This document shows, one piece after another, positions 1 through 64,000 of a stretch of 64,000 nt of DNA. The position numbers and the translations under genes are program-made. How positions within the stretch are numbered: position 1 is the first letter of the stretch; every line of letters starts with the position of its first letter. The notes under the pieces were generated by a model. It had not been told where the DNA came from, searched no databases, and saw nothing but the letters and a program-made list of their open reading frames with translations. This DNA comes from Pseudomonadota bacterium (lineage in GTDB: Bacteria > Pseudomonadota > Gammaproteobacteria > Xanthomonadales > Xanthomonadaceae), in contig JAFECB010000014.1 of NCBI GenBank assembly GCA_018242365.1, forward strand, positions 87,992 to 151,991. Reading direction: 5' to 3'.

Positions 1-157
1 CGGGACTCGGGACCCGGGACCGGGGACCCGAGTGCGCGGCGGTTGGCGTGTGAGCGGAGATTTTCATCCATGACTGGACGTCCGAACCGGACATCGGGAT
101 ACAGGCGGAGCTTCATGCTTCGGCCGGGTCCCGAGTCCCGGGTCCCGGGTCCCGGAG
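1..157. repeat. GC-rich inverted repeat upstream of pilU
   Basis: The left arm at 1-16 (CGGGACTCGGGACCCG) recurs as its exact reverse complement at 125-140. Both arms continue as iterated GGGACCC/GGGTCCC units (left to about 32, right to 157). The left arm runs to the window edge, so the stem may be longer. The last bases of the right arm (GGAG, 154-157) sit 7 nt before the pilU ATG and probably serve as its ribosome binding site. Simple GGGACCC-type repeats between genes are frequent in Xanthomonadaceae. No function is inferred. Confidence 0.75.
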
Positions 158-164
158 TTGTCCC

Positions 165-1295
165 ATGAGCAGCATCGATTTCACCTCGTTCCTCAAGCTG
201 ATGGCGCACCAGAAGGCGTCGGACTTGTTCATCACGGCGGGCATGCCGCCGTCGATGAAGGTCCACGGCAAGCTCAGTCCGATCACCCAGAACCCGCTGA
301 CGCCGCAGCAGTCGCGCGATCTGGTGCTGAACGTGATGTCGCCGCAGCAGCGCGAGGAGTTCGAAAAGACCCACGAATGCAACTTCGCCATCGGCGTGTC
401 GGGCGTGGGCCGCTTCCGCGTGAGCTGTTTCTACCAGCGCAACCAGGTCGGCATGGTGCTGCGCCGGATCGAGACCCGTATCCCGACGGTCGAGGAGCTC
501 AGCCTGCCGCCGGTGATCAAGACGCTGGCGATGACCAAGCGCGGCATCATTATCTTCGTCGGTGCCACCGGCACGGGTAAGTCCACGTCGTTGGCGTCGA
601 TGATCGGCTATCGCAATGCCAATTCGACCGGGCACATCATCACGATCGAGGACCCGATCGAATTCGTGCACAAGCACGATGGCTGCATCATCACCCAGCG
701 CGAAGTCGGCATCGATACCGACAGCTGGGAGAACGCGCTGAAGAACACCCTGCGTCAGGCACCGGACGTGATCATGATCGGCGAGGTGCGCACCCGCGAG
801 GGCATGGACCACGCGATCGCATTCGCGGAAACCGGCCACTTGGTGCTGTGCACCCTGCACGCCAACAACGCCAACCAGGCGATGGACCGCATCATCAACT
901 TCTTCCCGGAAGATCGCCGCAACCAGTTGCTGATGGACCTGTCGCTGAACCTCAAGGGTGTGGTCGCGCAGCAACTGGTGCCGACCCCGGACGGCAAGGC
1001 GCGGCGGGTGGCGATGGAGATCCTGCTCGGCACGCCGCTGGTGCAGGATTACATCCGCGACGGCGAGATCCACAAGCTGAAGGAAGTGATGAAGGAATCC
1101 GTGCAGTTGGGCATGAAGACCTTCGACCAGAGCCTGTTCGAGCTGTACCAGGCCGGCGAGATCAGCTACGAGGACGCGCTGCGCTTTGCCGACTCGACCA
1201 ACGAGGTGCGCCTGCGCATCAAGCTGGCGCAGGGCGGCGATGCCTCGACCCTGGCGCAGGGGCTTGATGGCGTGATGATCGCCGAAGCGCGCTGA
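165..1295 (+). CDS. pilU: Type IV pilus retraction ATPase accessory, PilT/PilU family
   Basis: This is a cytoplasmic hexameric ATPase that works with PilT to retract type IV pili for twitching motility. The 376-residue product has a PAS-like N-terminal domain, a Walker A loop GATGTGKST near residues 133-141, and a Walker B-type segment (DVIMIGEVRT) from about residue 201. The length and the N-terminus (FLKLM...KASDLFITAG) fit PilU rather than PilT, which is about 30 residues shorter. The ATG at 165 has GGAG 7 nt upstream, inside the GC-rich repeat. In related genomes pilT lies directly upstream; here that position is outside the window. The gene is followed by 437 bp of repeat-filled intergenic DNA, so it probably ends its transcription unit. 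Confidence 0.95.
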   Translation: MSSIDFTSFLKLMAHQKASDLFITAGMPPSMKVHGKLSPITQNPLTPQQSRDLVLNVMSPQQREEFEKTHECNFAIGVSGVGRFRVSCFYQRNQVGMVLRRIETRIPTVEELSLPPVIKTLAMTKRGIIIFVGATGTGKSTSLASMIGYRNANSTGHIITIEDPIEFVHKHDGCIITQREVGIDTDSWENALKNTLRQAPDVIMIGEVRTREGMDHAIAFAETGHLVLCTLHANNANQAMDRIINFFPEDRRNQLLMDLSLNLKGVVAQQLVPTPDGKARRVAMEILLGTPLVQDYIRDGEIHKLKEVMKESVQLGMKTFDQSLFELYQAGEISYEDALRFADSTNEVRLRIKLAQGGDASTLAQGLDGVMIAEAR

Positions 1296-1453
1296 TCGCA
1301 ACCGGACAACAATGGCAGGTGTGAGCGCTGGCCTGTCATCAGGGCGCGGCGTCCTGCCGATGGCAATACTTGATCGATCGATCATGCGCAATGTCGGCGT
1401 AGCGCCGGCATGACAAGCATTGGCCTCAGGCACGGCTGAACCGGATTCCACAC

Positions 1454-1545
1454 GTCATTCCAGCGCTGTGTGTCCGGAGGATGTCGATCCGATCCCTCTT
1501 CGATGCCTTGCAGGTGAAGGGGATCCCTGCGTTCGCCGGGATGAC
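1454..1545. repeat. Dispersed inverted-repeat element (GTCATTCC...GGGATGAC type)
   Basis: The ends are imperfect inverted repeats: GTCATTCCAGCG at 1454-1465 against CGCCGGGATGAC at 1534-1545, with 10 of 12 positions complementary. A shorter related palindrome (GTCGGCGTAGCGCCGGC) lies just upstream near 1391. This resembles the GTCATTCC-type intergenic repeats common in many proteobacteria. Together with the structured element at 1563-1723 it fills most of the 437 bp between pilU and yqgE. No gene is seen in that interval. Confidence 0.6.
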
Positions 1546-1562
1546 GGCCGATTTGGCGAAGC

Positions 1563-1723
1563 CTTGGGGCGGTGCTGAACAAGTCCATCCGGGACTTGTC
1601 AGCGCACGCACCGTCCGGCACATGTCCGGGCGGTGCTTGCGGGAATCAATCACTTGGGTGACTGATCCCCGGACGATCACCCATGGTCGGCGGGCAGCGC
1701 CGACTGAATCGGCCTTGCCTTAG
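1563..1723 (+). mobile_element. Structured 153-bp element, copy A, upstream of yqgE
   Basis: The body at 1567-1719 is flanked by CTTG (1563-1566) and TTAG (1720-1723). It aligns along its whole length with the reverse complement of 18242-18393, sharing GCTGAACAA, TTGTCAGC, CACGC, GAATCAATCACTTG, GATCC and GGTCG blocks in the same order. It folds into successive hairpins: AAGTCC/GGACTT, GCACCG/CGGTGC, TCAC/GTGA, CGATCA/TGGTCG and a terminal GGCAGCGCCGA/TCGGCCTTGCC. Several of these pairings differ in sequence but keep pairing in the other copy. It ends 9 nt before the yqgE start codon. It could be a MITE-like element of the kind that duplicates CTAG, or a structured leader. Confidence 0.6.
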
Positions 1724-1732
1724 AATGCCGGC

Positions 1733-2299
1733 ATGGACGCGCAAGAACACGGCTTTGGCAACCACCTGCTGATCGCATTGCCGGCATTGCATGATTCCTG
1801 CTTCGAACGCAGCGTGACCCTGGTCTGCCAACACGATGGCGATGGGGCCATGGGGGTGATGGTCAATCGTGCCTCCGAGTACACGGTCGGCGAAATCCTC
1901 CAGCAGATGGGGGTGGACTGCGACAACCCGACGCTGTGCAAGCAGATCGTGCTCAGCGGTGGCCCGGTGCATCCGGAGCGTGGTTTCGTTCTTCATGACG
2001 GCGAGTGCAGCTGGGATTCCAGCCTCGATGTCGGTGGTGGTCTGTACCTGACCACCTCGCGCGACGTACTGGAGGCGATGGCGCGCGGCGAAGGTCCGCC
2101 GCGGGCCTTGGTCGCACTCGGATGCGCGGGCTGGGGCGCGGGCCAGCTCGAACAGGAAATGGTCGATGACAGTTGGCTGCTGGTCCCCAATCGCAGCGAT
2201 GTATTGTTCGACCTGCCGCTGGCGCAGCGCTGGCAGGCGGCTGCGGGCAGTATCGGTGTCGATCTGGTCAACCACGCCAGCCATAGCGGGCACGCATGA
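1733..2299 (+). CDS. yqgE: YqgE/AlgH family protein
   Basis: The 188-residue cytoplasmic protein matches the DUF179 (YqgE/AlgH) family. It has the conserved beginning in which an LIALPAL segment is followed by [10 protein letters not shown] and GVMVNR, and a central LSGGPV...RGFVLH block. AlgH was once described as an alginate regulator in Pseudomonas; its biochemical role is unsettled. The ATG at 1733 is the only good start, and no clear ribosome binding site precedes it. A TAGAAT hexamer at 1721-1726 lies so close to the ATG that transcription from it would give an almost leaderless mRNA, which is speculative. The stop overlaps the start of ruvX by 4 nt, so the two are probably co-translated. 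Confidence 0.93.
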
Positions 2300-2796
2300 A
2301 CGCGACTGGCGCAGGCGATGCCGATGCGCAGCCCGTCAGCTCGGCGATACGCAGTGATGGCACCGTGCTGGGCTTCGATGTCGGTGCGCGTCGGATCGGC
2401 GTGGCGGTCGGCAATGGCATGACCGGCAGTGCCCGCGCGGTGGCGGTGATCGATGTGCACGCGGCCGGCCCGGACTGGGCGCATGCCGACAGGTTGCTGC
2501 GCGAATGGCGGCCCGATGGTCTGGTCGTCGGCGATCCGATGACGCTTGATGGCGGCGATCAGCCGATCCGCAAGCTGGCACGGGTGTTTGCCCAGACCCT
2601 GCGGCAACGCTATCGGTTGCCGGTGGTGATGGTCGATGAACGCAACAGCTCACAGGAAGCTGCGCACCGATTTGCCGCCGCGCGTGCCGAAGGCCGCAGC
2701 AAGCGACGCGATGCCGAGGCGCTGGACGCGGTGGCGGCGGCGGTCATCGTCGAGCGCTGGCTGGCATCGCCGCAGCTCGCGCAGGCGGTGGATTGA
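2296..2796 (+). CDS. ruvX: Putative pre-16S rRNA nuclease / Holliday junction resolvase-like RuvX
   Basis: The 166-residue RNase H-fold protein of the YqgF family is implicated in maturing the 5' end of 16S rRNA and earlier proposed as a Holliday junction resolvase. Visible motifs are the N-terminal strand [14 protein letters not shown] with the catalytic Asp, a central [12 protein letters not shown] loop, and VDERNSS with the second acidic residue. About 20 extra N-terminal residues precede the first strand. The yqgE-ruvX-pyrB order is a common gammaproteobacterial arrangement. The gene overlaps yqgE by 4 nt, and its stop lies about 40 nt before the pyrB ATG. Confidence 0.93.
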
Positions 2797-2834
2797 TCTC
2801 TCCCTTTTCCGGAATTCTCGACATCCAGACCAGT

Positions 2835-3773
2835 ATGAATTCAAACCTCGCCACCGACGCCAGTGACCGCCACCTGCTGGGCCTGAAGGCGCTGCAGACG
2901 GATCAGCTGCACGTGTTATTGCGGCGTGCGCAGGCCTTTGCGGCGGGCGCAACCTCGCCTGCCGCACTGGCGGGCGTCGCGGTCTGCACGCTGTTCTTCG
3001 AGCCCTCTACCCGCACCCGCCTGAGCTTCCAGCTCGCCGCACAGCGACTCGGTGCGCATATTCTGAACTTCGATGCGTCCACCTCGTCGGCCACCAAGGG
3101 CGAGACCGATCTCGACACCTTCCGCACCATCCAGGCCATGGGCGTGCGCGGCTTCGTGGTGCGGCACAAGGTCGATGGCGCGGTCGCCGCGCTGACTGCG
3201 GCCGCCCAGCCGGGCGTGGCGGTGGTGAATGCCGGTGATGGTCGTAGCGAGCATCCCACCCAAGGCCTGCTGGACATGCTGACCCTGCGCCAGGCCAAGG
3301 GCGAGGATTTCTCCACGCTGAGAGTCGTGATCGTCGGCGACGTCAAGCATTCACGGGTGGCCCGCAGCGATCTGCACGCGCTGCGCGCGCTCGGCTGCGG
3401 CGAGATTCGCGTGTGCGGCCCGGCATCGCTGTTGCCGGATGACGGCACGCTGGCGGGTTGCACCGTGACCGACGATTTCGATGCCGCGCTGGAGGGCGTG
3501 GACGCGGCGATGATGCTGCGCCTGCAACGCGAGCGCATGGTCGAGGGACTGGTCGAATCGCTGGACGATTACCATCGGGATTACGGCCTGACCGCAGAAC
3601 GCCTGCGCCGCGCCGCGCCGGAGGCCATCGTCATGCATCCGGGGCCGATGAACCGCGGTGTGGAGATCACCGATGAAGTCGCTGATGGACCGCAGTCGCG
3701 CATCCTGCAACAGGTGAGTAACGGCGTGGCGGTGCGGATGGCGGTGCTGGAGGCGGTGCTGGGCGCATCCTGA
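2835..3773 (+). CDS. pyrB: Aspartate carbamoyltransferase catalytic subunit
   Basis: It condenses carbamoyl phosphate with L-aspartate, the committed step of pyrimidine synthesis. The 312-residue protein shows the carbamoyl-phosphate loop STRTRLSF (about 58-65), the HPTQ motif near 140 and HPGPMNRG near 267. The ATG at 2835 is chosen. A TTG at 2793 also opens the frame and overlaps the ruvX stop, but it would add 14 residues (beginning [10 protein letters not shown]) not typical of the family. No pyrI regulatory subunit or pyrC-like gene adjoins; the next gene is convergent and begins only 4 nt beyond the stop. Confidence 0.95.
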   Translation: MNSNLATDASDRHLLGLKALQTDQLHVLLRRAQAFAAGATSPAALAGVAVCTLFFEPSTRTRLSFQLAAQRLGAHILNFDASTSSATKGETDLDTFRTIQAMGVRGFVVRHKVDGAVAALTAAAQPGVAVVNAGDGRSEHPTQGLLDMLTLRQAKGEDFSTLRVVIVGDVKHSRVARSDLHALRALGCGEIRVCGPASLLPDDGTLAGCTVTDDFDAALEGVDAAMMLRLQRERMVEGLVESLDDYHRDYGLTAERLRRAAPEAIVMHPGPMNRGVEITDEVADGPQSRILQQVSNGVAVRMAVLEAVLGAS

Positions 3774-3777
3774 AGAT

Positions 3778-4401
3778 TCAGGCTGGAAGTGGAAAGCCTG
3801 CCAGCCACCATGCGGTCAGTGTCGTATGGATCAGGATGATGATCAGAAAAATCACGCGATAAGACGGTTTGCGTGATTTGTGGCGCAACCAAAGCTGGGC
3901 GAGCCACGCTGCTGGCCAGCCACCGAGCAATTCCAGCAGGTGCAAGGTCGATTCCGGTGTACGCCAGCGATGCGCCTCGGCGGCACGTTTGTCACGCCGG
4001 TAGGCAAGCAAGGTGAGCGCATTGAGCGCGGCCATGCACGTCCAGTAGAAGTCGGGAAGGTGTTGGCGCAGGCTTGCCCAGCCCAGCAGCAGGAGAAAGC
4101 CGGCCAGCAGGATCGGGGGAAGCCAGGTGGTGATGGACGCACGATGACGCAACTGTTCGGCGTCATTGCGCATTTGACGGTGACCGAGGCTGATTGCCCG
4201 CGCCACCCGGGTTGCACGAAAACGACCATCGGGCTGGCGTTCGGGTGTGAAGCGCAGGATCTCGCCGAGTTCTGGCCTGCGACCCATCCGTCGGTAGTCG
4301 TTGATGTGGAGGAACACGCGGCGACTGTCCATCTCCAAAGGCTGGATGAATCCATAGCCCCGGTCATCGTGCCATTCGACCAGTTTCCCGAGTTGTTCCA
4401 T
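3778..4401 (-). CDS. Cold-shock domain plus DUF1294 membrane protein
   Basis: The 207-residue two-part protein has an N-terminal cold-shock (OB-fold) domain over about residues 1-65, with KLVEWHDDRGYGFI and a variant of the second nucleic-acid-binding motif (RVFLHIND). After a linker come hydrophobic segments and a C-terminal DUF1294 domain (about 115-200) containing AYRRDKRAAEAHRWRTPE and LELLGGWPAAW. This fusion is widespread in gammaproteobacteria but its function is not established. The arrangement suggests a membrane-tethered nucleic-acid-binding domain. Its ATG overlaps the mgtE stop region by one base, so it is probably expressed with mgtE. Confidence 0.88.
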   Translation of the reverse strand: MEQLGKLVEWHDDRGYGFIQPLEMDSRRVFLHINDYRRMGRRPELGEILRFTPERQPDGRFRATRVARAISLGHRQMRNDAEQLRHRASITTWLPPILLAGFLLLLGWASLRQHLPDFYWTCMAALNALTLLAYRRDKRAAEAHRWRTPESTLHLLELLGGWPAAWLAQLWLRHKSRKPSYRVIFLIIILIHTTLTAWWLAGFPLPA

Positions 4402-5762
4402 CAGCGCAGCAACAGTAGAGACGCCAGTCCAAGGAATGACAGGAAGCCCATCACGTCGGTCACGGTGGTGAGGATCACCCCGCCGGCCAGCGCCGGGTCG
4501 AAGCCGAAGCGCTTCACCGTGACCGGCACGAACACGCCGCCCAGGGCGGCAGCGGTGAAGTTGATGGTCAATGCCAGCCCGATCACCAGCGACAGCATCC
4601 CGTCATGGAACCAGGCCAGCACGATCAGCGCCAGCAGCAGGCCGATCCCGACGCCATTGATGATGGCGATGCGCACTTCCTTCCAGACCAGGTCCATGAC
4701 GTTGCTGGCACCAATCTGTCCCAGCGCGAGCCCGCGCACCATCAGTGCCAATACTTGCGTGCCGGCATTGCCGCCCATGCCGGCCACGATCGGCATCAGC
4801 ACCGCCAGTGACACCAGATGCGCGATGGTGTCCTGGAACTGGCTGACCACCGAGGCGGCGAGGAAGGCAGTGGCGAGGTTGATGGTCAGCCACAGCATGC
4901 GGCGGCGGAACGCACGCCGCACTGGCGAGAACAGGTCTTCGTCCTCGTCCAGACCGGCGGCCGACATCACCTGGTGCTCGGCCTGCTCGCGGATGATGTC
5001 GACCACGTCGTCGATCGTGATGCGGCCAAGCAGGATGTTGTTGTCGTCCACCACCGGCGCGGAAATCCAGTCGTGGTCGGAGAACTGGCGCGCAACCTCG
5101 TCCGAACTCTCGTCGACCCCGATGGCCGGCTGCTCGCCGTCCAGCAGTTGATTGATCGGCGTGCCGGTCTCGCGGGTCAACAGCGCCTGCAGGGCGATCC
5201 TGCCGAGGTACTGGTGGCGCTTGCTGACCACGTAGATGTGGTCGGTGTGTTCCGGCAATTCGCCGCGCAGGCGCAGGTAGCGCAAGACCACATCGATGGT
5301 GGTGTCGGCGCGCACCGTCACCACGTCCGGGTTCATCAGGCGGCCGGCAGTGTCCTCGGCGTAGGACAGCACCTGTTCGAGGCGCTCGCGGTTCTCGCGA
5401 TCCATCGACTTCAGGACTTCGTCGATCACCGCGTCCGGCAGGTCTTCGACCAGGTCGGCGAGGTCGTCGATGTCGAGATCGGCGGCCGCCGCGACCAGCT
5501 CGTCCGGGTCCATGTCGGCGATCAGGCCTTCGCGGACCTCGTCACCGACGTGGACCAGCACCTCGCCATCATCCTCGGGATCGACCAGCCCCCAGACCAC
5601 TGAACGTCGTGCCGGCGGCAACGATTCCAGCAGGCTGCCGATCTCGGCCGGCGACAGGGTGTTGACCAGTCGCCGCACCGGACCCAAGCGGCCGCTGTCC
5701 AGCGCGTCCGAGAGCAGACGCAGCTGGCGCGCAGGCTTGTCGTGGCGAATGGCTTCGGCCAT
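4401..5762 (-). CDS. mgtE: Magnesium transporter MgtE
   Basis: The 453-residue inner-membrane Mg2+ channel has the usual order: a cytoplasmic acidic helical N domain (about 30-135), tandem CBS domains (about 140-265), then five transmembrane helices from about residue 295. The helices carry the pore-region sequences PIVAGMGGNAGTQ and LTINFTAAALGG. The cytoplasmic part senses Mg2+ and gates the channel in characterised members. It is the last PTS-cluster neighbour, as in related Xanthomonadaceae, separated from ptsI by about 140 nt, so it may have its own promoter. Confidence 0.95.
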   Translation of the reverse strand: MAEAIRHDKPARQLRLLSDALDSGRLGPVRRLVNTLSPAEIGSLLESLPPARRSVVWGLVDPEDDGEVLVHVGDEVREGLIADMDPDELVAAAADLDIDDLADLVEDLPDAVIDEVLKSMDRENRERLEQVLSYAEDTAGRLMNPDVVTVRADTTIDVVLRYLRLRGELPEHTDHIYVVSKRHQYLGRIALQALLTRETGTPINQLLDGEQPAIGVDESSDEVARQFSDHDWISAPVVDDNNILLGRITIDDVVDIIREQAEHQVMSAAGLDEDEDLFSPVRRAFRRRMLWLTINLATAFLAASVVSQFQDTIAHLVSLAVLMPIVAGMGGNAGTQVLALMVRGLALGQIGASNVMDLVWKEVRIAIINGVGIGLLLALIVLAWFHDGMLSLVIGLALTINFTAAALGGVFVPVTVKRFGFDPALAGGVILTTVTDVMGFLSFLGLASLLLLR

Positions 5763-5838
5763 GCGGGTTCCGGCGAGGATGAAGGCGCCTCGCGCAGCGG
5801 AACGCGCGGGAGCCGGGTCAAGTGTTCATGGTGACTGC

Positions 5839-5844
5839 ATTATC
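5839..5844 (-). promoter_or_regulatory. Possible -10 element of mgtE
   Basis: On the minus strand this reads GATAAT, 5 of 6 matches to the sigma-70 -10 consensus, and would give a leader of about 70 nt before the mgtE ATG. No convincing -35 hexamer is found at the usual distance, so this is a weak call. Confidence 0.3.
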
Positions 5845-5900
5845 CCCCGCTGGGCGGTGGTCGGCCAGCGTTTGCGGTCTCGTGGTGTCGTGGTGACACG

Positions 5901-7628
5901 TCAGTCGGGCTGGACGCGGTGGGCGGCGACCCAGCGTTCGATGCCGGCGCGGTTGCGCGCGCGCAGCAGCGCCGGGGCCGCTGCACGCAGGCCGGCGAGG
6001 TTGCAGCCACGGATGGCTTGCCGCACTTCCAGCAAATGCGACGGATGCATGCTCAACTCGCTCAGGCCCAGCGCCAGCAGCAGCGGTACCAAGGTCGGTT
6101 CGGCCGCGATTTCACCGCACAGGGTGAGCGGGATGCCGCGCCGGTTGGCGGCCTTGATCACCTCGTGCAAGACCCGCAATACCGCCGGATGCAGCGGCGT
6201 GAACAGGCTGTCCAGCGCTTCGTTGGTGCGATCCGCAGCCAGCAAATACTGAACCAGATCATTGCTGCCGATGGCGAGGAAGTCGGTGAGGCCGATGAAG
6301 GTGGGCAGCGCCAGCGCTGCCGAGGGGACTTCGATCATCGCGCCGAGCGGCAACTTGGGCGCGATCTCGCGGCCTTCGGCGCGCAGTTCGGCGATGCTGG
6401 CTTCCAGCATGGCACGCACCGTGCGCACTTCCTCGAGGCCACTGACCATCGGCACCAGCACCCGCACCGGGCCGTAGCCGGAGGCGCGGACGATCGCGCG
6501 CAACTGGGTGCGCAGCAGGCCGGCATGGGTCAGCGACAGCCGCACCCCGCGCAGCCCGAGTGCCGGATTGGCTTCCTGACGCACGACCAGGCCGGAACGG
6601 TCGGCCTTGTCGGCCCCGAGATCGAGCGTGCGGATGGTGACGGTGCGTCCGGTCATCGCCAGCACCACGTCGCGATAGGCGCGGAACTGGGTTTCCTCGT
6701 CGGGCAGGTCGCTGCGACCGAGGAACAGGAATTCGGAACGGAACAGGCCAATCCCGGCGGCCCCCAGCGTATGCGCCTCGCTGGCGTCATCGCGGGTCTC
6801 GGCATTCGCCCACAGCTTGATGTCGATGCCGTCGAGGGTGCGGCTGGGTTCGCGGCGCAGGCGGTTGAGCTGGCGTCGCTCCTGCCGCGACTGGGCGACG
6901 CGCTCGTGGTGGTCGCGCAGGTCGCCGGCATCGGGTTCGAGGATGAGCAGGCCGGAGCTGCCGTCCATCAGCAGCACATCGCCATCCTTGGCCTTCAGCA
7001 GTGCCTGGTTGGCACCGACCACCAGCGGCAGGTGCAGGCTGCGCGCCATGATCGTGCTGTGCGAGAGCGGGCTGCCGCCGGCGGTGACCACACCGACCAC
7101 ACCTTGCGCCTGCAATTGCGCCAGCTCGGCCGGGGCCACGCTGTCGGTGACCAGGATGTCGCCGGAAACGCCGGGCAGCAGGGTCTTGCGGCTGTGCAGA
7201 GCCGCGTGCAGGCGCTCGATGATGTGGTCGATGTCGTCGATGCGGCTGCGCAGATAGGCATCGTCCATCGCCTCGAACACGGCGGTGATGCGATTGCGTT
7301 GCAGACGCAGGGCGTAGTCGGCCGAATACGGGCCGGTGCGGATCAGGGTGTCGATGCCGCTCAGCAGTTCGGGGTCGTCGAGGAGCAGCGCATGCAATTC
7401 GACGACTTCGCCCAACTCCGGCGTCAGTGCGCCTTGCAGGCGATCGCGCAGGCTGCGCATCTCGGTCCGGACGGTATCGACCGCGGCGTGGAAGCGCGCG
7501 ATCTCGGCGTCGATGTCACTGGCGGCGATCTCGGTGGCTTCGATGTCCAGCCGATGCGGCAGCCGCATCCGTGCCCGCCCGAGTGCGCAGCCCCGCGCCG
7601 CCGCCGTGCCGGACAGCTGCTTGCGCAT
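5901..7628 (-). CDS. ptsI: PTS enzyme I (phosphoenolpyruvate-protein phosphotransferase)
   Basis: It transfers phosphate from PEP to HPr in the cytoplasm. The 575-residue protein has the N-terminal HPr-interaction region, the phosphorylatable His190 in GGSPLSHSTIMAR, and the C-terminal PEP-binding TIM barrel (GIGLFRSEFLF, TIRTLDLGADK, GSNDLVQY, LTLCGE). The length matches the normal enzyme without a GAF domain, so it is not PtsP. Its ATG overlaps the HPr stop by one base. No sugar-specific IIB or IIC gene is in the window, so the chain here is probably regulatory. Confidence 0.95.
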   Translation of the reverse strand: MRKQLSGTAAARGCALGRARMRLPHRLDIEATEIAASDIDAEIARFHAAVDTVRTEMRSLRDRLQGALTPELGEVVELHALLLDDPELLSGIDTLIRTGPYSADYALRLQRNRITAVFEAMDDAYLRSRIDDIDHIIERLHAALHSRKTLLPGVSGDILVTDSVAPAELAQLQAQGVVGVVTAGGSPLSHSTIMARSLHLPLVVGANQALLKAKDGDVLLMDGSSGLLILEPDAGDLRDHHERVAQSRQERRQLNRLRREPSRTLDGIDIKLWANAETRDDASEAHTLGAAGIGLFRSEFLFLGRSDLPDEETQFRAYRDVVLAMTGRTVTIRTLDLGADKADRSGLVVRQEANPALGLRGVRLSLTHAGLLRTQLRAIVRASGYGPVRVLVPMVSGLEEVRTVRAMLEASIAELRAEGREIAPKLPLGAMIEVPSAALALPTFIGLTDFLAIGSNDLVQYLLAADRTNEALDSLFTPLHPAVLRVLHEVIKAANRRGIPLTLCGEIAAEPTLVPLLLALGLSELSMHPSHLLEVRQAIRGCNLAGLRAAAPALLRARNRAGIERWVAAHRVQPD

Positions 7629-7897
7629 CAGCCGTCCTCGTCGAAATGGCGCTCGAACAACGCCGCCGCCGCATCTGCCGCCGCTTGTTCATCGACGCCA
7701 TCGACCCGCAGCAGCACCTCGGTGCCGGGGCCGGCCGCCAGCAGCATCACCCCCATGATGCTCTTGGCATTGACCTCGCGGCCGCGTACTTCCAGCGTGG
7801 CCTGGCACTGGAAGGCCGACAGCACATGCACCAGTTTCGCGGTGGCGCGCGCGTGCAGGCCGAGCCGGTTGGCGACTTTCAACTGGCGCTGGATCAT
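7628..7897 (-). CDS. ptsH: HPr phosphocarrier protein
   Basis: The 89-residue phosphocarrier has the active-site His15 in NRLGLHARA, phosphorylated by enzyme I, and Ser46 in NAKSIMGVM. Ser46 is the residue modified by HPr kinase/phosphorylase in other bacteria, and an hprK gene lies in this cluster, so both modifications are plausible here. The gene sits between the EIIA gene (36 nt gap) and ptsI (1-nt overlap). Confidence 0.95.
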   Translation of the reverse strand: MIQRQLKVANRLGLHARATAKLVHVLSAFQCQATLEVRGREVNAKSIMGVMLLAAGPGTEVLLRVDGVDEQAAADAAAALFERHFDEDG

Positions 7898-7933
7898 GCG
7901 CGGCTCCCGCGGCGTGGGTGGGTGGGTGGGGCT

Positions 7934-8326
7934 TCAGATGTCATCCGTGATCGCTCCGTTGCGGGACCCAGCGGCAGCGACCGCCGGCAGCTCGTCGAGA
8001 TCGAGTTCCGCGTAATTCATCACCCGCATCAGCATCGGCAAGCTCACCGCCGAGACCCGCCGCACCGGCGTTCCCAGTCGCGCCAACTTCGCCGCCAGAT
8101 TGCTGGGCGTGGCCCCGTACAGATCGGTCAGGATCAGTACCCCATGGCCCTGGTCGACCCGCCGCAACGCGGCACTGGCCAGCGGCAGCAAGGCCGCCGG
8201 ATCGCCCTCGAACGGCACCTCGAAGGCCTCGCAGGGCAAGGGCAACTTGTTCAACAGGCGTGTCGCCACCGCCACCAATGCGTGGCCCAGGCCTTCGTGG
8301 GTGATCAACAGGACGCCAGCGGACAT
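7934..8326 (-). CDS. PTS EIIA component, mannose/fructose (EIIA-Man) type
   Basis: The 130-residue protein has the EIIA-Man fold signature: a first strand GVLLITHEGLG with phosphorylatable His10 and a second strand VLILTDLYGATPSN. It accepts phosphate from HPr. In this cluster type it stands alone without IIB, IIC or IID partners and is thought to act as a regulator. About 100 nt separate it from rapZ; this gap holds no recognisable gene. Confidence 0.9.
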   Translation of the reverse strand: MSAGVLLITHEGLGHALVAVATRLLNKLPLPCEAFEVPFEGDPAALLPLASAALRRVDQGHGVLILTDLYGATPSNLAAKLARLGTPVRRVSAVSLPMLMRVMNYAELDLDELPAVAAAGSRNGAITDDI

Positions 8327-8429
8327 GCGGACAAGTTAGCAGACGGCGATGGCGGCAGGTAAGCGCCGCGGCGTGCCGTATCGGGTTATCGGGTGACGTG
8401 ATCCAACTCTGATGGCGTGCGGCGTCCGT

Positions 8430-9299
8430 TCACTCCAACTCGCGATGATGCACCGCGACTTCTTCCCAGCCGGTGTCGCGGAAGTGGCGGGCGAGGCGTT
8501 CGGCGAGGTAGACCGAGCGGTGGTGGCCGCCGGTGCAGCCGAAGCAGGTGGTGACGTAGCTGCGGGTTTCCGAGCGCAGGCGTGGCAGCCAGTCGTCGAG
8601 GAAGGCCTGGACCTGGGCGACGTAGGTGGCAACGTCCGCTTGCGCGTCGAGATAGGCGCGTACGTCGTCGTCGCGGCCGGACAGCGGGCGCAGGCGCGGT
8701 TCCCAGTGCGGGTTCGGCAGCACCCGGGTGTCGAACACGAAATCGGCGTCGGCGGGTACGCCGCGGCGATAGGCGAACGACTGGAACAGCAGCGACAGGC
8801 CAGCACCGGCGAGGCCGAATTCAGTCAGCACGCTGCGGCGCATCTGGTGCACGTTCATCTCGCTGGTGTCGATCAGCACATCGGCGATCCGGCGCAGTGG
8901 CCGCAGTGCCTGCCGATCCAGCGAGATGGCATCGGCCAGGGCCAGCCCGAGGTGACTGAGCGGATGCCGACGGCGGGTGTCGGCGTAGCGGCGCAGCAGG
9001 ATGTCATCGCGCGCTTCCAGGAACAGCAGACGTGGGCGCACGCCCAGCGCGCCGATCTGCGACAGCGCGATCGGCACGTCGGACAGATCGCCGAAATTGC
9101 GTGCATCGATGCCGACCGCGATCTTCGTCGGCGGTGATTCGCTTTCCAGCATCCGCTGCACGAACTCGGGCAGCAATTGCGCCGGCAGGTTATCGACGCA
9201 GTAGTAGCCGAGGTCTTCGAGGGCGTGCAGGGTGCCCGACTTGCCGGAACCCGACATGCCGCTGACGATCACCATCTCGGTCATCGGCTGCGTGTTCAT
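8430..9299 (-). CDS. rapZ: RNase adapter protein RapZ
   Basis: The 289-residue P-loop protein has a Walker A motif GMSGSGKS at residues 14-21 followed by [14 protein letters not shown]. The C-terminal domain contains [17 protein letters not shown], the conserved ligand-binding part. In E. coli RapZ binds glucosamine-6-phosphate and delivers the sRNA GlmZ to RNase E; whether the same targets exist here is unknown. It overlaps hprK by 4 nt, indicating translational coupling. Confidence 0.95.
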
Positions 9300-10249
9300 G
9301 GCGCGGTGTGTTCGAGGAAGTGGCTGTGGCGGGCGAGGAAGGCGGCGGCCGGATCAATGCCCTTGCTGCGCAGGATGTGCATGCGGGTGGCCGCTTCGGT
9401 CAGTACCGCGAGGTTGCGCCCGGCCATCACCGGCACCGTGATCATCGGTACGTCCAGATCCAGCACCCGGCGCGCGCCGAGATCGCCGGTCAGACGCTCG
9501 ATGCCGGTTTTGCTGCCCGGCGTCGGCTTGCTGAGATGGACGATCATGCGCAGGTACTTGTTCCGCTTGACCGCGGTGTCGCCGAACATCTGGCGGATAT
9601 TGAGCACGCCGAGGCCGCGCAGTTCCAGCATGTCCTGCAACAAGTCGGGGCAGGTACCGTCGAGCACGTCGGGTGCGATCTGGGTGAACTCCGGCGCATC
9701 ATCGGCGACCAGCCGGTGGCCGCGGGTGATCAGCTCCAGCGCCAGCTCGCTCTTGCCTGAGCCGGATTCGCCGGTGATCAGCACGCCGATCGAATAGATC
9801 TCCATGAACACGCCATGCAGGGTGATCCGTGGTGCCAGCGTCCGCGCCAGCTTGTACTGGATGTGGTTGAGCAGTTCGTGGCCGCGCCGCGGCGACACCC
9901 ACAGTGGCGTGTCGGATTCCTCGGCCGCCAGCCGCAGGTCTTCCGGGCAGGCCTGGTTGCGGCTGATCACCAGCGCCAGTGGACGGAAGTCGATCAGTTT
10001 CTGGATGGTTTCCCAGCGCAGGCGCGCATCGAGGTGGTCCAGCCACTCCAGTTCCTCGGAGCCCAGGATCTGCACCTTGTGCGGATAGATGGCATTGAGG
10101 TAGCCCGCAAGCGACGGCCTGCGGGCGACCGTATCGACGGCTTCCAGCACGCGCTCGTCGGCCTTGCCCTGGCCCGCCAGCCAGCGGAGCGCCAAGCGCT
10201 CCTGCTGGGCGGCGAACAGTTCGCCGGCGGTAATCCGCGCCGTGCTCAT
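9296..10249 (-). CDS. hprK: HPr kinase/phosphorylase
   Basis: The bifunctional 317-residue enzyme phosphorylates and dephosphorylates HPr at Ser46. The N-terminal domain is followed by the catalytic domain with a conserved His near 145 ([10 protein letters not shown]), a Walker A loop GESGSGKS at 160-167, and the HPrK signature with [12 protein letters not shown]. It lies between hpf (36 nt upstream) and rapZ (4-nt overlap). In many proteobacterial rpoN clusters ptsN (EIIA-Ntr) sits between hpf and hprK; here there is no room for it. Confidence 0.95.
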
Positions 10250-10285
10250 GTGCGCTGCAAGCTTGAGGACGGCGACATCGTGGCC

Positions 10286-10612
10286 TCAGTCGAGCGCACT
10301 GCTCTTGGCAAGGCCGTCGCCGCGACGACCCTCGGTCTGCTTTTCCTTGTGCTTGACCAGCAAGCGGTCGAGCTTGTCGACCAGCAGGTCGATCGCGGCG
10401 TACATGTCCGGGCCGAGGGCGTCGCCGTGCAGGGTGCTCCCGGGCAGGTTCACGTTGGCGATGGCCTTGTGCGAGGGTTTTTCCAGCGCCAGCTGGACAC
10501 GGATTTCGCAATCCTTGTCGACGCGCCGGCCGAGGCGTTCAAAGCGGGTCTCGACGTAACTGCGCAGGGCCGGCGTGACGTCCATCTGCTGGCCGTAGAC
10601 TTCGATTTGCAT
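10286..10612 (-). CDS. hpf: Ribosome hibernation promoting factor, short form
   Basis: The 108-residue protein of the HPF/RaiA (sigma-54 modulation) family begins MQIEVYGQQMDVTPALRSYV and contains an LPGSTLHGDALGPDMYAAIDLLVDKLDRLL segment in two parts. It binds the 30S subunit and favours inactive 100S dimers in stationary phase. Two adjacent ATGs exist (10615 and 10612). AGGAGG ends 2 nt before the first and 5 nt before the second, so the second is preferred. The first 74 nt overlap the 3' end of rpoN, read in another frame. Confidence 0.93.
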   Translation of the reverse strand: MQIEVYGQQMDVTPALRSYVETRFERLGRRVDKDCEIRVQLALEKPSHKAIANVNLPGSTLHGDALGPDMYAAIDLLVDKLDRLLVKHKEKQTEGRRGDGLAKSSALD

Positions 10613-12098
10613 CATGTCCTCCTTCGACAATGGGCGGCATGCCCGGTGATTGCGGCGCGCTGGCGGTGCCAACGCGCACGCGTTCATGGGAGGCCGGAAT
10701 CTGCAGGGCTTCGCGGTACTTGGCGACCGTTCGCCGCGCCACCGGCACTCCTTCCTTCTTCAACGTATCGGCAAGCTTGGCATCGGACAAGGGCTTGCGT
10801 GGATCTTCGTTCGCCACCAGTTTGCGGATCCGGTCCTGAATGGCCGTGCTGGAGGCGCTGCCGCCGGCGTCGGTACCGATTCCGGAAGCGAAGAACGCCC
10901 GCAAAGGCAGCGTTCCGCGCGGGGTGTGGGCGAATTTGCCCGCCACCGCGCGCGAAACCGTGGATTCGTGCAGGTCGAGCTTGGCGGCAACTTCGCGCAG
11001 GGTCAGCGGATGCAGGGCCTGCGGGCCGAATTCGAGGAAGCCCGACTGTTCGCGCACCAGGCAGCGCACCACCCGCAGCAGGGTATCCGCGCGCGACTCG
11101 ATCGCCTTGAGCAGCCAGCGCGCCTCCTGCAGGTGCCCGCGCAGGTAGTCGGCATCCGCACCCGAGGTCAGCTGGATGAGGCGCTGGTAATCGCGTTGCA
11201 GGCCGACATTGGGCCGTGCTTCCGGCGCCAGCGCGACCTGCCAGAGGCCGAGGTGGCGCCAGATGACGCAGTCCGGGCGCACGTAATTGCCGCTGGGCAC
11301 GCTGCCGAAGCGCGCGCCGGGGTGCGGATCCAGCGATTGCAGCAGGGTGACCGCGACCTGCGAATCGGCAGGGCAGCAGCCGAGTTGCGAGGCAATACCG
11401 GGGATGCCGAATTTCGGCAGGCGATCCAGCTGGCTTGCGGCAATCACCAGCGCCAGCGCGCGGCCGGGCGTGTCTTCGGACAGCGCGCGCAGCTGCACTT
11501 GCAGGCACTCGCTGGCATTGCGCGCACCGACGCCGAGAGGATCGAACTGCTGGATCCGGTGCAGCACCGGCAGCAGTTCCGTCGGCGTGGTGTCGAGATC
11601 CGGGTGCAGGCTGGCGGCCAGTGCCGCGAGGTCCTCGCGCAGGTAGCCGTCGTCGTCGATCGCATCGATCAAGGCGACGCCAATACGGGTATCGCGGGGA
11701 CTGAAATGGCCCAGGTGCAACTGCCACAGCAAGTGATCGTGCAGGCTGTCTTCGGCGGCGGCCTGGTCGGCTTCGGTGGTGCCATCGAAGGTTGATCCAT
11801 GGCTGCCGTGGTCGGGCCAAGGATCGAGTTCGTGATTGACGGCCGCGTCGGCGTCTGTCGATGGTTCCTGGGTGCGATCCGGCGTGTCCGCCAAATCCGC
11901 TGTATCGGCCTTGCTGCCGCCATCGACATCGTCACCGCCGCCATCTTCGACCCAATCCAGCAGTGGATTGCTGGCCACCGCTTCGGCGATTTCCGCTTCC
12001 AGTTCGAGGCTGGACAGTTGCAGCAAGCGAATGGCCAGCCGGACCTGCGGCGTCAGGACGAGCTGTTGCGAAGTGGCGATGTTCAGGCTTGGCTTCAC
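10539..12098 (-). CDS. rpoN: RNA polymerase sigma-54 factor
   Basis: The 519-residue alternative sigma factor for nitrogen and other enhancer-dependent promoters has the N-terminal activator region with LTPQVRLAIRLLQLSSLELEAEI, an acidic variable region, the core-binding domain, a helix-turn-helix (LTLREVAAKLDLHESTVSRAV) and the RpoN box ARRTVAKYREAL. No ATG is suitable; the GTG at 12098 gives the typical start MKPSLN (a GTG two codons upstream is possible). Usual homologues end 10-15 residues after the RpoN box. This one runs on for about 44 more residues, through the ribosome binding site and start of hpf. Confidence 0.95.
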   Translation of the reverse strand: MKPSLNIATSQQLVLTPQVRLAIRLLQLSSLELEAEIAEAVASNPLLDWVEDGGGDDVDGGSKADTADLADTPDRTQEPSTDADAAVNHELDPWPDHGSHGSTFDGTTEADQAAAEDSLHDHLLWQLHLGHFSPRDTRIGVALIDAIDDDGYLREDLAALAASLHPDLDTTPTELLPVLHRIQQFDPLGVGARNASECLQVQLRALSEDTPGRALALVIAASQLDRLPKFGIPGIASQLGCCPADSQVAVTLLQSLDPHPGARFGSVPSGNYVRPDCVIWRHLGLWQVALAPEARPNVGLQRDYQRLIQLTSGADADYLRGHLQEARWLLKAIESRADTLLRVVRCLVREQSGFLEFGPQALHPLTLREVAAKLDLHESTVSRAVAGKFAHTPRGTLPLRAFFASGIGTDAGGSASSTAIQDRIRKLVANEDPRKPLSDAKLADTLKKEGVPVARRTVAKYREALQIPASHERVRVGTASAPQSPGMPPIVEGGHDANRSLRPADGRHAGPAQLRRDPL

Positions 12099-12228
12099 GC
12101 CCACAGCATAGCCGCGAACGTGTTGCGTTGCCGTCGTGTCTCGCGATGGCGTCATGCCATGGCGTGTAGAACGCCAGGCCGACCAGGAATGCGCAAAACC
12201 ATGCCCTTCCGGGCTTGTCAGCCTTGCC

Positions 12229-12948
12229 TCAGAGCTTGAAGCCTTCCCCGAGGTAGACGCGGCGCACGTCGGGATTGTCCAGCAGCTCGTCCGGCTTGCC
12301 CTGCGCGAGTACCCCGCCGTCGGCGAGGATGTAGGCGCGGTCGCAGATGCCGAGGGTTTCACGGACGTTGTGGTCGGTGATCAGCACGCCGATGCCCTTG
12401 TCACGCAGGTGGCGCACGATCCGCTGGATCTCGTTGACCGAAATCGGATCTACGCCGGCGAAGGGTTCGTCGAGCAGGATCATGCGCGGCTTGCCGGCCA
12501 GCGCGCGGGCGATCTCGACCCGGCGGCGTTCGCCACCGGACAGGCTGGCGCCCAGCTGGTCGGTGACGTGGCCGATCTGCAATTCGTCCAGCAGTACGTT
12601 CAGTTCGTGCTCGCGGCCGGCATCGTCGAGATCCGCGCGCAGTTCCAGCACCAGCCGAAGGTTGTCGGCGACGCTGAGCTTGCGGAACACCGAGGCTTCC
12701 TGCGGCAGGTAGCCGATACCGAGCCGGGCGCGAGCATACATCGGCTGCTCGGTGATGTCGGTTTCATCGAGCAGGATGCGACCGGCATCGGCCTCGACCA
12801 GGCCCACGATCATGTAGAAACAGGTGGTCTTGCCGGCGCCATTGGGGCCGAGCAAGCCAACCACCTCGCCGGGGGCGAGGCTGAGGCTGAAATCGCGCAC
12901 CACGTCGCGGCTGCGGTAGCGCTTGCGCAACCCGTTGGCGACCAGCAT
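12229..12948 (-). CDS. lptB: LPS export ABC transporter ATPase LptB
   Basis: The 239-residue cytoplasmic ATPase powers LPS extraction by LptFG and transport across the periplasm. It has Walker [10 protein letters not shown], signature LSGGERRR, Walker [13 protein letters not shown] and the H-loop in LITDHNVRE. It overlaps the lptA stop by one base. About 130 nt separate it from rpoN. In many proteobacteria lptB directly precedes rpoN, as here. Confidence 0.96.
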
Positions 12949-13469
12949 CAGGGCGTGCCCTTGCCGTCGTCCGCGGTCGGCTTGGGCAGGATGCGCATGC
13001 GCACGCGGCCATTGCCGTCGCCGCCGCTTTCGACCTGACCGGTCTTCAGGTTGTAGACCACCCGCTGGCCGGTGAGGCTGCCGCGTTGCTGGTTGATGGT
13101 GACATTGCCGGTCATCACCATGACCTCGTTGCGCATGTCGTAATCGACATTGGCCGCGACCGCCTGGATGTGGTCGCCGTCGTCCAGTTCCTGCTGCAGG
13201 GTGACGCCGCCGCTGAGCTGGGTACGGCTGGGCGCGCCGCCGACCTGCGAGACCACCGCGGAGGCGGCGACGATGCGCAGCGTGCCCTGGGTGATTGTCA
13301 CGTTGCCGCTCAGGGTGCAGGTGGCATTGGCTCCCAGCCCGCAGTCGCTGCGCCCGGATTCGATGTCCATCGGCTGGCGGCGGTCCGAGGTGCGCGCGTC
13401 GGCGAGGCCGCAGGCCGCGACCAGCAGCAGAGCGAGCACGCGAACGGAAAGGTCAGGGCTGCGGGGCAT
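12948..13469 (-). CDS. lptA: LPS transport periplasmic protein LptA
   Basis: The 173-residue protein has an N-terminal signal segment ([17 protein letters not shown]) and one OstA/LptA beta-jellyroll domain with repeated strands ([35 protein letters not shown]). It forms the periplasmic bridge that carries LPS from LptBFGC to LptD. The start overlaps the end of lptC by 17 nt. The cysteine in VAACGL resembles a lipobox, but family members are soluble, so signal peptidase I cleavage after ADA is the better guess. Confidence 0.92.
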
Positions 13470-14007
13470 AACGGGTCTGCACCTTGGAAAGGAGGGACAC
13501 CTGCTTGCGGTCGAAGTTCGCCAGCAGCCCCATGCCCGTCATTGTAAGGCCCGGACGGGTGATCGTGACCTTGCCGGACGAGGTGGCCTGGTGGTGGTCC
13601 ACGTCCAGGGTCAACTGATCGGCCTCGATGCGGGTGGCAGGCGGCTTGCTGGCCGGGCTTTGCGCGCTGACGCCGCCGATCACTTCCAGTCGGCCGCCAC
13701 CGGGCGGGACGATGCCGGCTTCGGCGTGGATTTCCCAGTACGCGCCTTCGGCATCGGGCACCAGGAACTCGGGCGTGGCCAGGCGCATCGACTGGTCGGT
13801 CGGGCTGCGCTCCAGCACCGGGCCGCGCAGGGTGAATTGTTCCTTGCCGCGCGCGTCCAGCGAGGTGATTTCGTAATTGCGCAGCACGTAGTCGGGGCGC
13901 GCGTTCAGTACGCCGGATTCGACCGGGCGCGACATCCGCCACACCGACCAGCCGCTGGCGATCGCCGCAGCCAGCAGTGCCAGCGTCAACACCGTGCGCC
14001 AGTTCAT
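13453..14007 (-). CDS. lptC: LPS export system protein LptC
   Basis: The 184-residue bitopic inner-membrane protein has one N-terminal transmembrane helix (TVLTLALLAAAIASGWSVW) and a periplasmic jellyroll that passes LPS to LptA. The ATG at 14007 is chosen because it directly precedes the membrane helix; longer in-frame starts run into kdsC. The gene lies 22 nt downstream of kdsC and overlaps lptA, so kdsD-kdsC-lptC-lptA-lptB form one unit linking Kdo synthesis and LPS export. Confidence 0.93.
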   Translation of the reverse strand: MNWRTVLTLALLAAAIASGWSVWRMSRPVESGVLNARPDYVLRNYEITSLDARGKEQFTLRGPVLERSPTDQSMRLATPEFLVPDAEGAYWEIHAEAGIVPPGGGRLEVIGGVSAQSPASKPPATRIEADQLTLDVDHHQATSSGKVTITRPGLTMTGMGLLANFDRKQVSLLSKVQTRYAPQP

Positions 14008-14029
14008 TTGAGGATCTGCGGTTGCGCGG

Positions 14030-14578
14030 TCATGGGTGCTCCCCGTGCGCGAGGATGGCGGCGAGTTTGCCTTGCGCCTGCAGGAGCAGATCGCACACAT
14101 CGCGCACCGCCCCATTGCCGGCGCGGCGCGGGGTGACCCAGTGCGCCGCTTGCAGCGCGCACGCGTGTGCATCGGCCGGTGCCAGCGCAAGGCCGACACC
14201 GCGCAGGGCGGCCAGATCCGGCAGGTCGTCGCCCATGAAGGCCACCGCCTGCATGTCGATTGAAAGTTCCGCGGCGATGCGTTCGAGGCAGGCCAGCTTG
14301 CTGCGTTCGCCCAGATGGACGTGCGCGATGCGCAGTTCGCGTGCGCGATTGGCCGTCACCTGACTCGGACGCGCGCTGACCAGGGCGGTCTCGATCCCGG
14401 CGTGCAGCAGCAGGACCATGCCCATGCCGTCCTGCACGTGGAAGCGCTTGCTCTCGCGGCCTTCGGAATCGAAGCTCAGCCCGCCGTCGGTGAGGGTGCC
14501 ATCGACGTCGAAGCCGATCAGGCGGATGCCTGCGGCGCGGGCGAGGACCTCGGCGGGATAGTCGGGATGCGTCATCAC
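14030..14578 (-). CDS. kdsC: 3-deoxy-D-manno-octulosonate 8-phosphate phosphatase
   Basis: The 182-residue HAD-family phosphatase without a cap domain removes phosphate from Kdo-8-phosphate to give Kdo for LPS inner core. The catalytic motif DVDGTLTDG carries Asp24 and Asp26; VSARPS and GDDLPDL supply motifs II-III. It starts with two adjacent ATG codons; the first overlaps the kdsD stop by 4 nt. Confidence 0.95.
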   Translation of the reverse strand: MMTHPDYPAEVLARAAGIRLIGFDVDGTLTDGGLSFDSEGRESKRFHVQDGMGMVLLLHAGIETALVSARPSQVTANRARELRIAHVHLGERSKLACLERIAAELSIDMQAVAFMGDDLPDLAALRGVGLALAPADAHACALQAAHWVTPRRAGNGAVRDVCDLLLQAQGKLAAILAHGEHP

Positions 14579-15573
14579 ACCACCCGCGCGCGCAGCAGGT
14601 CATGGATATTGAGCGCGCCGACCACCCGGCCGCCACGATCCGTCACCAGCAGGGCGTTGATCTTGTGCGCTTCCATCAATTGCGCGGCTTCCACCGCCAG
14701 CGCTTCGGCATCGATGGTTTTTGGCGCCTGCGTCATCACCGCGTCGATGCGGGTATGGCGCAGGTCGATATCGGCATCGTCGAGGCTGCGGCGCAGGTCG
14801 CCATCGGTGTACAGCCCGAGCAGGCGATCGTCGCCATCGACCACCGCGGTCATGCCCAGCCGCTTGCCGCTGATCTCGACCAGCGCCTCGCTGATGGTGG
14901 CGTCCGGACGCACCTTCGGGATCTCCTTGCCGACGTGCATGACGTCGGTGATGTGCAGCAGCAGGCGGCGACCGAGCGCGCCGGCCGGATGCGAACGGGC
15001 GAAGTCGTCGCGGGTGAAGCCGCGCGCTTCCAGTAGCGCGACTGCCAGCGCATCACCCATGGCCAAGCTGGCGGTGGTGCTGGAGGTGGGCGCGAGTTTG
15101 AGCGGGCAGGCTTCCACCGGCACGCTGACGTCGAGGTGGAGATCGGCTTCCAGCGCCAGCGCTGAAGCGGGATTGCCGGTCATCGCGATCACCCGGTTGC
15201 CCTGCCGACGCAGCGCCGGCAACAGCAGCAGGATCTCGTCGCTCTCGCCCGAATAGGACAGCGCCAGCACCACGTCGGCATCGGTGACCATGCCGAGATC
15301 GCCGTGTGCGGCCTCGCCCGGATGGACGTAGAACGCCGGTGTCCCGGTCGAGGCCAGGGTCGCCGCGATCTTGCGCGCGACGTGGCCGGACTTGCCCATC
15401 CCGGTGCAGACCACGCGCCCGCGTGAGCCCAGGATCATCCGGCAGGTCGCGCCGAACTGGTCGTCGATGCGCCCGCCCACGGCGGTGAGTGCCTCGCTCT
15501 CGGTGGCGAAGACGCGGCGGCCGCTGGCGGCGAAATCGAAATCGTCCGGGCTGGCAACAGGGACGGGCTGCAT
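14575..15573 (-). CDS. kdsD: Arabinose-5-phosphate isomerase
   Basis: The 332-residue enzyme interconverts D-ribulose 5-phosphate and D-arabinose 5-phosphate, the first step of Kdo synthesis. A SIS domain (VVCTGMGKSGHVARKIA, PAFYVHPGEAAHGDLG, LSYSGESDEI) is followed by tandem CBS domains from about residue 210. It is divergent from ibaG across 55 nt, so the LPS operon promoter must lie in that short gap or within ibaG. Confidence 0.95.
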   Translation of the reverse strand: MQPVPVASPDDFDFAASGRRVFATESEALTAVGGRIDDQFGATCRMILGSRGRVVCTGMGKSGHVARKIAATLASTGTPAFYVHPGEAAHGDLGMVTDADVVLALSYSGESDEILLLLPALRRQGNRVIAMTGNPASALALEADLHLDVSVPVEACPLKLAPTSSTTASLAMGDALAVALLEARGFTRDDFARSHPAGALGRRLLLHITDVMHVGKEIPKVRPDATISEALVEISGKRLGMTAVVDGDDRLLGLYTDGDLRRSLDDADIDLRHTRIDAVMTQAPKTIDAEALAVEAAQLMEAHKINALLVTDRGGRVVGALNIHDLLRARVV

Positions 15574-15594
15574 GGGGCGTTTCCGCTAGACTGA

Positions 15595-17118
<1,524 letters not shown>

Positions 17119-17195
17119 GGCGGCGCGGAGCTGCCGCCCTTGGGTCATCACCGCTTGCGCGGGGATGATGGACTTGCCCAAGGACGCGTGGCGGC

Positions 17196-17726
17196 TCAGA
17201 TACGGGCGAGGCACTCGCGATACAGCGTCAGGTCCGTGCCGCTGAAACAGCAGAACACCACCCGCTGCAGGGACTGTGCAGGAAATCCGCGCACCGTGGT
17301 CACCGCGACCCTGGTGGCCGCGCCTTTTGGATAGCCGTAGACGCCGGTGCTGATCGCGGGGAAGGCAATCGATTGCAGCCCGTGCGCCTCGGCCAGCGCC
17401 AGTGCATTGGCATAACAGGCGGCCAGCAGTTCCGGCTCACCTGCTTGCCCGCCACGCCAATACGGACCGACGGTGTGGATCACGTAGCGCGCGGGAAGGC
17501 CGTGGCCTGCGGTCAGCTTGGCCTGGCCGGTGGCGCAGCCGCCCAATTGCCGGCATTCCTCCAGCAGTCCCGGGCCGGCGGCGCGGTGGATCGCGCCGTC
17601 GACGCCGCCACCGCCGAGCAGGGACGGATTGGCGGCATTGACGATGGCATCGACGGCGAGGGTGGTGATGTCGCCCAGCATCGCCTCGATGCGCAGCGTG
17701 GAGGGCGTGGATGGGCCTGCGCTCAT
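17196..17726 (-). CDS. O-acetyl-ADP-ribose deacetylase, macrodomain family
   Basis: The 176-residue single macrodomain has the ADP-ribose-binding motifs [23 protein letters not shown] and the later loop [16 protein letters not shown]. Bacterial members hydrolyse O-acetyl-ADP-ribose or mono-ADP-ribosyl groups. The ATG at 17726 (MSAGPS) is chosen over an upstream one because it overlaps the L,D-transpeptidase stop by 4 nt. MacroD/YmdB type is the best guess. Confidence 0.9.
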
Positions 17727-18217
17727 GGATCGATCTCGATCGGTGTCGGCACCTGCACCAGATTCCACAGCGTCGTCATGTCCGCGTTCGACAACGCGAT
17801 GCAGCCGTCGGTCCAGTCATAGGGAATGGTGACGGTGGAATCTGCTGTCAACTGCAACCCGTTGGGTTGGCCGTGAATCATGATCGCGCCACCCGGCGGC
17901 ACTCCGAGTCGGCGCGCGTTGGCGCGGTCATCACGGTTCGGGTAGGACACGTGGAGGGCACGATAAAACGCACTGTCGGCCTTGCGGAAATCCAGCAGAT
18001 AGCGGCCTTCCGGCGTGCGCCGGTCGCCTTCGCGTTGCTTGTGGCCCAGCGGCGTGCCGCCGAGGCGGACGGCGAAGCGATACAGCACCTGGCCTTGGCT
18101 GATCAAGCTCAGGCTGCGTTCCGATTTGTCGACCTTGACCAGATCGACGCGGGCCTGTTGCGCACGCAGTTGCGGTACGCACAACAGCAAGCCAAGGGTC
18201 AGCAGGATCGTGCGCAT
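17723..18217 (-). CDS. L,D-transpeptidase (YkuD) family protein, YafK-like
   Basis: The 164-residue secreted protein has a signal peptide ([20 protein letters not shown]) and a YkuD catalytic domain: [28 protein letters not shown] and the active-site segment [11 protein letters not shown]. The usual YkuD consensus has SHGC before the catalytic cysteine. Here it is TDGC, closer to YafK/DpaA proteins, which act on peptidoglycan cross-links to Lpp. The ATG at 18217 is chosen because it begins the signal peptide. GGGAG lies about 10 nt upstream. Structured element copy B lies directly before the gene. Confidence 0.88.
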
Positions 18218-18237
18218 CGAACACGGACTCCCAATAC

Positions 18238-18397
18238 CTAGGGAACCTCTGAACAATTCAGAGGTTCCCGTCGACCAAGGATGGTCGACCACGGATCGAT
18301 CACGCAAGTGATTGATTCGTGTGAGCCGGGTCCGGGCCTGTACCGGACTCGGCGTGGGCTGACAACTCCAGGAAGGAGTTGTTCAGACCATCCCTAG
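18238..18397 (-). mobile_element. Structured 152-bp element, copy B, with CTAG flanks
   Basis: The body at 18242-18393 is bordered by CTAG on both sides (18238-18241 and 18394-18397). The ends form imperfect terminal inverted repeats: GGAACCTCTGAACAA against GGATGGTCTGAACAA, 12 of 15 matching. On the minus strand it contains consecutive hairpins AACTCC/GGAGTT, GTCCGG/CCGGAC, ATCAC/GTGAT, a perfect GTCGACC/GGTCGAC, and a terminal perfect 12-bp GGAACCTCTGAA hairpin. It is homologous to 1567-1719. On the minus strand it ends about 20 nt before the L,D-transpeptidase ATG. No coding capacity is seen. Confidence 0.65.
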
Positions 18398-18405
18398 GGT
18401 GCGGC

Positions 18406-18891
18406 TTACTCCGGGTCGTGCGCCGCCGAGGGTTCGTTGCTGATGGCCTCCATCCCGGTCAACGCCGCGCTGCGGAAATTCAGCGGATCGGAGATGTACG
18501 GGATCGGTGCATTGGTGCCGCCGGAGCCGGTGATCACCACGCTGCCGTAATTGAAGATGCGGCCAACAATGCTCTGGTTGACGTGCAGACTCTCGACCTT
18601 GCTGTGCCGAAGCTCCACGGTTTCGCGACGGATGAAGCCGAACTTGGCGATCACCCGCGCGCTGGTCACCGCCAGCTCGGTGGAGGCGACGTAGATCCAC
18701 GCCTTCAGCAGCAGGAACAAGCCGAAGGCGAGCACGCAGTAACCGAGAATGCCGACCGGGAACGGCAACAGCAGCGAGAGCGCGCTGCCGAGCAGCAGCC
18801 AGAACATCGCGTGCAGGTAGATGAACCAGTGGGTCCTGGCCTGCACGATCACGGTTTCGCCGGGGACGAGGACGGATTGGACGTAGCTCAC
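18406..18891 (-). CDS. PH domain-containing membrane protein
   Basis: The 161-residue protein has two adjacent transmembrane segments (about residues 25-65: YLHAMFWLLLGSALSLLLPF and GYCVLAFGLFLLLKAWIYV) followed by a bacterial PH (bPH2) domain with ELAVTSARVIAKFGFIRRETVELRHSKVESLHV and GSVVITGSGG. The function of this family is unknown. The gene is monocistronic by position; its stop lies 9 nt beyond structured element copy B. Confidence 0.85.
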   Translation of the reverse strand: MSYVQSVLVPGETVIVQARTHWFIYLHAMFWLLLGSALSLLLPFPVGILGYCVLAFGLFLLLKAWIYVASTELAVTSARVIAKFGFIRRETVELRHSKVESLHVNQSIVGRIFNYGSVVITGSGGTNAPIPYISDPLNFRSAALTGMEAISNEPSAAHDPE

Positions 18892-18933
18892 GGGGCGCCT
18901 TGCGTGGAGTCGAATCGAGGCGAGGCTACAACA

Positions 18934-19326
18934 TCACCCGCCGACGTGCAGCGCCGCCGACACCATCAGCGCGATCACGCAGGCGTAGCCGCCCAGCCAG
19001 CACAGGCTGCGCAGGGCTTGCTGGACGGTGATGTAAAACACACCGTGGAGGACACGGAAGGCGACGAAGGCCATCGCCAGCCACGCCACCCGCTGCGGAT
19101 CGACCTGGGTGAACTGCGCCATCAGCACGGCAACGGCGAACGCCGGGAATGCCTCGAACGCATTCTGGTGCGCCGCGTAGGCGTTTTTCACCAGATAGCT
19201 GTCCTGCTTGGCGATCCAGCCGCGCGGGTCCTTGTTGTTGTAGCCGGGCACGCCGCGCTTGGCGATGACCACCCAGACATAGGGCAGGGCGGCGGCGATC
19301 AGGATGCACCAGTAGGCGATGGTCAT
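18934..19326 (-). CDS. MAPEG family membrane protein
   Basis: The 130-residue protein has four predicted transmembrane helices and the MAPEG pattern: an AYWCILIAAALPYVWVVIAKRG first helix, then RGWIAKQDSYLVKNAYAAHQNAFEAFPAFA. MAPEG proteins include glutathione-dependent microsomal enzymes; bacterial members of this subgroup are uncharacterised. The ATG at 19326 overlaps the M28 peptidase stop by 4 nt, so the pair is probably translated together. Confidence 0.88.
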   Translation of the reverse strand: MTIAYWCILIAAALPYVWVVIAKRGVPGYNNKDPRGWIAKQDSYLVKNAYAAHQNAFEAFPAFAVAVLMAQFTQVDPQRVAWLAMAFVAFRVLHGVFYITVQQALRSLCWLGGYACVIALMVSAALHVGG

Positions 19327-21128
19327 GGCTTGGCTCCAGCGGGTTTGGATGGGGTTGCGGGACGTGTCGATGATCCTGGGCGTAGGGATGGACGCGTGTT
19401 GCCCACGGCTGCGGGGGGCGGACGCATCGTATCGCGCAAGGGTTTGAATGGATTGCCTGCGCTCCAGTCCGGCCATTGGTCGCCGTTGGCCAAGGTACTG
19501 CCGACGGAATACAGCGCCTGCAAATCCTCGACGATGCCATCGAACTTCCAGCTGGCCGGGTCGTATTGATCGCCGGGCTGGTGGTAGCGGTGTTCGGAAT
19601 AGTCCACCTGCGCGGCGGTCCCGGCGGCCGTGCCGCCATCGATCAGATTGTCGCCGCTGCTGATGTAGAGCGCGGGCACGCCGGCTCTGGCGAAACTGAA
19701 ATGATCGGAGCGGAAGTAGTCACCGGCGGTGACATCGCGCTCCTCGCTGGCATGCCGGCCTTGCGCGGCGAGTGCGGTCACCAGCAATTGATCCAATTGC
19801 GAGCTGCCCTTGCCGACGATGGCGAGGTCGTGTGCCTTGCCGATCGGGGCCAGCGCATCGAGGTTGATCGCGGCCACTGTCTGCGCAAGCGGGAACACCG
19901 GATGGGCGACGTAGTAACGCGAGCCGAGCAGGCCGGATTCTTCCAGCGTGGTGGCGAGGAACAGGATGGACCGTCGTGGGCGTTGCGGTGCGTTGGCGAA
20001 GGCTTCGGCGATTTCGAGGATGCCGGCGACGCCGGTGGCGTTGTCGACCGCCCCGTTGTAGATGTTGTCGCCCGGCTCACCGGCGTGCGTGCCCAGATGG
20101 TCCCAGTGCGCCATGTAGACGATGGCTTCGTCGGCATTGGATGTGCCCGGCAGCAGGCCGAGGATATTGCGCGAGGATTTCCGCACGGTGTGGCTGTCGA
20201 GTTCCAGCGCGGCCTTGGCGTTCAGCGGCACTGCGGTGAAGTCGGGCCGATTGGCAGCGGCACGCAGGGTGGCCAGATCCAGCCCCGCTGCCTTGAACAA
20301 TGCTTCTGCCGAAGTCTGGGTGATCCAGCCCTGCGCGGTCAGCCGCGGTCCCGGATCATCTGCGGGCAGCAGGTCGTGCTGCGGCCCGGTCCAGGAGCTG
20401 CGCACAACGTCCCAGCCGTAGGACGCGCCCTGGTCGTCGTGGATGATCAGGGCCGCAGCCGCACCGTGGCGGGCCGCTTCCTCGAACTTGTACGTCCAGC
20501 GCCCGTACAGGGTCATGCGCCTGCCATCGAACAGGCGCGGATCGTTGGCGTGGAAGCCGGGGTCATTGACCAGCATCACCACGGTCTTGCCCTTGACGTC
20601 GATGCCGGCGTAATCGTTCCAGTCGCGTTCCGGTGCGTCGACACCGTACCCGACGAAAACCAGTGGGCTGCCGGCGAGGCTGACATGGCTGCGGCCGGAG
20701 CGCGTCCACACCACCATGTCATCGCCATAGCGCAGGGTTTGCTCGGTCGTGCCGATGGCAAACCGCAGGCTGGTGGACGGATTGGCGGTGGTTTCCAGCA
20801 TCGGCACCGTCTGCACCCAGCTGTCGCCGTTGCCGGGCTGCAGCCCGGTCCGCGCGAACTGCGAACGGATGTAGTCGATGGTCCTGTCTTCGCCGGCGGT
20901 GCCGGGGCCGCGCCCAGCGAAGGCATCGGAGGCGAGTGTCTTGACGTGAGCGGCGAGATCGTCGGCGCGGATCGCCGGCGCGAAGGCGTGGTCACCAGCA
21001 ATCGCGACCACCGCCTGCGTCTTGCTCGCCGCCTGCGCGTCGGTGCTGGCGTTGGCCGGTGCGTTGCCGGGGGAGGTGCAGGCCGCCAACGCCAGTACGA
21101 GGGCCGACAGCAACGTGGCGTGGCGCAT
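19323..21128 (-). CDS. M28 family zinc metallopeptidase, lipoprotein
   Basis: The 601-residue predicted lipoprotein (lipobox LALAAC, Cys near 17) has an M28 aminopeptidase-type catalytic domain into which a PA domain is inserted. Likely metal ligands lie in AHWDHLG, GAVDNATGVAGILEIAEAF and ATTLEESGLLGS, with the late His in YSEHRYHQPGD. Such enzymes cleave N-terminal amino acids in the periplasm or at the surface. The ATG at 21128 opens the signal peptide; an upstream ATG would add 23 residues. It is divergent from gpmI. Confidence 0.92.
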   Translation of the reverse strand: MRHATLLSALVLALAACTSPGNAPANASTDAQAASKTQAVVAIAGDHAFAPAIRADDLAAHVKTLASDAFAGRGPGTAGEDRTIDYIRSQFARTGLQPGNGDSWVQTVPMLETTANPSTSLRFAIGTTEQTLRYGDDMVVWTRSGRSHVSLAGSPLVFVGYGVDAPERDWNDYAGIDVKGKTVVMLVNDPGFHANDPRLFDGRRMTLYGRWTYKFEEAARHGAAAALIIHDDQGASYGWDVVRSSWTGPQHDLLPADDPGPRLTAQGWITQTSAEALFKAAGLDLATLRAAANRPDFTAVPLNAKAALELDSHTVRKSSRNILGLLPGTSNADEAIVYMAHWDHLGTHAGEPGDNIYNGAVDNATGVAGILEIAEAFANAPQRPRRSILFLATTLEESGLLGSRYYVAHPVFPLAQTVAAINLDALAPIGKAHDLAIVGKGSSQLDQLLVTALAAQGRHASEERDVTAGDYFRSDHFSFARAGVPALYISSGDNLIDGGTAAGTAAQVDYSEHRYHQPGDQYDPASWKFDGIVEDLQALYSVGSTLANGDQWPDWSAGNPFKPLRDTMRPPPAAVGNTRPSLRPGSSTRPATPSKPAGAKP

Positions 21129-21265
21129 GCAAGGCTCCGCTTCCTGATCGGTTGATTTTAGGGCAACGTTGATCAAGTCAGCATTACCCCAGGGCAAGTC
21201 TATCGGAGCCGCCTCACGGTCAGCCGCAAGTCGGTCTCGTCGCCGCTACCGGGCAGGTGCGCCGG

Positions 21266-21271
21266 TACAAT
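21266..21271 (+). promoter_or_regulatory. Possible -10 element of gpmI
   Basis: TACAAT (5 of 6 to consensus) lies 57 nt before the gpmI GTG in the 199-bp divergent region. No good -35 hexamer is seen 16-18 nt upstream, so the call is weak. Confidence 0.3.
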
Positions 21272-21327
21272 TCACCCGTCGCCGTGGCGGTTGACCCGTC
21301 GCCAGTGTCCATCGATCAGGAGTTCCC

Positions 21328-22872
21328 GTGGCAGCGTCCAGTTCCGTGCGTCCCAAACCCGTCGTGTTGTTGATCCTCGATGGCTGGGGCCATCGCGAGG
21401 AAACCGCCGACAACGCACTGGCCCTGGCCGAGCTGCCGCATTGGCGGAACCTGCTGGCGACCTGCCCACATACCCTGATCCACACCGAAGGCCGCTTCGT
21501 CGGTCTGCCCGACGGGCAGATGGGCAATTCGGAAGTGGGCCACATGAACCTCGGTGCCGGCCGCATCGTCTACCAGGATCTGACCCGGATCGATGCTGCG
21601 ATCGAGGATGGCAGTTTTTTTGCCAATGCCGAATTGAATGTCGCCTGCGCCGCCGTGAAGGCCAATGGCGGTACCTTGCACGTGATGGGCCTGCTGTCGC
21701 AGGGCGGCGTGCATAGCCATGAGTCGCACATCTTCGCCATGCTCGAACTGGCGCGCCGCGCAGGTGTGTCAAGGGTGGCCGTGCATGCCTTCCTCGATGG
21801 CCGCGACACCCCGCCGCGTTCCGCGGAATCCAGCCTGCGTGCCTTGCAGGCCGCCTGCGACAGACTGGGCAATGCGCATATCGCGACGATGGGCGGGCGT
21901 TATTTCGCGATGGATCGCGACCAGCGCTGGGAGCGTGTGCGCCGCGGCTGGGATGCCATCGTCGAGGCCGTGGGCGACCACCACGCCACCGATGCGCTGA
22001 CGGCATTGCAGGCCGCCTACGCGCGTGGCGAGAACGACGAGTTCGTCGCGCCGACCGTGCTCGATGGCGCACAGCCGATGCGCGATGGCGATGCGGTGGT
22101 GTTCATGAACTTCCGCGCCGACCGCGCGCGCCAGCTCACGTCGGCATTCGTCGATCCGGCCTTCACCGGCTTCAGTGCGCGTCGGCCAGTGTTGTCGAGC
22201 TTCGTCTGCCTGACCGAGTACGACGCTCGCCTGCCCGCACCGCTGGCGTTCGCGCCGGATGACCTGCGGCATACCTTCGGCGAGGTCGTCGCCGAGGCTG
22301 GCCTGACCCAGTTGCGGATCGCCGAAACCGAGAAATACGCCCACGTCACCTTCTTTTTCAGCGGCGGGCGCGAGGCGATGTTCGAGGGTGAGCAGCGCAT
22401 TCTCGTGCCCAGTCCCAAGGTCGCCACCTACGACCTGCAACCGGAGATGAGTTGCCCGGAGCTCACCGACAAATTGGTCGATGCCATCCAGGGCGACAGT
22501 TTCGATGTGATCGTCTGCAATATCGCCAATCCGGACATGGTCGGTCACAGCGGCATTCTCGATGCCGCGATCGCCGCCGCACAGGCAGTGGATATTGCAA
22601 TCGGCAGGGTCAGTGACGCCGTGCGCGCGGTCGGTGGCGCGTTGTTGATCACCGCCGATCACGGCAATCTGGAAATGATGCGTGACCCGGCCACCGGCCA
22701 GCCGCATACCGCCCACACGGTCGGCCCGGTGCCGCTGGTGTACGTCGGTTCGCGTGCGGCGACGTTACGCGCAGGTGGTGCACTGCGCGATGTCGCCCCG
22801 ACCTTGCTTGCGCTGTTGGGCCTGCCGCAGCCTGCCGACATGAGCGGGCAAAGCCTGTTGTTGCCCGGCTGA
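21328..22872 (+). CDS. gpmI: 2,3-bisphosphoglycerate-independent phosphoglycerate mutase
   Basis: It interconverts 3- and 2-phosphoglycerate in glycolysis and gluconeogenesis. The 514-residue alkaline-phosphatase-superfamily enzyme has the metal-binding LILDGWG, the phosphoserine loop GNSEVGHMNLGAGRI (Ser68), HAFLDGRDTPPRSA, and the C-terminal ADHGNLEMM and HTAHTVGPVPL. The start is GTG at 21328, with AGGAG about 6 nt upstream. The stop overlaps the envC start by one base; this gpmI-envC-ctpA order is common in gammaproteobacteria. Confidence 0.97.
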   Translation: MAASSSVRPKPVVLLILDGWGHREETADNALALAELPHWRNLLATCPHTLIHTEGRFVGLPDGQMGNSEVGHMNLGAGRIVYQDLTRIDAAIEDGSFFANAELNVACAAVKANGGTLHVMGLLSQGGVHSHESHIFAMLELARRAGVSRVAVHAFLDGRDTPPRSAESSLRALQAACDRLGNAHIATMGGRYFAMDRDQRWERVRRGWDAIVEAVGDHHATDALTALQAAYARGENDEFVAPTVLDGAQPMRDGDAVVFMNFRADRARQLTSAFVDPAFTGFSARRPVLSSFVCLTEYDARLPAPLAFAPDDLRHTFGEVVAEAGLTQLRIAETEKYAHVTFFFSGGREAMFEGEQRILVPSPKVATYDLQPEMSCPELTDKLVDAIQGDSFDVIVCNIANPDMVGHSGILDAAIAAAQAVDIAIGRVSDAVRAVGGALLITADHGNLEMMRDPATGQPHTAHTVGPVPLVYVGSRAATLRAGGALRDVAPTLLALLGLPQPADMSGQSLLLPG

Positions 22873-24122
22873 TGCGCGCACTCGTCGCAAGCCTTGCCTG
22901 CGCCTTGCTGCTTGCGCTGCCCGCGTGGGCGCAGACCGTTGCGCCACAGCAGGCGCAGGCGGAGGATGCGCAGCAGCGTTTGCAGGGTGTACGCGCCGAG
23001 CTGCGCGCGGTGGCGGCGGAGCGTCGCCAGCTGGAAGGCCAGCGTGGTGATGCCAGCCGCCAGTTGCGATCCGCCGATGAAGCCGTGGGCGGCACGCAAC
23101 GGGCGCTGGCGCAAACGCAGGACGAAATGCGCAATGCCGACCAGCAGCTGGCGCAGTTGCAGGCGGAGCGTGCCCGCCAGGTTGGTGATCTTTCCACGCG
23201 CAAAGCGGAGTTGCTGCGGCTGTTGCGCGCCGCGCAAGCCGGTGCCGATGCCGCGCCGCTGAAAGCGCTGCTGGCACAGGACCGGGTGCAGGATGCCGAG
23301 CGTGCGCTGATCCTGCAGGGCTATCTGCAGCGCGCGCAGGTCGCGCGCATCCGCGCACTGGCGGCGGAAATCGCGCGCATGCAAACGCTTGAGGCGCAGA
23401 TTGCACAACAGCGTGGCGTGCTGGATCGCGCCCGCCAGACCCAGGCCGCCCAGGTCGCGCAGGCGCAGTCCGCGCGCCAGGATCGTGCGGCCGTTCTCAC
23501 CACGCTTGATCGCCAGTATCGCGACAAGGCGAGCCGTGAGCGTGCACTCGGGCAGGACGCGAAGGCGCTGCAGAACCTGCTCGCGCAATTGCGTGCAGCG
23601 GCAGCCAAGGCCGCGCGTGAGCAGGCGCGTGAGCAAGCGCGGGAACAGGCGCGCCTGCGCGCGCAACATGGCGCGACGCCAGCGACGGGCGCCCGCACGC
23701 CTGCGCCCCGCGTGCAGGTCGCCACCACTGCCGCGCCACGCGTCGGTGGCCTCGGTTGGCCGGTCTCGGGCAATTTGCTGGCCGGATTCGGTGCGCAGAC
23801 GCCGGATGGTCGGCGCAGTGATGGTGTGCTGATCGCCGCACCCGCAGGCACCAAGGTCAAGGCGGTGGCCGACGGCACCGTGGTGTTCGCCGACTGGATG
23901 ACCGGCTACGGCATGATCCTGATCATCGACCACGGCAATGGTTACATGAGCCTGTACGCGCACAACGACGGCCTGTTGCGGCAGGCGGGCGACGTGGTGC
24001 ACAAGGGGGATGCTGTCGCCACGGTCGGCTCATCCGGCGGCCAGGCCATGCCGGCCTTGTATTTCGAATTGCGCCAGGCCGGCAAGCCGGTGAACCCGAC
24101 GATCTGGTTGTCGCGGCAATGA
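22872..24122 (+). CDS. envC: Murein hydrolase activator EnvC
   Basis: The 416-residue periplasmic protein has a signal peptide (VASLACALLLALPAWAQ), a long coiled coil (about 30-265, rich in Q, R, A and E) and a C-terminal LytM/M23 domain from about residue 295. Metal ligands expected of active M23 peptidases are missing: RSDGVLIAAP replaces the HxGxD region and LYFELRQ replaces HxH. This fits EnvC, which activates the division amidases instead of cutting peptidoglycan itself. Repeated REQAREQAREQAR marks the coiled coil end. Confidence 0.92.
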   Translation: MRALVASLACALLLALPAWAQTVAPQQAQAEDAQQRLQGVRAELRAVAAERRQLEGQRGDASRQLRSADEAVGGTQRALAQTQDEMRNADQQLAQLQAERARQVGDLSTRKAELLRLLRAAQAGADAAPLKALLAQDRVQDAERALILQGYLQRAQVARIRALAAEIARMQTLEAQIAQQRGVLDRARQTQAAQVAQAQSARQDRAAVLTTLDRQYRDKASRERALGQDAKALQNLLAQLRAAAAKAAREQAREQAREQARLRAQHGATPATGARTPAPRVQVATTAAPRVGGLGWPVSGNLLAGFGAQTPDGRRSDGVLIAAPAGTKVKAVADGTVVFADWMTGYGMILIIDHGNGYMSLYAHNDGLLRQAGDVVHKGDAVATVGSSGGQAMPALYFELRQAGKPVNPTIWLSRQ

Positions 24123-24262
24123 GCCTGCATGCGGCAGGGATGCCCACGCGCGGTCGCGGACAGGCACGATGCCTGTCGATGCATCGGCGACCGTGTCACC
24201 ATGCGGAAATGTGATGCTGGATTCTTGCGCCGCTGCACAAGCTGCGGCCAACGGAGAAATGG

Positions 24263-25702
24263 ATGCGTATCAGGATGCTCTGCTGTTTGATCGCGCTGGC
24301 CCTCTGTCAGGGGGCGGCGTTCGCGCAGGATGCGGCACCGACGAAAAGCGGACAGGATCAAGCCAGGCCTGCGGCGACACCTGCGCAAGCGGCACCTGCC
24401 GCCGGCAGCGAGGCCAGCGATGACGGCGAGGATCCGGACGCAGTGGCGATCGCCAATGCCAAGGTGCCATTGGACGAAATCCGTCGTTTCGTGACCGTCT
24501 ACAACGCGATCCGGCAGGCTTATGTCGATCCGGTCGATGACCATGCGCTGATGCGCTCGGCGATTCGCGGCCTGTTGCTGGATCTCGATCCACACAGCGC
24601 CTACATGGAGAAGAGCGACGCCGAGCAGTTCAACGAACAGACCAGCGGCAGTTATGACGGCGTCGGGCTGGAGCTGCAGCAGTTGCCCGACGGCAGCCTG
24701 CGGATCGTTGCCCCGATCGACGGCAGCCCGGCCGAGCAAGCCGGCTTGCGCAGCGGGGATCGCATCGTCGCCATCGACGGCAAGTTGTTGCGCGCCGGGC
24801 CCAGCGATGGTTCGGAGCCGCTGCGTGGTGTCGCCGGCAGCAAGGTGGTGGTGAAGATCGTGCGTACCGGCGTGGCCGCGCCGTTCGATGTCAGCCTGGT
24901 GCGCGCCACCATTCGGACCGCCAGCGTGCGCTCGCGACTGCTGGAACCCGGTTACGGCTATATCCGCATCGCCAGCTTCCAGGCTTCGACCGCCGACGAA
25001 TTCGTCAAGCAACTCGATGCCTTGCAGAAGTCGGCACCGCTGCGCGGGCTGGTACTGGACCTGCGCAGCAATCCGGGTGGCTTGCTGGTCGGCGCGGTGC
25101 AGATCGCCGATGAATTGCTCGACCGCGGCGTGATCGTGAGCACGCGTGGCCGCGAGTCCCTCGGCAACAGTCGCTTCGAGGCGACGCCGGGGGATCGCAT
25201 GCATGGCGCGCCGATTGTCGTATTGGTCGATGCCGGCTCGGCGAGTGCGTCCGAAGTGTTGGCCGGTGCCCTGCATGACAATCATCGCGCACGCGTGGTC
25301 GGCAGCCGCACGTTCGGCAAGGGTTCGGTGCAGACGGTGTTGCCGCTGGACAATGGCGATACCGTGAAAATCACCACCGCGCGCTATTACACGCCCAGCG
25401 GCCATTCGATCCAGGCGCTCGGGATCGTGCCCGATGTCGAACTGCATCCTGCCGGAGGTCAACGTCGTCCTGCGCCGATCAGCGAGGCCGAATTGCCCGG
25501 CCACCTGGCCTCGGAAGCAGGCGCGATGGAAGGTGACAATGCAGGTGAAGTGTTGCCGGGGGATGCGCCGATTGCATCCGCGTTGGTGGAGCTGAAACGG
25601 ATAGTCAACCCGCCGGCAACGCCAGCGAGGCCAGAACACGCACCAGCACGACCGAGCGACAAGGCGTCGCCACCGGCCCCAGTGAATACACCGCATCATT
25701 GA
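24263..25702 (+). CDS. ctpA: S41 family C-terminal processing peptidase
   Basis: The 479-residue periplasmic serine protease has a signal peptide (MLCCLIALALCQGAAFAQ), then the helical N-terminal region with DPHSAYM, a PDZ domain (about 130-215, GLELQQLPDGSLRIVAP), and the S41 domain. The S41 domain contains VLDLRSNPGGLL, the catalytic serine loop GSASASE near 325 and the general-base lysine in TFGKGSVQT. The C-terminal tail is proline-rich. GGAG precedes the ATG by 6 nt. A 140-nt gap follows envC. Confidence 0.94.
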   Translation: MRIRMLCCLIALALCQGAAFAQDAAPTKSGQDQARPAATPAQAAPAAGSEASDDGEDPDAVAIANAKVPLDEIRRFVTVYNAIRQAYVDPVDDHALMRSAIRGLLLDLDPHSAYMEKSDAEQFNEQTSGSYDGVGLELQQLPDGSLRIVAPIDGSPAEQAGLRSGDRIVAIDGKLLRAGPSDGSEPLRGVAGSKVVVKIVRTGVAAPFDVSLVRATIRTASVRSRLLEPGYGYIRIASFQASTADEFVKQLDALQKSAPLRGLVLDLRSNPGGLLVGAVQIADELLDRGVIVSTRGRESLGNSRFEATPGDRMHGAPIVVLVDAGSASASEVLAGALHDNHRARVVGSRTFGKGSVQTVLPLDNGDTVKITTARYYTPSGHSIQALGIVPDVELHPAGGQRRPAPISEAELPGHLASEAGAMEGDNAGEVLPGDAPIASALVELKRIVNPPATPARPEHAPARPSDKASPPAPVNTPHH

Positions 25703-25853
25703 TGGAAATCGCACGTTCACGCCCCGGAGCATGCGGACGCCGTGGCAACGTGGCGCACGCTGCCTCCAGCATGGAGTTCATCCGCGTCTTCCGCGCAAAT
25801 ACGCGTCAGAAAAATGGATCCAACTCCCTGCGGGGGAGATCAATGCATTCGGA

Positions 25854-26546
25854 TCAATACCCCTGATTGCGACGTAATCGACGTGCGATGGCCGCGCGCG
25901 TCCACAGCGCAAACGCCACGCCGAACAGGAAGCCTCCGATGTGCGCCGGCCATGCCACCGCGCCCAGGGCGGGACCGCTGTAGGCGAACAAGACCTGCAG
26001 CAGTGCCCACAATCCGATCAAGAGGAACGCCGGGACGCGCACGAATTGCAGGAACAGGCCCAACGGCAAGACCACGCCCAGCCGCGCGCCCGGAAACAGG
26101 GCGAGATAGGCGCCTATCAGGGCCGACACCGCGCCACTGGCCCCGATCACCACCCGATCCGGTGCGCCGATGGCGAGCACGGCAGCCAGGTTCGAGGCGG
26201 CGCCGCCGAGCATGAACAGCAGCAGGAAGCGCCAGCCGCCCATGCTGCGTTCGGCGGGCAGGCCGAAGATCAGCAGGAAAATGAGATTGCCGAGCAAATG
26301 GATCCAGTCGGCATGCAGGAACAGGCCGGAGAACAACCGCAGCACGCTGCCATCGGCAAGCGCATCGCGCCACGCAGCCACGCTGTCCAGGCCATTGGTC
26401 AGCACGCCCCAATCGAGGTTGGTGGCGCTGCGGCCCGCGGGTGCGCTGAGCGCGGTGATGACGTAGGCCAGCCACAGGGCGGCGAACAGCAGCGGCGTCG
26501 CCCACAGGATGCGAGGCCGCCGGCGGGGCGGGATGGCGACGAACAT
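25854..26546 (-). CDS. Rhomboid family intramembrane serine protease
   Basis: The 230-residue polytopic protein has the rhomboid core: HADWIHLLGNLIFLLIFG (oxyanion His/Asn), the catalytic serine in IGASGAV (Ser137) and the catalytic His in PAHIGGFLFG (His202). It would cleave membrane helices within the bilayer. The ATG at 26546 (MFVAIPP) is preferred over one at 26621: a TATAAC -10-like hexamer at 26586-26581 on the minus strand would place the transcript start downstream of the longer start. Confidence 0.92.
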   Translation of the reverse strand: MFVAIPPRRRPRILWATPLLFAALWLAYVITALSAPAGRSATNLDWGVLTNGLDSVAAWRDALADGSVLRLFSGLFLHADWIHLLGNLIFLLIFGLPAERSMGGWRFLLLFMLGGAASNLAAVLAIGAPDRVVIGASGAVSALIGAYLALFPGARLGVVLPLGLFLQFVRVPAFLLIGLWALLQVLFAYSGPALGAVAWPAHIGGFLFGVAFALWTRAAIARRLRRNQGY

Positions 26547-26580
26547 GGTCTGCGGCGAAGAAATAAAGTAGAAACGGGAT

Positions 26581-26609
26581 GTTATAAGACGGTTAAATTG
26601 GGTTATAGT
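26581..26609. promoter_or_regulatory. AT-rich divergent promoter region, rhomboid gene and FadL-type porin
   Basis: In a strikingly AT-rich patch, TATAGT at 26604-26609 (plus strand) and TATAAC at 26586-26581 (minus strand) each match the -10 consensus at 5 of 6 positions. The first would give a leader of about 110 nt for the porin gene. The -35 partners are weak. Confidence 0.4.
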
Positions 26610-26726
26610 CACATACGGCATGGTACGTCACCGGTTCGGCTTGGCCGAATCCATTGCAACCAAGGTGCGTGCCGCGCGGTTCGATCCAACACTACCAACG
26701 CTGCCCAGATATCCGGAGAGTGTCAC

Positions 26727-28127
26727 ATGAGCAACAATCGTAGTCTTCGCGCTTCGGCGCTTGCGCTGGCCGTCCTCGGTACGCTGTTCGCCGGACAGGC
26801 CGCCGCTTCGGGCTTCCAGCTGCGCGAGCAGAGCGTCAAGAACCTTGGCCGTTCGAACGCCGGCAGCATCGTGGGTGCGGACGCGTCGGTGGTCTCCCTC
26901 AACCCGGCCGCCATGGTCAACCTCGACCAGCGTACCTTCCAGTCGGATGCGGTGGTCATCGATCTGACCGCCAAGTTCACCGGCGGCGGCACCGTTCTCG
27001 GCCAGCCCGCCTCTCCGGCAACCTCGCTGACCGGCGGCAATGGCGGCGATCCCGGCTCCCCGACTCTGGTGCCGAACATGTCGGCGGTATTCCCGATGCA
27101 CGGCGCGCTGGAAGGCTGGTGGCTGGGTGCCAGCGTGGGTGCGCCATTCGGCCTGAAGACCGAATACGACCCGGGTTGGGTGGGTCGCTACCGCGCCCTG
27201 ACCTCGGACGTGAAGATGGTGGACCTGACCCTGTCTGCTGCCTACAAGTTCAACGACCAGTTCTCGATCGGCGTTGGCTTCATCTACGAGCACGCCCAGG
27301 CCACCCTGAGCAAGGCCGTCGACTTCGGCACTGCGATCTGCGCGCAGGCAGCCGCGTCGGTGCCGACCAGCCCCGCCAACACCTGCTTCAACCCGGCTTG
27401 GCCGCTGTATCCGCTCTACCACCCGCAGTCCGCCGATGGCAGCTTCACGGTCAAGGGTAGCGACAACGGCATTGGCTGGGTGTTCGGCATGCAGTTCAAG
27501 CCGAACGAGCAGTTCGCGTTGGGCGTGAGCTATCGCTCGACGATCCGCCAGAACCTGACTGGCACCCTCGACTTCAACGGCGTGCCGGCCCTCGTGGGTG
27601 CCGATCCGCGCTTCCAGGATGGCCCCGGTGGCGCCAAGCTGGAAACCCCCAGCATCCTTACGGTCAGCGCCAGCTATGCCTTCACCGATCGTTTCCGGAT
27701 GATGGCCGACTACCAGCACACCGGCTGGCACACCCTGCATGACGTGACCATCGTTCGCAATACCGGCGTCGTCGTCGGCAGCGAGGACTTCTCGTGGGGC
27801 AACAGCAACTTCTTCTCGGTCGGTGGCGAGTACGACCTGAGCGACATGGTCACCCTGCGTTTCGGCGTGGGCCATGACGAAAGCCCGACCAATGATGTGA
27901 CCCGCACCCCGCGCCTGCCCGACAACGATCGCATGTTGTATTCGATCGGTGGCACCTGGCATGTCAGCAGCAACCTGTCGTTTGATGCGGCCTTCCAGCG
28001 CATCACGATCAAGACGCCGCACATCGCCCTGCCGTTCGATCCGATCACCAGCAACACCTCGTCGCTGGTCGGCAGCTTTGCCGGCCACGCCAACCTGTTC
28101 GGCGTGTCGATGCAGTACCGCTTCTGA
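26727..28127 (+). CDS. Outer membrane long-chain fatty acid transporter, FadL/OmpP1 family
   Basis: The 466-residue outer-membrane beta-barrel has a signal peptide (ALALAVLGTLFAGQAAA) and the mature N-terminus SGFQLREQSVKNLGRSNAGS, typical of the FadL hatch. It then shows LNPAAM and alternating amphipathic strands ending in aromatic MQYRF, the terminal Phe expected by the BAM machinery. FadL proteins take up long-chain fatty acids and other hydrophobic compounds. GGAG lies 9 nt before the ATG. A strong terminator follows. Confidence 0.93.
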   Translation: MSNNRSLRASALALAVLGTLFAGQAAASGFQLREQSVKNLGRSNAGSIVGADASVVSLNPAAMVNLDQRTFQSDAVVIDLTAKFTGGGTVLGQPASPATSLTGGNGGDPGSPTLVPNMSAVFPMHGALEGWWLGASVGAPFGLKTEYDPGWVGRYRALTSDVKMVDLTLSAAYKFNDQFSIGVGFIYEHAQATLSKAVDFGTAICAQAAASVPTSPANTCFNPAWPLYPLYHPQSADGSFTVKGSDNGIGWVFGMQFKPNEQFALGVSYRSTIRQNLTGTLDFNGVPALVGADPRFQDGPGGAKLETPSILTVSASYAFTDRFRMMADYQHTGWHTLHDVTIVRNTGVVVGSEDFSWGNSNFFSVGGEYDLSDMVTLRFGVGHDESPTNDVTRTPRLPDNDRMLYSIGGTWHVSSNLSFDAAFQRITIKTPHIALPFDPITSNTSSLVGSFAGHANLFGVSMQYRF

Positions 28128-28148
28128 TCCTTGCGGATCCGCTGGCAG

Positions 28149-28176
28149 AAAAAGCCCCGCGCAAGCGGGGCTTTTT
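28149..28176 (+). terminator. Rho-independent terminator after the FadL-type gene
   Basis: A perfect 12-bp stem, AAAAAGCCCCGC with GCGGGGCTTTTT around a GCAA tetraloop, is followed by a run of T. It begins 22 nt after the porin stop and also faces the convergent putA gene, so it may serve both. Confidence 0.92.
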
Positions 28177-28210
28177 CGTTTCGACGCGCCAGACTGGCGC
28201 GGCTTGCCGG

Positions 28211-31200
28211 TCAATCCCCCAGCGTCAACAACGATGCATTGCCACCCGCGGCCGTGGTATTGACCGTCACCGTCTTCTCGGTGGCAAAGCGCGGCAGGTA
28301 GTGCGGGCCACCGGCCTTGGGGCCGGTGCCCGACAGGCCCTGGCCACCGAAGGGCTGCACGCCGACCACGGCGCCGATCTGGTTGCGGTTGACGTAGATA
28401 TTGCCGACCTTGGCGCGGGTCACGATGCGATCGATGGTGGCGTCGATGCGCGAATGGATGCCCAAGGTCAGGCCGTAGCCTGTCGCATTGATGGCATCGA
28501 CCACGGCGTCGAGTTCGTCGGCCTTCCAGCGCACCACATGCAGGGCGGGGCCGAACTTCTCGCGGTCGAGTTCGGCAATCGACTTCAGCTCCCACGCGAT
28601 CGGCGCGAAGAAGGTGCCGTGTTCGCAGCCTGCGCCCAGCTTGGCCTCGGCGATGGGTTTCGCGGCCGTCTTCATGCGCTCCGCATGCGCAACGAGGATG
28701 GCCTTGGCGTCCTCGTCGATCACCGGGCCGACGTCCGTGGAGGGCAGGCCGGGATCGCCCACGGTCAGTTCGGCCATCGCACCGGCCAGCATGTGGATGA
28801 CCTTGTCGGCGATGTCGTCCTGCACCAGCAGCACGCGCGCGGCCGAGCAGCGTTGGCCGGCCGAGGTGAAGGCACTGCCCAGCGCGTCCTTCACGACTTG
28901 TTCCGGCAGCGAGGAACTGTCGGCGATCATCGCGTTCTGGCCGCCGGTTTCGGCGATCAGGGTGGCGATCGGGCCGGCGTCGCGGCTTGCCAGTGCGCGG
29001 TTGATCGCACGCGCGGTTTCGGTCGAGCCGGTGAAGCAGACACCGGCGATGCGTGGATCGCGGGTCAGCGCTGCACCGACGGTGGCACCGTCACCCGGCA
29101 AGTACTGCAGCACATCCTGCGGAATGCCGGCTTCGTGCAATAGCTTGATCGCGGCGTAACCAATCAGATTGGTCTGCTCGGCGGGCTTGGCGATCACGGC
29201 ATTGCCAGCGGCAAGCGCAGCGGCGATCTGGCCGAGGAAGATGGCCAGGGGGAAGTTCCACGGGCTGATGCAGGCGAACACGCCACGGCCCGCCAATTGC
29301 AATTGATTGGCTTCGCCGGTCGGGCCGGGCAGGGCCATCGGCGCGAAGTGTTCGCGCGCCTGCAAGGCGTAATAGCGCAGGAAATCGACCGCCTCGCGGA
29401 CCTCGGCGATGCCGTCGATCAGGGTCTTGCCTGCTTCCTTGGTGCACATCGCCATGTAGGCGGGCATGCGTGCTTCCAGCAGGCTGGCAGCGTGTTCCAG
29501 GATGGCGGCACGCGCGCTGGCAGGCGTCGCGTCCCATGCCGGCTGTGCGGCCACCGCATTGACCAGCGCATGCTCCAGGGTGATGGCGTCGGTGGCTTGC
29601 CAGCGGCCCACGACTTCACGTCGGTCGGCCGGATTGGTGGCCTCGGCAAATGCGCCGCTGGGGCTTGCGCCCGGCACCAGCGGTCCTGCAGTCCAACTGC
29701 CGGCACCGGCACTGTTCAGTGATTCGGCCAGTGCGCGCAGGTCATTGTCATTGGCGAGGTTGATGCCCATGGAATTGTCTCGTGGCTGATGCTGGCTGCG
29801 GTACAGATCGACCGGCAGCGGGATGCGGGGATGCGGGATGCTGTCGAGCGCCGACACGAAGGCCACCGGGTCGTGGATGAGATCCTCGACCGGGATGGCT
29901 TCGTCGGTGATGCGATTGACGAAACTGGAATTCGCGCCGTTTTCCAGCAGCCGGCGCACCAGATAAGGCAGAAGGTCCTCGTGCGAGCCCACCGGCGCGT
30001 ACACCCGGCAGGGCGCGTCGAGGCGATTGGCCGGCACCACCTCGGCGTACAGGCCGTCACCCATGCCATGCAGTTTCTGGAACTCGAAATCGCGTCGGTC
30101 GGCCATGCGTCGTGCCATCTGGTAGACCGTGGCGATGGTTTGCGCGTTGTGGGTGGCGAACATCGGATACAACGCAGTGCCGGCGTCGAGCATGCGGCGG
30201 GCGTTGGCGAGGTAGGAAACGTCGGTGTTCTGCTTGCGGGTGAACAGCGGGTAGGCGGCCTGGCCTTCGACCTGCGCACGCTTGACCTCGGCATCCCAAT
30301 ACGCACCCTTCACCAGCCGCACCGGGATGCGGCGGCCACTGCGACGGGCAAGATCGGCGAGGAAATCGATCACCCGCGGCGCGCGCTTCTGGTAGGCCTG
30401 CACCGCGAGGCCATAGCCATTCCAGCCGTCCAGCGACGGATCGGTGAGGGTGGCTTCGATCAGATCGAGCGAGAGTTCCAGGCGGTCGGTTTCCTCCGCA
30501 TCGATGGTGAAGCCGATGCCGAAGGCCTTGGCCTGCTGCGCCAGTTCGAGGATGCGCGGCCCCAGCTCGGCCATCACTCGTGCGCGCTTGGCGTGTTCGT
30601 AGCGCGGGTGCAGCGCGGACAGCTTGATCGAGATCGACGGCGCTGAGAACACCGCGTCTGCCGCCTGCGTGCGATGTGGCGCATAGTCCTGGCCGATCGC
30701 GGTGATCGCCATGCGGTATGCATCGAGATAGCGTGCGGCATCGGCGGCGGTCAACGCGGCTTCACCGAGCATGTCGAAGGAATAGCGATAGCTCGCGCCC
30801 TCGCCCTTGCGGCTGCGTGCCAGTGCCTCGGCGATGGTCCGGCCCAGCACGAACTGGTGGCCCATGATCTTCATCGCCTGGCGCACCGCCAGCCGGATCA
30901 TCGGCTCGCCGGTGCGACCGACCAGACGCTGGAAGGCGCCATGCACATCGCGCTTGGTGTCATCGGCCAGCACCACCAGCTTGCCCGTCAGCATCAGGCC
31001 CCAGGTCGAGGCATTGACCAGCAGCGAATCGGACTGGCCGAGATGCCGCTTCCAGTTGGCATCGCCCAGTTTGTCGCGGATCAGCGCATCGGCGGTGGCC
31101 TGATCGGGGATGCGCAGCAGCGCCTCGGCCACGCACATCAGCAGCACGCCTTCCTCGCTGCCGAGGTCGTACTGGCGCATGAAGGCCTCGACCACGCCCT

Positions 31201-31426
31201 GGTCCTTGGCGCGCAAGCGCACCCGGCGCACCAGGTCGGCGGCGGTTTCCTGCGCCATCGCGTGGTCGCTGGGCGGAAGCTCGGCGATGGCCAGCAGCTC
31301 GCGCACATGGCTGGCTTCATCGACCGACCAACCCGCGGTGATCGCCGCGCGCGGGGATGCCGAAATGGCGGGAAGCTCCGGGCTCAGGATGGCTGAGACG
31401 GAGACTGGCGTGGAATCGCTGCTCAT
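28211..31426 (-). CDS. putA: Bifunctional proline dehydrogenase / L-glutamate gamma-semialdehyde dehydrogenase
   Basis: It oxidises proline to glutamate in two steps. The 1071-residue protein has an N-terminal helical domain, an FAD-binding PRODH barrel (about 190-480, with RLVKGAYWDAEVKRAQ and FATHN), and an aldehyde dehydrogenase domain (about 560-1040, with SPWNFPLAIFLGQIAAALAAGN and the catalytic Cys near 860 in SAGQRCSAARVL). It lacks the ribbon-helix-helix repressor domain of E. coli PutA, as expected for a PutA of about 1070 residues. The ATG at 31426 is chosen; the open frame continues upstream antisense to the cox genes but has no coding likeness there. Confidence 0.96.
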   Translation of the reverse strand: MSSDSTPVSVSAILSPELPAISASPRAAITAGWSVDEASHVRELLAIAELPPSDHAMAQETAADLVRRVRLRAKDQGVVEAFMRQYDLGSEEGVLLMCVAEALLRIPDQATADALIRDKLGDANWKRHLGQSDSLLVNASTWGLMLTGKLVVLADDTKRDVHGAFQRLVGRTGEPMIRLAVRQAMKIMGHQFVLGRTIAEALARSRKGEGASYRYSFDMLGEAALTAADAARYLDAYRMAITAIGQDYAPHRTQAADAVFSAPSISIKLSALHPRYEHAKRARVMAELGPRILELAQQAKAFGIGFTIDAEETDRLELSLDLIEATLTDPSLDGWNGYGLAVQAYQKRAPRVIDFLADLARRSGRRIPVRLVKGAYWDAEVKRAQVEGQAAYPLFTRKQNTDVSYLANARRMLDAGTALYPMFATHNAQTIATVYQMARRMADRRDFEFQKLHGMGDGLYAEVVPANRLDAPCRVYAPVGSHEDLLPYLVRRLLENGANSSFVNRITDEAIPVEDLIHDPVAFVSALDSIPHPRIPLPVDLYRSQHQPRDNSMGINLANDNDLRALAESLNSAGAGSWTAGPLVPGASPSGAFAEATNPADRREVVGRWQATDAITLEHALVNAVAAQPAWDATPASARAAILEHAASLLEARMPAYMAMCTKEAGKTLIDGIAEVREAVDFLRYYALQAREHFAPMALPGPTGEANQLQLAGRGVFACISPWNFPLAIFLGQIAAALAAGNAVIAKPAEQTNLIGYAAIKLLHEAGIPQDVLQYLPGDGATVGAALTRDPRIAGVCFTGSTETARAINRALASRDAGPIATLIAETGGQNAMIADSSSLPEQVVKDALGSAFTSAGQRCSAARVLLVQDDIADKVIHMLAGAMAELTVGDPGLPSTDVGPVIDEDAKAILVAHAERMKTAAKPIAEAKLGAGCEHGTFFAPIAWELKSIAELDREKFGPALHVVRWKADELDAVVDAINATGYGLTLGIHSRIDATIDRIVTRAKVGNIYVNRNQIGAVVGVQPFGGQGLSGTGPKAGGPHYLPRFATEKTVTVNTTAAGGNASLLTLGD

Positions 31427-31660
31427 GCGCGCGTGGGTCGCTCCGGCGGGGCCGAATAGTGTAAGCCAGCGCGTCTTCCCGCACCGTACGGTTGCCGTAA
31501 GCGGGCATCGCCAGTAATCTTGATGGAGGTCAAGCCGGCCGCGGCACTGCTGTGGTTGGCATGAACAGGTTAGGTTCCGGGGCCCCGACAACGCGCGGTT
31601 CGGGCGGTTTTTGCGCCCGGGGACTCGGCAGGCGGACTGCAAATTCAAGGCTCTGACGTG

Positions 31661-32638
31661 ATGACATCCGGTCGTTTGAAACTGCTCGCGGCGGCACTGC
31701 TTGCCGCCTGTCCCTGGGCTCTGCACGCCCAACCGGCTCCAGCCGGCCCCGCAGACCCGCATCCCTGGCAACTCAACCTCGTTCGCGGGGTGACGCCGAC
31801 GTCGCAGGCCGCCTACGACGCCCACATGATCGTGCTGTGGGTGTGCGTGGTGATCGGCGTGCTGGTGTTCGGCGCGATGGCGATCGCGATTTTCCGCTTC
31901 CGCAAGTCCAAGGGCGCGGTGCCGGATACGGGCTTCACCCACAGCACCAAGCTGGAAGCGATGTGGACGGCGATCCCGATCCTGATCCTGATCGGTCTGG
32001 CCTTCCCGGCGACCAGCGGCCTGTTGCGCATGTACGACACGCGCGACTCGGAAATGACGGTCAAGATCACCGGCTACCAGTGGATGTGGAAGTACGAGTA
32101 CCGCGGCGAGGACGTGAGCTTCACCAGCCGCCTCGCCCAGCACAGCAACGAGCTGCGCCAATCCGGTGGTGTCATCAATGCCGCAGAGGATCCGCACTAC
32201 CTGCTTGAAGTCGATCACGAGCTGGTGCTGCCGGTCGATACCAAGGTGCGCTTCCTGCTGACTGCCGACGACGTCATCCACTCCTGGTGGGTGCCGGCGC
32301 TGGGCTTCAAGCAGGACGCGGTGCCCGGTTTCGTCAACGAGGCCTGGGCGCGGATCGAGACCCCCGGGATCTACCGCGGCCAGTGCGCCGAGCTGTGCGG
32401 CAAGGACCACGGCTTCATGCCGATCGTGGTGCGCGCCGTGAGCAAGCAGGAATTCGCCGCGTGGCTGGCCGCGAAGAAGGCCGAGCACGCACCACCGGCC
32501 GCGCCGGCCCCTGCGGCTCCGGCTCCGGCGGCAACGCCTGAGGCAGCACCGGCCGAAGCGGCCCCTGCCGCCGCCGCGCCGGCAGAGGCGGGCTCCGCAC
32601 CTGCCGCCACGCCTGCCGCGCCCGCAACGGCCGGCTGA
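31661..32638 (+). CDS. coxB: Cytochrome c oxidase subunit II
   Basis: The 325-residue aa3-type oxidase subunit carries the CuA centre. It has a signal peptide (LLAAALLAACPWALHAQ), two transmembrane helices (about 50-125) and the periplasmic cupredoxin domain with CuA ligands in CAELCGKDHGFM near residues 240-251. A long Ala/Pro-rich C-terminal tail of about 55 residues follows the domain. A GTG one codon upstream (31658) could also start it. It begins the cox gene set, divergent from putA across about 235 nt. Confidence 0.95.
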   Translation: MTSGRLKLLAAALLAACPWALHAQPAPAGPADPHPWQLNLVRGVTPTSQAAYDAHMIVLWVCVVIGVLVFGAMAIAIFRFRKSKGAVPDTGFTHSTKLEAMWTAIPILILIGLAFPATSGLLRMYDTRDSEMTVKITGYQWMWKYEYRGEDVSFTSRLAQHSNELRQSGGVINAAEDPHYLLEVDHELVLPVDTKVRFLLTADDVIHSWWVPALGFKQDAVPGFVNEAWARIETPGIYRGQCAELCGKDHGFMPIVVRAVSKQEFAAWLAAKKAEHAPPAAPAPAAPAPAATPEAAPAEAAPAAAAPAEAGSAPAATPAAPATAG

Positions 32639-32668
32639 TCCACGCACCGCATTCGATAAGGCAAGCAC

Positions 32669-34291
32669 ATGTCCGCGACCCACCCAGACGCCATTGGCCA
32701 CGACCACGGCCACGATGCCCACAAGCAGGGCTTCATCGACCGCTGGTTCTTCTCCACCAACCACAAGGACATCGGGACGCTGTACCTGGTGTTCAGCTTC
32801 GTGATGGTGATCGTCGGTGCGGCGATGTCGGTCGGTCTGCGTGCCGAATTGGCCGAACCGGGCCTGCAATACATGAAGCCGGAGTTCTTCAATCAGCTCA
32901 CCGCGATGCACGCGCTGGTGATGATCTTCGGCGCGATCATGCCGTCCTTCGTCGGCCTCGCCAACTGGATGGTGCCGCTGCAGATCGGCGCGCCGGACAT
33001 GGCGTTGCCGCGCATGAACAACTGGTCGTTCTGGATCATGCCGTTCGCGTTCGCGCTGCTGTTGGTGACCTTCTTCCTGCCCGGCGGCGCACCGGCCGGC
33101 GGCTGGACGATGTATCCGCCGCTGTCGTTGCAGGGTGGCTACAACCTTGCGTTCGCGATCTTCGCCATCCACATGATGGGCGTCAGCTCGGTCATGGGTG
33201 CGATCAACATCATCGCCACCATCCTCAACATGCGCGCGCCGCAGATGGACCTGCTGAAGATGCCGATCTTCTGCTGGACCTGGCTGATCACCGCGTTCCT
33301 GCTGCTGGCGGTGATGCCGGTGCTGGCCGGTGCGGTCACCATGCTGCTGACCGACCGTTTCTTCGACACCAGCTTCTTCAATGCCGCCGGCGGCGGCGAC
33401 CCGGTGATGTACCAGCACATCTTCTGGTTCTTCGGCCATCCCGAGGTCTACATCATGATCCTGCCGGCGTTCGGGATCGTGTCCGAGATCATCCCGACCT
33501 TCAGCCGCAAGCCGATCTTCGGCTACCAGGCGATGGTCTACGCGACTGCTGCAATTGCCTTCCTGTCCTTCATCGTGTGGGCGCACCACATGTTCGTGGC
33601 GGGCATGCCGCTGGGCGGCGAGATCTACTTCATGTTCGCCACCATGCTGATCTCGATCCCCACCGGGGTGAAGGTGTTCAACTGGGTGACCACCATGTGG
33701 CGCGGCTCGCTCACCTTCGAAACCCCGATGCTGTGGGCAATCGCCTTCGTGGTGCTGTTCACGATTGGTGGTTTTTCCGGCCTGATGCTGGCGATCGTGC
33801 CGGCCGACTACCAATACCACGACACCTATTTCGTGGTCGCCCACTTCCACTACGTGCTGGTGACCGGCGCGCTGTTCGCCATCATCGCCGCCATCTACTA
33901 CTGGTGGCCGAAGTGGAGCGGCCGCATGTACAACGAGACGCTGGGCAAGATCCACTTCTGGTGGACGCTGGTGTTCGTCAACATGGTGTTCTTCCCGCAG
34001 CACTTCCTCGGCCTGGCCGGCATGCCGCGCCGCATCCCGGACTACAACGTGGTGTTCGCGGACTGGAATCTGGTCAGCTCGATCGGTGCGATCTGCATGT
34101 TCCCGACGCCGTTCTTCATGGCATTCATCCTGTGGCGTTCGCTGAAGACCGGTGCCAAGGCCGAAGCCCGTGCCTGGGAGGGCGCGCGTGGTCTGGAATG
34201 GACGGTGCCGTCGCCGGCCCCGCACCACACCTTCCACACGCCGCCGGAAATCCATCCGGGCGATCTCGCCCACGACGACCCCACCCACTGA
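32669..34291 (+). CDS. coxA: Cytochrome c oxidase subunit I
   Basis: The 540-residue catalytic subunit of the aa3 oxidase has twelve transmembrane helices. Low-spin heme a ligands lie in AMHALVMIFG and VAHFHYVLV, and the CuB/heme a3 region shows WFFGHPEVYIMILPAFG with the cross-linked His-Tyr pair and VWAHHMF. The N-terminus is His-rich (GHDHGHDAH). It follows coxB by 30 nt. Confidence 0.97.
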   Translation: MSATHPDAIGHDHGHDAHKQGFIDRWFFSTNHKDIGTLYLVFSFVMVIVGAAMSVGLRAELAEPGLQYMKPEFFNQLTAMHALVMIFGAIMPSFVGLANWMVPLQIGAPDMALPRMNNWSFWIMPFAFALLLVTFFLPGGAPAGGWTMYPPLSLQGGYNLAFAIFAIHMMGVSSVMGAINIIATILNMRAPQMDLLKMPIFCWTWLITAFLLLAVMPVLAGAVTMLLTDRFFDTSFFNAAGGGDPVMYQHIFWFFGHPEVYIMILPAFGIVSEIIPTFSRKPIFGYQAMVYATAAIAFLSFIVWAHHMFVAGMPLGGEIYFMFATMLISIPTGVKVFNWVTTMWRGSLTFETPMLWAIAFVVLFTIGGFSGLMLAIVPADYQYHDTYFVVAHFHYVLVTGALFAIIAAIYYWWPKWSGRMYNETLGKIHFWWTLVFVNMVFFPQHFLGLAGMPRRIPDYNVVFADWNLVSSIGAICMFPTPFFMAFILWRSLKTGAKAEARAWEGARGLEWTVPSPAPHHTFHTPPEIHPGDLAHDDPTH

Positions 34292-34303
34292 GCATTCGCG
34301 GTG

Positions 34304-34441
34304 ATGGCCCCCCAGCCCGAGCGTGACCCGGATGCCGTTGCCGCTGCGCGCAAGCGTGCGCGGCGCACGGTGTGGGTGCTCGCGCTGGCAGCGGTTGCGC
34401 TGTATGCATGGGTGATCCTGACCGGCGGGGGCATGCGATGA
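34304..34441 (+). CDS. Small single-span membrane protein in the cox cluster
   Basis: This 45-residue ORF has an N-terminal polar, Arg-rich half ([10 protein letters not shown]) and one hydrophobic helix ([20 protein letters not shown]), and ends GMR. An ATG at 34304 and a GTG one codon before it are possible starts. The stop overlaps the ctaG ATG by 4 nt. Its position between coxA and ctaG and its single helix match the small cytochrome oxidase assembly proteins annotated at this locus in other proteobacteria. Its function is unknown. Confidence 0.75.
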
Positions 34442-35022
34442 GCAAATCACCGCTCGGTGCGCTCGGGGTGTGGAAGATGCTGGGCCTCTCGCTGGGGGCG
34501 TTCGTATTCGCCTTTTCGATGGTGCCGCTGTACCGGATCACCTGCGAGAAGGTGCTCGGCGTGCGGCTGGAGAAGGGCCCGACCACCGCGGTGGCGACGA
34601 CGGCGAATGATGCCGACGCGCGCTGGGTGACGGTGCAGTTCGATGGCGGCGTGAACTCCCGGCTGCCGTGGCGGTTCGCGCCGGAGCAGGCGCGGATGCG
34701 GGTGCAGGTCGGTCGCCAGTACGAGGCGCTGTATTCGGCCCGCAATGTGTCCGACCACGCCATCGTCGGCAATGCCGTGCCCTCGATCGCACCGTCGCAG
34801 GCCTCGCGTTATTTCAACAAGACCGAATGCTTCTGCTTCACCGCGCAGACCCTGGCACCGGGTGAATCGCGCGACATGCCGGTGCGGTTCATCATCGATC
34901 CGGCGCTGCCGCACGGCGTGCAGACCGTCACCCTGTCCTACACTTTCTACAAGAACGAAGCCCAGACCGCGGCACTCGCCACGGGCAACGGGCCGACTGG
35001 AGCGGTTCGCGCCGCCCCCTGA
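34438..35022 (+). CDS. ctaG: Cytochrome c oxidase assembly protein CtaG/Cox11
   Basis: The 194-residue protein is anchored by one N-terminal helix ([17 protein letters not shown]) with a periplasmic immunoglobulin-like domain that inserts copper into the CuB site of subunit I. The copper-binding CFCF motif is at residues 131-134 (TECFCFTAQ), and the conserved [12 protein letters not shown] follows. The ATG at 34438 overlaps the preceding small ORF by 4 nt. Confidence 0.95.
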
Positions 35023-35049
35023 TCCATTCAACTTTTCCGGAAACACACC

Positions 35050-35940
35050 ATGGCCAATGCCCACGCCGCACACGGTAGCCACGCCCAGGACGCCTACTTC
35101 GTCCCCAGCAAGAGCCGCTGGCCGATGGTCGCCTCGATCTCGCTGTTCACCACCATGCTCGGTTTTGCCTGCTGGTTGAGCGAAGTCAGCTGGGGTCGTG
35201 AGGTGTTCTTCCTCGGCATCGCCCTGCTGGTCGCGACCGCCTTCGGCTGGTTTGCCGAAGTGATCCGCGAGTCGGTGGGCGGCCACTACAACAAGCAGGT
35301 CGATAAATCGTTCCGGATGGGGATGGTGTGGTTCATCTTCTCGGAAGTGATGTTCTTCGCCGCGTTCTTCGGCGCGCTGTTCTATGCCCGCACCTTCGCG
35401 ATGCCGTGGCTGAACGGCGAGGGCCATGGCATCGAGACCCATGCCGTGCTGTGGTCCGGTTTCTCCGGCGGCTGGCCGAGCAATGGCCCGGCCAATTGGG
35501 GCGGCAGCTATCAGACCATTCCGGCCTGGGGCCTGCCCCTGCTCAACACGATGCTGCTGCTGAGTTCGGGCGTCACCATCACCATCGCCCACCATGCCCT
35601 GAAAGCCGGCAAGCGCGGCGTGCTGCTGGCCTTCCTGGCCGCGACCGTGCTGCTGGGCTGGACGTTCCTGTACTACCAGGTGCATGAGTACATGCACGCC
35701 TACAACACCTTGAACCTGACTCTCGGTTCGGGCATCTACGGTTCGACCTTCTTCATGCTGACCGGCTTCCACGGCGCGCACGTCACGCTGGGCACGATCA
35801 TGCTGGCGGTGATCTGGTTCCGCTGCGCCAAGGGCCATTTCAGTGCCGATAACCACTTCGGTTTCGAAGCGGTGGCGTGGTACTGGCACTTCGTTGACGT
35901 GGTCTGGCTGGGCCTGTTCGTGTTCGTCTACGTGCTGTGA
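35050..35940 (+). CDS. coxC: Cytochrome c oxidase subunit III
   Basis: The 296-residue polytopic membrane protein has seven predicted helices with the subunit III signatures FIFSEVMFFAAFFGALFYAR, LNTMLLLSSGVTITIAHHAL and YWHFVDVVWLGLFVFVYVL. It stabilises the aa3 oxidase and its proton uptake. It ends the coxB-coxA-small ORF-ctaG-coxC run; the next gene on the plus strand begins about 370 nt downstream, with a convergent small gene between. Confidence 0.96.
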   Translation: MANAHAAHGSHAQDAYFVPSKSRWPMVASISLFTTMLGFACWLSEVSWGREVFFLGIALLVATAFGWFAEVIRESVGGHYNKQVDKSFRMGMVWFIFSEVMFFAAFFGALFYARTFAMPWLNGEGHGIETHAVLWSGFSGGWPSNGPANWGGSYQTIPAWGLPLLNTMLLLSSGVTITIAHHALKAGKRGVLLAFLAATVLLGWTFLYYQVHEYMHAYNTLNLTLGSGIYGSTFFMLTGFHGAHVTLGTIMLAVIWFRCAKGHFSADNHFGFEAVAWYWHFVDVVWLGLFVFVYVL

Positions 35941-35972
35941 GCCGTGGCGACCGGATGAAGCGTTGCAACGAG

Positions 35973-35989
35973 GGCCGGCGATGCCGGCC
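35973..35989. terminator. Hairpin between coxC and the convergent DUF2909 gene
   Basis: A perfect palindrome GGCCGGC-GAT-GCCGGCC lies 32 nt beyond the coxC stop and 27 nt beyond the stop of the convergent gene. It lacks a T run, so it may act as a weak bidirectional or Rho-assisted terminator. Confidence 0.45.
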
Positions 35990-36015
35990 TTCGTGCGTTC
36001 ACGTCCGCTGACGCA

Positions 36016-36234
36016 TCAGCCTGCGGATTGACCCACGTCGTGCGGCTTGATCCAACCCATGTGGATGCCGAGCACCAGGATCAGGACCAGCAGGATGCTG
36101 AGGCCCACCCGCCAGGTCAGTGAATTCACCGTGCGCTTGCTGCTGCTCTTGTCGACCAGCATGTAATACAGCCCGGCACCGAGGTGCCAGAGGATGAGGA
36201 GCAGGAATCCAACGATGAGCAGGGTCTTGAACAT
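36016..36234 (-). CDS. DUF2909 family twin-transmembrane protein
   Basis: The 72-residue protein has two hydrophobic helices (TLLIVGFLLLILWHLGAGLYYM and VGLSILLVLILVLGIHMGWI) joined by a short basic loop (DKSSSKRT). Genes of this family are regularly found, in opposite orientation, between coxC and surf1 in proteobacteria. A role in oxidase assembly is inferred from that context only. It is divergent from surf1 with starts about 75 nt apart. Confidence 0.85.
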   Translation of the reverse strand: MFKTLLIVGFLLLILWHLGAGLYYMLVDKSSSKRTVNSLTWRVGLSILLVLILVLGIHMGWIKPHDVGQSAG

Positions 36235-36309
36235 GCCGTTCTGCTTGCTTCGCATGCCGGGATCGCCCGGCGCAGGGGAGGCATTATCGCAATCCCGGGG
36301 GGCGTGGCG

Positions 36310-37062
36310 GTGAAGCTGCCGTGGGGACGTCTGATCATCTGGTGGCTGCTGGCCTTGCTGGTGGCTGCCGGCTTCGCGCAGGCCGGGCGCTGGCAGCTCT
36401 CGCGCATGCACGAAAAGCAGGCGATCCTCGATGACGCCGCGCAGGCGCTGACCCGCAACAACCCGCAGCCGCTGTTGCTGGCTTCCGATCCCAAGCGTGC
36501 GACCGCCTACGACTGGAGCGAAGGCAATGGCCGCATCCTCAATGTCACCCTCTGGCTGGACAACCAGCAGCGTGACGGCGTGGTCGGCGTGCGCATGTAT
36601 TGCGTGCTGCTGCCGGATCTCGGCGGACAGGCGCTGCTGGTGGATGCCGGGTGGCGCCCGATGGGCGGGGATCGCGTCTTGCCAGCGTTCGGCTGCCCCG
36701 CGCGCGGCGACCAGCATGTGCGTGGCCTGCTGGCACCTCCGCCCGCGGAAGGCCTGCAACATGGCGCGGCGATGGCTGCGGCCGGCCCCGAGCGCTGGCT
36801 GGCGGCGCGCATGGACATGCCGTCCGTCGCGGCGACCTTGCGCTTGCCGATGAAGCTGGCACCGCGCGTGCTGCGGTTGGACTCGCAGCGCCGTGCCAAC
36901 GACGACGGGGTGATGGCGGCGCCGAACGAACGCGAACTGGCGATCCTGCCCAACACGCTGACGCCGGAGCGCCACCTCGGCTATGCGGTGCAATGGTTCG
37001 GGCTGGCGCTGACGGTGTTGGTCGTCGCGCTGGTGCTGACAATCAGGACGTTGCGCAAATGA
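36310..37062 (+). CDS. SURF1 family cytochrome oxidase biogenesis protein
   Basis: The 250-residue inner-membrane protein has one helix at each end: LIIWWLLALLVAAGFAQAGRWQL near the N-terminus, and ALTVLVVALVLTIRTL at the C-terminus. SURF1 assists heme A insertion into subunit I. The start is ambiguous: no ATG fits, and the GTG at 36310 (preceded by a G-rich stretch) or at 36304 places the helix correctly. It overlaps the next gene by 4 nt. Confidence 0.85.
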   Translation: MKLPWGRLIIWWLLALLVAAGFAQAGRWQLSRMHEKQAILDDAAQALTRNNPQPLLLASDPKRATAYDWSEGNGRILNVTLWLDNQQRDGVVGVRMYCVLLPDLGGQALLVDAGWRPMGGDRVLPAFGCPARGDQHVRGLLAPPPAEGLQHGAAMAAAGPERWLAARMDMPSVAATLRLPMKLAPRVLRLDSQRRANDDGVMAAPNERELAILPNTLTPERHLGYAVQWFGLALTVLVVALVLTIRTLRK

Positions 37063-37640
37063 GCGAGCAAACCACCACATCGTCCGTGCAGCGCCGCAAT
37101 CGCGGCACCTTGCTGCTGATCGTCGGCCTGAGTTTCGGTGCCATGCTGGTCGCCGGCTTGCTGCGCTTTTCCGGCTGGCGTCCCTCGGGTCACGTCAACA
37201 AGGGCCAGATGCTGCAACCGTATGGCGATCTGCGCGAGTTCTCGCCGATCCAGGCCGATGGCCGTCCGTATCGATGGGCCGACTCGCCGCGCACCTGGCG
37301 GATCGTGGCCGCGCCGCGCGACTGCAGCGGCAATCGCCAGCCGCAGTGCGTCAAGCTGCTGGAGAACCTCGACAAGGTCTGGCGCATCATGGGCCGCGAG
37401 GCGGATCGCGTGCACGTGTTGTGGATCGGGCCTGCCCCCGGCGATGTCAGCGGCTTGCGCGAAGTGCACCTGCTGCGCCCGGACCCGCGCCTGTCGGCCG
37501 CGCTCAACGGGAGTGATGATCCCCACGGCGATCCGGTCTGGCTGATCGACCCGAATGGCTTCGTGGTGATGCGTTATGCACCCGGTGCCGATCCGGGCGA
37601 CTGGCGCTACGACCTTTCCAAGCTGTTGAAGATCAATTGA
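37059..37640 (+). CDS. SCO1-like membrane-anchored thioredoxin-fold protein of the cox cluster
   Basis: The 193-residue protein has an N-terminal anchor (GTLLLIVGLSFGAMLVAGLLRF) and a periplasmic region. It ends in VWLIDPNGFVVMRYAPGADPGDWRYDLSKLL, which resembles the SCO1/SenC C-terminus. The place of the copper-binding CxxxC motif is taken by two cysteines seven residues apart (CSGNRQPQC, about residues 88-96). Proteins at this locus in other bacteria are annotated as oxidase-associated hypothetical proteins. A redox or copper role is plausible, not shown. It lies 4 nt inside surf1 and 3 nt before ctaA. Confidence 0.75.
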   Translation: MSEQTTTSSVQRRNRGTLLLIVGLSFGAMLVAGLLRFSGWRPSGHVNKGQMLQPYGDLREFSPIQADGRPYRWADSPRTWRIVAAPRDCSGNRQPQCVKLLENLDKVWRIMGREADRVHVLWIGPAPGDVSGLREVHLLRPDPRLSAALNGSDDPHGDPVWLIDPNGFVVMRYAPGADPGDWRYDLSKLLKIN

Positions 37641-37643
37641 GCC

Positions 37644-38852
37644 ATGACCCAGACCTCACGGTCACATCTGTATCGCCATTTCCACCGGATCGCCTGGCTG
37701 GCGACGGCTTTGGCCGCCTGCCTGATCGTGTTCGGTGCCTTCGTGCGCCTGTCCAATGCCGGCCTCAGTTGCCCGGATTGGCCGACCTGCTACGGCCGTG
37801 CGACCTGGCCGACCCGCGTTGACCAGATTGTCGATCACGCCGCCACCGCGATCCGCGCGGTCGATCCGAGCAAGGCCTGGCGCGAGCAATTCCATCGCAT
37901 GGTCGCCGGCGTGCTCGGCGTGCTGGTACTGGTGCTGGCCCTGCTGGCAGCGCGCAAGCGGCGCTGGGGAATCGGGCAGATCCTGACGGCCGCCGCACTG
38001 GTCGCCACCTCCATCCATTTCTACATGGGCGGTTATGCCTTGGCCTCGGTGCATCCGGCTGACGTCATTCCCGAGGCGGCCCGGATCAAGTTCATCACCG
38101 CCGGGGCACTGGCCTTGCTCGGCGAAGGCATCCTGCTGCAGGCCGCGCTGCGCTGGTCGAACCTCGATGCGGCGCGGGTCAGCGCCTTGACCCTGGCCGT
38201 CATCATCTTCCAGGCCTTGCTCGGCATGTGGACGGTGACTTGGCTGCTCAAACCCATCGTGGTGATGGGCCATCTGCTCGGCGGGCTGACCACCTTCGCC
38301 CTGCTGACGTGGACAGCATGGCGGGCCACCGATCAGCCGATCCTGAGCGCGGAAGCACGCCTGCTGCGTTGGCTATTGATCAGTGGGCTGGCGCTGCTTG
38401 GCCTGCAGATCGCACTCGGTGGCTGGACCAGCGCGAACTACGCGGCCTGGGCCTGCGGCACCGACTTCCCCAAATGTGCGGGCTACTGGTGGCCGGAGCA
38501 TGATTTCCATCAGGGCTTCGTGCTCTGGCGCGGCGTTGGCGTCGATTTCGAAGGCGGCATCCTCGACAACCCGGCGCGGGTGGCGATCCAGATGGCGCAC
38601 CGGCTGATGGCCGGCGTGGTGTTCGTCTACCTGCTGGGCCTGGCGGTGAAGCTGCTTCGGATGCCGGGCTTGCGCGGCTGGGGCGTCGCATTGTCGCTGC
38701 TGGTCTGCGCCCAGGTAGGGCTTGGCATCAGCAACGTGATGTTCGCGCTGCCGCTGCCGATCGCGATCCTGCACAACGCCGGCGCGGTGGCGCTGCTGTT
38801 CGTGCTGGTCACCCTGCTGGCGCGCCTGCGGCCGCCCGAGGGCATGCCATGA
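37644..38852 (+). CDS. ctaA: Heme A synthase (COX15/CtaA)
   Basis: The 402-residue inner-membrane enzyme oxidises the C8 methyl of heme O to a formyl group, giving heme A. It has eight predicted helices in two four-helix halves; conserved residues include [33 protein letters not shown] and [12 protein letters not shown], with heme-ligand histidines. It follows the SCO-like gene by 3 nt and overlaps ctaB by 4 nt. Confidence 0.95.
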
Positions 38853-39778
38853 GCGGCGCGGTGTGGTCGCAGTACTGGCGGCTGACCAAGCCGCGGATCG
38901 TGGCCTTGATCGTGTTCACCGCGATCATCGGCATGCTGCTGGCGATCCGTCCCGGCGAGCCGTGGCCGTGGCTGCGGATCCTGGCCGGGACCGTCGGCAT
39001 CTGGCTGTCCGCGTCCAGCGCTGCGGCGATCAATCAATTGCTCGACCAGCGCATCGACAAGGTCATGGCGCGCACCGCCGATCGCCCGCTCGCCACCGGC
39101 GCGCTGCGGCCGGTGCAGGTGCTGGCGTTTGCCATCGTGCTGGGAATCGCCTCGATGGCGGTGCTGCTGCTGTGGGTCAATCCTATCAGTGCACTGCTGT
39201 CGTTCGCCGGCTTGATCGGCTATGCCATCGTCTACACCGGCTTCCTCAAGCGGGCGACGCCGCAGAACATCGTGATTGGCGGGCTGGCCGGCGCGGTGCC
39301 GCCACTGCTGGGCTGGGCCACCGTCACCGGCATGGCGAACGAGCAGGACTGGGGCTATGCGCTTTTGCTGGTGCTGATCATCTTCGTGTGGACGCCGCCG
39401 CATTTCTGGGCGCTGGCCATTTTCCGCCGCGAGGACTATTCGCGCGCGCTGGTGCCGATGCTGCCGGTGACCCACGGCGTGGTCTACACCCGCTGGCAGA
39501 TCCTGCTCTACACCATCCTGCTGGTGATCGCCTCGGTGCTGCCGTGGGTGGTGCACATGAGCGGCCTGGTCTACCTCGGCGGCGCGCTGGTGCTGGGGGC
39601 GGTGTTCCTGTGGTACGCATGGAAACTGCTGGATCCGCCGGATGAATTCTTCGCGATGCGCACCTTCAAGTATTCGATCATCTACCTGATGGCGCTGTTC
39701 GCTTTCCTGTTGGTCGATCACTGGCTGTTGCCACTGTTCACGGCGGCACCAGCGATGGAGTTCGCACCGCAATCGTGA
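38849..39778 (+). CDS. ctaB: Protoheme IX farnesyltransferase (heme O synthase)
   Basis: The 309-residue UbiA-superfamily membrane enzyme attaches farnesyl to heme B to give heme O. It shows the polyprenyl-diphosphate-binding motif [20 protein letters not shown] and the second Asp-rich region [20 protein letters not shown]. It overlaps ctaA at its start and alkB at its end (4 nt each), so heme A synthesis and the repair genes downstream are probably one transcript. Confidence 0.96.
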
Positions 39779-40416
39779 GCGATCTGTTCGCCGCGCCGCA
39801 GGGCCTGCGCACCGATCTGGCGGCGCAGGCCTGCGTGCTGCACGGGTTCGCCCTGCCGTTTGCCGATGCATTGTTGGCGGGAATTGCTGCGATCACCGCC
39901 GTGTCACCGTTCCGTCACCTGATCACGCCTGGTGGTCACACCATGCAGGTGGCGATGAGTAATTGTGGCCCGCTGGGCTGGGTCAGTGATCGTCGTGGCT
40001 ATCGCTATTCCGCCTGCGACCCCTTGACCGAACAGGCGTGGCCGCCGTTTCCGGAGTCCTTCCTGACACTTGCGCATGCAGCGGCGGCGGAGGCCGGCTT
40101 CGACGGCCATGTGCCCGATGCCTGCCTGATCAATCGCTACGCGCCGGGTACGCGCTTGTCATTGCATCAGGATCGCGACGAGGACGACCGCGTCGCGCCG
40201 ATCGTGTCGGCGTCGTTGGGCCTGCCGGCCACCTTCCTGTTCGGTGGCCTCGCACGCGGCGACAAGACTGTGCGGGTGCCACTGGTGCATGGTGACGTGG
40301 TGGTCTGGGGCGGCGCGGATCGCATGCGCTTCCACGGCGTGCTGCCGATCCGGCCGGGGCGACACCCCGTGCTGGGCGAGCAGCGCCTCAACCTGACCTT
40401 CCGCAAGGTGCGCTGA
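39775..40416 (+). CDS. alkB: Alpha-ketoglutarate-dependent DNA repair dioxygenase AlkB
   Basis: The 213-residue Fe(II)/2-oxoglutarate dioxygenase removes methyl groups from N1-methyladenine and N3-methylcytosine. The iron ligands are in LHQDRDE (His131, Asp133) and MRFHGVLP; the 2-oxoglutarate-binding arginines lie in [10 protein letters not shown]. It starts with GTG overlapping the ctaB stop. It is followed after 50 nt by an Ada-type methyltransferase, so two alkylation-repair genes are joined to a respiratory operon. Confidence 0.94.
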
Positions 40417-40465
40417 GCGCAAGAATCGGGATGTTTGCCTGCACCAGCGGGACTACAGTGGCGGC

Positions 40466-41335
40466 ATGAACGCACTCGCGATTGCCGCAAAGACCCGCCG
40501 CGATGCCGCCTTGGTCGCCGCCGCGTGTCGCCGCATCGAACAGGCCGAGGTGTCGCCTTCGCTGGACGCGCTGGCACGCGCGGCGGGCCTGAGCCCGCAC
40601 CATTTCCACCGCATCTTCAAGGCGATCACCGGCGTGACCCCGAAAGCCTACGCACAGGCGCAGCGCGGCAAGGCGCTGCGTACGGCGCTGGCGAAGCCCG
40701 GTGCGAAGGTGACCGATGCGCTATTCGATGCCGGCTTCAACGCCAGCAGTCGGTTCTATGACAGCGCCGATGGCCTGCTTGGCATGAAGCCCGCGCAATA
40801 CCGACGTGGCGGCGCGGACGCGCGGATCGCGTTCGCACTCGGCCAGTGCACGCTCGGGGCGATCTTGGTCGCACGCAGCGAGCGGGGCGTGTGCGCGATC
40901 TCACTGGGCGATGATGCCGACGCGCTGCTGCGCGAACTGCAGGATCGCTTCCCGCGCGCCGAGCTGGTGGGCGGGGATGCCGCGTTCGAGCAGCTGGTGG
41001 CGCGGGTGGTGGGCTTCGTCGAAGCGCCCGCCATCGGCCTAGAACTGCCGCTGGACATCCGCGGTACCGCCTTCCAGCAACGGGTCTGGGAAGCGCTTCG
41101 AAAGCTACCGGCAGGCACCACCGCCAGCTATGCCGAAATCGCCACGCGCATCGGCAGTCCCAAGGCCGTGCGTGCGGTCGCGCAGGCCTGCGCCGCCAAT
41201 ACGCTGGCGGTCGCGATTCCCTGCCATCGTGTGGTCCGTAGCGATGGTGCGCTTGCGGGCTATCGTTGGGGTGTTGAGCGCAAGCGCGCGTTGTTGCTGG
41301 TCGAAGCCGATGGCGCTTCCCCGCGCGACAATTGA
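40466..41335 (+). CDS. Ada-like AraC domain fused to O6-methylguanine-DNA methyltransferase
   Basis: The 289-residue protein has an AraC-type helix-turn-helix region (about 35-110, LDALARAAGLSPHHFHRIFKAITGVTPKAY) followed by a methyltransferase domain with the suicide cysteine in PCHRVV (Cys253). The N-terminal zinc domain of E. coli Ada, whose Cys38 takes methyl groups from phosphotriesters and switches on transcription, is absent. It can therefore repair O6-methylguanine, but how it would sense damage is unclear. It is named Ada only by homology of the remaining domains. Confidence 0.9.
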   Translation: MNALAIAAKTRRDAALVAAACRRIEQAEVSPSLDALARAAGLSPHHFHRIFKAITGVTPKAYAQAQRGKALRTALAKPGAKVTDALFDAGFNASSRFYDSADGLLGMKPAQYRRGGADARIAFALGQCTLGAILVARSERGVCAISLGDDADALLRELQDRFPRAELVGGDAAFEQLVARVVGFVEAPAIGLELPLDIRGTAFQQRVWEALRKLPAGTTASYAEIATRIGSPKAVRAVAQACAANTLAVAIPCHRVVRSDGALAGYRWGVERKRALLLVEADGASPRDN

Positions 41336-41390
41336 TGTTCCTTCTCACCGCTTGCTGGGGGCAGCCCGCCAGGCGCATGAGAGGCGACCA

Positions 41391-41515
41391 TTTGCAGGAG
41401 CGCACCACAGGGGCGCGACCGCCGCCAACACATATAGGCGCACCACAGGGGCGCGATCACTGCATCCCAGCACGCAATCGCGCCCCTCGGCCAGCGGCCT
41501 CGGTGCGCTCCCACA
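41391..41515. repeat. GGAGCGCACC-family palindromic repeat cluster
   Basis: Two direct units, GGAGCGCACCACAGGGGCGCGA at 41398-41419 and GGCGCACCACAGGGGCGCGA at about 41437-41456, are followed by an inverted arm (TCGCGCCCCTCGG and CGGTGCGCTCCCAC, 41478-41513) that can pair with either unit. A related copy lies at 63676-63757. Such REP-like palindromes are scattered in Xanthomonadaceae genomes. The remaining 343 bp between the methyltransferase and the ClC gene show no ORF of note. Confidence 0.75.
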
Positions 41516-41678
41516 GGGTGAGATATGCCCCCCGCGATTGCACACATCGCAGGCCCCCCGCGTAGCATCAGCCCCGGAGTGCTGCAAAGGTGTTCCGGGA
41601 GCGCCATAACCCCCCAGACCTGAAATCTTCGCTCCCGCGGGCTACGATAGTCGACTGCTGCAACGCAACAGTGTCGAC

Positions 41679-43568
41679 ATGACGCCTTCCGATCCGCATC
41701 CGTCGCATCTCGATGACGCCTCCATGGCGCAAGGGATGCCCGTTTCACCCGGCCTTGCCGCCAGCCTGGAGTCGGCGCGGATGCCGCGCAGGACGCGGCT
41801 GGTCGATTTGCGCGTGCTGTGGATTTGCACGGTCGCGGTCCTGCTCGGCCTGCTGTCATCGCTGATCGCGCGCGTGCTGGTGGCGTTGATCGATCTGGTC
41901 ACCAATCTGGCCTTTTACGGACGCTGGTCGATGGAGGCGGTCTCGCCCTCCGACAACCAGCTTGGGCTTTGGGTGATGGTGGTGCCGGTCATCGGCGGCC
42001 TGATCGTCGGGCTGATGGCGCGCTGGGGTTCGCGCGCGATCCGCGGCCACGGCATCCCCGAGGCGATGGAACAGGTCCTGCTCAACGAGTCCAAGATTCC
42101 ACCGCGAATCACCATCCTCAAGCCGCTGTCGTCGGCGGTCGCGATCGGCACCGGCGGGCCATTCGGTGCCGAGGGTCCGATCATCGCCACCGGTGGTGCA
42201 CTCGGTTCGTTCCTCGGCCAGGTGCTGCATATCACCGGACAGGAGCGCAAGGTGCTGCTGGCCGCAGGTGCGGCGGGCGGGATGACCGCGATCTTCGGTT
42301 CACCGGTGGCGGCGGTGGTGCTGGCAGTGGAATTGCTGTTGTTCGAATTGCGCCCACGCTCGCTGATTCCGGTCGCGCTGGCCACTGTCGCTGCGGCTGG
42401 CGTGCGCTATGCCACGGTCGGAAGCGGGCCGGTATTCCCGATGCCGACGGTGGCCGAGCCGGGGCTTGGGGCCTTGTCTGTCTATGTGCTTCTGGGTGCG
42501 CTGATGGGCTTGGTCAGCGTCGGCCTGACCCGCATCGTTTACGGCATCGAAGATGCGTTCGAGAAATTGCCGATCCACTGGATGTGGTGGCCGGCGATCG
42601 GCGGCGTGGCGGTGGGCGTGATCGGTTATTTCGCGCCGCTGACCCTGGGCGTGGGCTATTCCAACATCACCGCGATCGTCAGCGGGCATCTGGCGATCGG
42701 CGCGCTGGCCTTCCTGTGCGTGATGAAGTTCCTGTCGTGGTCGATCGCGCTCGGCAGCGGCACATCGGGCGGCACGCTGGCCCCGATGTTCACCATCGGC
42801 GGTGCACTGGGGGCCTTGGCCGGATTTGCGGTGGTCGCGCTGGCCCCGGCATTGGGCGTGGATACGCGTATTGCCGCCCTGGTCGGGATGGCGGCGATCT
42901 TTGCCGGCGCATCGCGTGCGCTGCTGACCTCGGTGGTGTTCGCCTTCGAGACCACCCAGGAAGCACACGGCCTGCTGCCCTTGCTGGGCGGTTGCACCGC
43001 GGCTTACCTGGTCTCCGCATTGTTGATGCGCAACACGATCATGACCGAGAAGATCGTCCGCCGCGGCGTGCGCGTGCCCAGCGAATACGCGGCCGATTAT
43101 CTGGAGCAGGTCGATGTCGGCAAGGCCTGCAGCCGCGATGTCGTCGCGCTGCGCACCGCGGAGGCGCTCGGCGACGTGCGCGAGAAAATCTATTCCGGCC
43201 AGCCGGACTACAAACACCACGGCTTCCCGGTGGTGGACGATGCCGGCCGCATCCGCGGCGTGGTGACGCGTCGCGACCTGTTGTCACCCGAGCATCCGAA
43301 CATCCGCCGGATCGGCGACATGCTCAAGCGTGCGCCGGTGCTGGTGCATGCCCAGCATTCCCTGCGCGAAGCAGCCGACCACATGGTGGCCGAGCAGGTC
43401 GGTCGCGTGCTGGTGGTGGATGAGCATGAGCCCGGCGTGCTGATCGGCATCCTCACGCGTGGCGACATCCTGGCGGCGCATCGCCGGCGGTTGAAAGAGG
43501 CGCACGTCGCGGATCGCCATATCCGCATCCGCGAGACCTTGCGCCGGTCGTGGAAGGCGATGGATTGA
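41679..43568 (+). CDS. ClC-type chloride channel/transporter with C-terminal CBS domains
   Basis: The 629-residue membrane protein has a ClC core (about 45-460) with the selectivity motifs GHGIPEA, GGPFGAEGPI (gating glutamate near 165) and GSGTSGGTLAPMF. Two cytoplasmic CBS domains follow (about 480-605). The gating glutamate suggests a Cl-/H+ exchanger or gated channel; the CBS pair may bind nucleotides. A hydrophilic N-terminus of about 40 residues precedes the first helix. Confidence 0.93.
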   Translation: MTPSDPHPSHLDDASMAQGMPVSPGLAASLESARMPRRTRLVDLRVLWICTVAVLLGLLSSLIARVLVALIDLVTNLAFYGRWSMEAVSPSDNQLGLWVMVVPVIGGLIVGLMARWGSRAIRGHGIPEAMEQVLLNESKIPPRITILKPLSSAVAIGTGGPFGAEGPIIATGGALGSFLGQVLHITGQERKVLLAAGAAGGMTAIFGSPVAAVVLAVELLLFELRPRSLIPVALATVAAAGVRYATVGSGPVFPMPTVAEPGLGALSVYVLLGALMGLVSVGLTRIVYGIEDAFEKLPIHWMWWPAIGGVAVGVIGYFAPLTLGVGYSNITAIVSGHLAIGALAFLCVMKFLSWSIALGSGTSGGTLAPMFTIGGALGALAGFAVVALAPALGVDTRIAALVGMAAIFAGASRALLTSVVFAFETTQEAHGLLPLLGGCTAAYLVSALLMRNTIMTEKIVRRGVRVPSEYAADYLEQVDVGKACSRDVVALRTAEALGDVREKIYSGQPDYKHHGFPVVDDAGRIRGVVTRRDLLSPEHPNIRRIGDMLKRAPVLVHAQHSLREAADHMVAEQVGRVLVVDEHEPGVLIGILTRGDILAAHRRRLKEAHVADRHIRIRETLRRSWKAMD

Positions 43569-43605
43569 GCTGGCAAACTGCAGCCGACTGGGCTGGAGGA
43601 CGCAC

Positions 43606-44091
43606 ATGGCGACGATGGCGAAGAACACGATCTGCCTGTGGTTCGATGGCGATGCCGAAGCGGCGGCACGCTTCTACACCGACACCTTCCCGGATTCGAC
43701 GCTGGGTGCCGTGCATCGCGCACCCGGGGATTACCCCTCAGGCCAGGAAGGCGACGCCCTGACCGTGGAATTCACGGTCATGGGCATTCCATGCCTCGGC
43801 CTCAATGGTGGTCCAGCGTTCAAGCATTGCGAGGCGTTTTCCTTCCAGATCGCGACCGAGGATCAAGCGGAAACCGATCGCTACTGGAACGCCATCGTCG
43901 GCAACGGCGGGCAGGAAAGCCAGTGCGGTTGGTGCAAGGACAAGTGGGGCATTTCCTGGCAGATCACGCCGAGGCTGCTCGTCGAGGCCGTTGCCGGGGG
44001 CGATCCGGCCGCGGCCAAACGTGCATTCGCGGCGATGATGGGCATGCGAAAAATCGATGTCGCCGCGATCGAGGCGGCATTGCGCGGTTGA
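43606..44091 (+). CDS. VOC family protein, PhnB-like
   Basis: The 161-residue protein of the vicinal-oxygen-chelate superfamily (PhnB / 3-demethylubiquinone methyltransferase-like) begins TICLWFDGDAEAAARFYTDTFPDS. Conserved features are GGPAFKHCEAFSFQI and CGWCKDKWGISWQITP. Such proteins are single-domain and dimeric; their substrate is unknown. GGAGGA 5 nt before the ATG at 43606 supports this start over the ATG three codons later. Confidence 0.88.
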   Translation: MATMAKNTICLWFDGDAEAAARFYTDTFPDSTLGAVHRAPGDYPSGQEGDALTVEFTVMGIPCLGLNGGPAFKHCEAFSFQIATEDQAETDRYWNAIVGNGGQESQCGWCKDKWGISWQITPRLLVEAVAGGDPAAAKRAFAAMMGMRKIDVAAIEAALRG

Positions 44092-44104
44092 GTATGCGGG
44101 TTGC

Positions 44105-44136
44105 GCAGGCAACGGCGTGAGCAAGCCGCTGCCTGC
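44105..44136. terminator. Bidirectional hairpin between VOC and OmpA genes
   Basis: GCAGGCA-A-CGGC pairs with GCCG-C-TGCCTGC around an 8-nt loop: 11 bp with one mismatch. It lies between the two convergent stops. It is GC-rich and lacks a strong T run in either direction. Confidence 0.5.
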
Positions 44137-44144
44137 CCGATTTC

Positions 44145-45233
44145 TCAGAGCTTGACCAGCTCCACCCGGCGATTCTTCGCCCGCCCGGCTTCGTCGGTGT
44201 TGGCGGCCACCGGTTTGGTCTCGCCTGCGCCGCTGGGCGCAAGCCGCGATGCGGCAATCCCGTAGTCTTCCACCAGGGCGGTGACGACTGCGCTCGCGCG
44301 GCGCTGGGAGAGCTGCTGGTTGGAAGCATCGTCGCCCACATTATCGGTATGCCCAACCACACCGAGGCGCAGGTTCGGCATCTGCTTGAGCAGGTTGGCG
44401 ATCTGTTCCAGGGTGGGCTTTGACTCCGGCTTGACTTGCGACTTGTTGGTGTCGAAATAGATGCCGTACAGGGCGATGTGGCCGGCGGTCTCCAGCGCGC
44501 GACGCATCTCGTCGGAGGTCACCGTGACCATCCGGTTCTGCATGGCCTTGGGTGAGACGGCAACCACCAGCACGCCGGTGCGGTCTTTCTGCGCGGTGCA
44601 GTAGATGTCGCCTTCCAGCCCGAAGGTGTATACCGCCACGCTGCGCATGCCGCCGCTGCCGTCCGGCAACTGCGCGAGGATGTAGCGCTGTTCGGTGGGG
44701 TCGCCACCGCTGGCGCATTTTCCGTTGCTGAAATCGGCATCCTTGATCCGCTTGCTGGGGTAGAGCTGTTCCAGCAGGCCCTGGGTGCCGCCGCCGTGGG
44801 TATTGCCTTCCATGCTGCCGCCGCAGCCCTCATCGCGGCAGCCGTACAGCAGCCGGCCACCATTGGCCTTGATCTCGTTGATGTAGTTTCGGATCACCTC
44901 CAGCGGCGAGGCCTGTTCCGGGGCGATGTAGAGCAGGCGGGTGTATTCGCCTTCGGCATGGACCGTCCTCGGCGCGATCGCCAGCTGGTTGTTCATGGCG
45001 TCGCGGCGCTCGCTGGTATCGACCACCAGTTTGGAGGCCGGGAATTCCATCGCGTCGAAGCCGCGATGGTCGTAGCTGATGATGAAGCTGCCCTCGAAGC
45101 GCTTCAGCCAGGCGGGATCGCTGGAACCCGGCAGGTCCTTGGTCGGTTCGGTGGCGTCGGCAAGGCCGGTCGAAGGCAGGAGGGCGAGCAGGGCACCCAG
45201 CAGGGTGCCGACGAGGATTGGGGCAAGGCGCAT
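44145..45233 (-). CDS. OmpA family protein with N-terminal DUF4892 domain
   Basis: The 362-residue exported protein has a signal peptide (LVGTLLGALLALLPSTGLA), a central DUF4892-like region (about 30-215, including FEGSFIISYDHRGFD) and a C-terminal OmpA peptidoglycan-binding domain (about 250-360) with LRLGVVGHTDNVGDDASNQQLS and the NRRVELV ending. It probably binds peptidoglycan from the periplasm or outer membrane. The function of DUF4892 is unknown. It is monocistronic by position. Confidence 0.88.
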   Translation of the reverse strand: MRLAPILVGTLLGALLALLPSTGLADATEPTKDLPGSSDPAWLKRFEGSFIISYDHRGFDAMEFPASKLVVDTSERRDAMNNQLAIAPRTVHAEGEYTRLLYIAPEQASPLEVIRNYINEIKANGGRLLYGCRDEGCGGSMEGNTHGGGTQGLLEQLYPSKRIKDADFSNGKCASGGDPTEQRYILAQLPDGSGGMRSVAVYTFGLEGDIYCTAQKDRTGVLVVAVSPKAMQNRMVTVTSDEMRRALETAGHIALYGIYFDTNKSQVKPESKPTLEQIANLLKQMPNLRLGVVGHTDNVGDDASNQQLSQRRASAVVTALVEDYGIAASRLAPSGAGETKPVAANTDEAGRAKNRRVELVKL

Positions 45234-45353
45234 GGAGCAGGGTCCTTTCAGCTGAAGTTCGGGGATAGCAGGGTGTCAGGAAGAGACACGCAAAAAGTGG
45301 CGAAAACCTGACAAGCCTCTCTGGTCCGGCGCGGGCGCAACGCCGAACCGGGT

Positions 45354-47081
45354 TCAGGCGCGCAGCCGTGCCTGCAACAGCTCCAGCAGTTCGCGGGTTT
45401 CCCCGGCATCGAGGTTTCCCTCGCGCTGCCGTTGCTGCAGTTCCTCGATGCGCTGTTGCAACACCTGCTTGTCGAGTTGGCCGATGGCGTGCAGGAATTC
45501 CGCGCGCAGGTTGGCGTCTTCGCCAGGCAGGTCGAGCACCGCCAGTTTCTGCAGGGTCGGCAGCTCTTCGCGGCCGTCGAACTGTTCCAGCAGTGCGCCG
45601 GTGGTGATGTCCGGGCGTTCGCCGATCAACAACACCAGTTCCGACAACAGCTCGATACCGGGCTGACGCAGCGCGGCGAAGGCATGCGGCGGTCGCAGCT
45701 CCAGCGCGAGGCCGGGACGTTGCAGGAGATGGGTGATCGCGGTGCGGATCAGGCTGGGCTTCTGGCTGCCGCCGCCCGTGCGCTGTGGACGCTGCACCGG
45801 CACATGCGTTTGCGGCGAACTGGCGCGCATGCCGACGCCGGTGAGTTGGGTCAGGCGCTGGCGCATCAGATCGCTGAAGGCGCCATCGGGGATTTGCGCG
45901 AGCAAGGGTTTGCAGCGTTCGGCCAGGCGGGCCTTGCCGTCGAGGCTGGCGAGGTTCACGTCGTTCGACATGTGCGCGTAGAAGAATTCGGACAGCGGGG
46001 TCGCGGCGCGCAGGCGCGCATCGAAGCCGGCCACGCCCTCCTTGCGCACCAGCGAATCGGGGTCTTCGCCGTCAGGCAAGAACAAGAACAGCGCCTGACG
46101 GCCATCCTTCATGCGCGGCAGCACTGATTCCAATGCCTTCCACGCCGCCGCGCGGCCGGCGCGGTCGCCATCGAAACAGAAATACACATCCGGTGCATTG
46201 CGGAACAGCAATTCGGCGTGGTCCGGCGTGGTCGCGGTGCCCAGCGTCGCCACCGCCTGCGCCACGCCGTATTGCGCCAGCGCCACCACGTCCATATAGC
46301 CTTCGACCACGATCAGGCGGTCGAGCTTGGCATTGGCCTGGCGCGCCTGCCACAGTCCGTACAGTTCGCGGCCCTTGTGGAACAGCGCGGTCTCCGGCGA
46401 GTTGAGATACTTCGGCGAATCTTCGGGGTCGATCACGCGGCCACCGAAGGCGATGACACGACCGCGCCGGTCGTGGATCGGGAACATCAGGCGGTCACGG
46501 AACTTGTCGTAGACGTGGCCCTTGTCGTTCTTCGAGAACAGCCCGCCTCGCTCCAGCAACTGCATCCGCTGCGGATCGGTGCCGAGGGCATCGCGCAACG
46601 CCGAGAATCCATCGGGCGCATAACCGATGGCGTAACGCTCGATGATGTCGGCTGCGATGCCGCGCTTGCCGACATAGGCGCGGGCCTTGTCGCTGCGTGC
46701 CAGCTGGCTGCGGAAGAACGTCGACGCCGCCTCCATCGCGACGTACAGGTCGCGGGTTTCCGGGTTGGCGTTGCGTTGGGTGGTGTCGCGCGGCACCTCC
46801 ATGCCAACGCGCTTGGCCAGCTCCTCGACCGCATCGAGGAATTCCAGCCGGTCGAACTGGATCAGGAAGGACAGCGCGGTGCCGTGCGCGCCGCAGCCGA
46901 AGCAGTGGTAGAACTGCTTGGTTGGCGAGACGGTGAAGCTGGCCGAGCGCTCGTCGTGGAACGGGCAGCGCGCAGCGTATTCGCGGCCCTGTTTCTTCAG
47001 CGGCACCCGCGCGCCGACCACTTCGACGATGTCGGAGCGTGCCAGCAGGTCGTCGATGAAGGCGTCGGGGATGCGTGCCAT
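45354..47081 (-). CDS. dnaG: DNA primase
   Basis: It makes RNA primers for replication. The 575-residue protein has the N-terminal zinc-binding domain (Cys39, His42, Cys60, Cys63), the catalytic core with TOPRIM motif VVEGYMDVVALAQYG and DGDRAGRAAAWKAL, and a C-terminal helicase-binding domain. The upstream genes yqeY and rpsU recall the macromolecular synthesis operon, but a GNAT gene is inserted before dnaG and no rpoD follows. Confidence 0.97.
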   Translation of the reverse strand: MARIPDAFIDDLLARSDIVEVVGARVPLKKQGREYAARCPFHDERSASFTVSPTKQFYHCFGCGAHGTALSFLIQFDRLEFLDAVEELAKRVGMEVPRDTTQRNANPETRDLYVAMEAASTFFRSQLARSDKARAYVGKRGIAADIIERYAIGYAPDGFSALRDALGTDPQRMQLLERGGLFSKNDKGHVYDKFRDRLMFPIHDRRGRVIAFGGRVIDPEDSPKYLNSPETALFHKGRELYGLWQARQANAKLDRLIVVEGYMDVVALAQYGVAQAVATLGTATTPDHAELLFRNAPDVYFCFDGDRAGRAAAWKALESVLPRMKDGRQALFLFLPDGEDPDSLVRKEGVAGFDARLRAATPLSEFFYAHMSNDVNLASLDGKARLAERCKPLLAQIPDGAFSDLMRQRLTQLTGVGMRASSPQTHVPVQRPQRTGGGSQKPSLIRTAITHLLQRPGLALELRPPHAFAALRQPGIELLSELVLLIGERPDITTGALLEQFDGREELPTLQKLAVLDLPGEDANLRAEFLHAIGQLDKQVLQQRIEELQQRQREGNLDAGETRELLELLQARLRA

Positions 47082-47117
47082 CCGGCTAGTGTAGAGGCGT
47101 GGCTGTCTTGCGATGCG

Positions 47118-47621
47118 TCAGAGTTCGTCGCGCGCCGCCAACGCATGCAGGGCCGCGCCTTCGAGTCGCTGTACGGTCCATTCGTCCATGCCGACTGCGC
47201 CGATGCTGCGGTAGAATCCGATCGAGGGCGTATTCCAGTCCAGCACGCTCCACTCGAAGCGAGCGCAGTCGCGCTGCAGCGCGATCCGCGCCAGTGCGGC
47301 CATCAGGTGTTTGCGGAGGCCGACGCCGCGGAAGGACGGGCGCACGAACAGGTCTTCCAAGTACAGCCCGCGCTTGCCGGCAAAGGTGCTGAAGGTGTGG
47401 AAGAACAGGGCGAAACCGACCGCCTCGCCGTCGACCTCGCCGATCAGGACTTCGGCGGCCGGATGCGCGCCGAACAACTGCACTCGCAGGCCGTCTTCGG
47501 TAGCGACCGCGGCATCGGGCAGCCGTTCGTACTCGGCCAACTCGGCGATCAGCTGGTGGATCAGGCCCACGTCATCGACGCAGGCTGCACGGATCGACAG
47601 CAGCGGATGCGCGTCGGCCAT
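47118..47621 (-). CDS. GNAT family N-acetyltransferase
   Basis: The 167-residue acyl-CoA-dependent acetyltransferase has the motif A region VRPSFRGVGLRKHLMAAL and the ending FYRSIGAVGMDEWTVQRLEG. It resembles the diamine/spermidine acetyltransferase-like branch (LEDLFVRPSFRG), but the substrate cannot be assigned. It is 3 nt after yqeY and 36 nt before dnaG, so probably in the same operon. Confidence 0.9.
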   Translation of the reverse strand: MADAHPLLSIRAACVDDVGLIHQLIAELAEYERLPDAAVATEDGLRVQLFGAHPAAEVLIGEVDGEAVGFALFFHTFSTFAGKRGLYLEDLFVRPSFRGVGLRKHLMAALARIALQRDCARFEWSVLDWNTPSIGFYRSIGAVGMDEWTVQRLEGAALHALAARDEL

Positions 47622-47624
47622 GGC

Positions 47625-48068
47625 TCAGCCCAGCTTCTGCTTCACCAGCTTCGACACCAATCCCATATCGGCCTTGCCGGCCAGCGCTGGCTTGAGTACG
47701 CCCATCAGCTTGCCCATGTCGGCTGCGGAGGTGGCACCGCTGGCGGTGATCGCCTTGTCGATTTCGGCAAGGATTTCCGCCTCACCCAGCTTGGCCGGCA
47801 GGTAGGCTTCGATCACGCCCAGCTCGTACTTTTCGATCGCGGCCAGATCGTCGCGCGCGGCGGCTTCGAACTGGGTGATCGAATCCTTGCGCTGCTTGAC
47901 CATCTTCTCCAGCACGGCCAGCACCAGCGGATCGGTCATCTCGATGCGCTCGTCGACTTCCTTCTGCTTGATCGCGGCATTGATCAGGCGGATGACGCCG
48001 AGGCGATCCTTCTCGCCGGCCTTCATCGCGGCCTTCATGTCATCGGTGAGTTGTTGCTTGAGGCTCAT
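47625..48068 (-). CDS. yqeY: GatB/YqeY domain-containing protein
   Basis: The 147-residue protein equals the YqeY domain found at the C-terminus of GatB (tRNA amidotransferase). It begins LKQQLTDDMKAAMKAGEKDRLGVIRLINAAIKQKEVDERIE and ends GKLMGVLKPALAGKADMGLVSKLVKQ. Stand-alone YqeY proteins lie next to rpsU and dnaG in many bacteria; their role is not settled. A terminator-like hairpin separates it from rpsU. Confidence 0.93.
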   Translation of the reverse strand: MSLKQQLTDDMKAAMKAGEKDRLGVIRLINAAIKQKEVDERIEMTDPLVLAVLEKMVKQRKDSITQFEAAARDDLAAIEKYELGVIEAYLPAKLGEAEILAEIDKAITASGATSAADMGKLMGVLKPALAGKADMGLVSKLVKQKLG

Positions 48069-48103
48069 GGACTTGCTCTCGGAATCAATGGGGCAGAAAC
48101 GCG

Positions 48104-48137
48104 AAAAAGCCGGCCACGCTCGCGCGTGCCGGCTTCT
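48104..48137 (-). terminator. Terminator/attenuator between rpsU and yqeY
   Basis: On the minus strand an AAGCCGG-CACGC stem pairs with GCGTG-CCGGCTT and is followed by TTTTT (48104-48108), a typical Rho-independent form. It lies 17 nt after the rpsU stop. It would lower transcription of yqeY and dnaG relative to rpsU, as in the E. coli macromolecular synthesis operon. Confidence 0.8.
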
Positions 48138-48153
48138 GCAGCGGGCAATGCGC

Positions 48154-48369
48154 TCAGTACAGGCGCTGGCGCTTGGTCACATCGCGCCCGGCGCGACGTG
48201 CTTGACGCTTGACCGCGGCGGCGGCCTTGCGCTTGCGTTCCTGGGTCGGCTTTTCGTAGAACTCGCGCTTGCGGGTTTCGGCCAGCACGCCGGCCTTTTC
48301 GCAGGTGCGCTTGAAGCGACGCAGGGCAAACTCGAAGGGCTCGTTTTCGCGGACTTTGACGCTGGGCAT
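48154..48369 (-). CDS. rpsU: 30S ribosomal protein S21
   Basis: The 71-residue basic protein is an almost canonical S21: [20 protein letters not shown], then [20 protein letters not shown] and the Arg/Lys-rich tail. It helps initiation on the 30S subunit. The ATG at 48369 is chosen from family length; the frame stays open upstream, but only across tsaD. It is divergent from tsaD, with starts 87 nt apart. Confidence 0.97.
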
Positions 48370-48456
48370 TCGGAACTCTCGTCTCGTAAGGCCTGCCTGA
48401 GCGGCAGGAAGCTGCACATGGTAGCAGCGCCGGAGGTTTGAGCGCAAGATGGGCGG

Positions 48457-49488
48457 ATGAATGTGCTCGGTATTGAAACCTCCTGCGACGAGACCGGGGT
48501 GGCGGTCTACGACATCGTCACCGGCGGTGCGGCCGGCCTGCGCGCGCACGCCGTCTACAGCCAGATCGCGCTGCACGCCGAATACGGCGGGGTGGTGCCG
48601 GAGCTGGCCAGCCGCGACCATGTGCGCAAACTGCTGCCGCTGATCCGGCAGACGCTGGACGAGGCGGGACTGAAGCTGTCGGATATCGACGGCGTGGCCT
48701 ACACCGCAGGGCCGGGCTTGGTCGGCGCGCTGCTGGTCGGCGCGGCGGTCGGGCGCTCGCTGGCGTGGGCGCTGGAAGTGCCGGCGCTGGCCGTCCATCA
48801 CATGGAAGGCCACCTGCTGGCGCCGTTGCTGGAAGACGGCGCACCGGAACCGCCGTTCGTGGCCTTGCTGGTGTCCGGCGGGCATACCCAATTGATTGCG
48901 GTGGATGCCATCGGTCGCTATCGCCTGCTGGGCGAGACGCTCGACGATGCCGCCGGCGAGGCCTTCGACAAGACCGCCAAGATGATGGGCCTGCCCTATC
49001 CGGGCGGGCCGCATCTGGCGCGACTGGCCGAACAGGGCGTGCCGGGGCGTTTCAAGTTCGCGCGCCCGATGACCGATCGACCGGGGCTGGATTTTTCCTT
49101 CAGCGGCTTGAAGACCCAGGTGCTGCTGGCGTGGCGCGATTGCGACCAATCCGACCAGACCCGCGCCGACATTGCCCGTGGTTTCGAGGATGCGGTGGTC
49201 GATACCCTGGCGATCAAATGCGAACGCGCGCTGGATGCCGCCGGTTGCGATGTGCTGATCGTGGCTGGCGGGGTAGGTGCCAACAAGCGCCTGCGCGCGA
49301 AGCTGGCCGAGATGTGCGAACGGCGCGGCGGTCGCGCCTGTTTCCCGCGGCCATCGCTGTGTACCGACAACGGCGCGATGATCGCCTTCGCCGGTGCGCT
49401 ACGGCTGCAAGCCGGGCAGTACGATGATGCCGCGATCCGCGCCACCCCGCGCTGGGATATGGCGACATTGCCGGGATTGGTGGCGTGA
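48457..49488 (+). CDS. tsaD: tRNA threonylcarbamoyladenosine transferase TsaD
   Basis: The 343-residue ASKHA-fold protein completes the t6A37 modification of ANN-decoding tRNAs with TsaB and TsaE. It begins [17 protein letters not shown] and has the metal-binding HHMEGH near residue 110, VSGGHTQL and the C-terminal [15 protein letters not shown]. The divergent rpsU-tsaD arrangement is classic. Confidence 0.97.
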
Positions 49489-49523
49489 TTGGTAAACGCC
49501 GCCAGAGCAGGTAGCCTTTCAGT

Positions 49524-49550
49524 ACTCCCGTCTCCCGTCTCCCGAATCCC
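49524..49550. repeat. Short CTCCCGT tandem repeat before folB
   Basis: ACTCCCGTCTCCCGTCTCCCG and a degenerate AATCCCG follow one another and end exactly at the folB GTG. The purine-rich complement is a simple-sequence repeat resembling other short CCCG-type repeats in the window. It leaves no recognisable ribosome binding site for folB. Confidence 0.6.
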
Positions 49551-49907
49551 GTGGATACCGTTTTCATCGAAGGCCTGCGCCTGCCTGCCCTGATCGGCGT
49601 GCACGACCGCGAGCGCCACGCGCCGCAGTTGCTGGTGCTGGATATCCGGATGCGTTGCGACAATCGCATCGCCGCCAGCAGCGATGCCCTCGCCGATGCG
49701 CTGGACTATGAGGCGGTCAGCCTGCGGCTGGCCGATTACGTGGCGCAGACCGAATTCCAGCTGGTCGAAACCCTGGCCGAATGTTGCGCCGAATTGATCC
49801 TCACCGAGTTCGGGGTCAAGGCCGTGCGTTTGAAGTTATCCAAGCCCTCGGCGCTGGAGAACGCAGCAGCGGTGGGTGTGGAAATCGAGCGTGGGAGTTT
49901 TGAATGA
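49551..49907 (+). CDS. folB: Dihydroneopterin aldolase
   Basis: The 118-residue tunnelling-fold enzyme converts 7,8-dihydroneopterin to 6-hydroxymethyl-dihydropterin in folate synthesis. Conserved parts: VFIEGLRLPALIGVHDRERHAPQ, DYEAVSLRLADYV and LVETLAE with the catalytic region. The start is GTG at 49551, directly after a CTCCCG repeat and without a clear ribosome binding site. It overlaps the SDR gene by 4 nt. Confidence 0.92.
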   Translation: MDTVFIEGLRLPALIGVHDRERHAPQLLVLDIRMRCDNRIAASSDALADALDYEAVSLRLADYVAQTEFQLVETLAECCAELILTEFGVKAVRLKLSKPSALENAAAVGVEIERGSFE

Positions 49908-50608
49908 GTGTGGTACTCGTGACCGGCGCATCGCGCGGAATCGGCCGCGCCATCGTCGAACGCTTCGCCCGCGAAGGTGCAACCGTGATCGCCTGCGCGC
50001 GTGGGCAGGCCGGATTGGATGCCCTGCATGCGGATTTGCCGCAGGTCGAATGCCATGCCTGCGACCTGCGCGATGCAGTCGCGGTGGACGCATTGGCACG
50101 TGACGTACTTGCCCGCCACGGCCAGGTCGACTTGCTGGTCAACAACGCCGGTGCCTTCCGCCCCGGTGCCATTGGCGAAGAGGACGACGACGCGCTGCTG
50201 GACATGCTGCAGGCCAACCTGTTCGGGGCGTATCGGCTGACCAAGCGCTTGCTTCCGGCAATGATCGCGCGACGCAGCGGCATGGTGCTCAATGTCTGCA
50301 GCACCGCATCGATTGCCGCGTATCCCAACGGTGGCTCCTACAGCATCGCCAAGCACGCGCTGTATGGTTTTTCGCGCAACCTGCGCGAGGAAATGAAGCC
50401 GCATGGCGTGCGCGTGGTGGCGTTATTGCCCGGCGCGACCTTGACCGCGTCGTGGGATGGCGTGCCCTTGCCGCCCGAGCGCTTGATGCCGGCGGAGGAT
50501 GTGGCCGAGATGGCGTGGTCGGCGTGGTCGCTGTCGGCGCGCAGCGTGGTCGAGGACATCGTGATGCGGCCGCAATTGGGGGACATCGGCGAGGGCGATT
50601 TCCAGTGA
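49904..50608 (+). CDS. Short-chain dehydrogenase/reductase
   Basis: The 234-residue Rossmann-fold oxidoreductase has the cofactor loop VTGASRGIGRAI, NNAG in LLVNNAGAF, and a catalytic Ser, Tyr, Lys set (CSTASIAAYPNGGSYSIAKHAL). The substrate is unknown. It lies between folB and a PTPS homologue with 4-nt overlaps on both sides. A pterin reductase role (compare sepiapterin or dihydromonapterin reductases, also SDRs) is therefore an attractive but unproven idea. Confidence 0.9.
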   Translation: MSVVLVTGASRGIGRAIVERFAREGATVIACARGQAGLDALHADLPQVECHACDLRDAVAVDALARDVLARHGQVDLLVNNAGAFRPGAIGEEDDDALLDMLQANLFGAYRLTKRLLPAMIARRSGMVLNVCSTASIAAYPNGGSYSIAKHALYGFSRNLREEMKPHGVRVVALLPGATLTASWDGVPLPPERLMPAEDVAEMAWSAWSLSARSVVEDIVMRPQLGDIGEGDFQ

Positions 50609-51096
50609 GCGAGACTGTCACCATCCGGCTTGCAAAAGAGAACATGAAGTTCTCCGCCGCGCATTTCACCCTCTTCAACGCGCATGAGCGCGAGCGCCTG
50701 CATGGCCACAACTTCCGGGTCGAGGTCGATATCGAGGCGCGCATGCTCGGCAATGGCATGTGCTTCGACTACGGCATCTACAAGGATCGCGTGGTGGCGC
50801 TGTGTCGCGAGTTGAACGAGTGGATGATCCTGCCGACGCGCTCGCAATACCTGCGGATCGAAGAGGAAGGCGAGCACGTCTTCGCGCATTTCAATGGCCA
50901 GCGCATCCCGTTCCTGCGCAGCGATGTGAAGCTGCTTCCGATCGAGAACGCGACGCTGGAAGAGTTCGCCGCGTGGTTCCTGCAGCGTCTGGGTGAGGAT
51001 CGCGAGGCGTTGCAGGCGCATGGCATCGCGGCCATCGAGGTGCGGGTGTTGTCCGGCCCGGGGCAAAGTGCCGGACGGCGCATGGGGTTCGCGTGA
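50605..51096 (+). CDS. 6-pyruvoyl-tetrahydropterin synthase / QueD family protein lacking the catalytic Cys
   Basis: The 163-residue T-fold protein has zinc ligands His20 (FSAAH), His33 and His35 (LHGH). QueD and PTPS normally carry a catalytic cysteine 4-6 residues before the HGH motif. Here the segment reads AHERERLHGHNF with no cysteine and with Glu30 three residues before His33. As recalled, an ExxHGH pattern marks the PTPS-III group, which acts on dihydroneopterin triphosphate in place of FolB. The start is GTG at 50605, overlapping the SDR stop; an ATG at 50644 would remove residues before the first strand. Confidence 0.85.
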   Translation: MSETVTIRLAKENMKFSAAHFTLFNAHERERLHGHNFRVEVDIEARMLGNGMCFDYGIYKDRVVALCRELNEWMILPTRSQYLRIEEEGEHVFAHFNGQRIPFLRSDVKLLPIENATLEEFAAWFLQRLGEDREALQAHGIAAIEVRVLSGPGQSAGRRMGFA

Positions 51097-52283
51097 TGGC
51101 GGCCCCCCCGTCGGAACCGTCAGGCGACGCGCAGGCACACAGCGCGCGACTGCGTGGGCTGATCCAGGAACAGATCATCGCCGCCGGTGGCGCGATCCCG
51201 TTCTGGAAATTCATGGAGCTGGCGTTGTATGCGCCGGGGCTGGGCTACTACAGCGCAGGGGCACACAAGTTCGGTGCAAGCGGCGATTTCATCACCGCGC
51301 CGGAGCTGTCGCCGCTGTTTGCCGCCTGCGTGGCCGATGCCTTGACGCAGCCGTTGCGACAGGCCGGCAAGGGCGCGCAATTCGTGGAACTGGGTGGCGG
51401 CAGCGGTGCATTCGCCGAGGCGGCGTTGGAACACTTCCAGGCCAGCGGCGCGTTGCCTGCGCGCTACGCCATCCTCGAACCCAGTGCCGACCTCCGTGAG
51501 CGCCAGCGAGAGCGCTTGCAGGCGCGTTTGTCACCCGCGCTGTTCGCACGAGTGGAGTGGCTGGATGGCCCGATCCAGGACCCATGGGACGGGATCGTGT
51601 TCGCCAATGAGGTGATCGATGCCCTGCCGGTCTCACGCTTCGTCATTGCGCAGGGACAGGTCTGCGAAGAGGGCGTGGCGCTGGATGGCGAGGGCCGCTT
51701 CGTGCGTTGCGAGCGGCCGGCCGACGCCATGCTGGAGGCGGCGGTGCGCCGGATCGAGGCGCAGTTGCCGGAACCCTTCGTCGATGGCTACCGCAGCGAA
51801 GCCTTGGTGCAACTGCCGTACTGGATCCAGGCGGTCGTCGGTGGCTTGCGGCGTGGTGCGTTGTTGTTCGTCGATTACGGGTACGCGCGATCGGAGTTCT
51901 ACCTTCCGGAGCGCAGTGACGGCACCCTGCGTGCGTTCCGCCAGCATCATCTGGTCGATGACGTATTCGCATGGCCGGGTCTGCAGGACATCACCGCCTC
52001 GGTGGATTTCACTGCACTGGCCGAGGCTGGCGTCGGCGCCGGCTTTGAATTTTCCGGTTACTGCGCGCAATCCAGCTTCCTGCTGGGCAATCGCCTGGAC
52101 GAGCATTTGCTGGCTGCCGAAGCGCAGGCGGCAGATGAGGTGGCGCGGCACAACCTGCGCCAGCAAGCCAAGCGGTTGACCTTGCCCAGTGAGATGGGCG
52201 AGCGCTTCCAGGCGATGGGCTTCCAGCGCGAAGTCGAGTTCGATACGGCGTTCCCTCTGGGCGATTTGAGCCATCGGCTATGA
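51093..52283 (+). CDS. SAM-dependent methyltransferase, MidA/NDUFAF7 (DUF185) family
   Basis: The 396-residue protein has the DUF185 pattern: GGAIPFWKFMELALYAPGLGYYSAG, then SGDFITAPELSPLFAACVAD, the SAM-binding VELGGGSGAFAEA and FANEVIDALPV. Its mitochondrial relative NDUFAF7 methylates an arginine of complex I subunit NDUFS2; the bacterial substrate is not established. It overlaps the neighbouring genes by 4 nt on both sides. Confidence 0.92.
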   Translation: MMAAPPSEPSGDAQAHSARLRGLIQEQIIAAGGAIPFWKFMELALYAPGLGYYSAGAHKFGASGDFITAPELSPLFAACVADALTQPLRQAGKGAQFVELGGGSGAFAEAALEHFQASGALPARYAILEPSADLRERQRERLQARLSPALFARVEWLDGPIQDPWDGIVFANEVIDALPVSRFVIAQGQVCEEGVALDGEGRFVRCERPADAMLEAAVRRIEAQLPEPFVDGYRSEALVQLPYWIQAVVGGLRRGALLFVDYGYARSEFYLPERSDGTLRAFRQHHLVDDVFAWPGLQDITASVDFTALAEAGVGAGFEFSGYCAQSSFLLGNRLDEHLLAAEAQAADEVARHNLRQQAKRLTLPSEMGERFQAMGFQREVEFDTAFPLGDLSHRL

Positions 52284-52690
52284 GTGCGCGACGGCCCATC
52301 CTCGGACGCTCGCTCAAGCCGTTCCGGCGGCCGTGGTTGTGGACCGGGTTGTGGATGCTGGCGATCGCGGTCGTGGTGATCGGCTCCTTGCTGCCGGCGC
52401 GCGATCTGCCGCTGGTGGGCATCAGCGACAAGCTGGAACACGGTGCTGCCTACGCGCTGCTGGCGGCCGGTGCAGTGCAATTGTTCCAACGTCGCGCGTC
52501 GTGGGGCATGGTCTGCGTGATGCTGGTTTTTCTCGGGATCGGATTGGAGTACCTGCAGGGCACCATGGGCCTCGGGCGGATGGCGGATCGCGCGGATGCG
52601 CTGGCCAACACCATTGGCGTCCTGATTGGCTTGGCCTCGGCCTTCACGCCGCTGCGTGATTTGCTGCTACGGATCGATCGACGCCTGTGA
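52280..52690 (+). CDS. VanZ family membrane protein
   Basis: The 136-residue protein has three to four predicted helices and the VanZ-like motifs [16 protein letters not shown] and [10 protein letters not shown]. VanZ was named for teicoplanin resistance, but chromosomal members have no known role. It ends the folB-SDR-PTPS-midA-vanZ run, and its 3' end overlaps the convergent cca gene by 24 nt. Confidence 0.85.
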
Positions 52691-53926
52691 CCGGGCTTGG
52701 CTGATTGCGTCGATTCGCGCCTTGCGCAGGGCTTCGCCGAACGCGGGGCCGGTGATGCCTCGGGCGATGATGGCCTCGCTGCCGACCGCCATCGCCGCGG
52801 CGTGCAGCCGCCGCAAGCTGGTGGCTTGCGGATAGGGTGATGCCGACAGGCCCGCACGTCCACGCGCGTCGGCCTCGCAGACACGGGCCAGTTGATCGAT
52901 GCGGGCTGGTTTGCGGAAGCCGTCGCAGCGCGCGATCAGGTCATGCACCGTGGCGGGTTTCAGCTCGGCGATGCGATGGATGTTGAGGTGTTCGCGGCTG
53001 CACATCACCGCCAATTCGCGGTGCTCGGTCGGTACTTTCAGGCGCTGTGACATGGCGATGGTGGGTTCAATGCCGCGCTGCTCGTGCATGCGATGGCTGG
53101 GCCATTCCTCGGGTGGGGTCAGGGCCTTGCCGAGGTCGTGGCATAGCGCGGCATAGCCGATCAGATCGTCGCCGGGTGCCAGCTGCGCGGCCATGTCACA
53201 GACCAGTTGCTGGTGGACGCCGGTATCGACTTCCGGGTGGAAGTCGGCGCGCTGCGGCACGCCATACAGCGCGTCCACTTCCGGCAGGACCGCGTGCAAG
53301 GCGTCGGCTTCGCGCAAGGTGCGCAGGAAGGCGGAAGGCTGGGCGCAGCGCAGCGCCTTCGCCAGTTCTTGCCAGACCCGTTCGGGCACGAGTGCGGCAA
53401 GCTCGCCGCTCGCAGCGATCTCGCGCATCAGCGTCACCGTTTCCGGCGCGACGCGGAAGCCCAACGGTGCCAGCCGGGCCATGAAACGTGCCGCACGCAG
53501 CACCCGCAACGGGTCTTCGATGAAGGCCTCGCTGACATGACGCAGCACGCGATCGCGGATGTCGCCCGCGCCGCCAAACGGATCGACCAGCGTGCCGTCC
53601 TCGGCCTGCGCAATCGCATTGATGGTGAAATCACGCCGACGCAGATCGTCGTCGAGCGTCACCGAGGGATCGGCATGTGCAATGAAGCCGGTATAGCCGC
53701 GGCCGGATTTGCGCTCGGTCCGCGCCAGTGCGTATTCCTCGCCGGTATGCGGATGCAGGAATACCGGGAAATCGCGTCCGACCTGCTTGTAGCCGGCGTC
53801 CAGCATCTGCGTCACGCTGGCACCGACCACCACCCAGTCGCGATCCCCCGCTTGCAGGCCGAGCAGGGCATCACGCACGGCACCGCCGACAAGGTAGCGT
53901 CTCGCGTGTTCAGGAATGAAGGCCAT
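52667..53926 (-). CDS. cca: Multifunctional CCA tRNA nucleotidyltransferase
   Basis: It adds or repairs the CCA end of tRNAs. The 419-residue class II enzyme has the head domain [13 protein letters not shown], the catalytic acidic residues in [20 protein letters not shown], and a C-terminal HD domain ([10 protein letters not shown]) found in proteobacterial multifunctional CCA enzymes. The start at 53926 ([11 protein letters not shown]) is a few residues longer than usual. Confidence 0.95.
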
Positions 53927-53948
53927 GCGCGGCTGACTGTTGGCCGCG

Positions 53949-56006
53949 TCAGCGGCGCGAAGGAACCGACGGTGGGGGCGGAATCGCAACCGATGCGGGC
54001 GTCTCCGGGCAGGCAAAGCCCTTGCGCGGGCCATTGGTGATCCCGAGCATGCGATCACTGATGCGGCGTGCATCGCCGTTGAGCCGCCAGTCGTAGAGCG
54101 TGCTGAAGCCGAGCACGCGGGCCACATAGTCGCGAGTTTCCTTGTAGCCGATGGTTTCGACCCAGAAGTCCGGATCCAGTGTCGGGCGTGCCGCCAGCCA
54201 GCGATTGGCCGCGCCCGGGCCGGCGTTATAACCGGCGATCACCTGGTAGGGCTTGCCGTTGAAGCGATCCATCAACTGGCGTAGATAGGCGGTGCCGAGG
54301 GTGATATTGGTGTCGGCATCGTAAAGGCCATCCGCACCCGCAAGCGGCACGCCGAGGCGGCGGGCGAGGGTGGCTCCCGTCGAAGGCAATACTTGCATCA
54401 GGCCGCGTGCGTCGGCGCTGGAGCGTGCCTGCGGGTCGAAGATCGACTCGGCCCGGATCTCGGCGGCCACCCAAGCGGGATCGAGATCGTTGCGGGTGGC
54501 CTCACGGCGAATCGTGACATCGTGGTGCAAGGGGAAGCGCAACTGGTACAAGCGCTGTTCGTCCTGATAGCGCTTGCCACCGACGTTCACCAGCCCGAAC
54601 ACGCCGCGATCGAACCAGCCATTGTCCTGTGCGACCTCGACCGCCAGCCAGCGTTGCGGGGCACTGAAGCGCGCCACCGCCGCATTCCATTCCTTCACCG
54701 CCCACGCTTTGCGGCCGAGCATGAACAACTGCACCGCGCGCACGATGCCGGGATCACGCGCGATGGCCAGTTTCGCCGCGGGTGTGGCGCTCGAAGGCAA
54801 CGGACACAGGGCATAAGGTTGGTCCAGCCGATCCGCGGCGAGGAAGCCGTAGTAATCGGCGCTGCGTGCGGCTTTTGCGTAAAGTGCCTTCGCACCTGCA
54901 GTGTCGCCGGTCAGAGCGCTGGTGCGGGCGGCGAAATACAGCCAGCGTGAATCAATGCGCTGCGCCTCCGGCATACGCTTGATTGCGGCCAAGGCGCCCG
55001 CCCAATCGCTGCGCGAGAGGGCTTCGCGGACCTGCCATTCGCGCAGGTTCGCATCAAAGCCCGGCTCCGGGACTGCGGCCAGCCGACGCGCCGCCTCGGG
55101 GGAGAAATCGGCAGCCGACTGCAGGGCGACCTCGGCCAGTACCCGCCCGCGTTCGACGTCGGTGAACACCAGCGTCTTGGCCACCGTCGGCAGCAGTGCT
55201 TCAGCTGCGCCGGGATTTTTCTTGGCGAGATTTTCAAGTGCTGCCGCCGCGACCAGTCGGCTGCGCGCGGTCTTGGGCCAAGCCTCGACACGGCCATTGG
55301 GGGCATCGAGATAGGCCGCCCAGACGTTTGCCTGTGCGGCCTCTGCGGCAGGCAAGCCGCGCGCAATCGCACGCATGACGCCGGATTGGCCGGCATCGAC
55401 GGCAAGGTCGAATCGCTCCCAACGCAGGGCGTCGCTGAGGCCGCCTTGTGCCGCGAGCAGGGCCATCGGGGCGTCACATTGCGTCGGCAACGATTTGCCC
55501 GTACTGCGCCAGGCGTCCTGCGCTTCGCGGGTCCACTGTGCATCGGTGCGACTGACCGCCATCAAGGCCTGCAGGCGCAGGCAGCGCAAGCTCGCGTTGT
55601 CGATTCCCGGATCCCAGGCGGCGAGGAAGGCCTGCCATTCGTTGCGCTTGGCGAGCGCCGTCAGCCATTCGTTGCGGAAGGCGGTAGCCACCGGCTCGTC
55701 GGGATGCGCCGACAGGAAGGCGCTGCCACGTGCGACCGGCAAGGTATCGAATTGGCGTCGCAGCGAAGCGAATTCCAGCCAGCCGGCCAGTGGCTGGCCG
55801 CGAAAGCCGGCCAGGGCGATGTCACTCAAGCCGGTGCGGTCGGCGGTATCGAACGCCGCCTTCAATGCCGGGTCGGGCGAAGCAATCCGGGCGGGTGCAA
55901 GTGTGGGTGCCTGCGATTGCGGATCGGGAGACTTGGCTTTGCATGCGGATAGCGTGGCCATCCCGCCGAGCAAAGTGATGACCAACAACGGTGCGATTTT
56001 GTGCAT
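53949..56006 (-). CDS. Soluble-type lytic murein transglycosylase (Slt family), lipoprotein
   Basis: The 685-residue predicted lipoprotein (lipobox LSAC, Cys near 22) has a long alpha-superhelical region like that of E. coli Slt70 and a C-terminal transglycosylase domain. The catalytic Glu is near residue 520 ([24 protein letters not shown]); [13 protein letters not shown] and [17 protein letters not shown] follow. It cleaves glycan strands with formation of 1,6-anhydro ends. The lipid anchor differs from soluble Slt70. It is 22 nt upstream of cca. Confidence 0.92.
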
Positions 56007-56085
56007 GGCGGGACTATAACCGAGGGGCCATGAACGCATTCCAGCGCAAGCGCAGCGCGTGGCGCATGGCGCAGGCCATGTGGAC

Positions 56086-56844
56086 TCAGCGCAGCGCTGC
56101 TTCCGGCACGTCGAGTTCAACCGAAAGCGCGAGATGGTCGGATTGCGCCGCCGGCACCGCGCGCATGCCGGCGATCGACAGTGCCGGCGTCACCAGCAAA
56201 TGGTCGATTGCACGTTGCGGGCGCCAGGACGGGAAGGTCGGGATGCGCTGTGATGGCGGCTGCAGCTGGGTCTGTTGGAACAGCGTGCGCATTTCCCGGC
56301 AGCCGGGGTCGCAATTGAAATCTCCCATCAGGACCGCGTGGTCTTGATTGCTCAGCAACTCGGCAATGAAGGCCAGCTGCGACAGGCGCGATTGGTTGCC
56401 CAGCGACAAATGGGCGATGGCGACCTTCAAGGCTGCATCACCCTTGCCAAAACTCGCCAGCAGCACCCCACGTCCGCCGATCCGCCCCGGCAGCGGGTAT
56501 TCCTCGACCGCGCTGGGCTCGATCCGGCTGAGCAGGCCGTTGGCGGTGGTGGCGAGCTTGCCAATCATGCGATTGGGTTGGTGGCTCCACCAGGAGAAGC
56601 CTGCGCGCTCGGCGAGGTAATGGGTCTGGTTGGTGAAGCCGGATCGCAGACTACCGGGATCGGTTTCCTGCAGGCCGACGATATCGTGGTCCTGCGCGAG
56701 CGCGGCGATGGCGTCCAGCGCGCCGAGCTTGCCGTTGCCCGGCAACAGGTGCGACCAGCTGTGGGTGATGTAGTCCGAGTAGCCGCGCGTGCTGTTGCCG
56801 GCCTGGATGTTCGCACTCAGCAGCCGCAACCGGCGTTTGCCCAT
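56086..56844 (-). CDS. Endonuclease/exonuclease/phosphatase family protein
   Basis: The 252-residue protein has the EEP fold: LLSANIQAGN, GLQETDPG (metal-binding Glu), LMGDFNCDPG and a terminal SDHLALSVEL with the catalytic His. Substrates in this superfamily range from DNA to inositol phosphates to sphingolipids, and none can be chosen here. The ATG at 56844 is used because the longer frame reads low-complexity proline/arginine sequence antisense to dsbA. There is no signal peptide. Confidence 0.87.
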   Translation of the reverse strand: MGKRRLRLLSANIQAGNSTRGYSDYITHSWSHLLPGNGKLGALDAIAALAQDHDIVGLQETDPGSLRSGFTNQTHYLAERAGFSWWSHQPNRMIGKLATTANGLLSRIEPSAVEEYPLPGRIGGRGVLLASFGKGDAALKVAIAHLSLGNQSRLSQLAFIAELLSNQDHAVLMGDFNCDPGCREMRTLFQQTQLQPPSQRIPTFPSWRPQRAIDHLLVTPALSIAGMRAVPAAQSDHLALSVELDVPEAALR

Positions 56845-56866
56845 TGCGGCCACGTCGCGCCGGTGA

Positions 56867-57748
56867 TCAGCCGGCGGTAGCCGGTGAGGTGGCTGGCGCG
56901 GGGCTGGCTGCGGGGGCGGCCGACGCAGCAGCCGGGGCCGCTGCGGGGGTTGCACCGGCGAGCTTGGCTCGCTCGATCCGGATCAGCTGGTTGATGATGC
57001 GGAACATGTCATCGGCCGACTTGCCCTTGACGCGGTATTTGCCGTTGACGAGGAAGGTCGGCGTGCCCATCTGGTCGCCATTGGCGTAGGCCGCGGTCAT
57101 GTATTGGCGGGCGCGGTTGATCTTGGTGGCGATTGCGAAGCTCTGCATGCTGCTGACGAACTGCTTCGGATCGGCACCGTAGTTGGCGTAGAACGCGGCG
57201 ATTTCTTCCGGCGTATCCATCCCGCCTTCGCCCTTGAGGCTGTGGTCGATATGGATGGCGCGGAACATCGCTTCATGGGTTTTCTGCACCAGGCCCATCG
57301 CCTCGGCGGTGTAGAACGCCTTCGCGTAGTTGTCCCATGGGCCACCGAAGGCGGCCGGAATCAGCACGAAATTCACATCCGGCGGCAGCTTGGCGCGCAT
57401 CGCCGCCACCTGCGGTTCCACCCCTGCGCAGAACGGACAGACGTAGCCGAAGAACTCCACCACTTCGACCTTGCCCGGCGGCGTATCGAAGGGTTGGCCA
57501 TTGGGCACCACCACAAAGTCCGTGCCTTCGACCGGCGGTGGCAGGCGGGCGGCTTCCTCTTCCGCTTTCTGCGCTGCGGCAGCGGCGGCGGCTGCCTTCT
57601 GCGGATCTTCGGCGCTGGCCGCAGCCACGGTGGCACCGGCCGCGGCGGTCGCGGCATCGGCGCCGGTCACCGGTGCGGGGACTTCGCGATTGCAGGCGGC
57701 CAAGGGCAGCAGGGCCAGCAGGAGCAGGGCGTGACGCATGCGGGTCAT
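56867..57748 (-). CDS. DsbA-type thiol:disulfide interchange lipoprotein
   Basis: The 293-residue predicted lipoprotein (lipobox LAAC, Cys19) has an Ala-rich linker of about 50 residues, a DsbA thioredoxin domain with active site CPFC (Cys104, Cys107), the cis-proline in MGTPTFLVNGKY, and an Ala/Pro-rich C-terminal tail (about 30 residues). It oxidises cysteines of exported proteins. It is one of two DsbA paralogues encoded in tandem, 32 nt apart. Confidence 0.93.
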   Translation of the reverse strand: MTRMRHALLLLALLPLAACNREVPAPVTGADAATAAAGATVAAASAEDPQKAAAAAAAAQKAEEEAARLPPPVEGTDFVVVPNGQPFDTPPGKVEVVEFFGYVCPFCAGVEPQVAAMRAKLPPDVNFVLIPAAFGGPWDNYAKAFYTAEAMGLVQKTHEAMFRAIHIDHSLKGEGGMDTPEEIAAFYANYGADPKQFVSSMQSFAIATKINRARQYMTAAYANGDQMGTPTFLVNGKYRVKGKSADDMFRIINQLIRIERAKLAGATPAAAPAAASAAPAASPAPATSPATAG

Positions 57749-57780
57749 GGGGCTTTCCTTGGTGGTATTACTTGATGAAA

Positions 57781-58479
57781 TCAGGAGCGAGGTTTGGACG
57801 GGCCTGCGGGGGCCACGGGTCTTGCCGATGTCGTCGCGTGGCGCGGTGCCAGCGCATTGATCACCTTGCGCGCATTGACGAGAAGGTTCTCATAACTGTT
57901 GCCGAGGATTATGTAGCGGCCGGCGATGATCAATGAAGGCGTACCTTCGACACCGCTGCGCTGGGAAAATTCATAGGCAAGCTTGAGCTTGGGCAGCAGC
58001 ACGGCATCGTTGCGGATGGCCGCCGAAAACGCGGCTGCATTCACGCCGGGAACCTTGGATGCGTACTGGGTGATCTGATTGACGTCGGCATTGCGCGGCA
58101 GATCGCCGGTTTCATTAATCGCGGTGAACAGACGGCGATGCAGCAGCGGAATGGTCTTGCTGGCCTCTTCCGCGAAGTAGGCGCGCGCCCAGGCATCGTC
58201 GCGGCCGAACACGCCGGGGACGTAGACCACGCGTGCATACGCAGGCAGCGTCCGCGACCAGTCGTCGATCATCGGCGCCATGTGGGCGCAATGCGGGCAG
58301 GTGTAGGCGAACACCTCGGCCACTTCCACCATGCCCGGTGGCAACTGCCGATAGGGCTGGCCGCCATCGATCGTGTTGTATTCGACGCCTTCGGTCAGGC
58401 CCGGCAGCCGGGACTGGGCGTGGCCACCCAGTGGCAGGACGCTCAACAGCAGGGCCAACGACAGAAGGAAAGCGCGCAT
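57781..58479 (-). CDS. dsbA: DsbA-type thiol:disulfide interchange protein, periplasmic
   Basis: The 232-residue protein has a signal peptide (LLSLALLLSVLPLGGHAQ), active site CPHC (Cys61, Cys64), and the cis-proline in VEGTPSLIIAGRY. The CPHC motif is that of E. coli DsbA, whereas its downstream paralogue has CPFC. The C-terminus is short and Pro-rich. It lies between cytochrome c4 and the lipoprotein paralogue on the same strand. This tandem of c4 and two dsbA genes is a known Xanthomonadaceae arrangement. Confidence 0.93.
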   Translation of the reverse strand: MRAFLLSLALLLSVLPLGGHAQSRLPGLTEGVEYNTIDGGQPYRQLPPGMVEVAEVFAYTCPHCAHMAPMIDDWSRTLPAYARVVYVPGVFGRDDAWARAYFAEEASKTIPLLHRRLFTAINETGDLPRNADVNQITQYASKVPGVNAAAFSAAIRNDAVLLPKLKLAYEFSQRSGVEGTPSLIIAGRYIILGNSYENLLVNARKVINALAPRHATTSARPVAPAGPSKPRS

Positions 58480-58553
58480 GGGTCCTGTTCCGGTACTGGT
58501 TCGGGATGACTAGCTTGATTGTCGCTGGCGAACGCCAGATGAATCGCGGCCGA

Positions 58554-59321
58554 TCAAGGCGCGCTGGCAGCGGCAGCCGGCTCCGCGGTCCGTGCGTGCA
58601 GGCCCTGCACATAGCTGGCCAGCGAGTGGATTTCCTCGTCGGTCAGGGTCTTGGCGACGCTGGCCATCAGGTCGAAATGCGCGTGGTTGGCATAGGTGGT
58701 GGTGCCGGTCCGGTATTCCTCGAGCCGGCGGGTCACGTAGTCCGCCGACTGCCCGTGCAGGGCTGGGTAGGCCGGGCCAGGATTGCCGGAGCCGGACGGG
58801 CCGTGGCAGGCCATGCAGGCCGGGATGCCGCGCGCAGCGTCGCCACCACGGAACATCCGCTCGCCGACTTGATAGAACTTCAGGCCCTTGTTGGGGCCGC
58901 TGGCGATCACGCTGTCGTCGGCAATGCCCGCGCCGGGCTTCTGGCTGGCGAACCACGCGCCGACATTGCGCATGTCCTGCGCGTTGAGGGTGCTTGCGAA
59001 CGGCATCATCACCGCCGCCAGGCCGCTGGTGCGCTGGCCGCTCTTGAACAGTTGCAGCTGGTCGGCGATGTAGCGCTCCGGCATGCCGGCGATGCGCGGG
59101 GCGTTCTGCTGCATGGCATTGCCGTCGAGGCCGTGGCAGGCGGCGCAGATGGCGGCCTTGGCCTGGCCGGCCTTGGCATCGCCCCAATGTGCGGGCGCCT
59201 CGACCAACGGCGTGGCTTGCACCGGCGGTGCTTCCGGCGCGGCAATGGCCGTGCTCTGGGCATAGGCGACCGCGGCGAGGCTGAGACAGGCAACACCGGC
59301 AATGGCATGGACGAGACGCAT
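58554..59321 (-). CDS. Di-heme cytochrome c4
   Basis: The 255-residue periplasmic electron carrier has a signal peptide (AIAGVACLSLAAVAYAQ), and two cytochrome c domains with heme sites CAACH (Cys59-His63) and CMACH (near 168). Each has its axial Met in the following loop. It may feed electrons to terminal oxidases. The C-terminus is Ala-rich. The ATG at 59321 starts the signal peptide. It is divergent from engB. Confidence 0.93.
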   Translation of the reverse strand: MRLVHAIAGVACLSLAAVAYAQSTAIAAPEAPPVQATPLVEAPAHWGDAKAGQAKAAICAACHGLDGNAMQQNAPRIAGMPERYIADQLQLFKSGQRTSGLAAVMMPFASTLNAQDMRNVGAWFASQKPGAGIADDSVIASGPNKGLKFYQVGERMFRGGDAARGIPACMACHGPSGSGNPGPAYPALHGQSADYVTRRLEEYRTGTTTYANHAHFDLMASVAKTLTDEEIHSLASYVQGLHARTAEPAAAASAP

Positions 59322-59454
59322 GCGGAACCCCGAAAGCTGGATGGGCGGCTGAACACCGCGAAACATCGGAAATTATGGTGGGCCGGGCATCCGCGGTCAA
59401 ACCGGAGCGGGCGCGGGCGTGGCCATGGGGCTGCGGCGTGCGATGCTATGCAGC

Positions 59455-60066
59455 ATGGCTTCCCCCAATCCATTCGCAGGCGCCCGCTTTCTTTTTGCTG
59501 CGCATAACCGCACCCAACTGCCGCCGGACGGTGGTTTCGAGGTGGCGTTCGCAGGCCGATCCAACGCCGGCAAGTCGTCGGCACTGAATGCGTTGTGCCA
59601 GCAGAACGCGCTGGCGCGGGTGTCGAAAACGCCCGGACGGACCCAGCAACTGGTCTATTTCGGCATGCCGCAGCAGGAGCAGCGCTACGTCGTCGATCTG
59701 CCCGGCTATGGCTTCGCCAAGGTCCCGAAGGACTTGCAGGCGCATTGGCAGGCCTTCATCGACGAATATTTCCGCGATCGCTTCGCTCTGCGCGGTTTGG
59801 TGGTGGTGATGGATGTCCGCCATCCGTTGAAGGATTACGACCGGATGATGCTGGGCTGCGCACGCGATCGCGGCCTGCCCGCGCACGTGCTGCTGACCAA
59901 GGCCGACAAGCTGGGACGTGGCGCCGGCGGCAATACCTTGCAGGCGGTGCGGATGGAGCTGTGGCGGACGTTCGGCGAGGGCGTCAGCGTGCAATTGTTC
60001 TCGGCGGAATCGAAGCAAGGCGTGGACGAATTGCGCGGGGTGGTCGCCGGCTGGCTGGGGCTGTAA
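59455..60066 (+). CDS. engB: Ribosome biogenesis GTP-binding protein EngB/YihA
   Basis: The 203-residue small GTPase has G1 GRSNAGKSS (34-42), a switch region with [13 protein letters not shown]3 DLPGYG and G4 TKAD. It is needed for 50S subunit assembly in model bacteria. Upstream in-frame ATGs at 59419 and 59443 exist; 59455 is chosen from the usual distance to the first strand. The engB/cytochrome c4 divergent pair is typical of gammaproteobacteria. Confidence 0.93.
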
Positions 60067-60175
60067 GCAGACCAGCGGGCATTGTGTCCGCAGATGGAAC
60101 GCTGCGGGCGTGACGTGTGTGCGTTGTTTTGACGATGCACGGATTATCCTGAGCAACCTGCTGCAGGACGCGCCG

Positions 60176-61540
60176 ATGTCGGGACCCAGCCACGCCAAAG
60201 ACACCCCCATCACCGACCATCGCCAACTCGCGGCGGTGATGGTTGCGGGTGAAAAACCACGCGCGGCGTGGCGGATCGGCACCGAGCACGAGAAGTTCGG
60301 CTTCCGCCTGGACGATCAGCGGCCGCCGACCTTCGACGGCGAGCGCGGCATCGAGGCGCTGCTGACCGGGCTGACCCGGTTCGGCTGGCAGCCGCAACAG
60401 GAAGCCGGACGCACGATCGCGCTGCTGCGCGATGGCGCCTCGGTGACGCTGGAGCCAGCCGGCCAACTCGAACTCTCGGGTGCGCCGCTGGCAAGCATCC
60501 ACGAAACCTGCAAGGAAGTCGGCAGCCATTTGCGCGAGGTGCGCGAAGTGGCGGACGAATTGCAGCTCGGTTTCCTCGGCATGGGTTTCCAGCCGAAATG
60601 GCGGCGCGACGAGATGCCGTGGATGCCGAAAGGCCGCTACCGGATCATGCACGACTACATGCCCAAGGTCGGCAACCTCGGTCTCGACATGATGACCCGC
60701 ACTTGTACCGTGCAGGTCAACCTCGACTATGCCAGCGAAGCGGACATGATCGAGAAGTTCCGCGTCTCGCTGGCGCTGCAGCCGATCGCCACCGCGCTGT
60801 TCGCCGACTCGCCGTTCACCGAAGGACAGCCCAACGGCTATCTCAGCTATCGCTCGCATATCTGGACCGATACCGACGCCGACCGCACCGGCATGCTCGA
60901 TTTCGTGTTCGAGGACGGCTTCGGTTACGAGCGTTATGTCGATTACCTGCTCGATGTGCCGATGTATTTCAGCTACCGCGATGGCATCTACCACGATGCC
61001 AGCGGCAAATCGTTCCGCGATTTCCTGCAGGGCAAGCTCGACGTGTTGCCGGGGCAGTTGCCCACCCTGCGTGATTGGAACGACCACATGACCACGGCTT
61101 TCCCGGAAGTCCGGCTCAAGAGCTTCCTGGAAATGCGCGGCGCCGATGGCGGCCCGTGGAGCCGGCTGTGCGCGCTACCGGCGTTCTGGGTCGGGATCTT
61201 GTACGACCAGACCGCATTGGATGCGGCCTGGGATCTGGTCAAGGATTTCACCATGGACGAGCGCCACGCGCTGCGCGATGGCGTGCCAAAACACGCGCTG
61301 AAGCTGCCGTTCCGCGGTGGCAGCGTGCGCGACTTGGCGCGCGAGGCGCTGAAGATTTCCGCGCACGGGCTGGCCCGCCGTGCGGCCTGCAATGCCAAGG
61401 GTGCCGACGAAACCCGCTTCCTCGACGATCTGCTGGAGATCGTCGAATCCGGGCAGACCCCGGCCGAGCGCAAGCTCGCCCTGTTCCACGGCGAGTGGCG
61501 CGGCAGCGTGGATCCGGTGTTTTGCGAGTTTGCGTATTGA
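60176..61540 (+). CDS. gshA: Glutamate-cysteine ligase, plant/alphaproteobacterial type
   Basis: The 454-residue ATP-dependent enzyme makes gamma-glutamylcysteine, the first step of glutathione synthesis. It has the GCS2-type pattern [43 protein letters not shown] and [24 protein letters not shown]. The length is about 60 residues shorter than the E. coli type, as expected of this class. The ATG at 60176 gives the typical N-terminus. It lies before frmA and frmB, which use glutathione. Confidence 0.94.
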
Positions 61541-62716
<1,176 letters not shown>

Positions 62717-62722
62717 TCGAAA

Positions 62723-62823
62723 GCCCCTCTCCCCCCGGAAGAGGGGTTGTGGTGAGGGTTGGGGACGTCGGGATACTCCGTACCCTCATCCGCCCTTCGG
62801 GCACCTTCTCCCGAGGGAGAAGG
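62723..62823. repeat. Dispersed intergenic repeat between frmA and frmB
   Basis: Two hairpins, CCCCTCT...AGAGGGG (62724-62746) and CCTTCTCCC-GA-GGGAGAAGG (62804-62823), flank a central part containing ACCCTCATCCGCCCTTCGGG. This form is a widespread intergenic repeat in proteobacterial genomes. It lies between two genes that are otherwise co-functional and may weaken or stabilise the shared transcript. The frmB ribosome binding site (GGGAG) is just beyond it. Confidence 0.7.
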
Positions 62824-62840
62824 GACAACAGGGAGATTCC

Positions 62841-63680
62841 ATGATCATCGAACGAATCGAACACCGCGCCTGTTTTGGTGGCTGGCAGGATGTCTATCAG
62901 CATGCATCAACGGTGCTGGACTGCACGATGCGGTTTGCCATCTACCTGCCACCAAAGGCGGCACACGGTCCCGTGCCGGCCTTGTATTGGCTCTCCGGCC
63001 TGACCTGCAGCGAACAGAATTTCATCCAGAAAGCCGGCGCACAGCGGTATGCGGCTGAGCATGGCATCGCACTTGTTTGTCCGGACACCAGTCCGCGTGG
63101 CGATGGCGTGGTCAATGCGGACGGTAATGATCTCGGTCAAGGCGCGGGATTCTATGTGGATGCCACCCAGGTGCCGTGGGCGGAGCACTACCGTATGCAC
63201 GAGTACGTGGTGCATGAATTGCCGGCGCTGGTCGAGGCGAACTTTCCAGTCAGCGGCCGGCGCGCGATCAGCGGGCATTCGATGGGTGGGCACGGCGCGC
63301 TGACGTGTGCATTGCGCAATCCCGGCCGCTATCGCAGCGTGTCGGCATTCGCGCCGATCGTCGCGCCTTCGCGAGTATCGTGGGGACAGCAGGCGTTTAC
63401 TGCCTATCTCGGCGAGGATCGAGAAGCCTGGAAGCAGTACGACGCGACCGAGTTGGTAAAGGCTGCCATTGAGAGGCTGCCGATCCTGATCGACCAGGGC
63501 GATGCCGACGAATTCCTGGAGGCGCAGCTGCGGCCTTGGCTGCTGCAGGCAGCGGCGGATGCGGCGGGTTATCCGGTGTACCTGCGCGTCCAGCCTGGGT
63601 ATGACCACAGCTATTACTTCATCGCCAGTTTCATCGGTGAACACATCGCCCACCATGCCAAGGCGTTGCAGCGTTTGTAG
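62841..63680 (+). CDS. frmB: S-formylglutathione hydrolase
   Basis: The 279-residue alpha/beta-hydrolase hydrolyses S-formylglutathione to formate and glutathione. The nucleophile is Ser147 in [10 protein letters not shown]; the acid and base are in DQGDADEFL and GYDHSYYF. The N-terminus [18 protein letters not shown] is typical. The ATG at 62841 has GGGAG 5 nt before it. Its stop codon TAG lies inside the first bases (GTAGGAG) of a palindromic repeat. Confidence 0.95.
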
Positions 63681-63757
63681 GAGCACACCGCAGGGGCGCG
63701 ACGCTTTTTCGGATCATGCAAGGGGATTCGCGCCCCTCGGCCTGCGACCTCGGTGCG
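63676..63757. repeat. GTAGGAGCGCACC-family palindromic repeat after frmB
   Basis: GTAGGAGCACACCGCAGGGGCGCGA (from 63677) pairs with TCGCGCCCCTCGGCCTGCG and then CTCGGTGCG, giving a long imperfect hairpin related to the copy at 41391-41515. The expected end of the second arm (CTCCTAC) is missing after 63757; the sequence changes to unrelated DNA that leads to the IS110-type gene. The first bases contain the frmB stop codon. Confidence 0.7.
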
Positions 63758-63779
63758 TTTGTGTCTTGATTTTCCCCTA

Positions 63780-63965
63780 CGGTGTCGGTGAGAGCGGAGT
63801 GCGGGATGCCGTTGGTGCGCAGTGCCGATAAGCACGAGTAGGAGCAAGGGCACCCGCACTCCACCGCCAGAGCAAGCCCGAACAGTTGATCGAGTGTAGG
63901 CGCTCGGACTGCACAAGCGTGGGCCAGCTGGCGTGCTCTCCCGTCCAAGTCTAGGGGAGAACGCA
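63780..63965 (+). ncRNA. Candidate IS110 bridge RNA / structured transposase leader
   Basis: A long stem is formed by GGAGTGCGGG (63796-63805) with CCCGCACTCC (63853-63862), extended past a single A bulge by TGCC with GGCA. Its apical part holds a smaller GTGC/GCAC hairpin. Further 3' come a GCCAGCTGGC palindrome (63923-63932) and a TCTCCC/GGGAGA hairpin (63937-63960) that covers the transposase ribosome binding site. IS110-family elements of the IS621 type express a bridge RNA from this position; assignment here rests on position and fold only. Confidence 0.4.
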
Positions 63966-64000
63966 ATGCCTGTATTCGTTGGGATCGATGTCGCCAAGGC
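63966..64000 (+). CDS. IS110 family transposase, N-terminal fragment (runs off the window)
   Basis: Only 11 codons are visible, reading MPVFVGIDVAKA (the last residue from a partial codon). FVGIDVAK is the conserved first strand of the DEDD (RuvC-like) domain of IS110-type recombinases, with the first catalytic Asp. GGAGA (63956-63960) lies 5 nt before the ATG. The rest of the gene, including the serine-containing C-terminal domain, lies outside the window, so integrity cannot be judged. Confidence 0.7.
   Translation, partial: MPVFVGIDVAK

Follow-up and report, generated by a model that had tools for sequence, protein, structure and literature searches.

Why should a short intergenic sequence that occurs twice, in opposite orientations, in the 64,000-nucleotide stretch of DNA analysed here (the window) keep its hairpins when the bases that build them change? 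A preliminary description of the window had treated copies A and B as a two-copy element whose stems vary in a compensatory manner, and had read this as selection on a folded RNA or single-stranded DNA. The two copies align end to end over 161 bases each and without gaps, the stems quoted for them are present in both, and the block GAATCAATCACTTG, described as unbroken, is intact in both. The terminal hairpin stem is likewise present; in copy A it is imperfect, and its right arm is partly ambiguous in view of a TTGCC found in relatives. The positions of the copies, their hairpins and the neighbouring genes are collected in Table 1.

Table 1 Copies A and B of the element, their hairpins and the adjoining genes, in window coordinates.
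Feature	Position	Strand	Remarks
Copy A	1563..1723	+	Flanking 4-bp duplication TTGG (1564-1567) / TTAG (1720-1723)
Copy A, hairpin H1	1572..1605	+	5' arm inside left terminal repeat; borders counted by eye
Copy A, hairpin H2	1608..1636	+	Arms GCACCGTCCGG / CCGGGCGGTGC
Copy A, hairpin H3	1640..1671	+	Contains conserved block GAATCAATCACTTG (1643-1656)
Copy A, hairpin H4	1672..1691	+	Minus-strand loop GGG, GGA lost in copy A
Copy A, hairpin H5	1693..1719	+	3' arm forms the right terminal repeat; imperfect in copy A
Copy B	18238..18398	-	CTAG duplication on either side (18238-18241, 18394-18397)
Copy B, hairpin H1	18356..18389	-	Minus-strand loop AGGAA
Copy B, hairpin H2	18325..18353	-	
Copy B, hairpin H3	18290..18321	-	Contains GAATCAATCACTTG
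Copy B, hairpin H4	18270..18289	-	Minus-strand loop AAGGAU, closed by C-G (ANGGAN form)
Copy B, hairpin H5	18242..18268	-	Palindrome GGAACCTCTGAACAATTCAGAGGTTCC (+ strand letters); also right terminal repeat
T2SSE-domain ATPase gene, left of copy A	165..1295	+	
AlgH-like DUF179 gene, right of copy A	1733..2299	+	
YkuD L,D-transpeptidase domain gene, after copy B	17723..18217	-	
Bacterial PH domain (bPH_2) gene, before copy B	18406..18891	-	

Copy A lies between the T2SSE-domain gene, which we take to be of the PilT/PilU type (pilU), and the AlgH-like gene, presumably yqgE, and ends 9 bp upstream of the start codon of the latter. Three open reading frames of at least 80 aa run over copy A, each reaching past it. 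Copy B sits between the bPH_2 and YkuD genes, all on the same strand. The pilU and yqgE genes are 437 bp apart in the genome of the window; measured from the end of the pilU match to the start of the yqgE match, the gap is 413 bp there and 7–122 bp in the 23 other genomes of the genus with both gene matches listed. The TTAG before yqgE is likely to be the target site of the copy A insertion. Directly before this TTAG, the sequence TTGCC is also found in three relatives that lack the element at this place (L328, L331 and L340), so that the last bases of the right arm of copy A are not cleanly assigned. In these relatives the TTGCC resembles an element end, either by chance or as what is left of an older insertion. 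Another short repeat (about GCGTTCGCCGGGATGACGG) lies to the left of copy A at window positions 1521-1549, and 26–36 of its bases recur in G032 (at least 7 places), G033, G003, G015 and G014. Inverted and direct repeats of the GGGACTCGGGACCCGGGA type occupy window positions 1-160, before the first gene.

The search for further copies in the same and related genomes showed that the element is not limited to two. A blastn search with copy A found 29 places in its own genome (best non-self E 1.9e-38), and a covariance model built from 20 own-genome copies (R1) found more, at no fewer than 31 distinct places; its 54 matches there include weak opposite-strand echoes of true copies and do not equal a copy count. 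The 20 full own-genome copies align at 159–162 bp and consist of five tandem hairpins, H1 to H5, with H1 beginning in the left terminal repeat and H5 forming the right one. Copies lie between called genes, and 16 of the 28 own-genome copies are no more than 10 bp from the edge of such a gene. At L134:1428-1588 a copy ends at a tRNA gene (tRNA 1586-1658). Shortened copies (L382-L395, L145, L146 and L153) carry varied deletions of whole hairpins, often with the ends kept, and such derivatives can lose H4; these varied losses do not support a single minimal core. In G020, a genome of another family, tandem arrays at L167:1499-1913 and other places repeat a 127-bp unit of H1–H4, and in the L167 array H5 appears only after the last unit. 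A pattern scan of contigs with the 14-base block gave mostly chance occurrences among the matches listed, the useful ones being L065, L119 and L116. Searches of the open-access literature listed no description of the element.

The claim that compensatory change over several stems exceeds chance was borne out in both alignments that we examined. Compensatory change was seen at 17 of 43 predicted pairs in the 20 own-genome copies, and 23 of 32 predicted pairs had changed on both sides in a set of 70 copies (64 from the genus and 6 from elsewhere in the order) aligned with MAFFT without structure. In the larger set, pairing cells reached 95.2% compared with 81.3% in shuffles and double-changed cells numbered 298 compared with 99.0, none of 500 shuffles reached any of five covariation measures, and sliding the partner by 1–3 columns reduced pairing to 26–40%; these shuffling and sliding controls leave the relatedness of the copies in place. 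We also compared each copy with its nearest relative, leaving aside the two outermost stem pairs. At 95–99.9% identity (n = 12) there were nine one-sided stem changes and no double change, whereas at 90–95% (n = 30) there were 93 one-sided and 19 double changes, 13 of them from one Watson–Crick pair to another, where independence expects 4.0. Double changes numbered 13 against 2.9 expected at 85–90% (n = 11) and 16 against 4.2 at 80–85% (n = 7). Because the closest pairs differ only by one-sided changes, landed copies appear to decay and double changes to accumulate between lineages; we infer that selection acts in active lineages and not on each landed copy.

The element is spread well beyond its own genus. 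R1 matched 14 of 25 genomes of the genus, in which one genome holds 89 model matches (opposite-strand echoes included, as in all genus match counts) and another none. In the order, R1 matched 39 of 200 genomes and 27 of 69 genera. A wider model of 42 copies (R2), mostly GGA-holding and therefore biasing the class set slightly toward GGA, matched 72 of 369 genomes and 56 of 272 genera of the class, which is presumably Gammaproteobacteria since L065 and L119 belong to the Lysobacterales. Filtering was stricter in the order and class searches, which scored up to 14 and up to 7 candidates per genome, respectively. They yielded 51 copies, roughly the top copy per genome for part of the genomes that matched (L316 was omitted as a duplicate of L361), and 47 of these fold with exactly five hairpins common to both strands; the other four were excluded from the loop count. 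The 5' arms of these 47 copies are extensively rewritten, with 36, 41, 43, 30 and 36 distinct sequences for H1 to H5, respectively. In order and class copies whose left terminal repeat has changed, the internal 3' arm of H1 has followed it and H1 still forms, which to us is the strongest individual indication that folding is important; B-type copies of the genus have imperfect outermost H1 pairs. Since the stems have been rewritten across the order and class with the plan and the loops kept, selection on a folded nucleic acid stands as the best reading, as originally proposed, for what is now a multi-copy, MITE-type element with IS5-like ends. The five-hairpin fold is very probably under selection.

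The ends suggest how the element may move. The flanking 4-bp duplications have the consensus YTAR, and with L065 and L119 omitted, 22 of 68 copies carry a perfect duplication (shuffled mean 5.1, maximum 13 in 5000), with a mean of 3.01 of 4 positions matching compared with 2.10 after shuffling. Terminal inverted repeats are also apparent: in 49 order and class copies, again without L065 and L119, the best 16-mer end match averaged 12.7 within a copy and 10.7 in 300 random copy pairs. Searches with two 30-base end queries revealed that the two different ends of copy B match those of an annotated IS1646-family element, left and right swapped, at 19 of 20 bases each, and that the A-type end TAAGGCAATGCTGAACAAGTCC agrees at 22 of 22 bases (positions 2-23 of the 30-base query) with IS5-family elements on one Paraburkholderia and one Burkholderia plasmid. 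Within the genus, an IS5 element in L277 has the end GGAAGGTCTGAACAACTCC, the same as that of copy L151. The ends vary by lineage (GGAAGCTCTGA, TAGCAGGCTGTTGA and others) while the five-hairpin plan stays. IS5-family elements in the genus and elsewhere that share these ends are candidate autonomous partners, and the element is almost certainly a MITE with IS5 ends.

The IS5 transposase model NF033581 scored over its cut-off in 5 of 25 genomes of the genus, namely in 4 of the 8 with at least 10 model matches and in 1 of the 17 others (one-sided Fisher about 0.02, calculated by hand). Searches of the own genome, a 34-contig draft from which repeated insertion sequence copies could be missing, yielded no matching transposase, and PF13586 was not found in 6 genomes. 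The cores of five copies gave no convincing match to 19 loci bearing insertion sequences, except at L295, where an element adjoins one; the core is thus not simply a deleted copy of the insertion sequences compared. At L295 (G006, about 1297-1400) an IS5 end directly abuts an element end with CTAG common to both, as though the insertion sequence had used the MITE's duplication as its target. Insertion sequence families have YTAR or CWAR target habits, and IS701 had been guessed as a parent from its YTAR preference; it was rejected, having no end match. Copy A matched nothing among plasmids and phages, nor did two distant copies match plasmids or L128 match E. coli. A different MITE of about 150 bp is present on an unannotated Xanthomonas perforans plasmid (L275:2501-2659); its end sequence occurs at 22 places on that plasmid, and it shares the block AATCAATCACTT with the five-hairpin element.

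The plus strand, on which the preliminary description had read the element, lacks a GGA loop motif, whereas the opposite strand has it. Minus-strand GGA is found in the H1' loop in 45 and in the H4' loop in 46 of the 47 order and class copies, compared with 1, 2 and 2 of the 47 for the loops of H2, H3 and H5, respectively. H4' takes the form ANGGAN closed by C-G in 43 copies and H1' the form NGGAN closed by C-G in 34. A second set comprised 84 rows, 76 from the genus and 8 from elsewhere in the order, being the first 84 of 150 A2 rows; the remaining rows comprise echoes from the opposite strand and rows with lower scores, including some true short copies, and one row used is a cut copy. In this set each GGA site is present in 73 rows and both in 65, and variation within the two loops falls on the N positions. 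Copy A retains GGA in H1, with the minus-strand loop CGGAU; its lack of GGA in H4' weighs against the RNA reading, as does the absence of H4 from some deletion derivatives.

According to PMC4005645, RsmE binds with high affinity to a stem-borne ANGGAX hexaloop, and binding is less tight when the loop lacks the N; the CsrA SELEX consensus is given as RUACARGGAUGU in PMC7652899. Judged by loop sequence, H4' is predicted to be a tight and H1' a weaker CsrA/RsmA site, and we put the chance that minus-strand RNA binds CsrA/RsmA at about even. A CsrA gene is present in 24 of 25 genomes of the genus, and being nearly universal, it says little about the element. In copy B, 92 nt separate the two GGA sites, which counts against bridging, since PMC7652899 gives a bridging range of 10–63 nt; the same paper states that very stable stems may weaken CsrA binding.

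Gene orientation and base pairing were used to assess the strand. Co-directional neighbours were ++ in 45 cases and -- in 29 (p 0.08), which gives the GGA strand no preference as sense, and in copies A and B the GGA strand is antisense to the neighbouring genes. With orientations based on simple home-made coding calls, the 84-row set gave 29 ++, 18 --, 17 convergent and 5 divergent contexts, and divergent placement accounted for 8 of 51 in the order and class set. Model-pair counts were 104 for A.C and 79 for G.U, with the pairs chosen on the plus strand. In folded copies, the wobble counts leaned to the minus strand, at 53 compared with 22 in 28 rows (one a duplicate copy) and at 48 compared with 19 in the 26 distinct copies, 23 of the 48 being in H3. 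The lean comes mainly from H3, H1 and H5, H2 being even (6 v 5) and H4 having few (5 v 1); this strand signal is confounded because the other arm of H3 and H1 is A/C-rich. Minus-strand folding energy was lower in 64 of 77, 22 of 28 and 26 of 29 copies, but shared loops mean that these counts are not independent.

These data have to be weighed against explanations that dispense with CsrA/RsmA. Palindromes self-correct by template switching, and an ordinary IS5-type MITE without RNA function could acquire its double changes through switching between the arms during replication. The decay of landed copies, with nine one-sided and no double changes in the 12 closest pairs, is consistent with such a MITE, and the perfect A-U to U-A swap by which L139 and L140 differ (in the 90–95% band) fits template switching. 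However, template switching predicts double changes among the closest copies, where none occurred, and leaves unexplained both the constancy of GGA in two loops (45 and 46 of 47) amid rewritten stems and the fixed order of five hairpins across the class; we consider this explanation unlikely.

The hairpins might also act as DNA, in extruded cruciforms or in foldbacks of a single strand, with IHF possibly bound at H3, and so help an IS5 transposase to pair the ends or the element to be copied. The terminal repeats themselves form part of H1 and H5, H2 has no strand preference, gene orientation shows no clear one, and the block GAATCAATCACTTG of copies A and B fits WATCARNNNNTTR, which we take to be the IHF consensus. 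DDE transposases of the IS5 type, however, work on double-stranded ends, and the IHF-like block, which has G at its first position in many copies, is altered in some order and class copies that keep their GGA loops (L318 and L355). IHF sites are present in other MITEs, as stated in the consulted part of PMC10969869. On balance, a role as DNA seems distinctly unlikely. It is highly improbable that hairpins in transcripts of either direction alter mRNA stability or processing without CsrA, as with other intergenic repeats: the copies are intergenic, often within 10 bp of a gene edge (16 of 28), and divergent placement is rare in the 84-row set (5; it makes up 8 of 51 in the order and class set), but the loop motif would be unexplained, and the absence of compensated changes among the closest copies indicates weak host-level selection on landed copies.

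The explanation that we prefer, with confidence slightly above even, is an IS5-type MITE moved in trans with a five-hairpin RNA core that presents CsrA/RsmA sites. An IS5-family transposase acting in trans would move the non-autonomous element, and transcription of its minus strand would produce a five-hairpin RNA whose two GGA loops are predicted to serve as sites for the global regulator CsrA/RsmA. The effect could be either that of a dispersed decoy lowering free CsrA/RsmA or that of new CsrA/RsmA sites in neighbouring transcripts. A broader proposal, which we put forward only tentatively and regard as rather doubtful, is that of a transposable riboregulator: class-wide IS5-driven MITEs would carry a five-hairpin RNA cargo in which one CsrA/RsmA site binds tightly and the other weakly, transposition bursts would scatter decoys or new sites, and the core would outlive its carriers by swapping ends to whichever IS5-type transposase is available. 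The usual view of MITEs is that they are decayed remnants of insertion sequences, bound to one lineage. A folded core kept across a class amid rewritten stems and ends suggests selection for the fold, and if the GGA loops bind CsrA/RsmA, a mobile repeat could titrate or rewire a global regulatory network. Element-rich and element-free species within one genus offer a ready natural comparison.

Several known systems resemble the element in part. REP elements such as SMAG are intergenic palindromes in Xanthomonadales, and REP/RAYT systems share this character and the order with the element, which differs in having true duplications and terminal repeats. RAYT was rejected as the mover because it does not co-occur with the element: in G007, 26 element matches come with no match to RAYT, and in G001, which lacks element matches, a single match to RAYT falls below the cut-off. 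ERIC, Correia/NEMIS and BOX repeats, compared from their descriptions, are likewise of about 100–160 bp and intergenic, with structured transcripts and some IHF sites; no Rfam family matches the window at gathering level. Relaxed Rfam searches gave matches to tRNA/tmRNA genes beside two copies, chance rows, and the gyrA RNA motif RF01740, which the cited part of PMC2864571 describes as a candidate cis-regulator of Pseudomonas. The minus strand resembles RF01740 in having (C)GUGAG, then H2', then H1' with a GAU-type loop, and of 26 loci scanned in the genus and order, 14 gave sub-threshold matches of 27.8–41.7 bits (E 0.5 or 0.01). These always remain under the gathering score of 45, RF01740 has two hairpins and not five, and at E 0.01 none of 20 class-level loci matched. 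RF01740 may descend from this type of element, as a relic or a domesticated repeat, or may be a product of convergence. Like the Csr/Rsm decoy RNAs (CsrB, RsmY/Z and RsmU), the element has GGA in hairpin loops, including one ANGGAX, but it offers two loop sites per copy instead of many and is mobile and multi-copy. RsmU is an RsmA-sequestering sRNA of Xanthomonas with GGA motifs, and according to PMC7694677, altering all four of these motifs abolished neither binding nor function. The closest likeness in build is to IS5-family MITEs of the IS1646/NF033581 parent type, which are also short, transposase-free, multi-copy and intergenic, with IS5-like terminal repeats and 4-bp YTAR duplications. 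The element differs from them in its order- and class-wide architecture, its compensatory stems and its lineage-varying ends on a kept plan, and what appears to be new here is that an IS5-type MITE carries a five-hairpin core that is very probably under selection.
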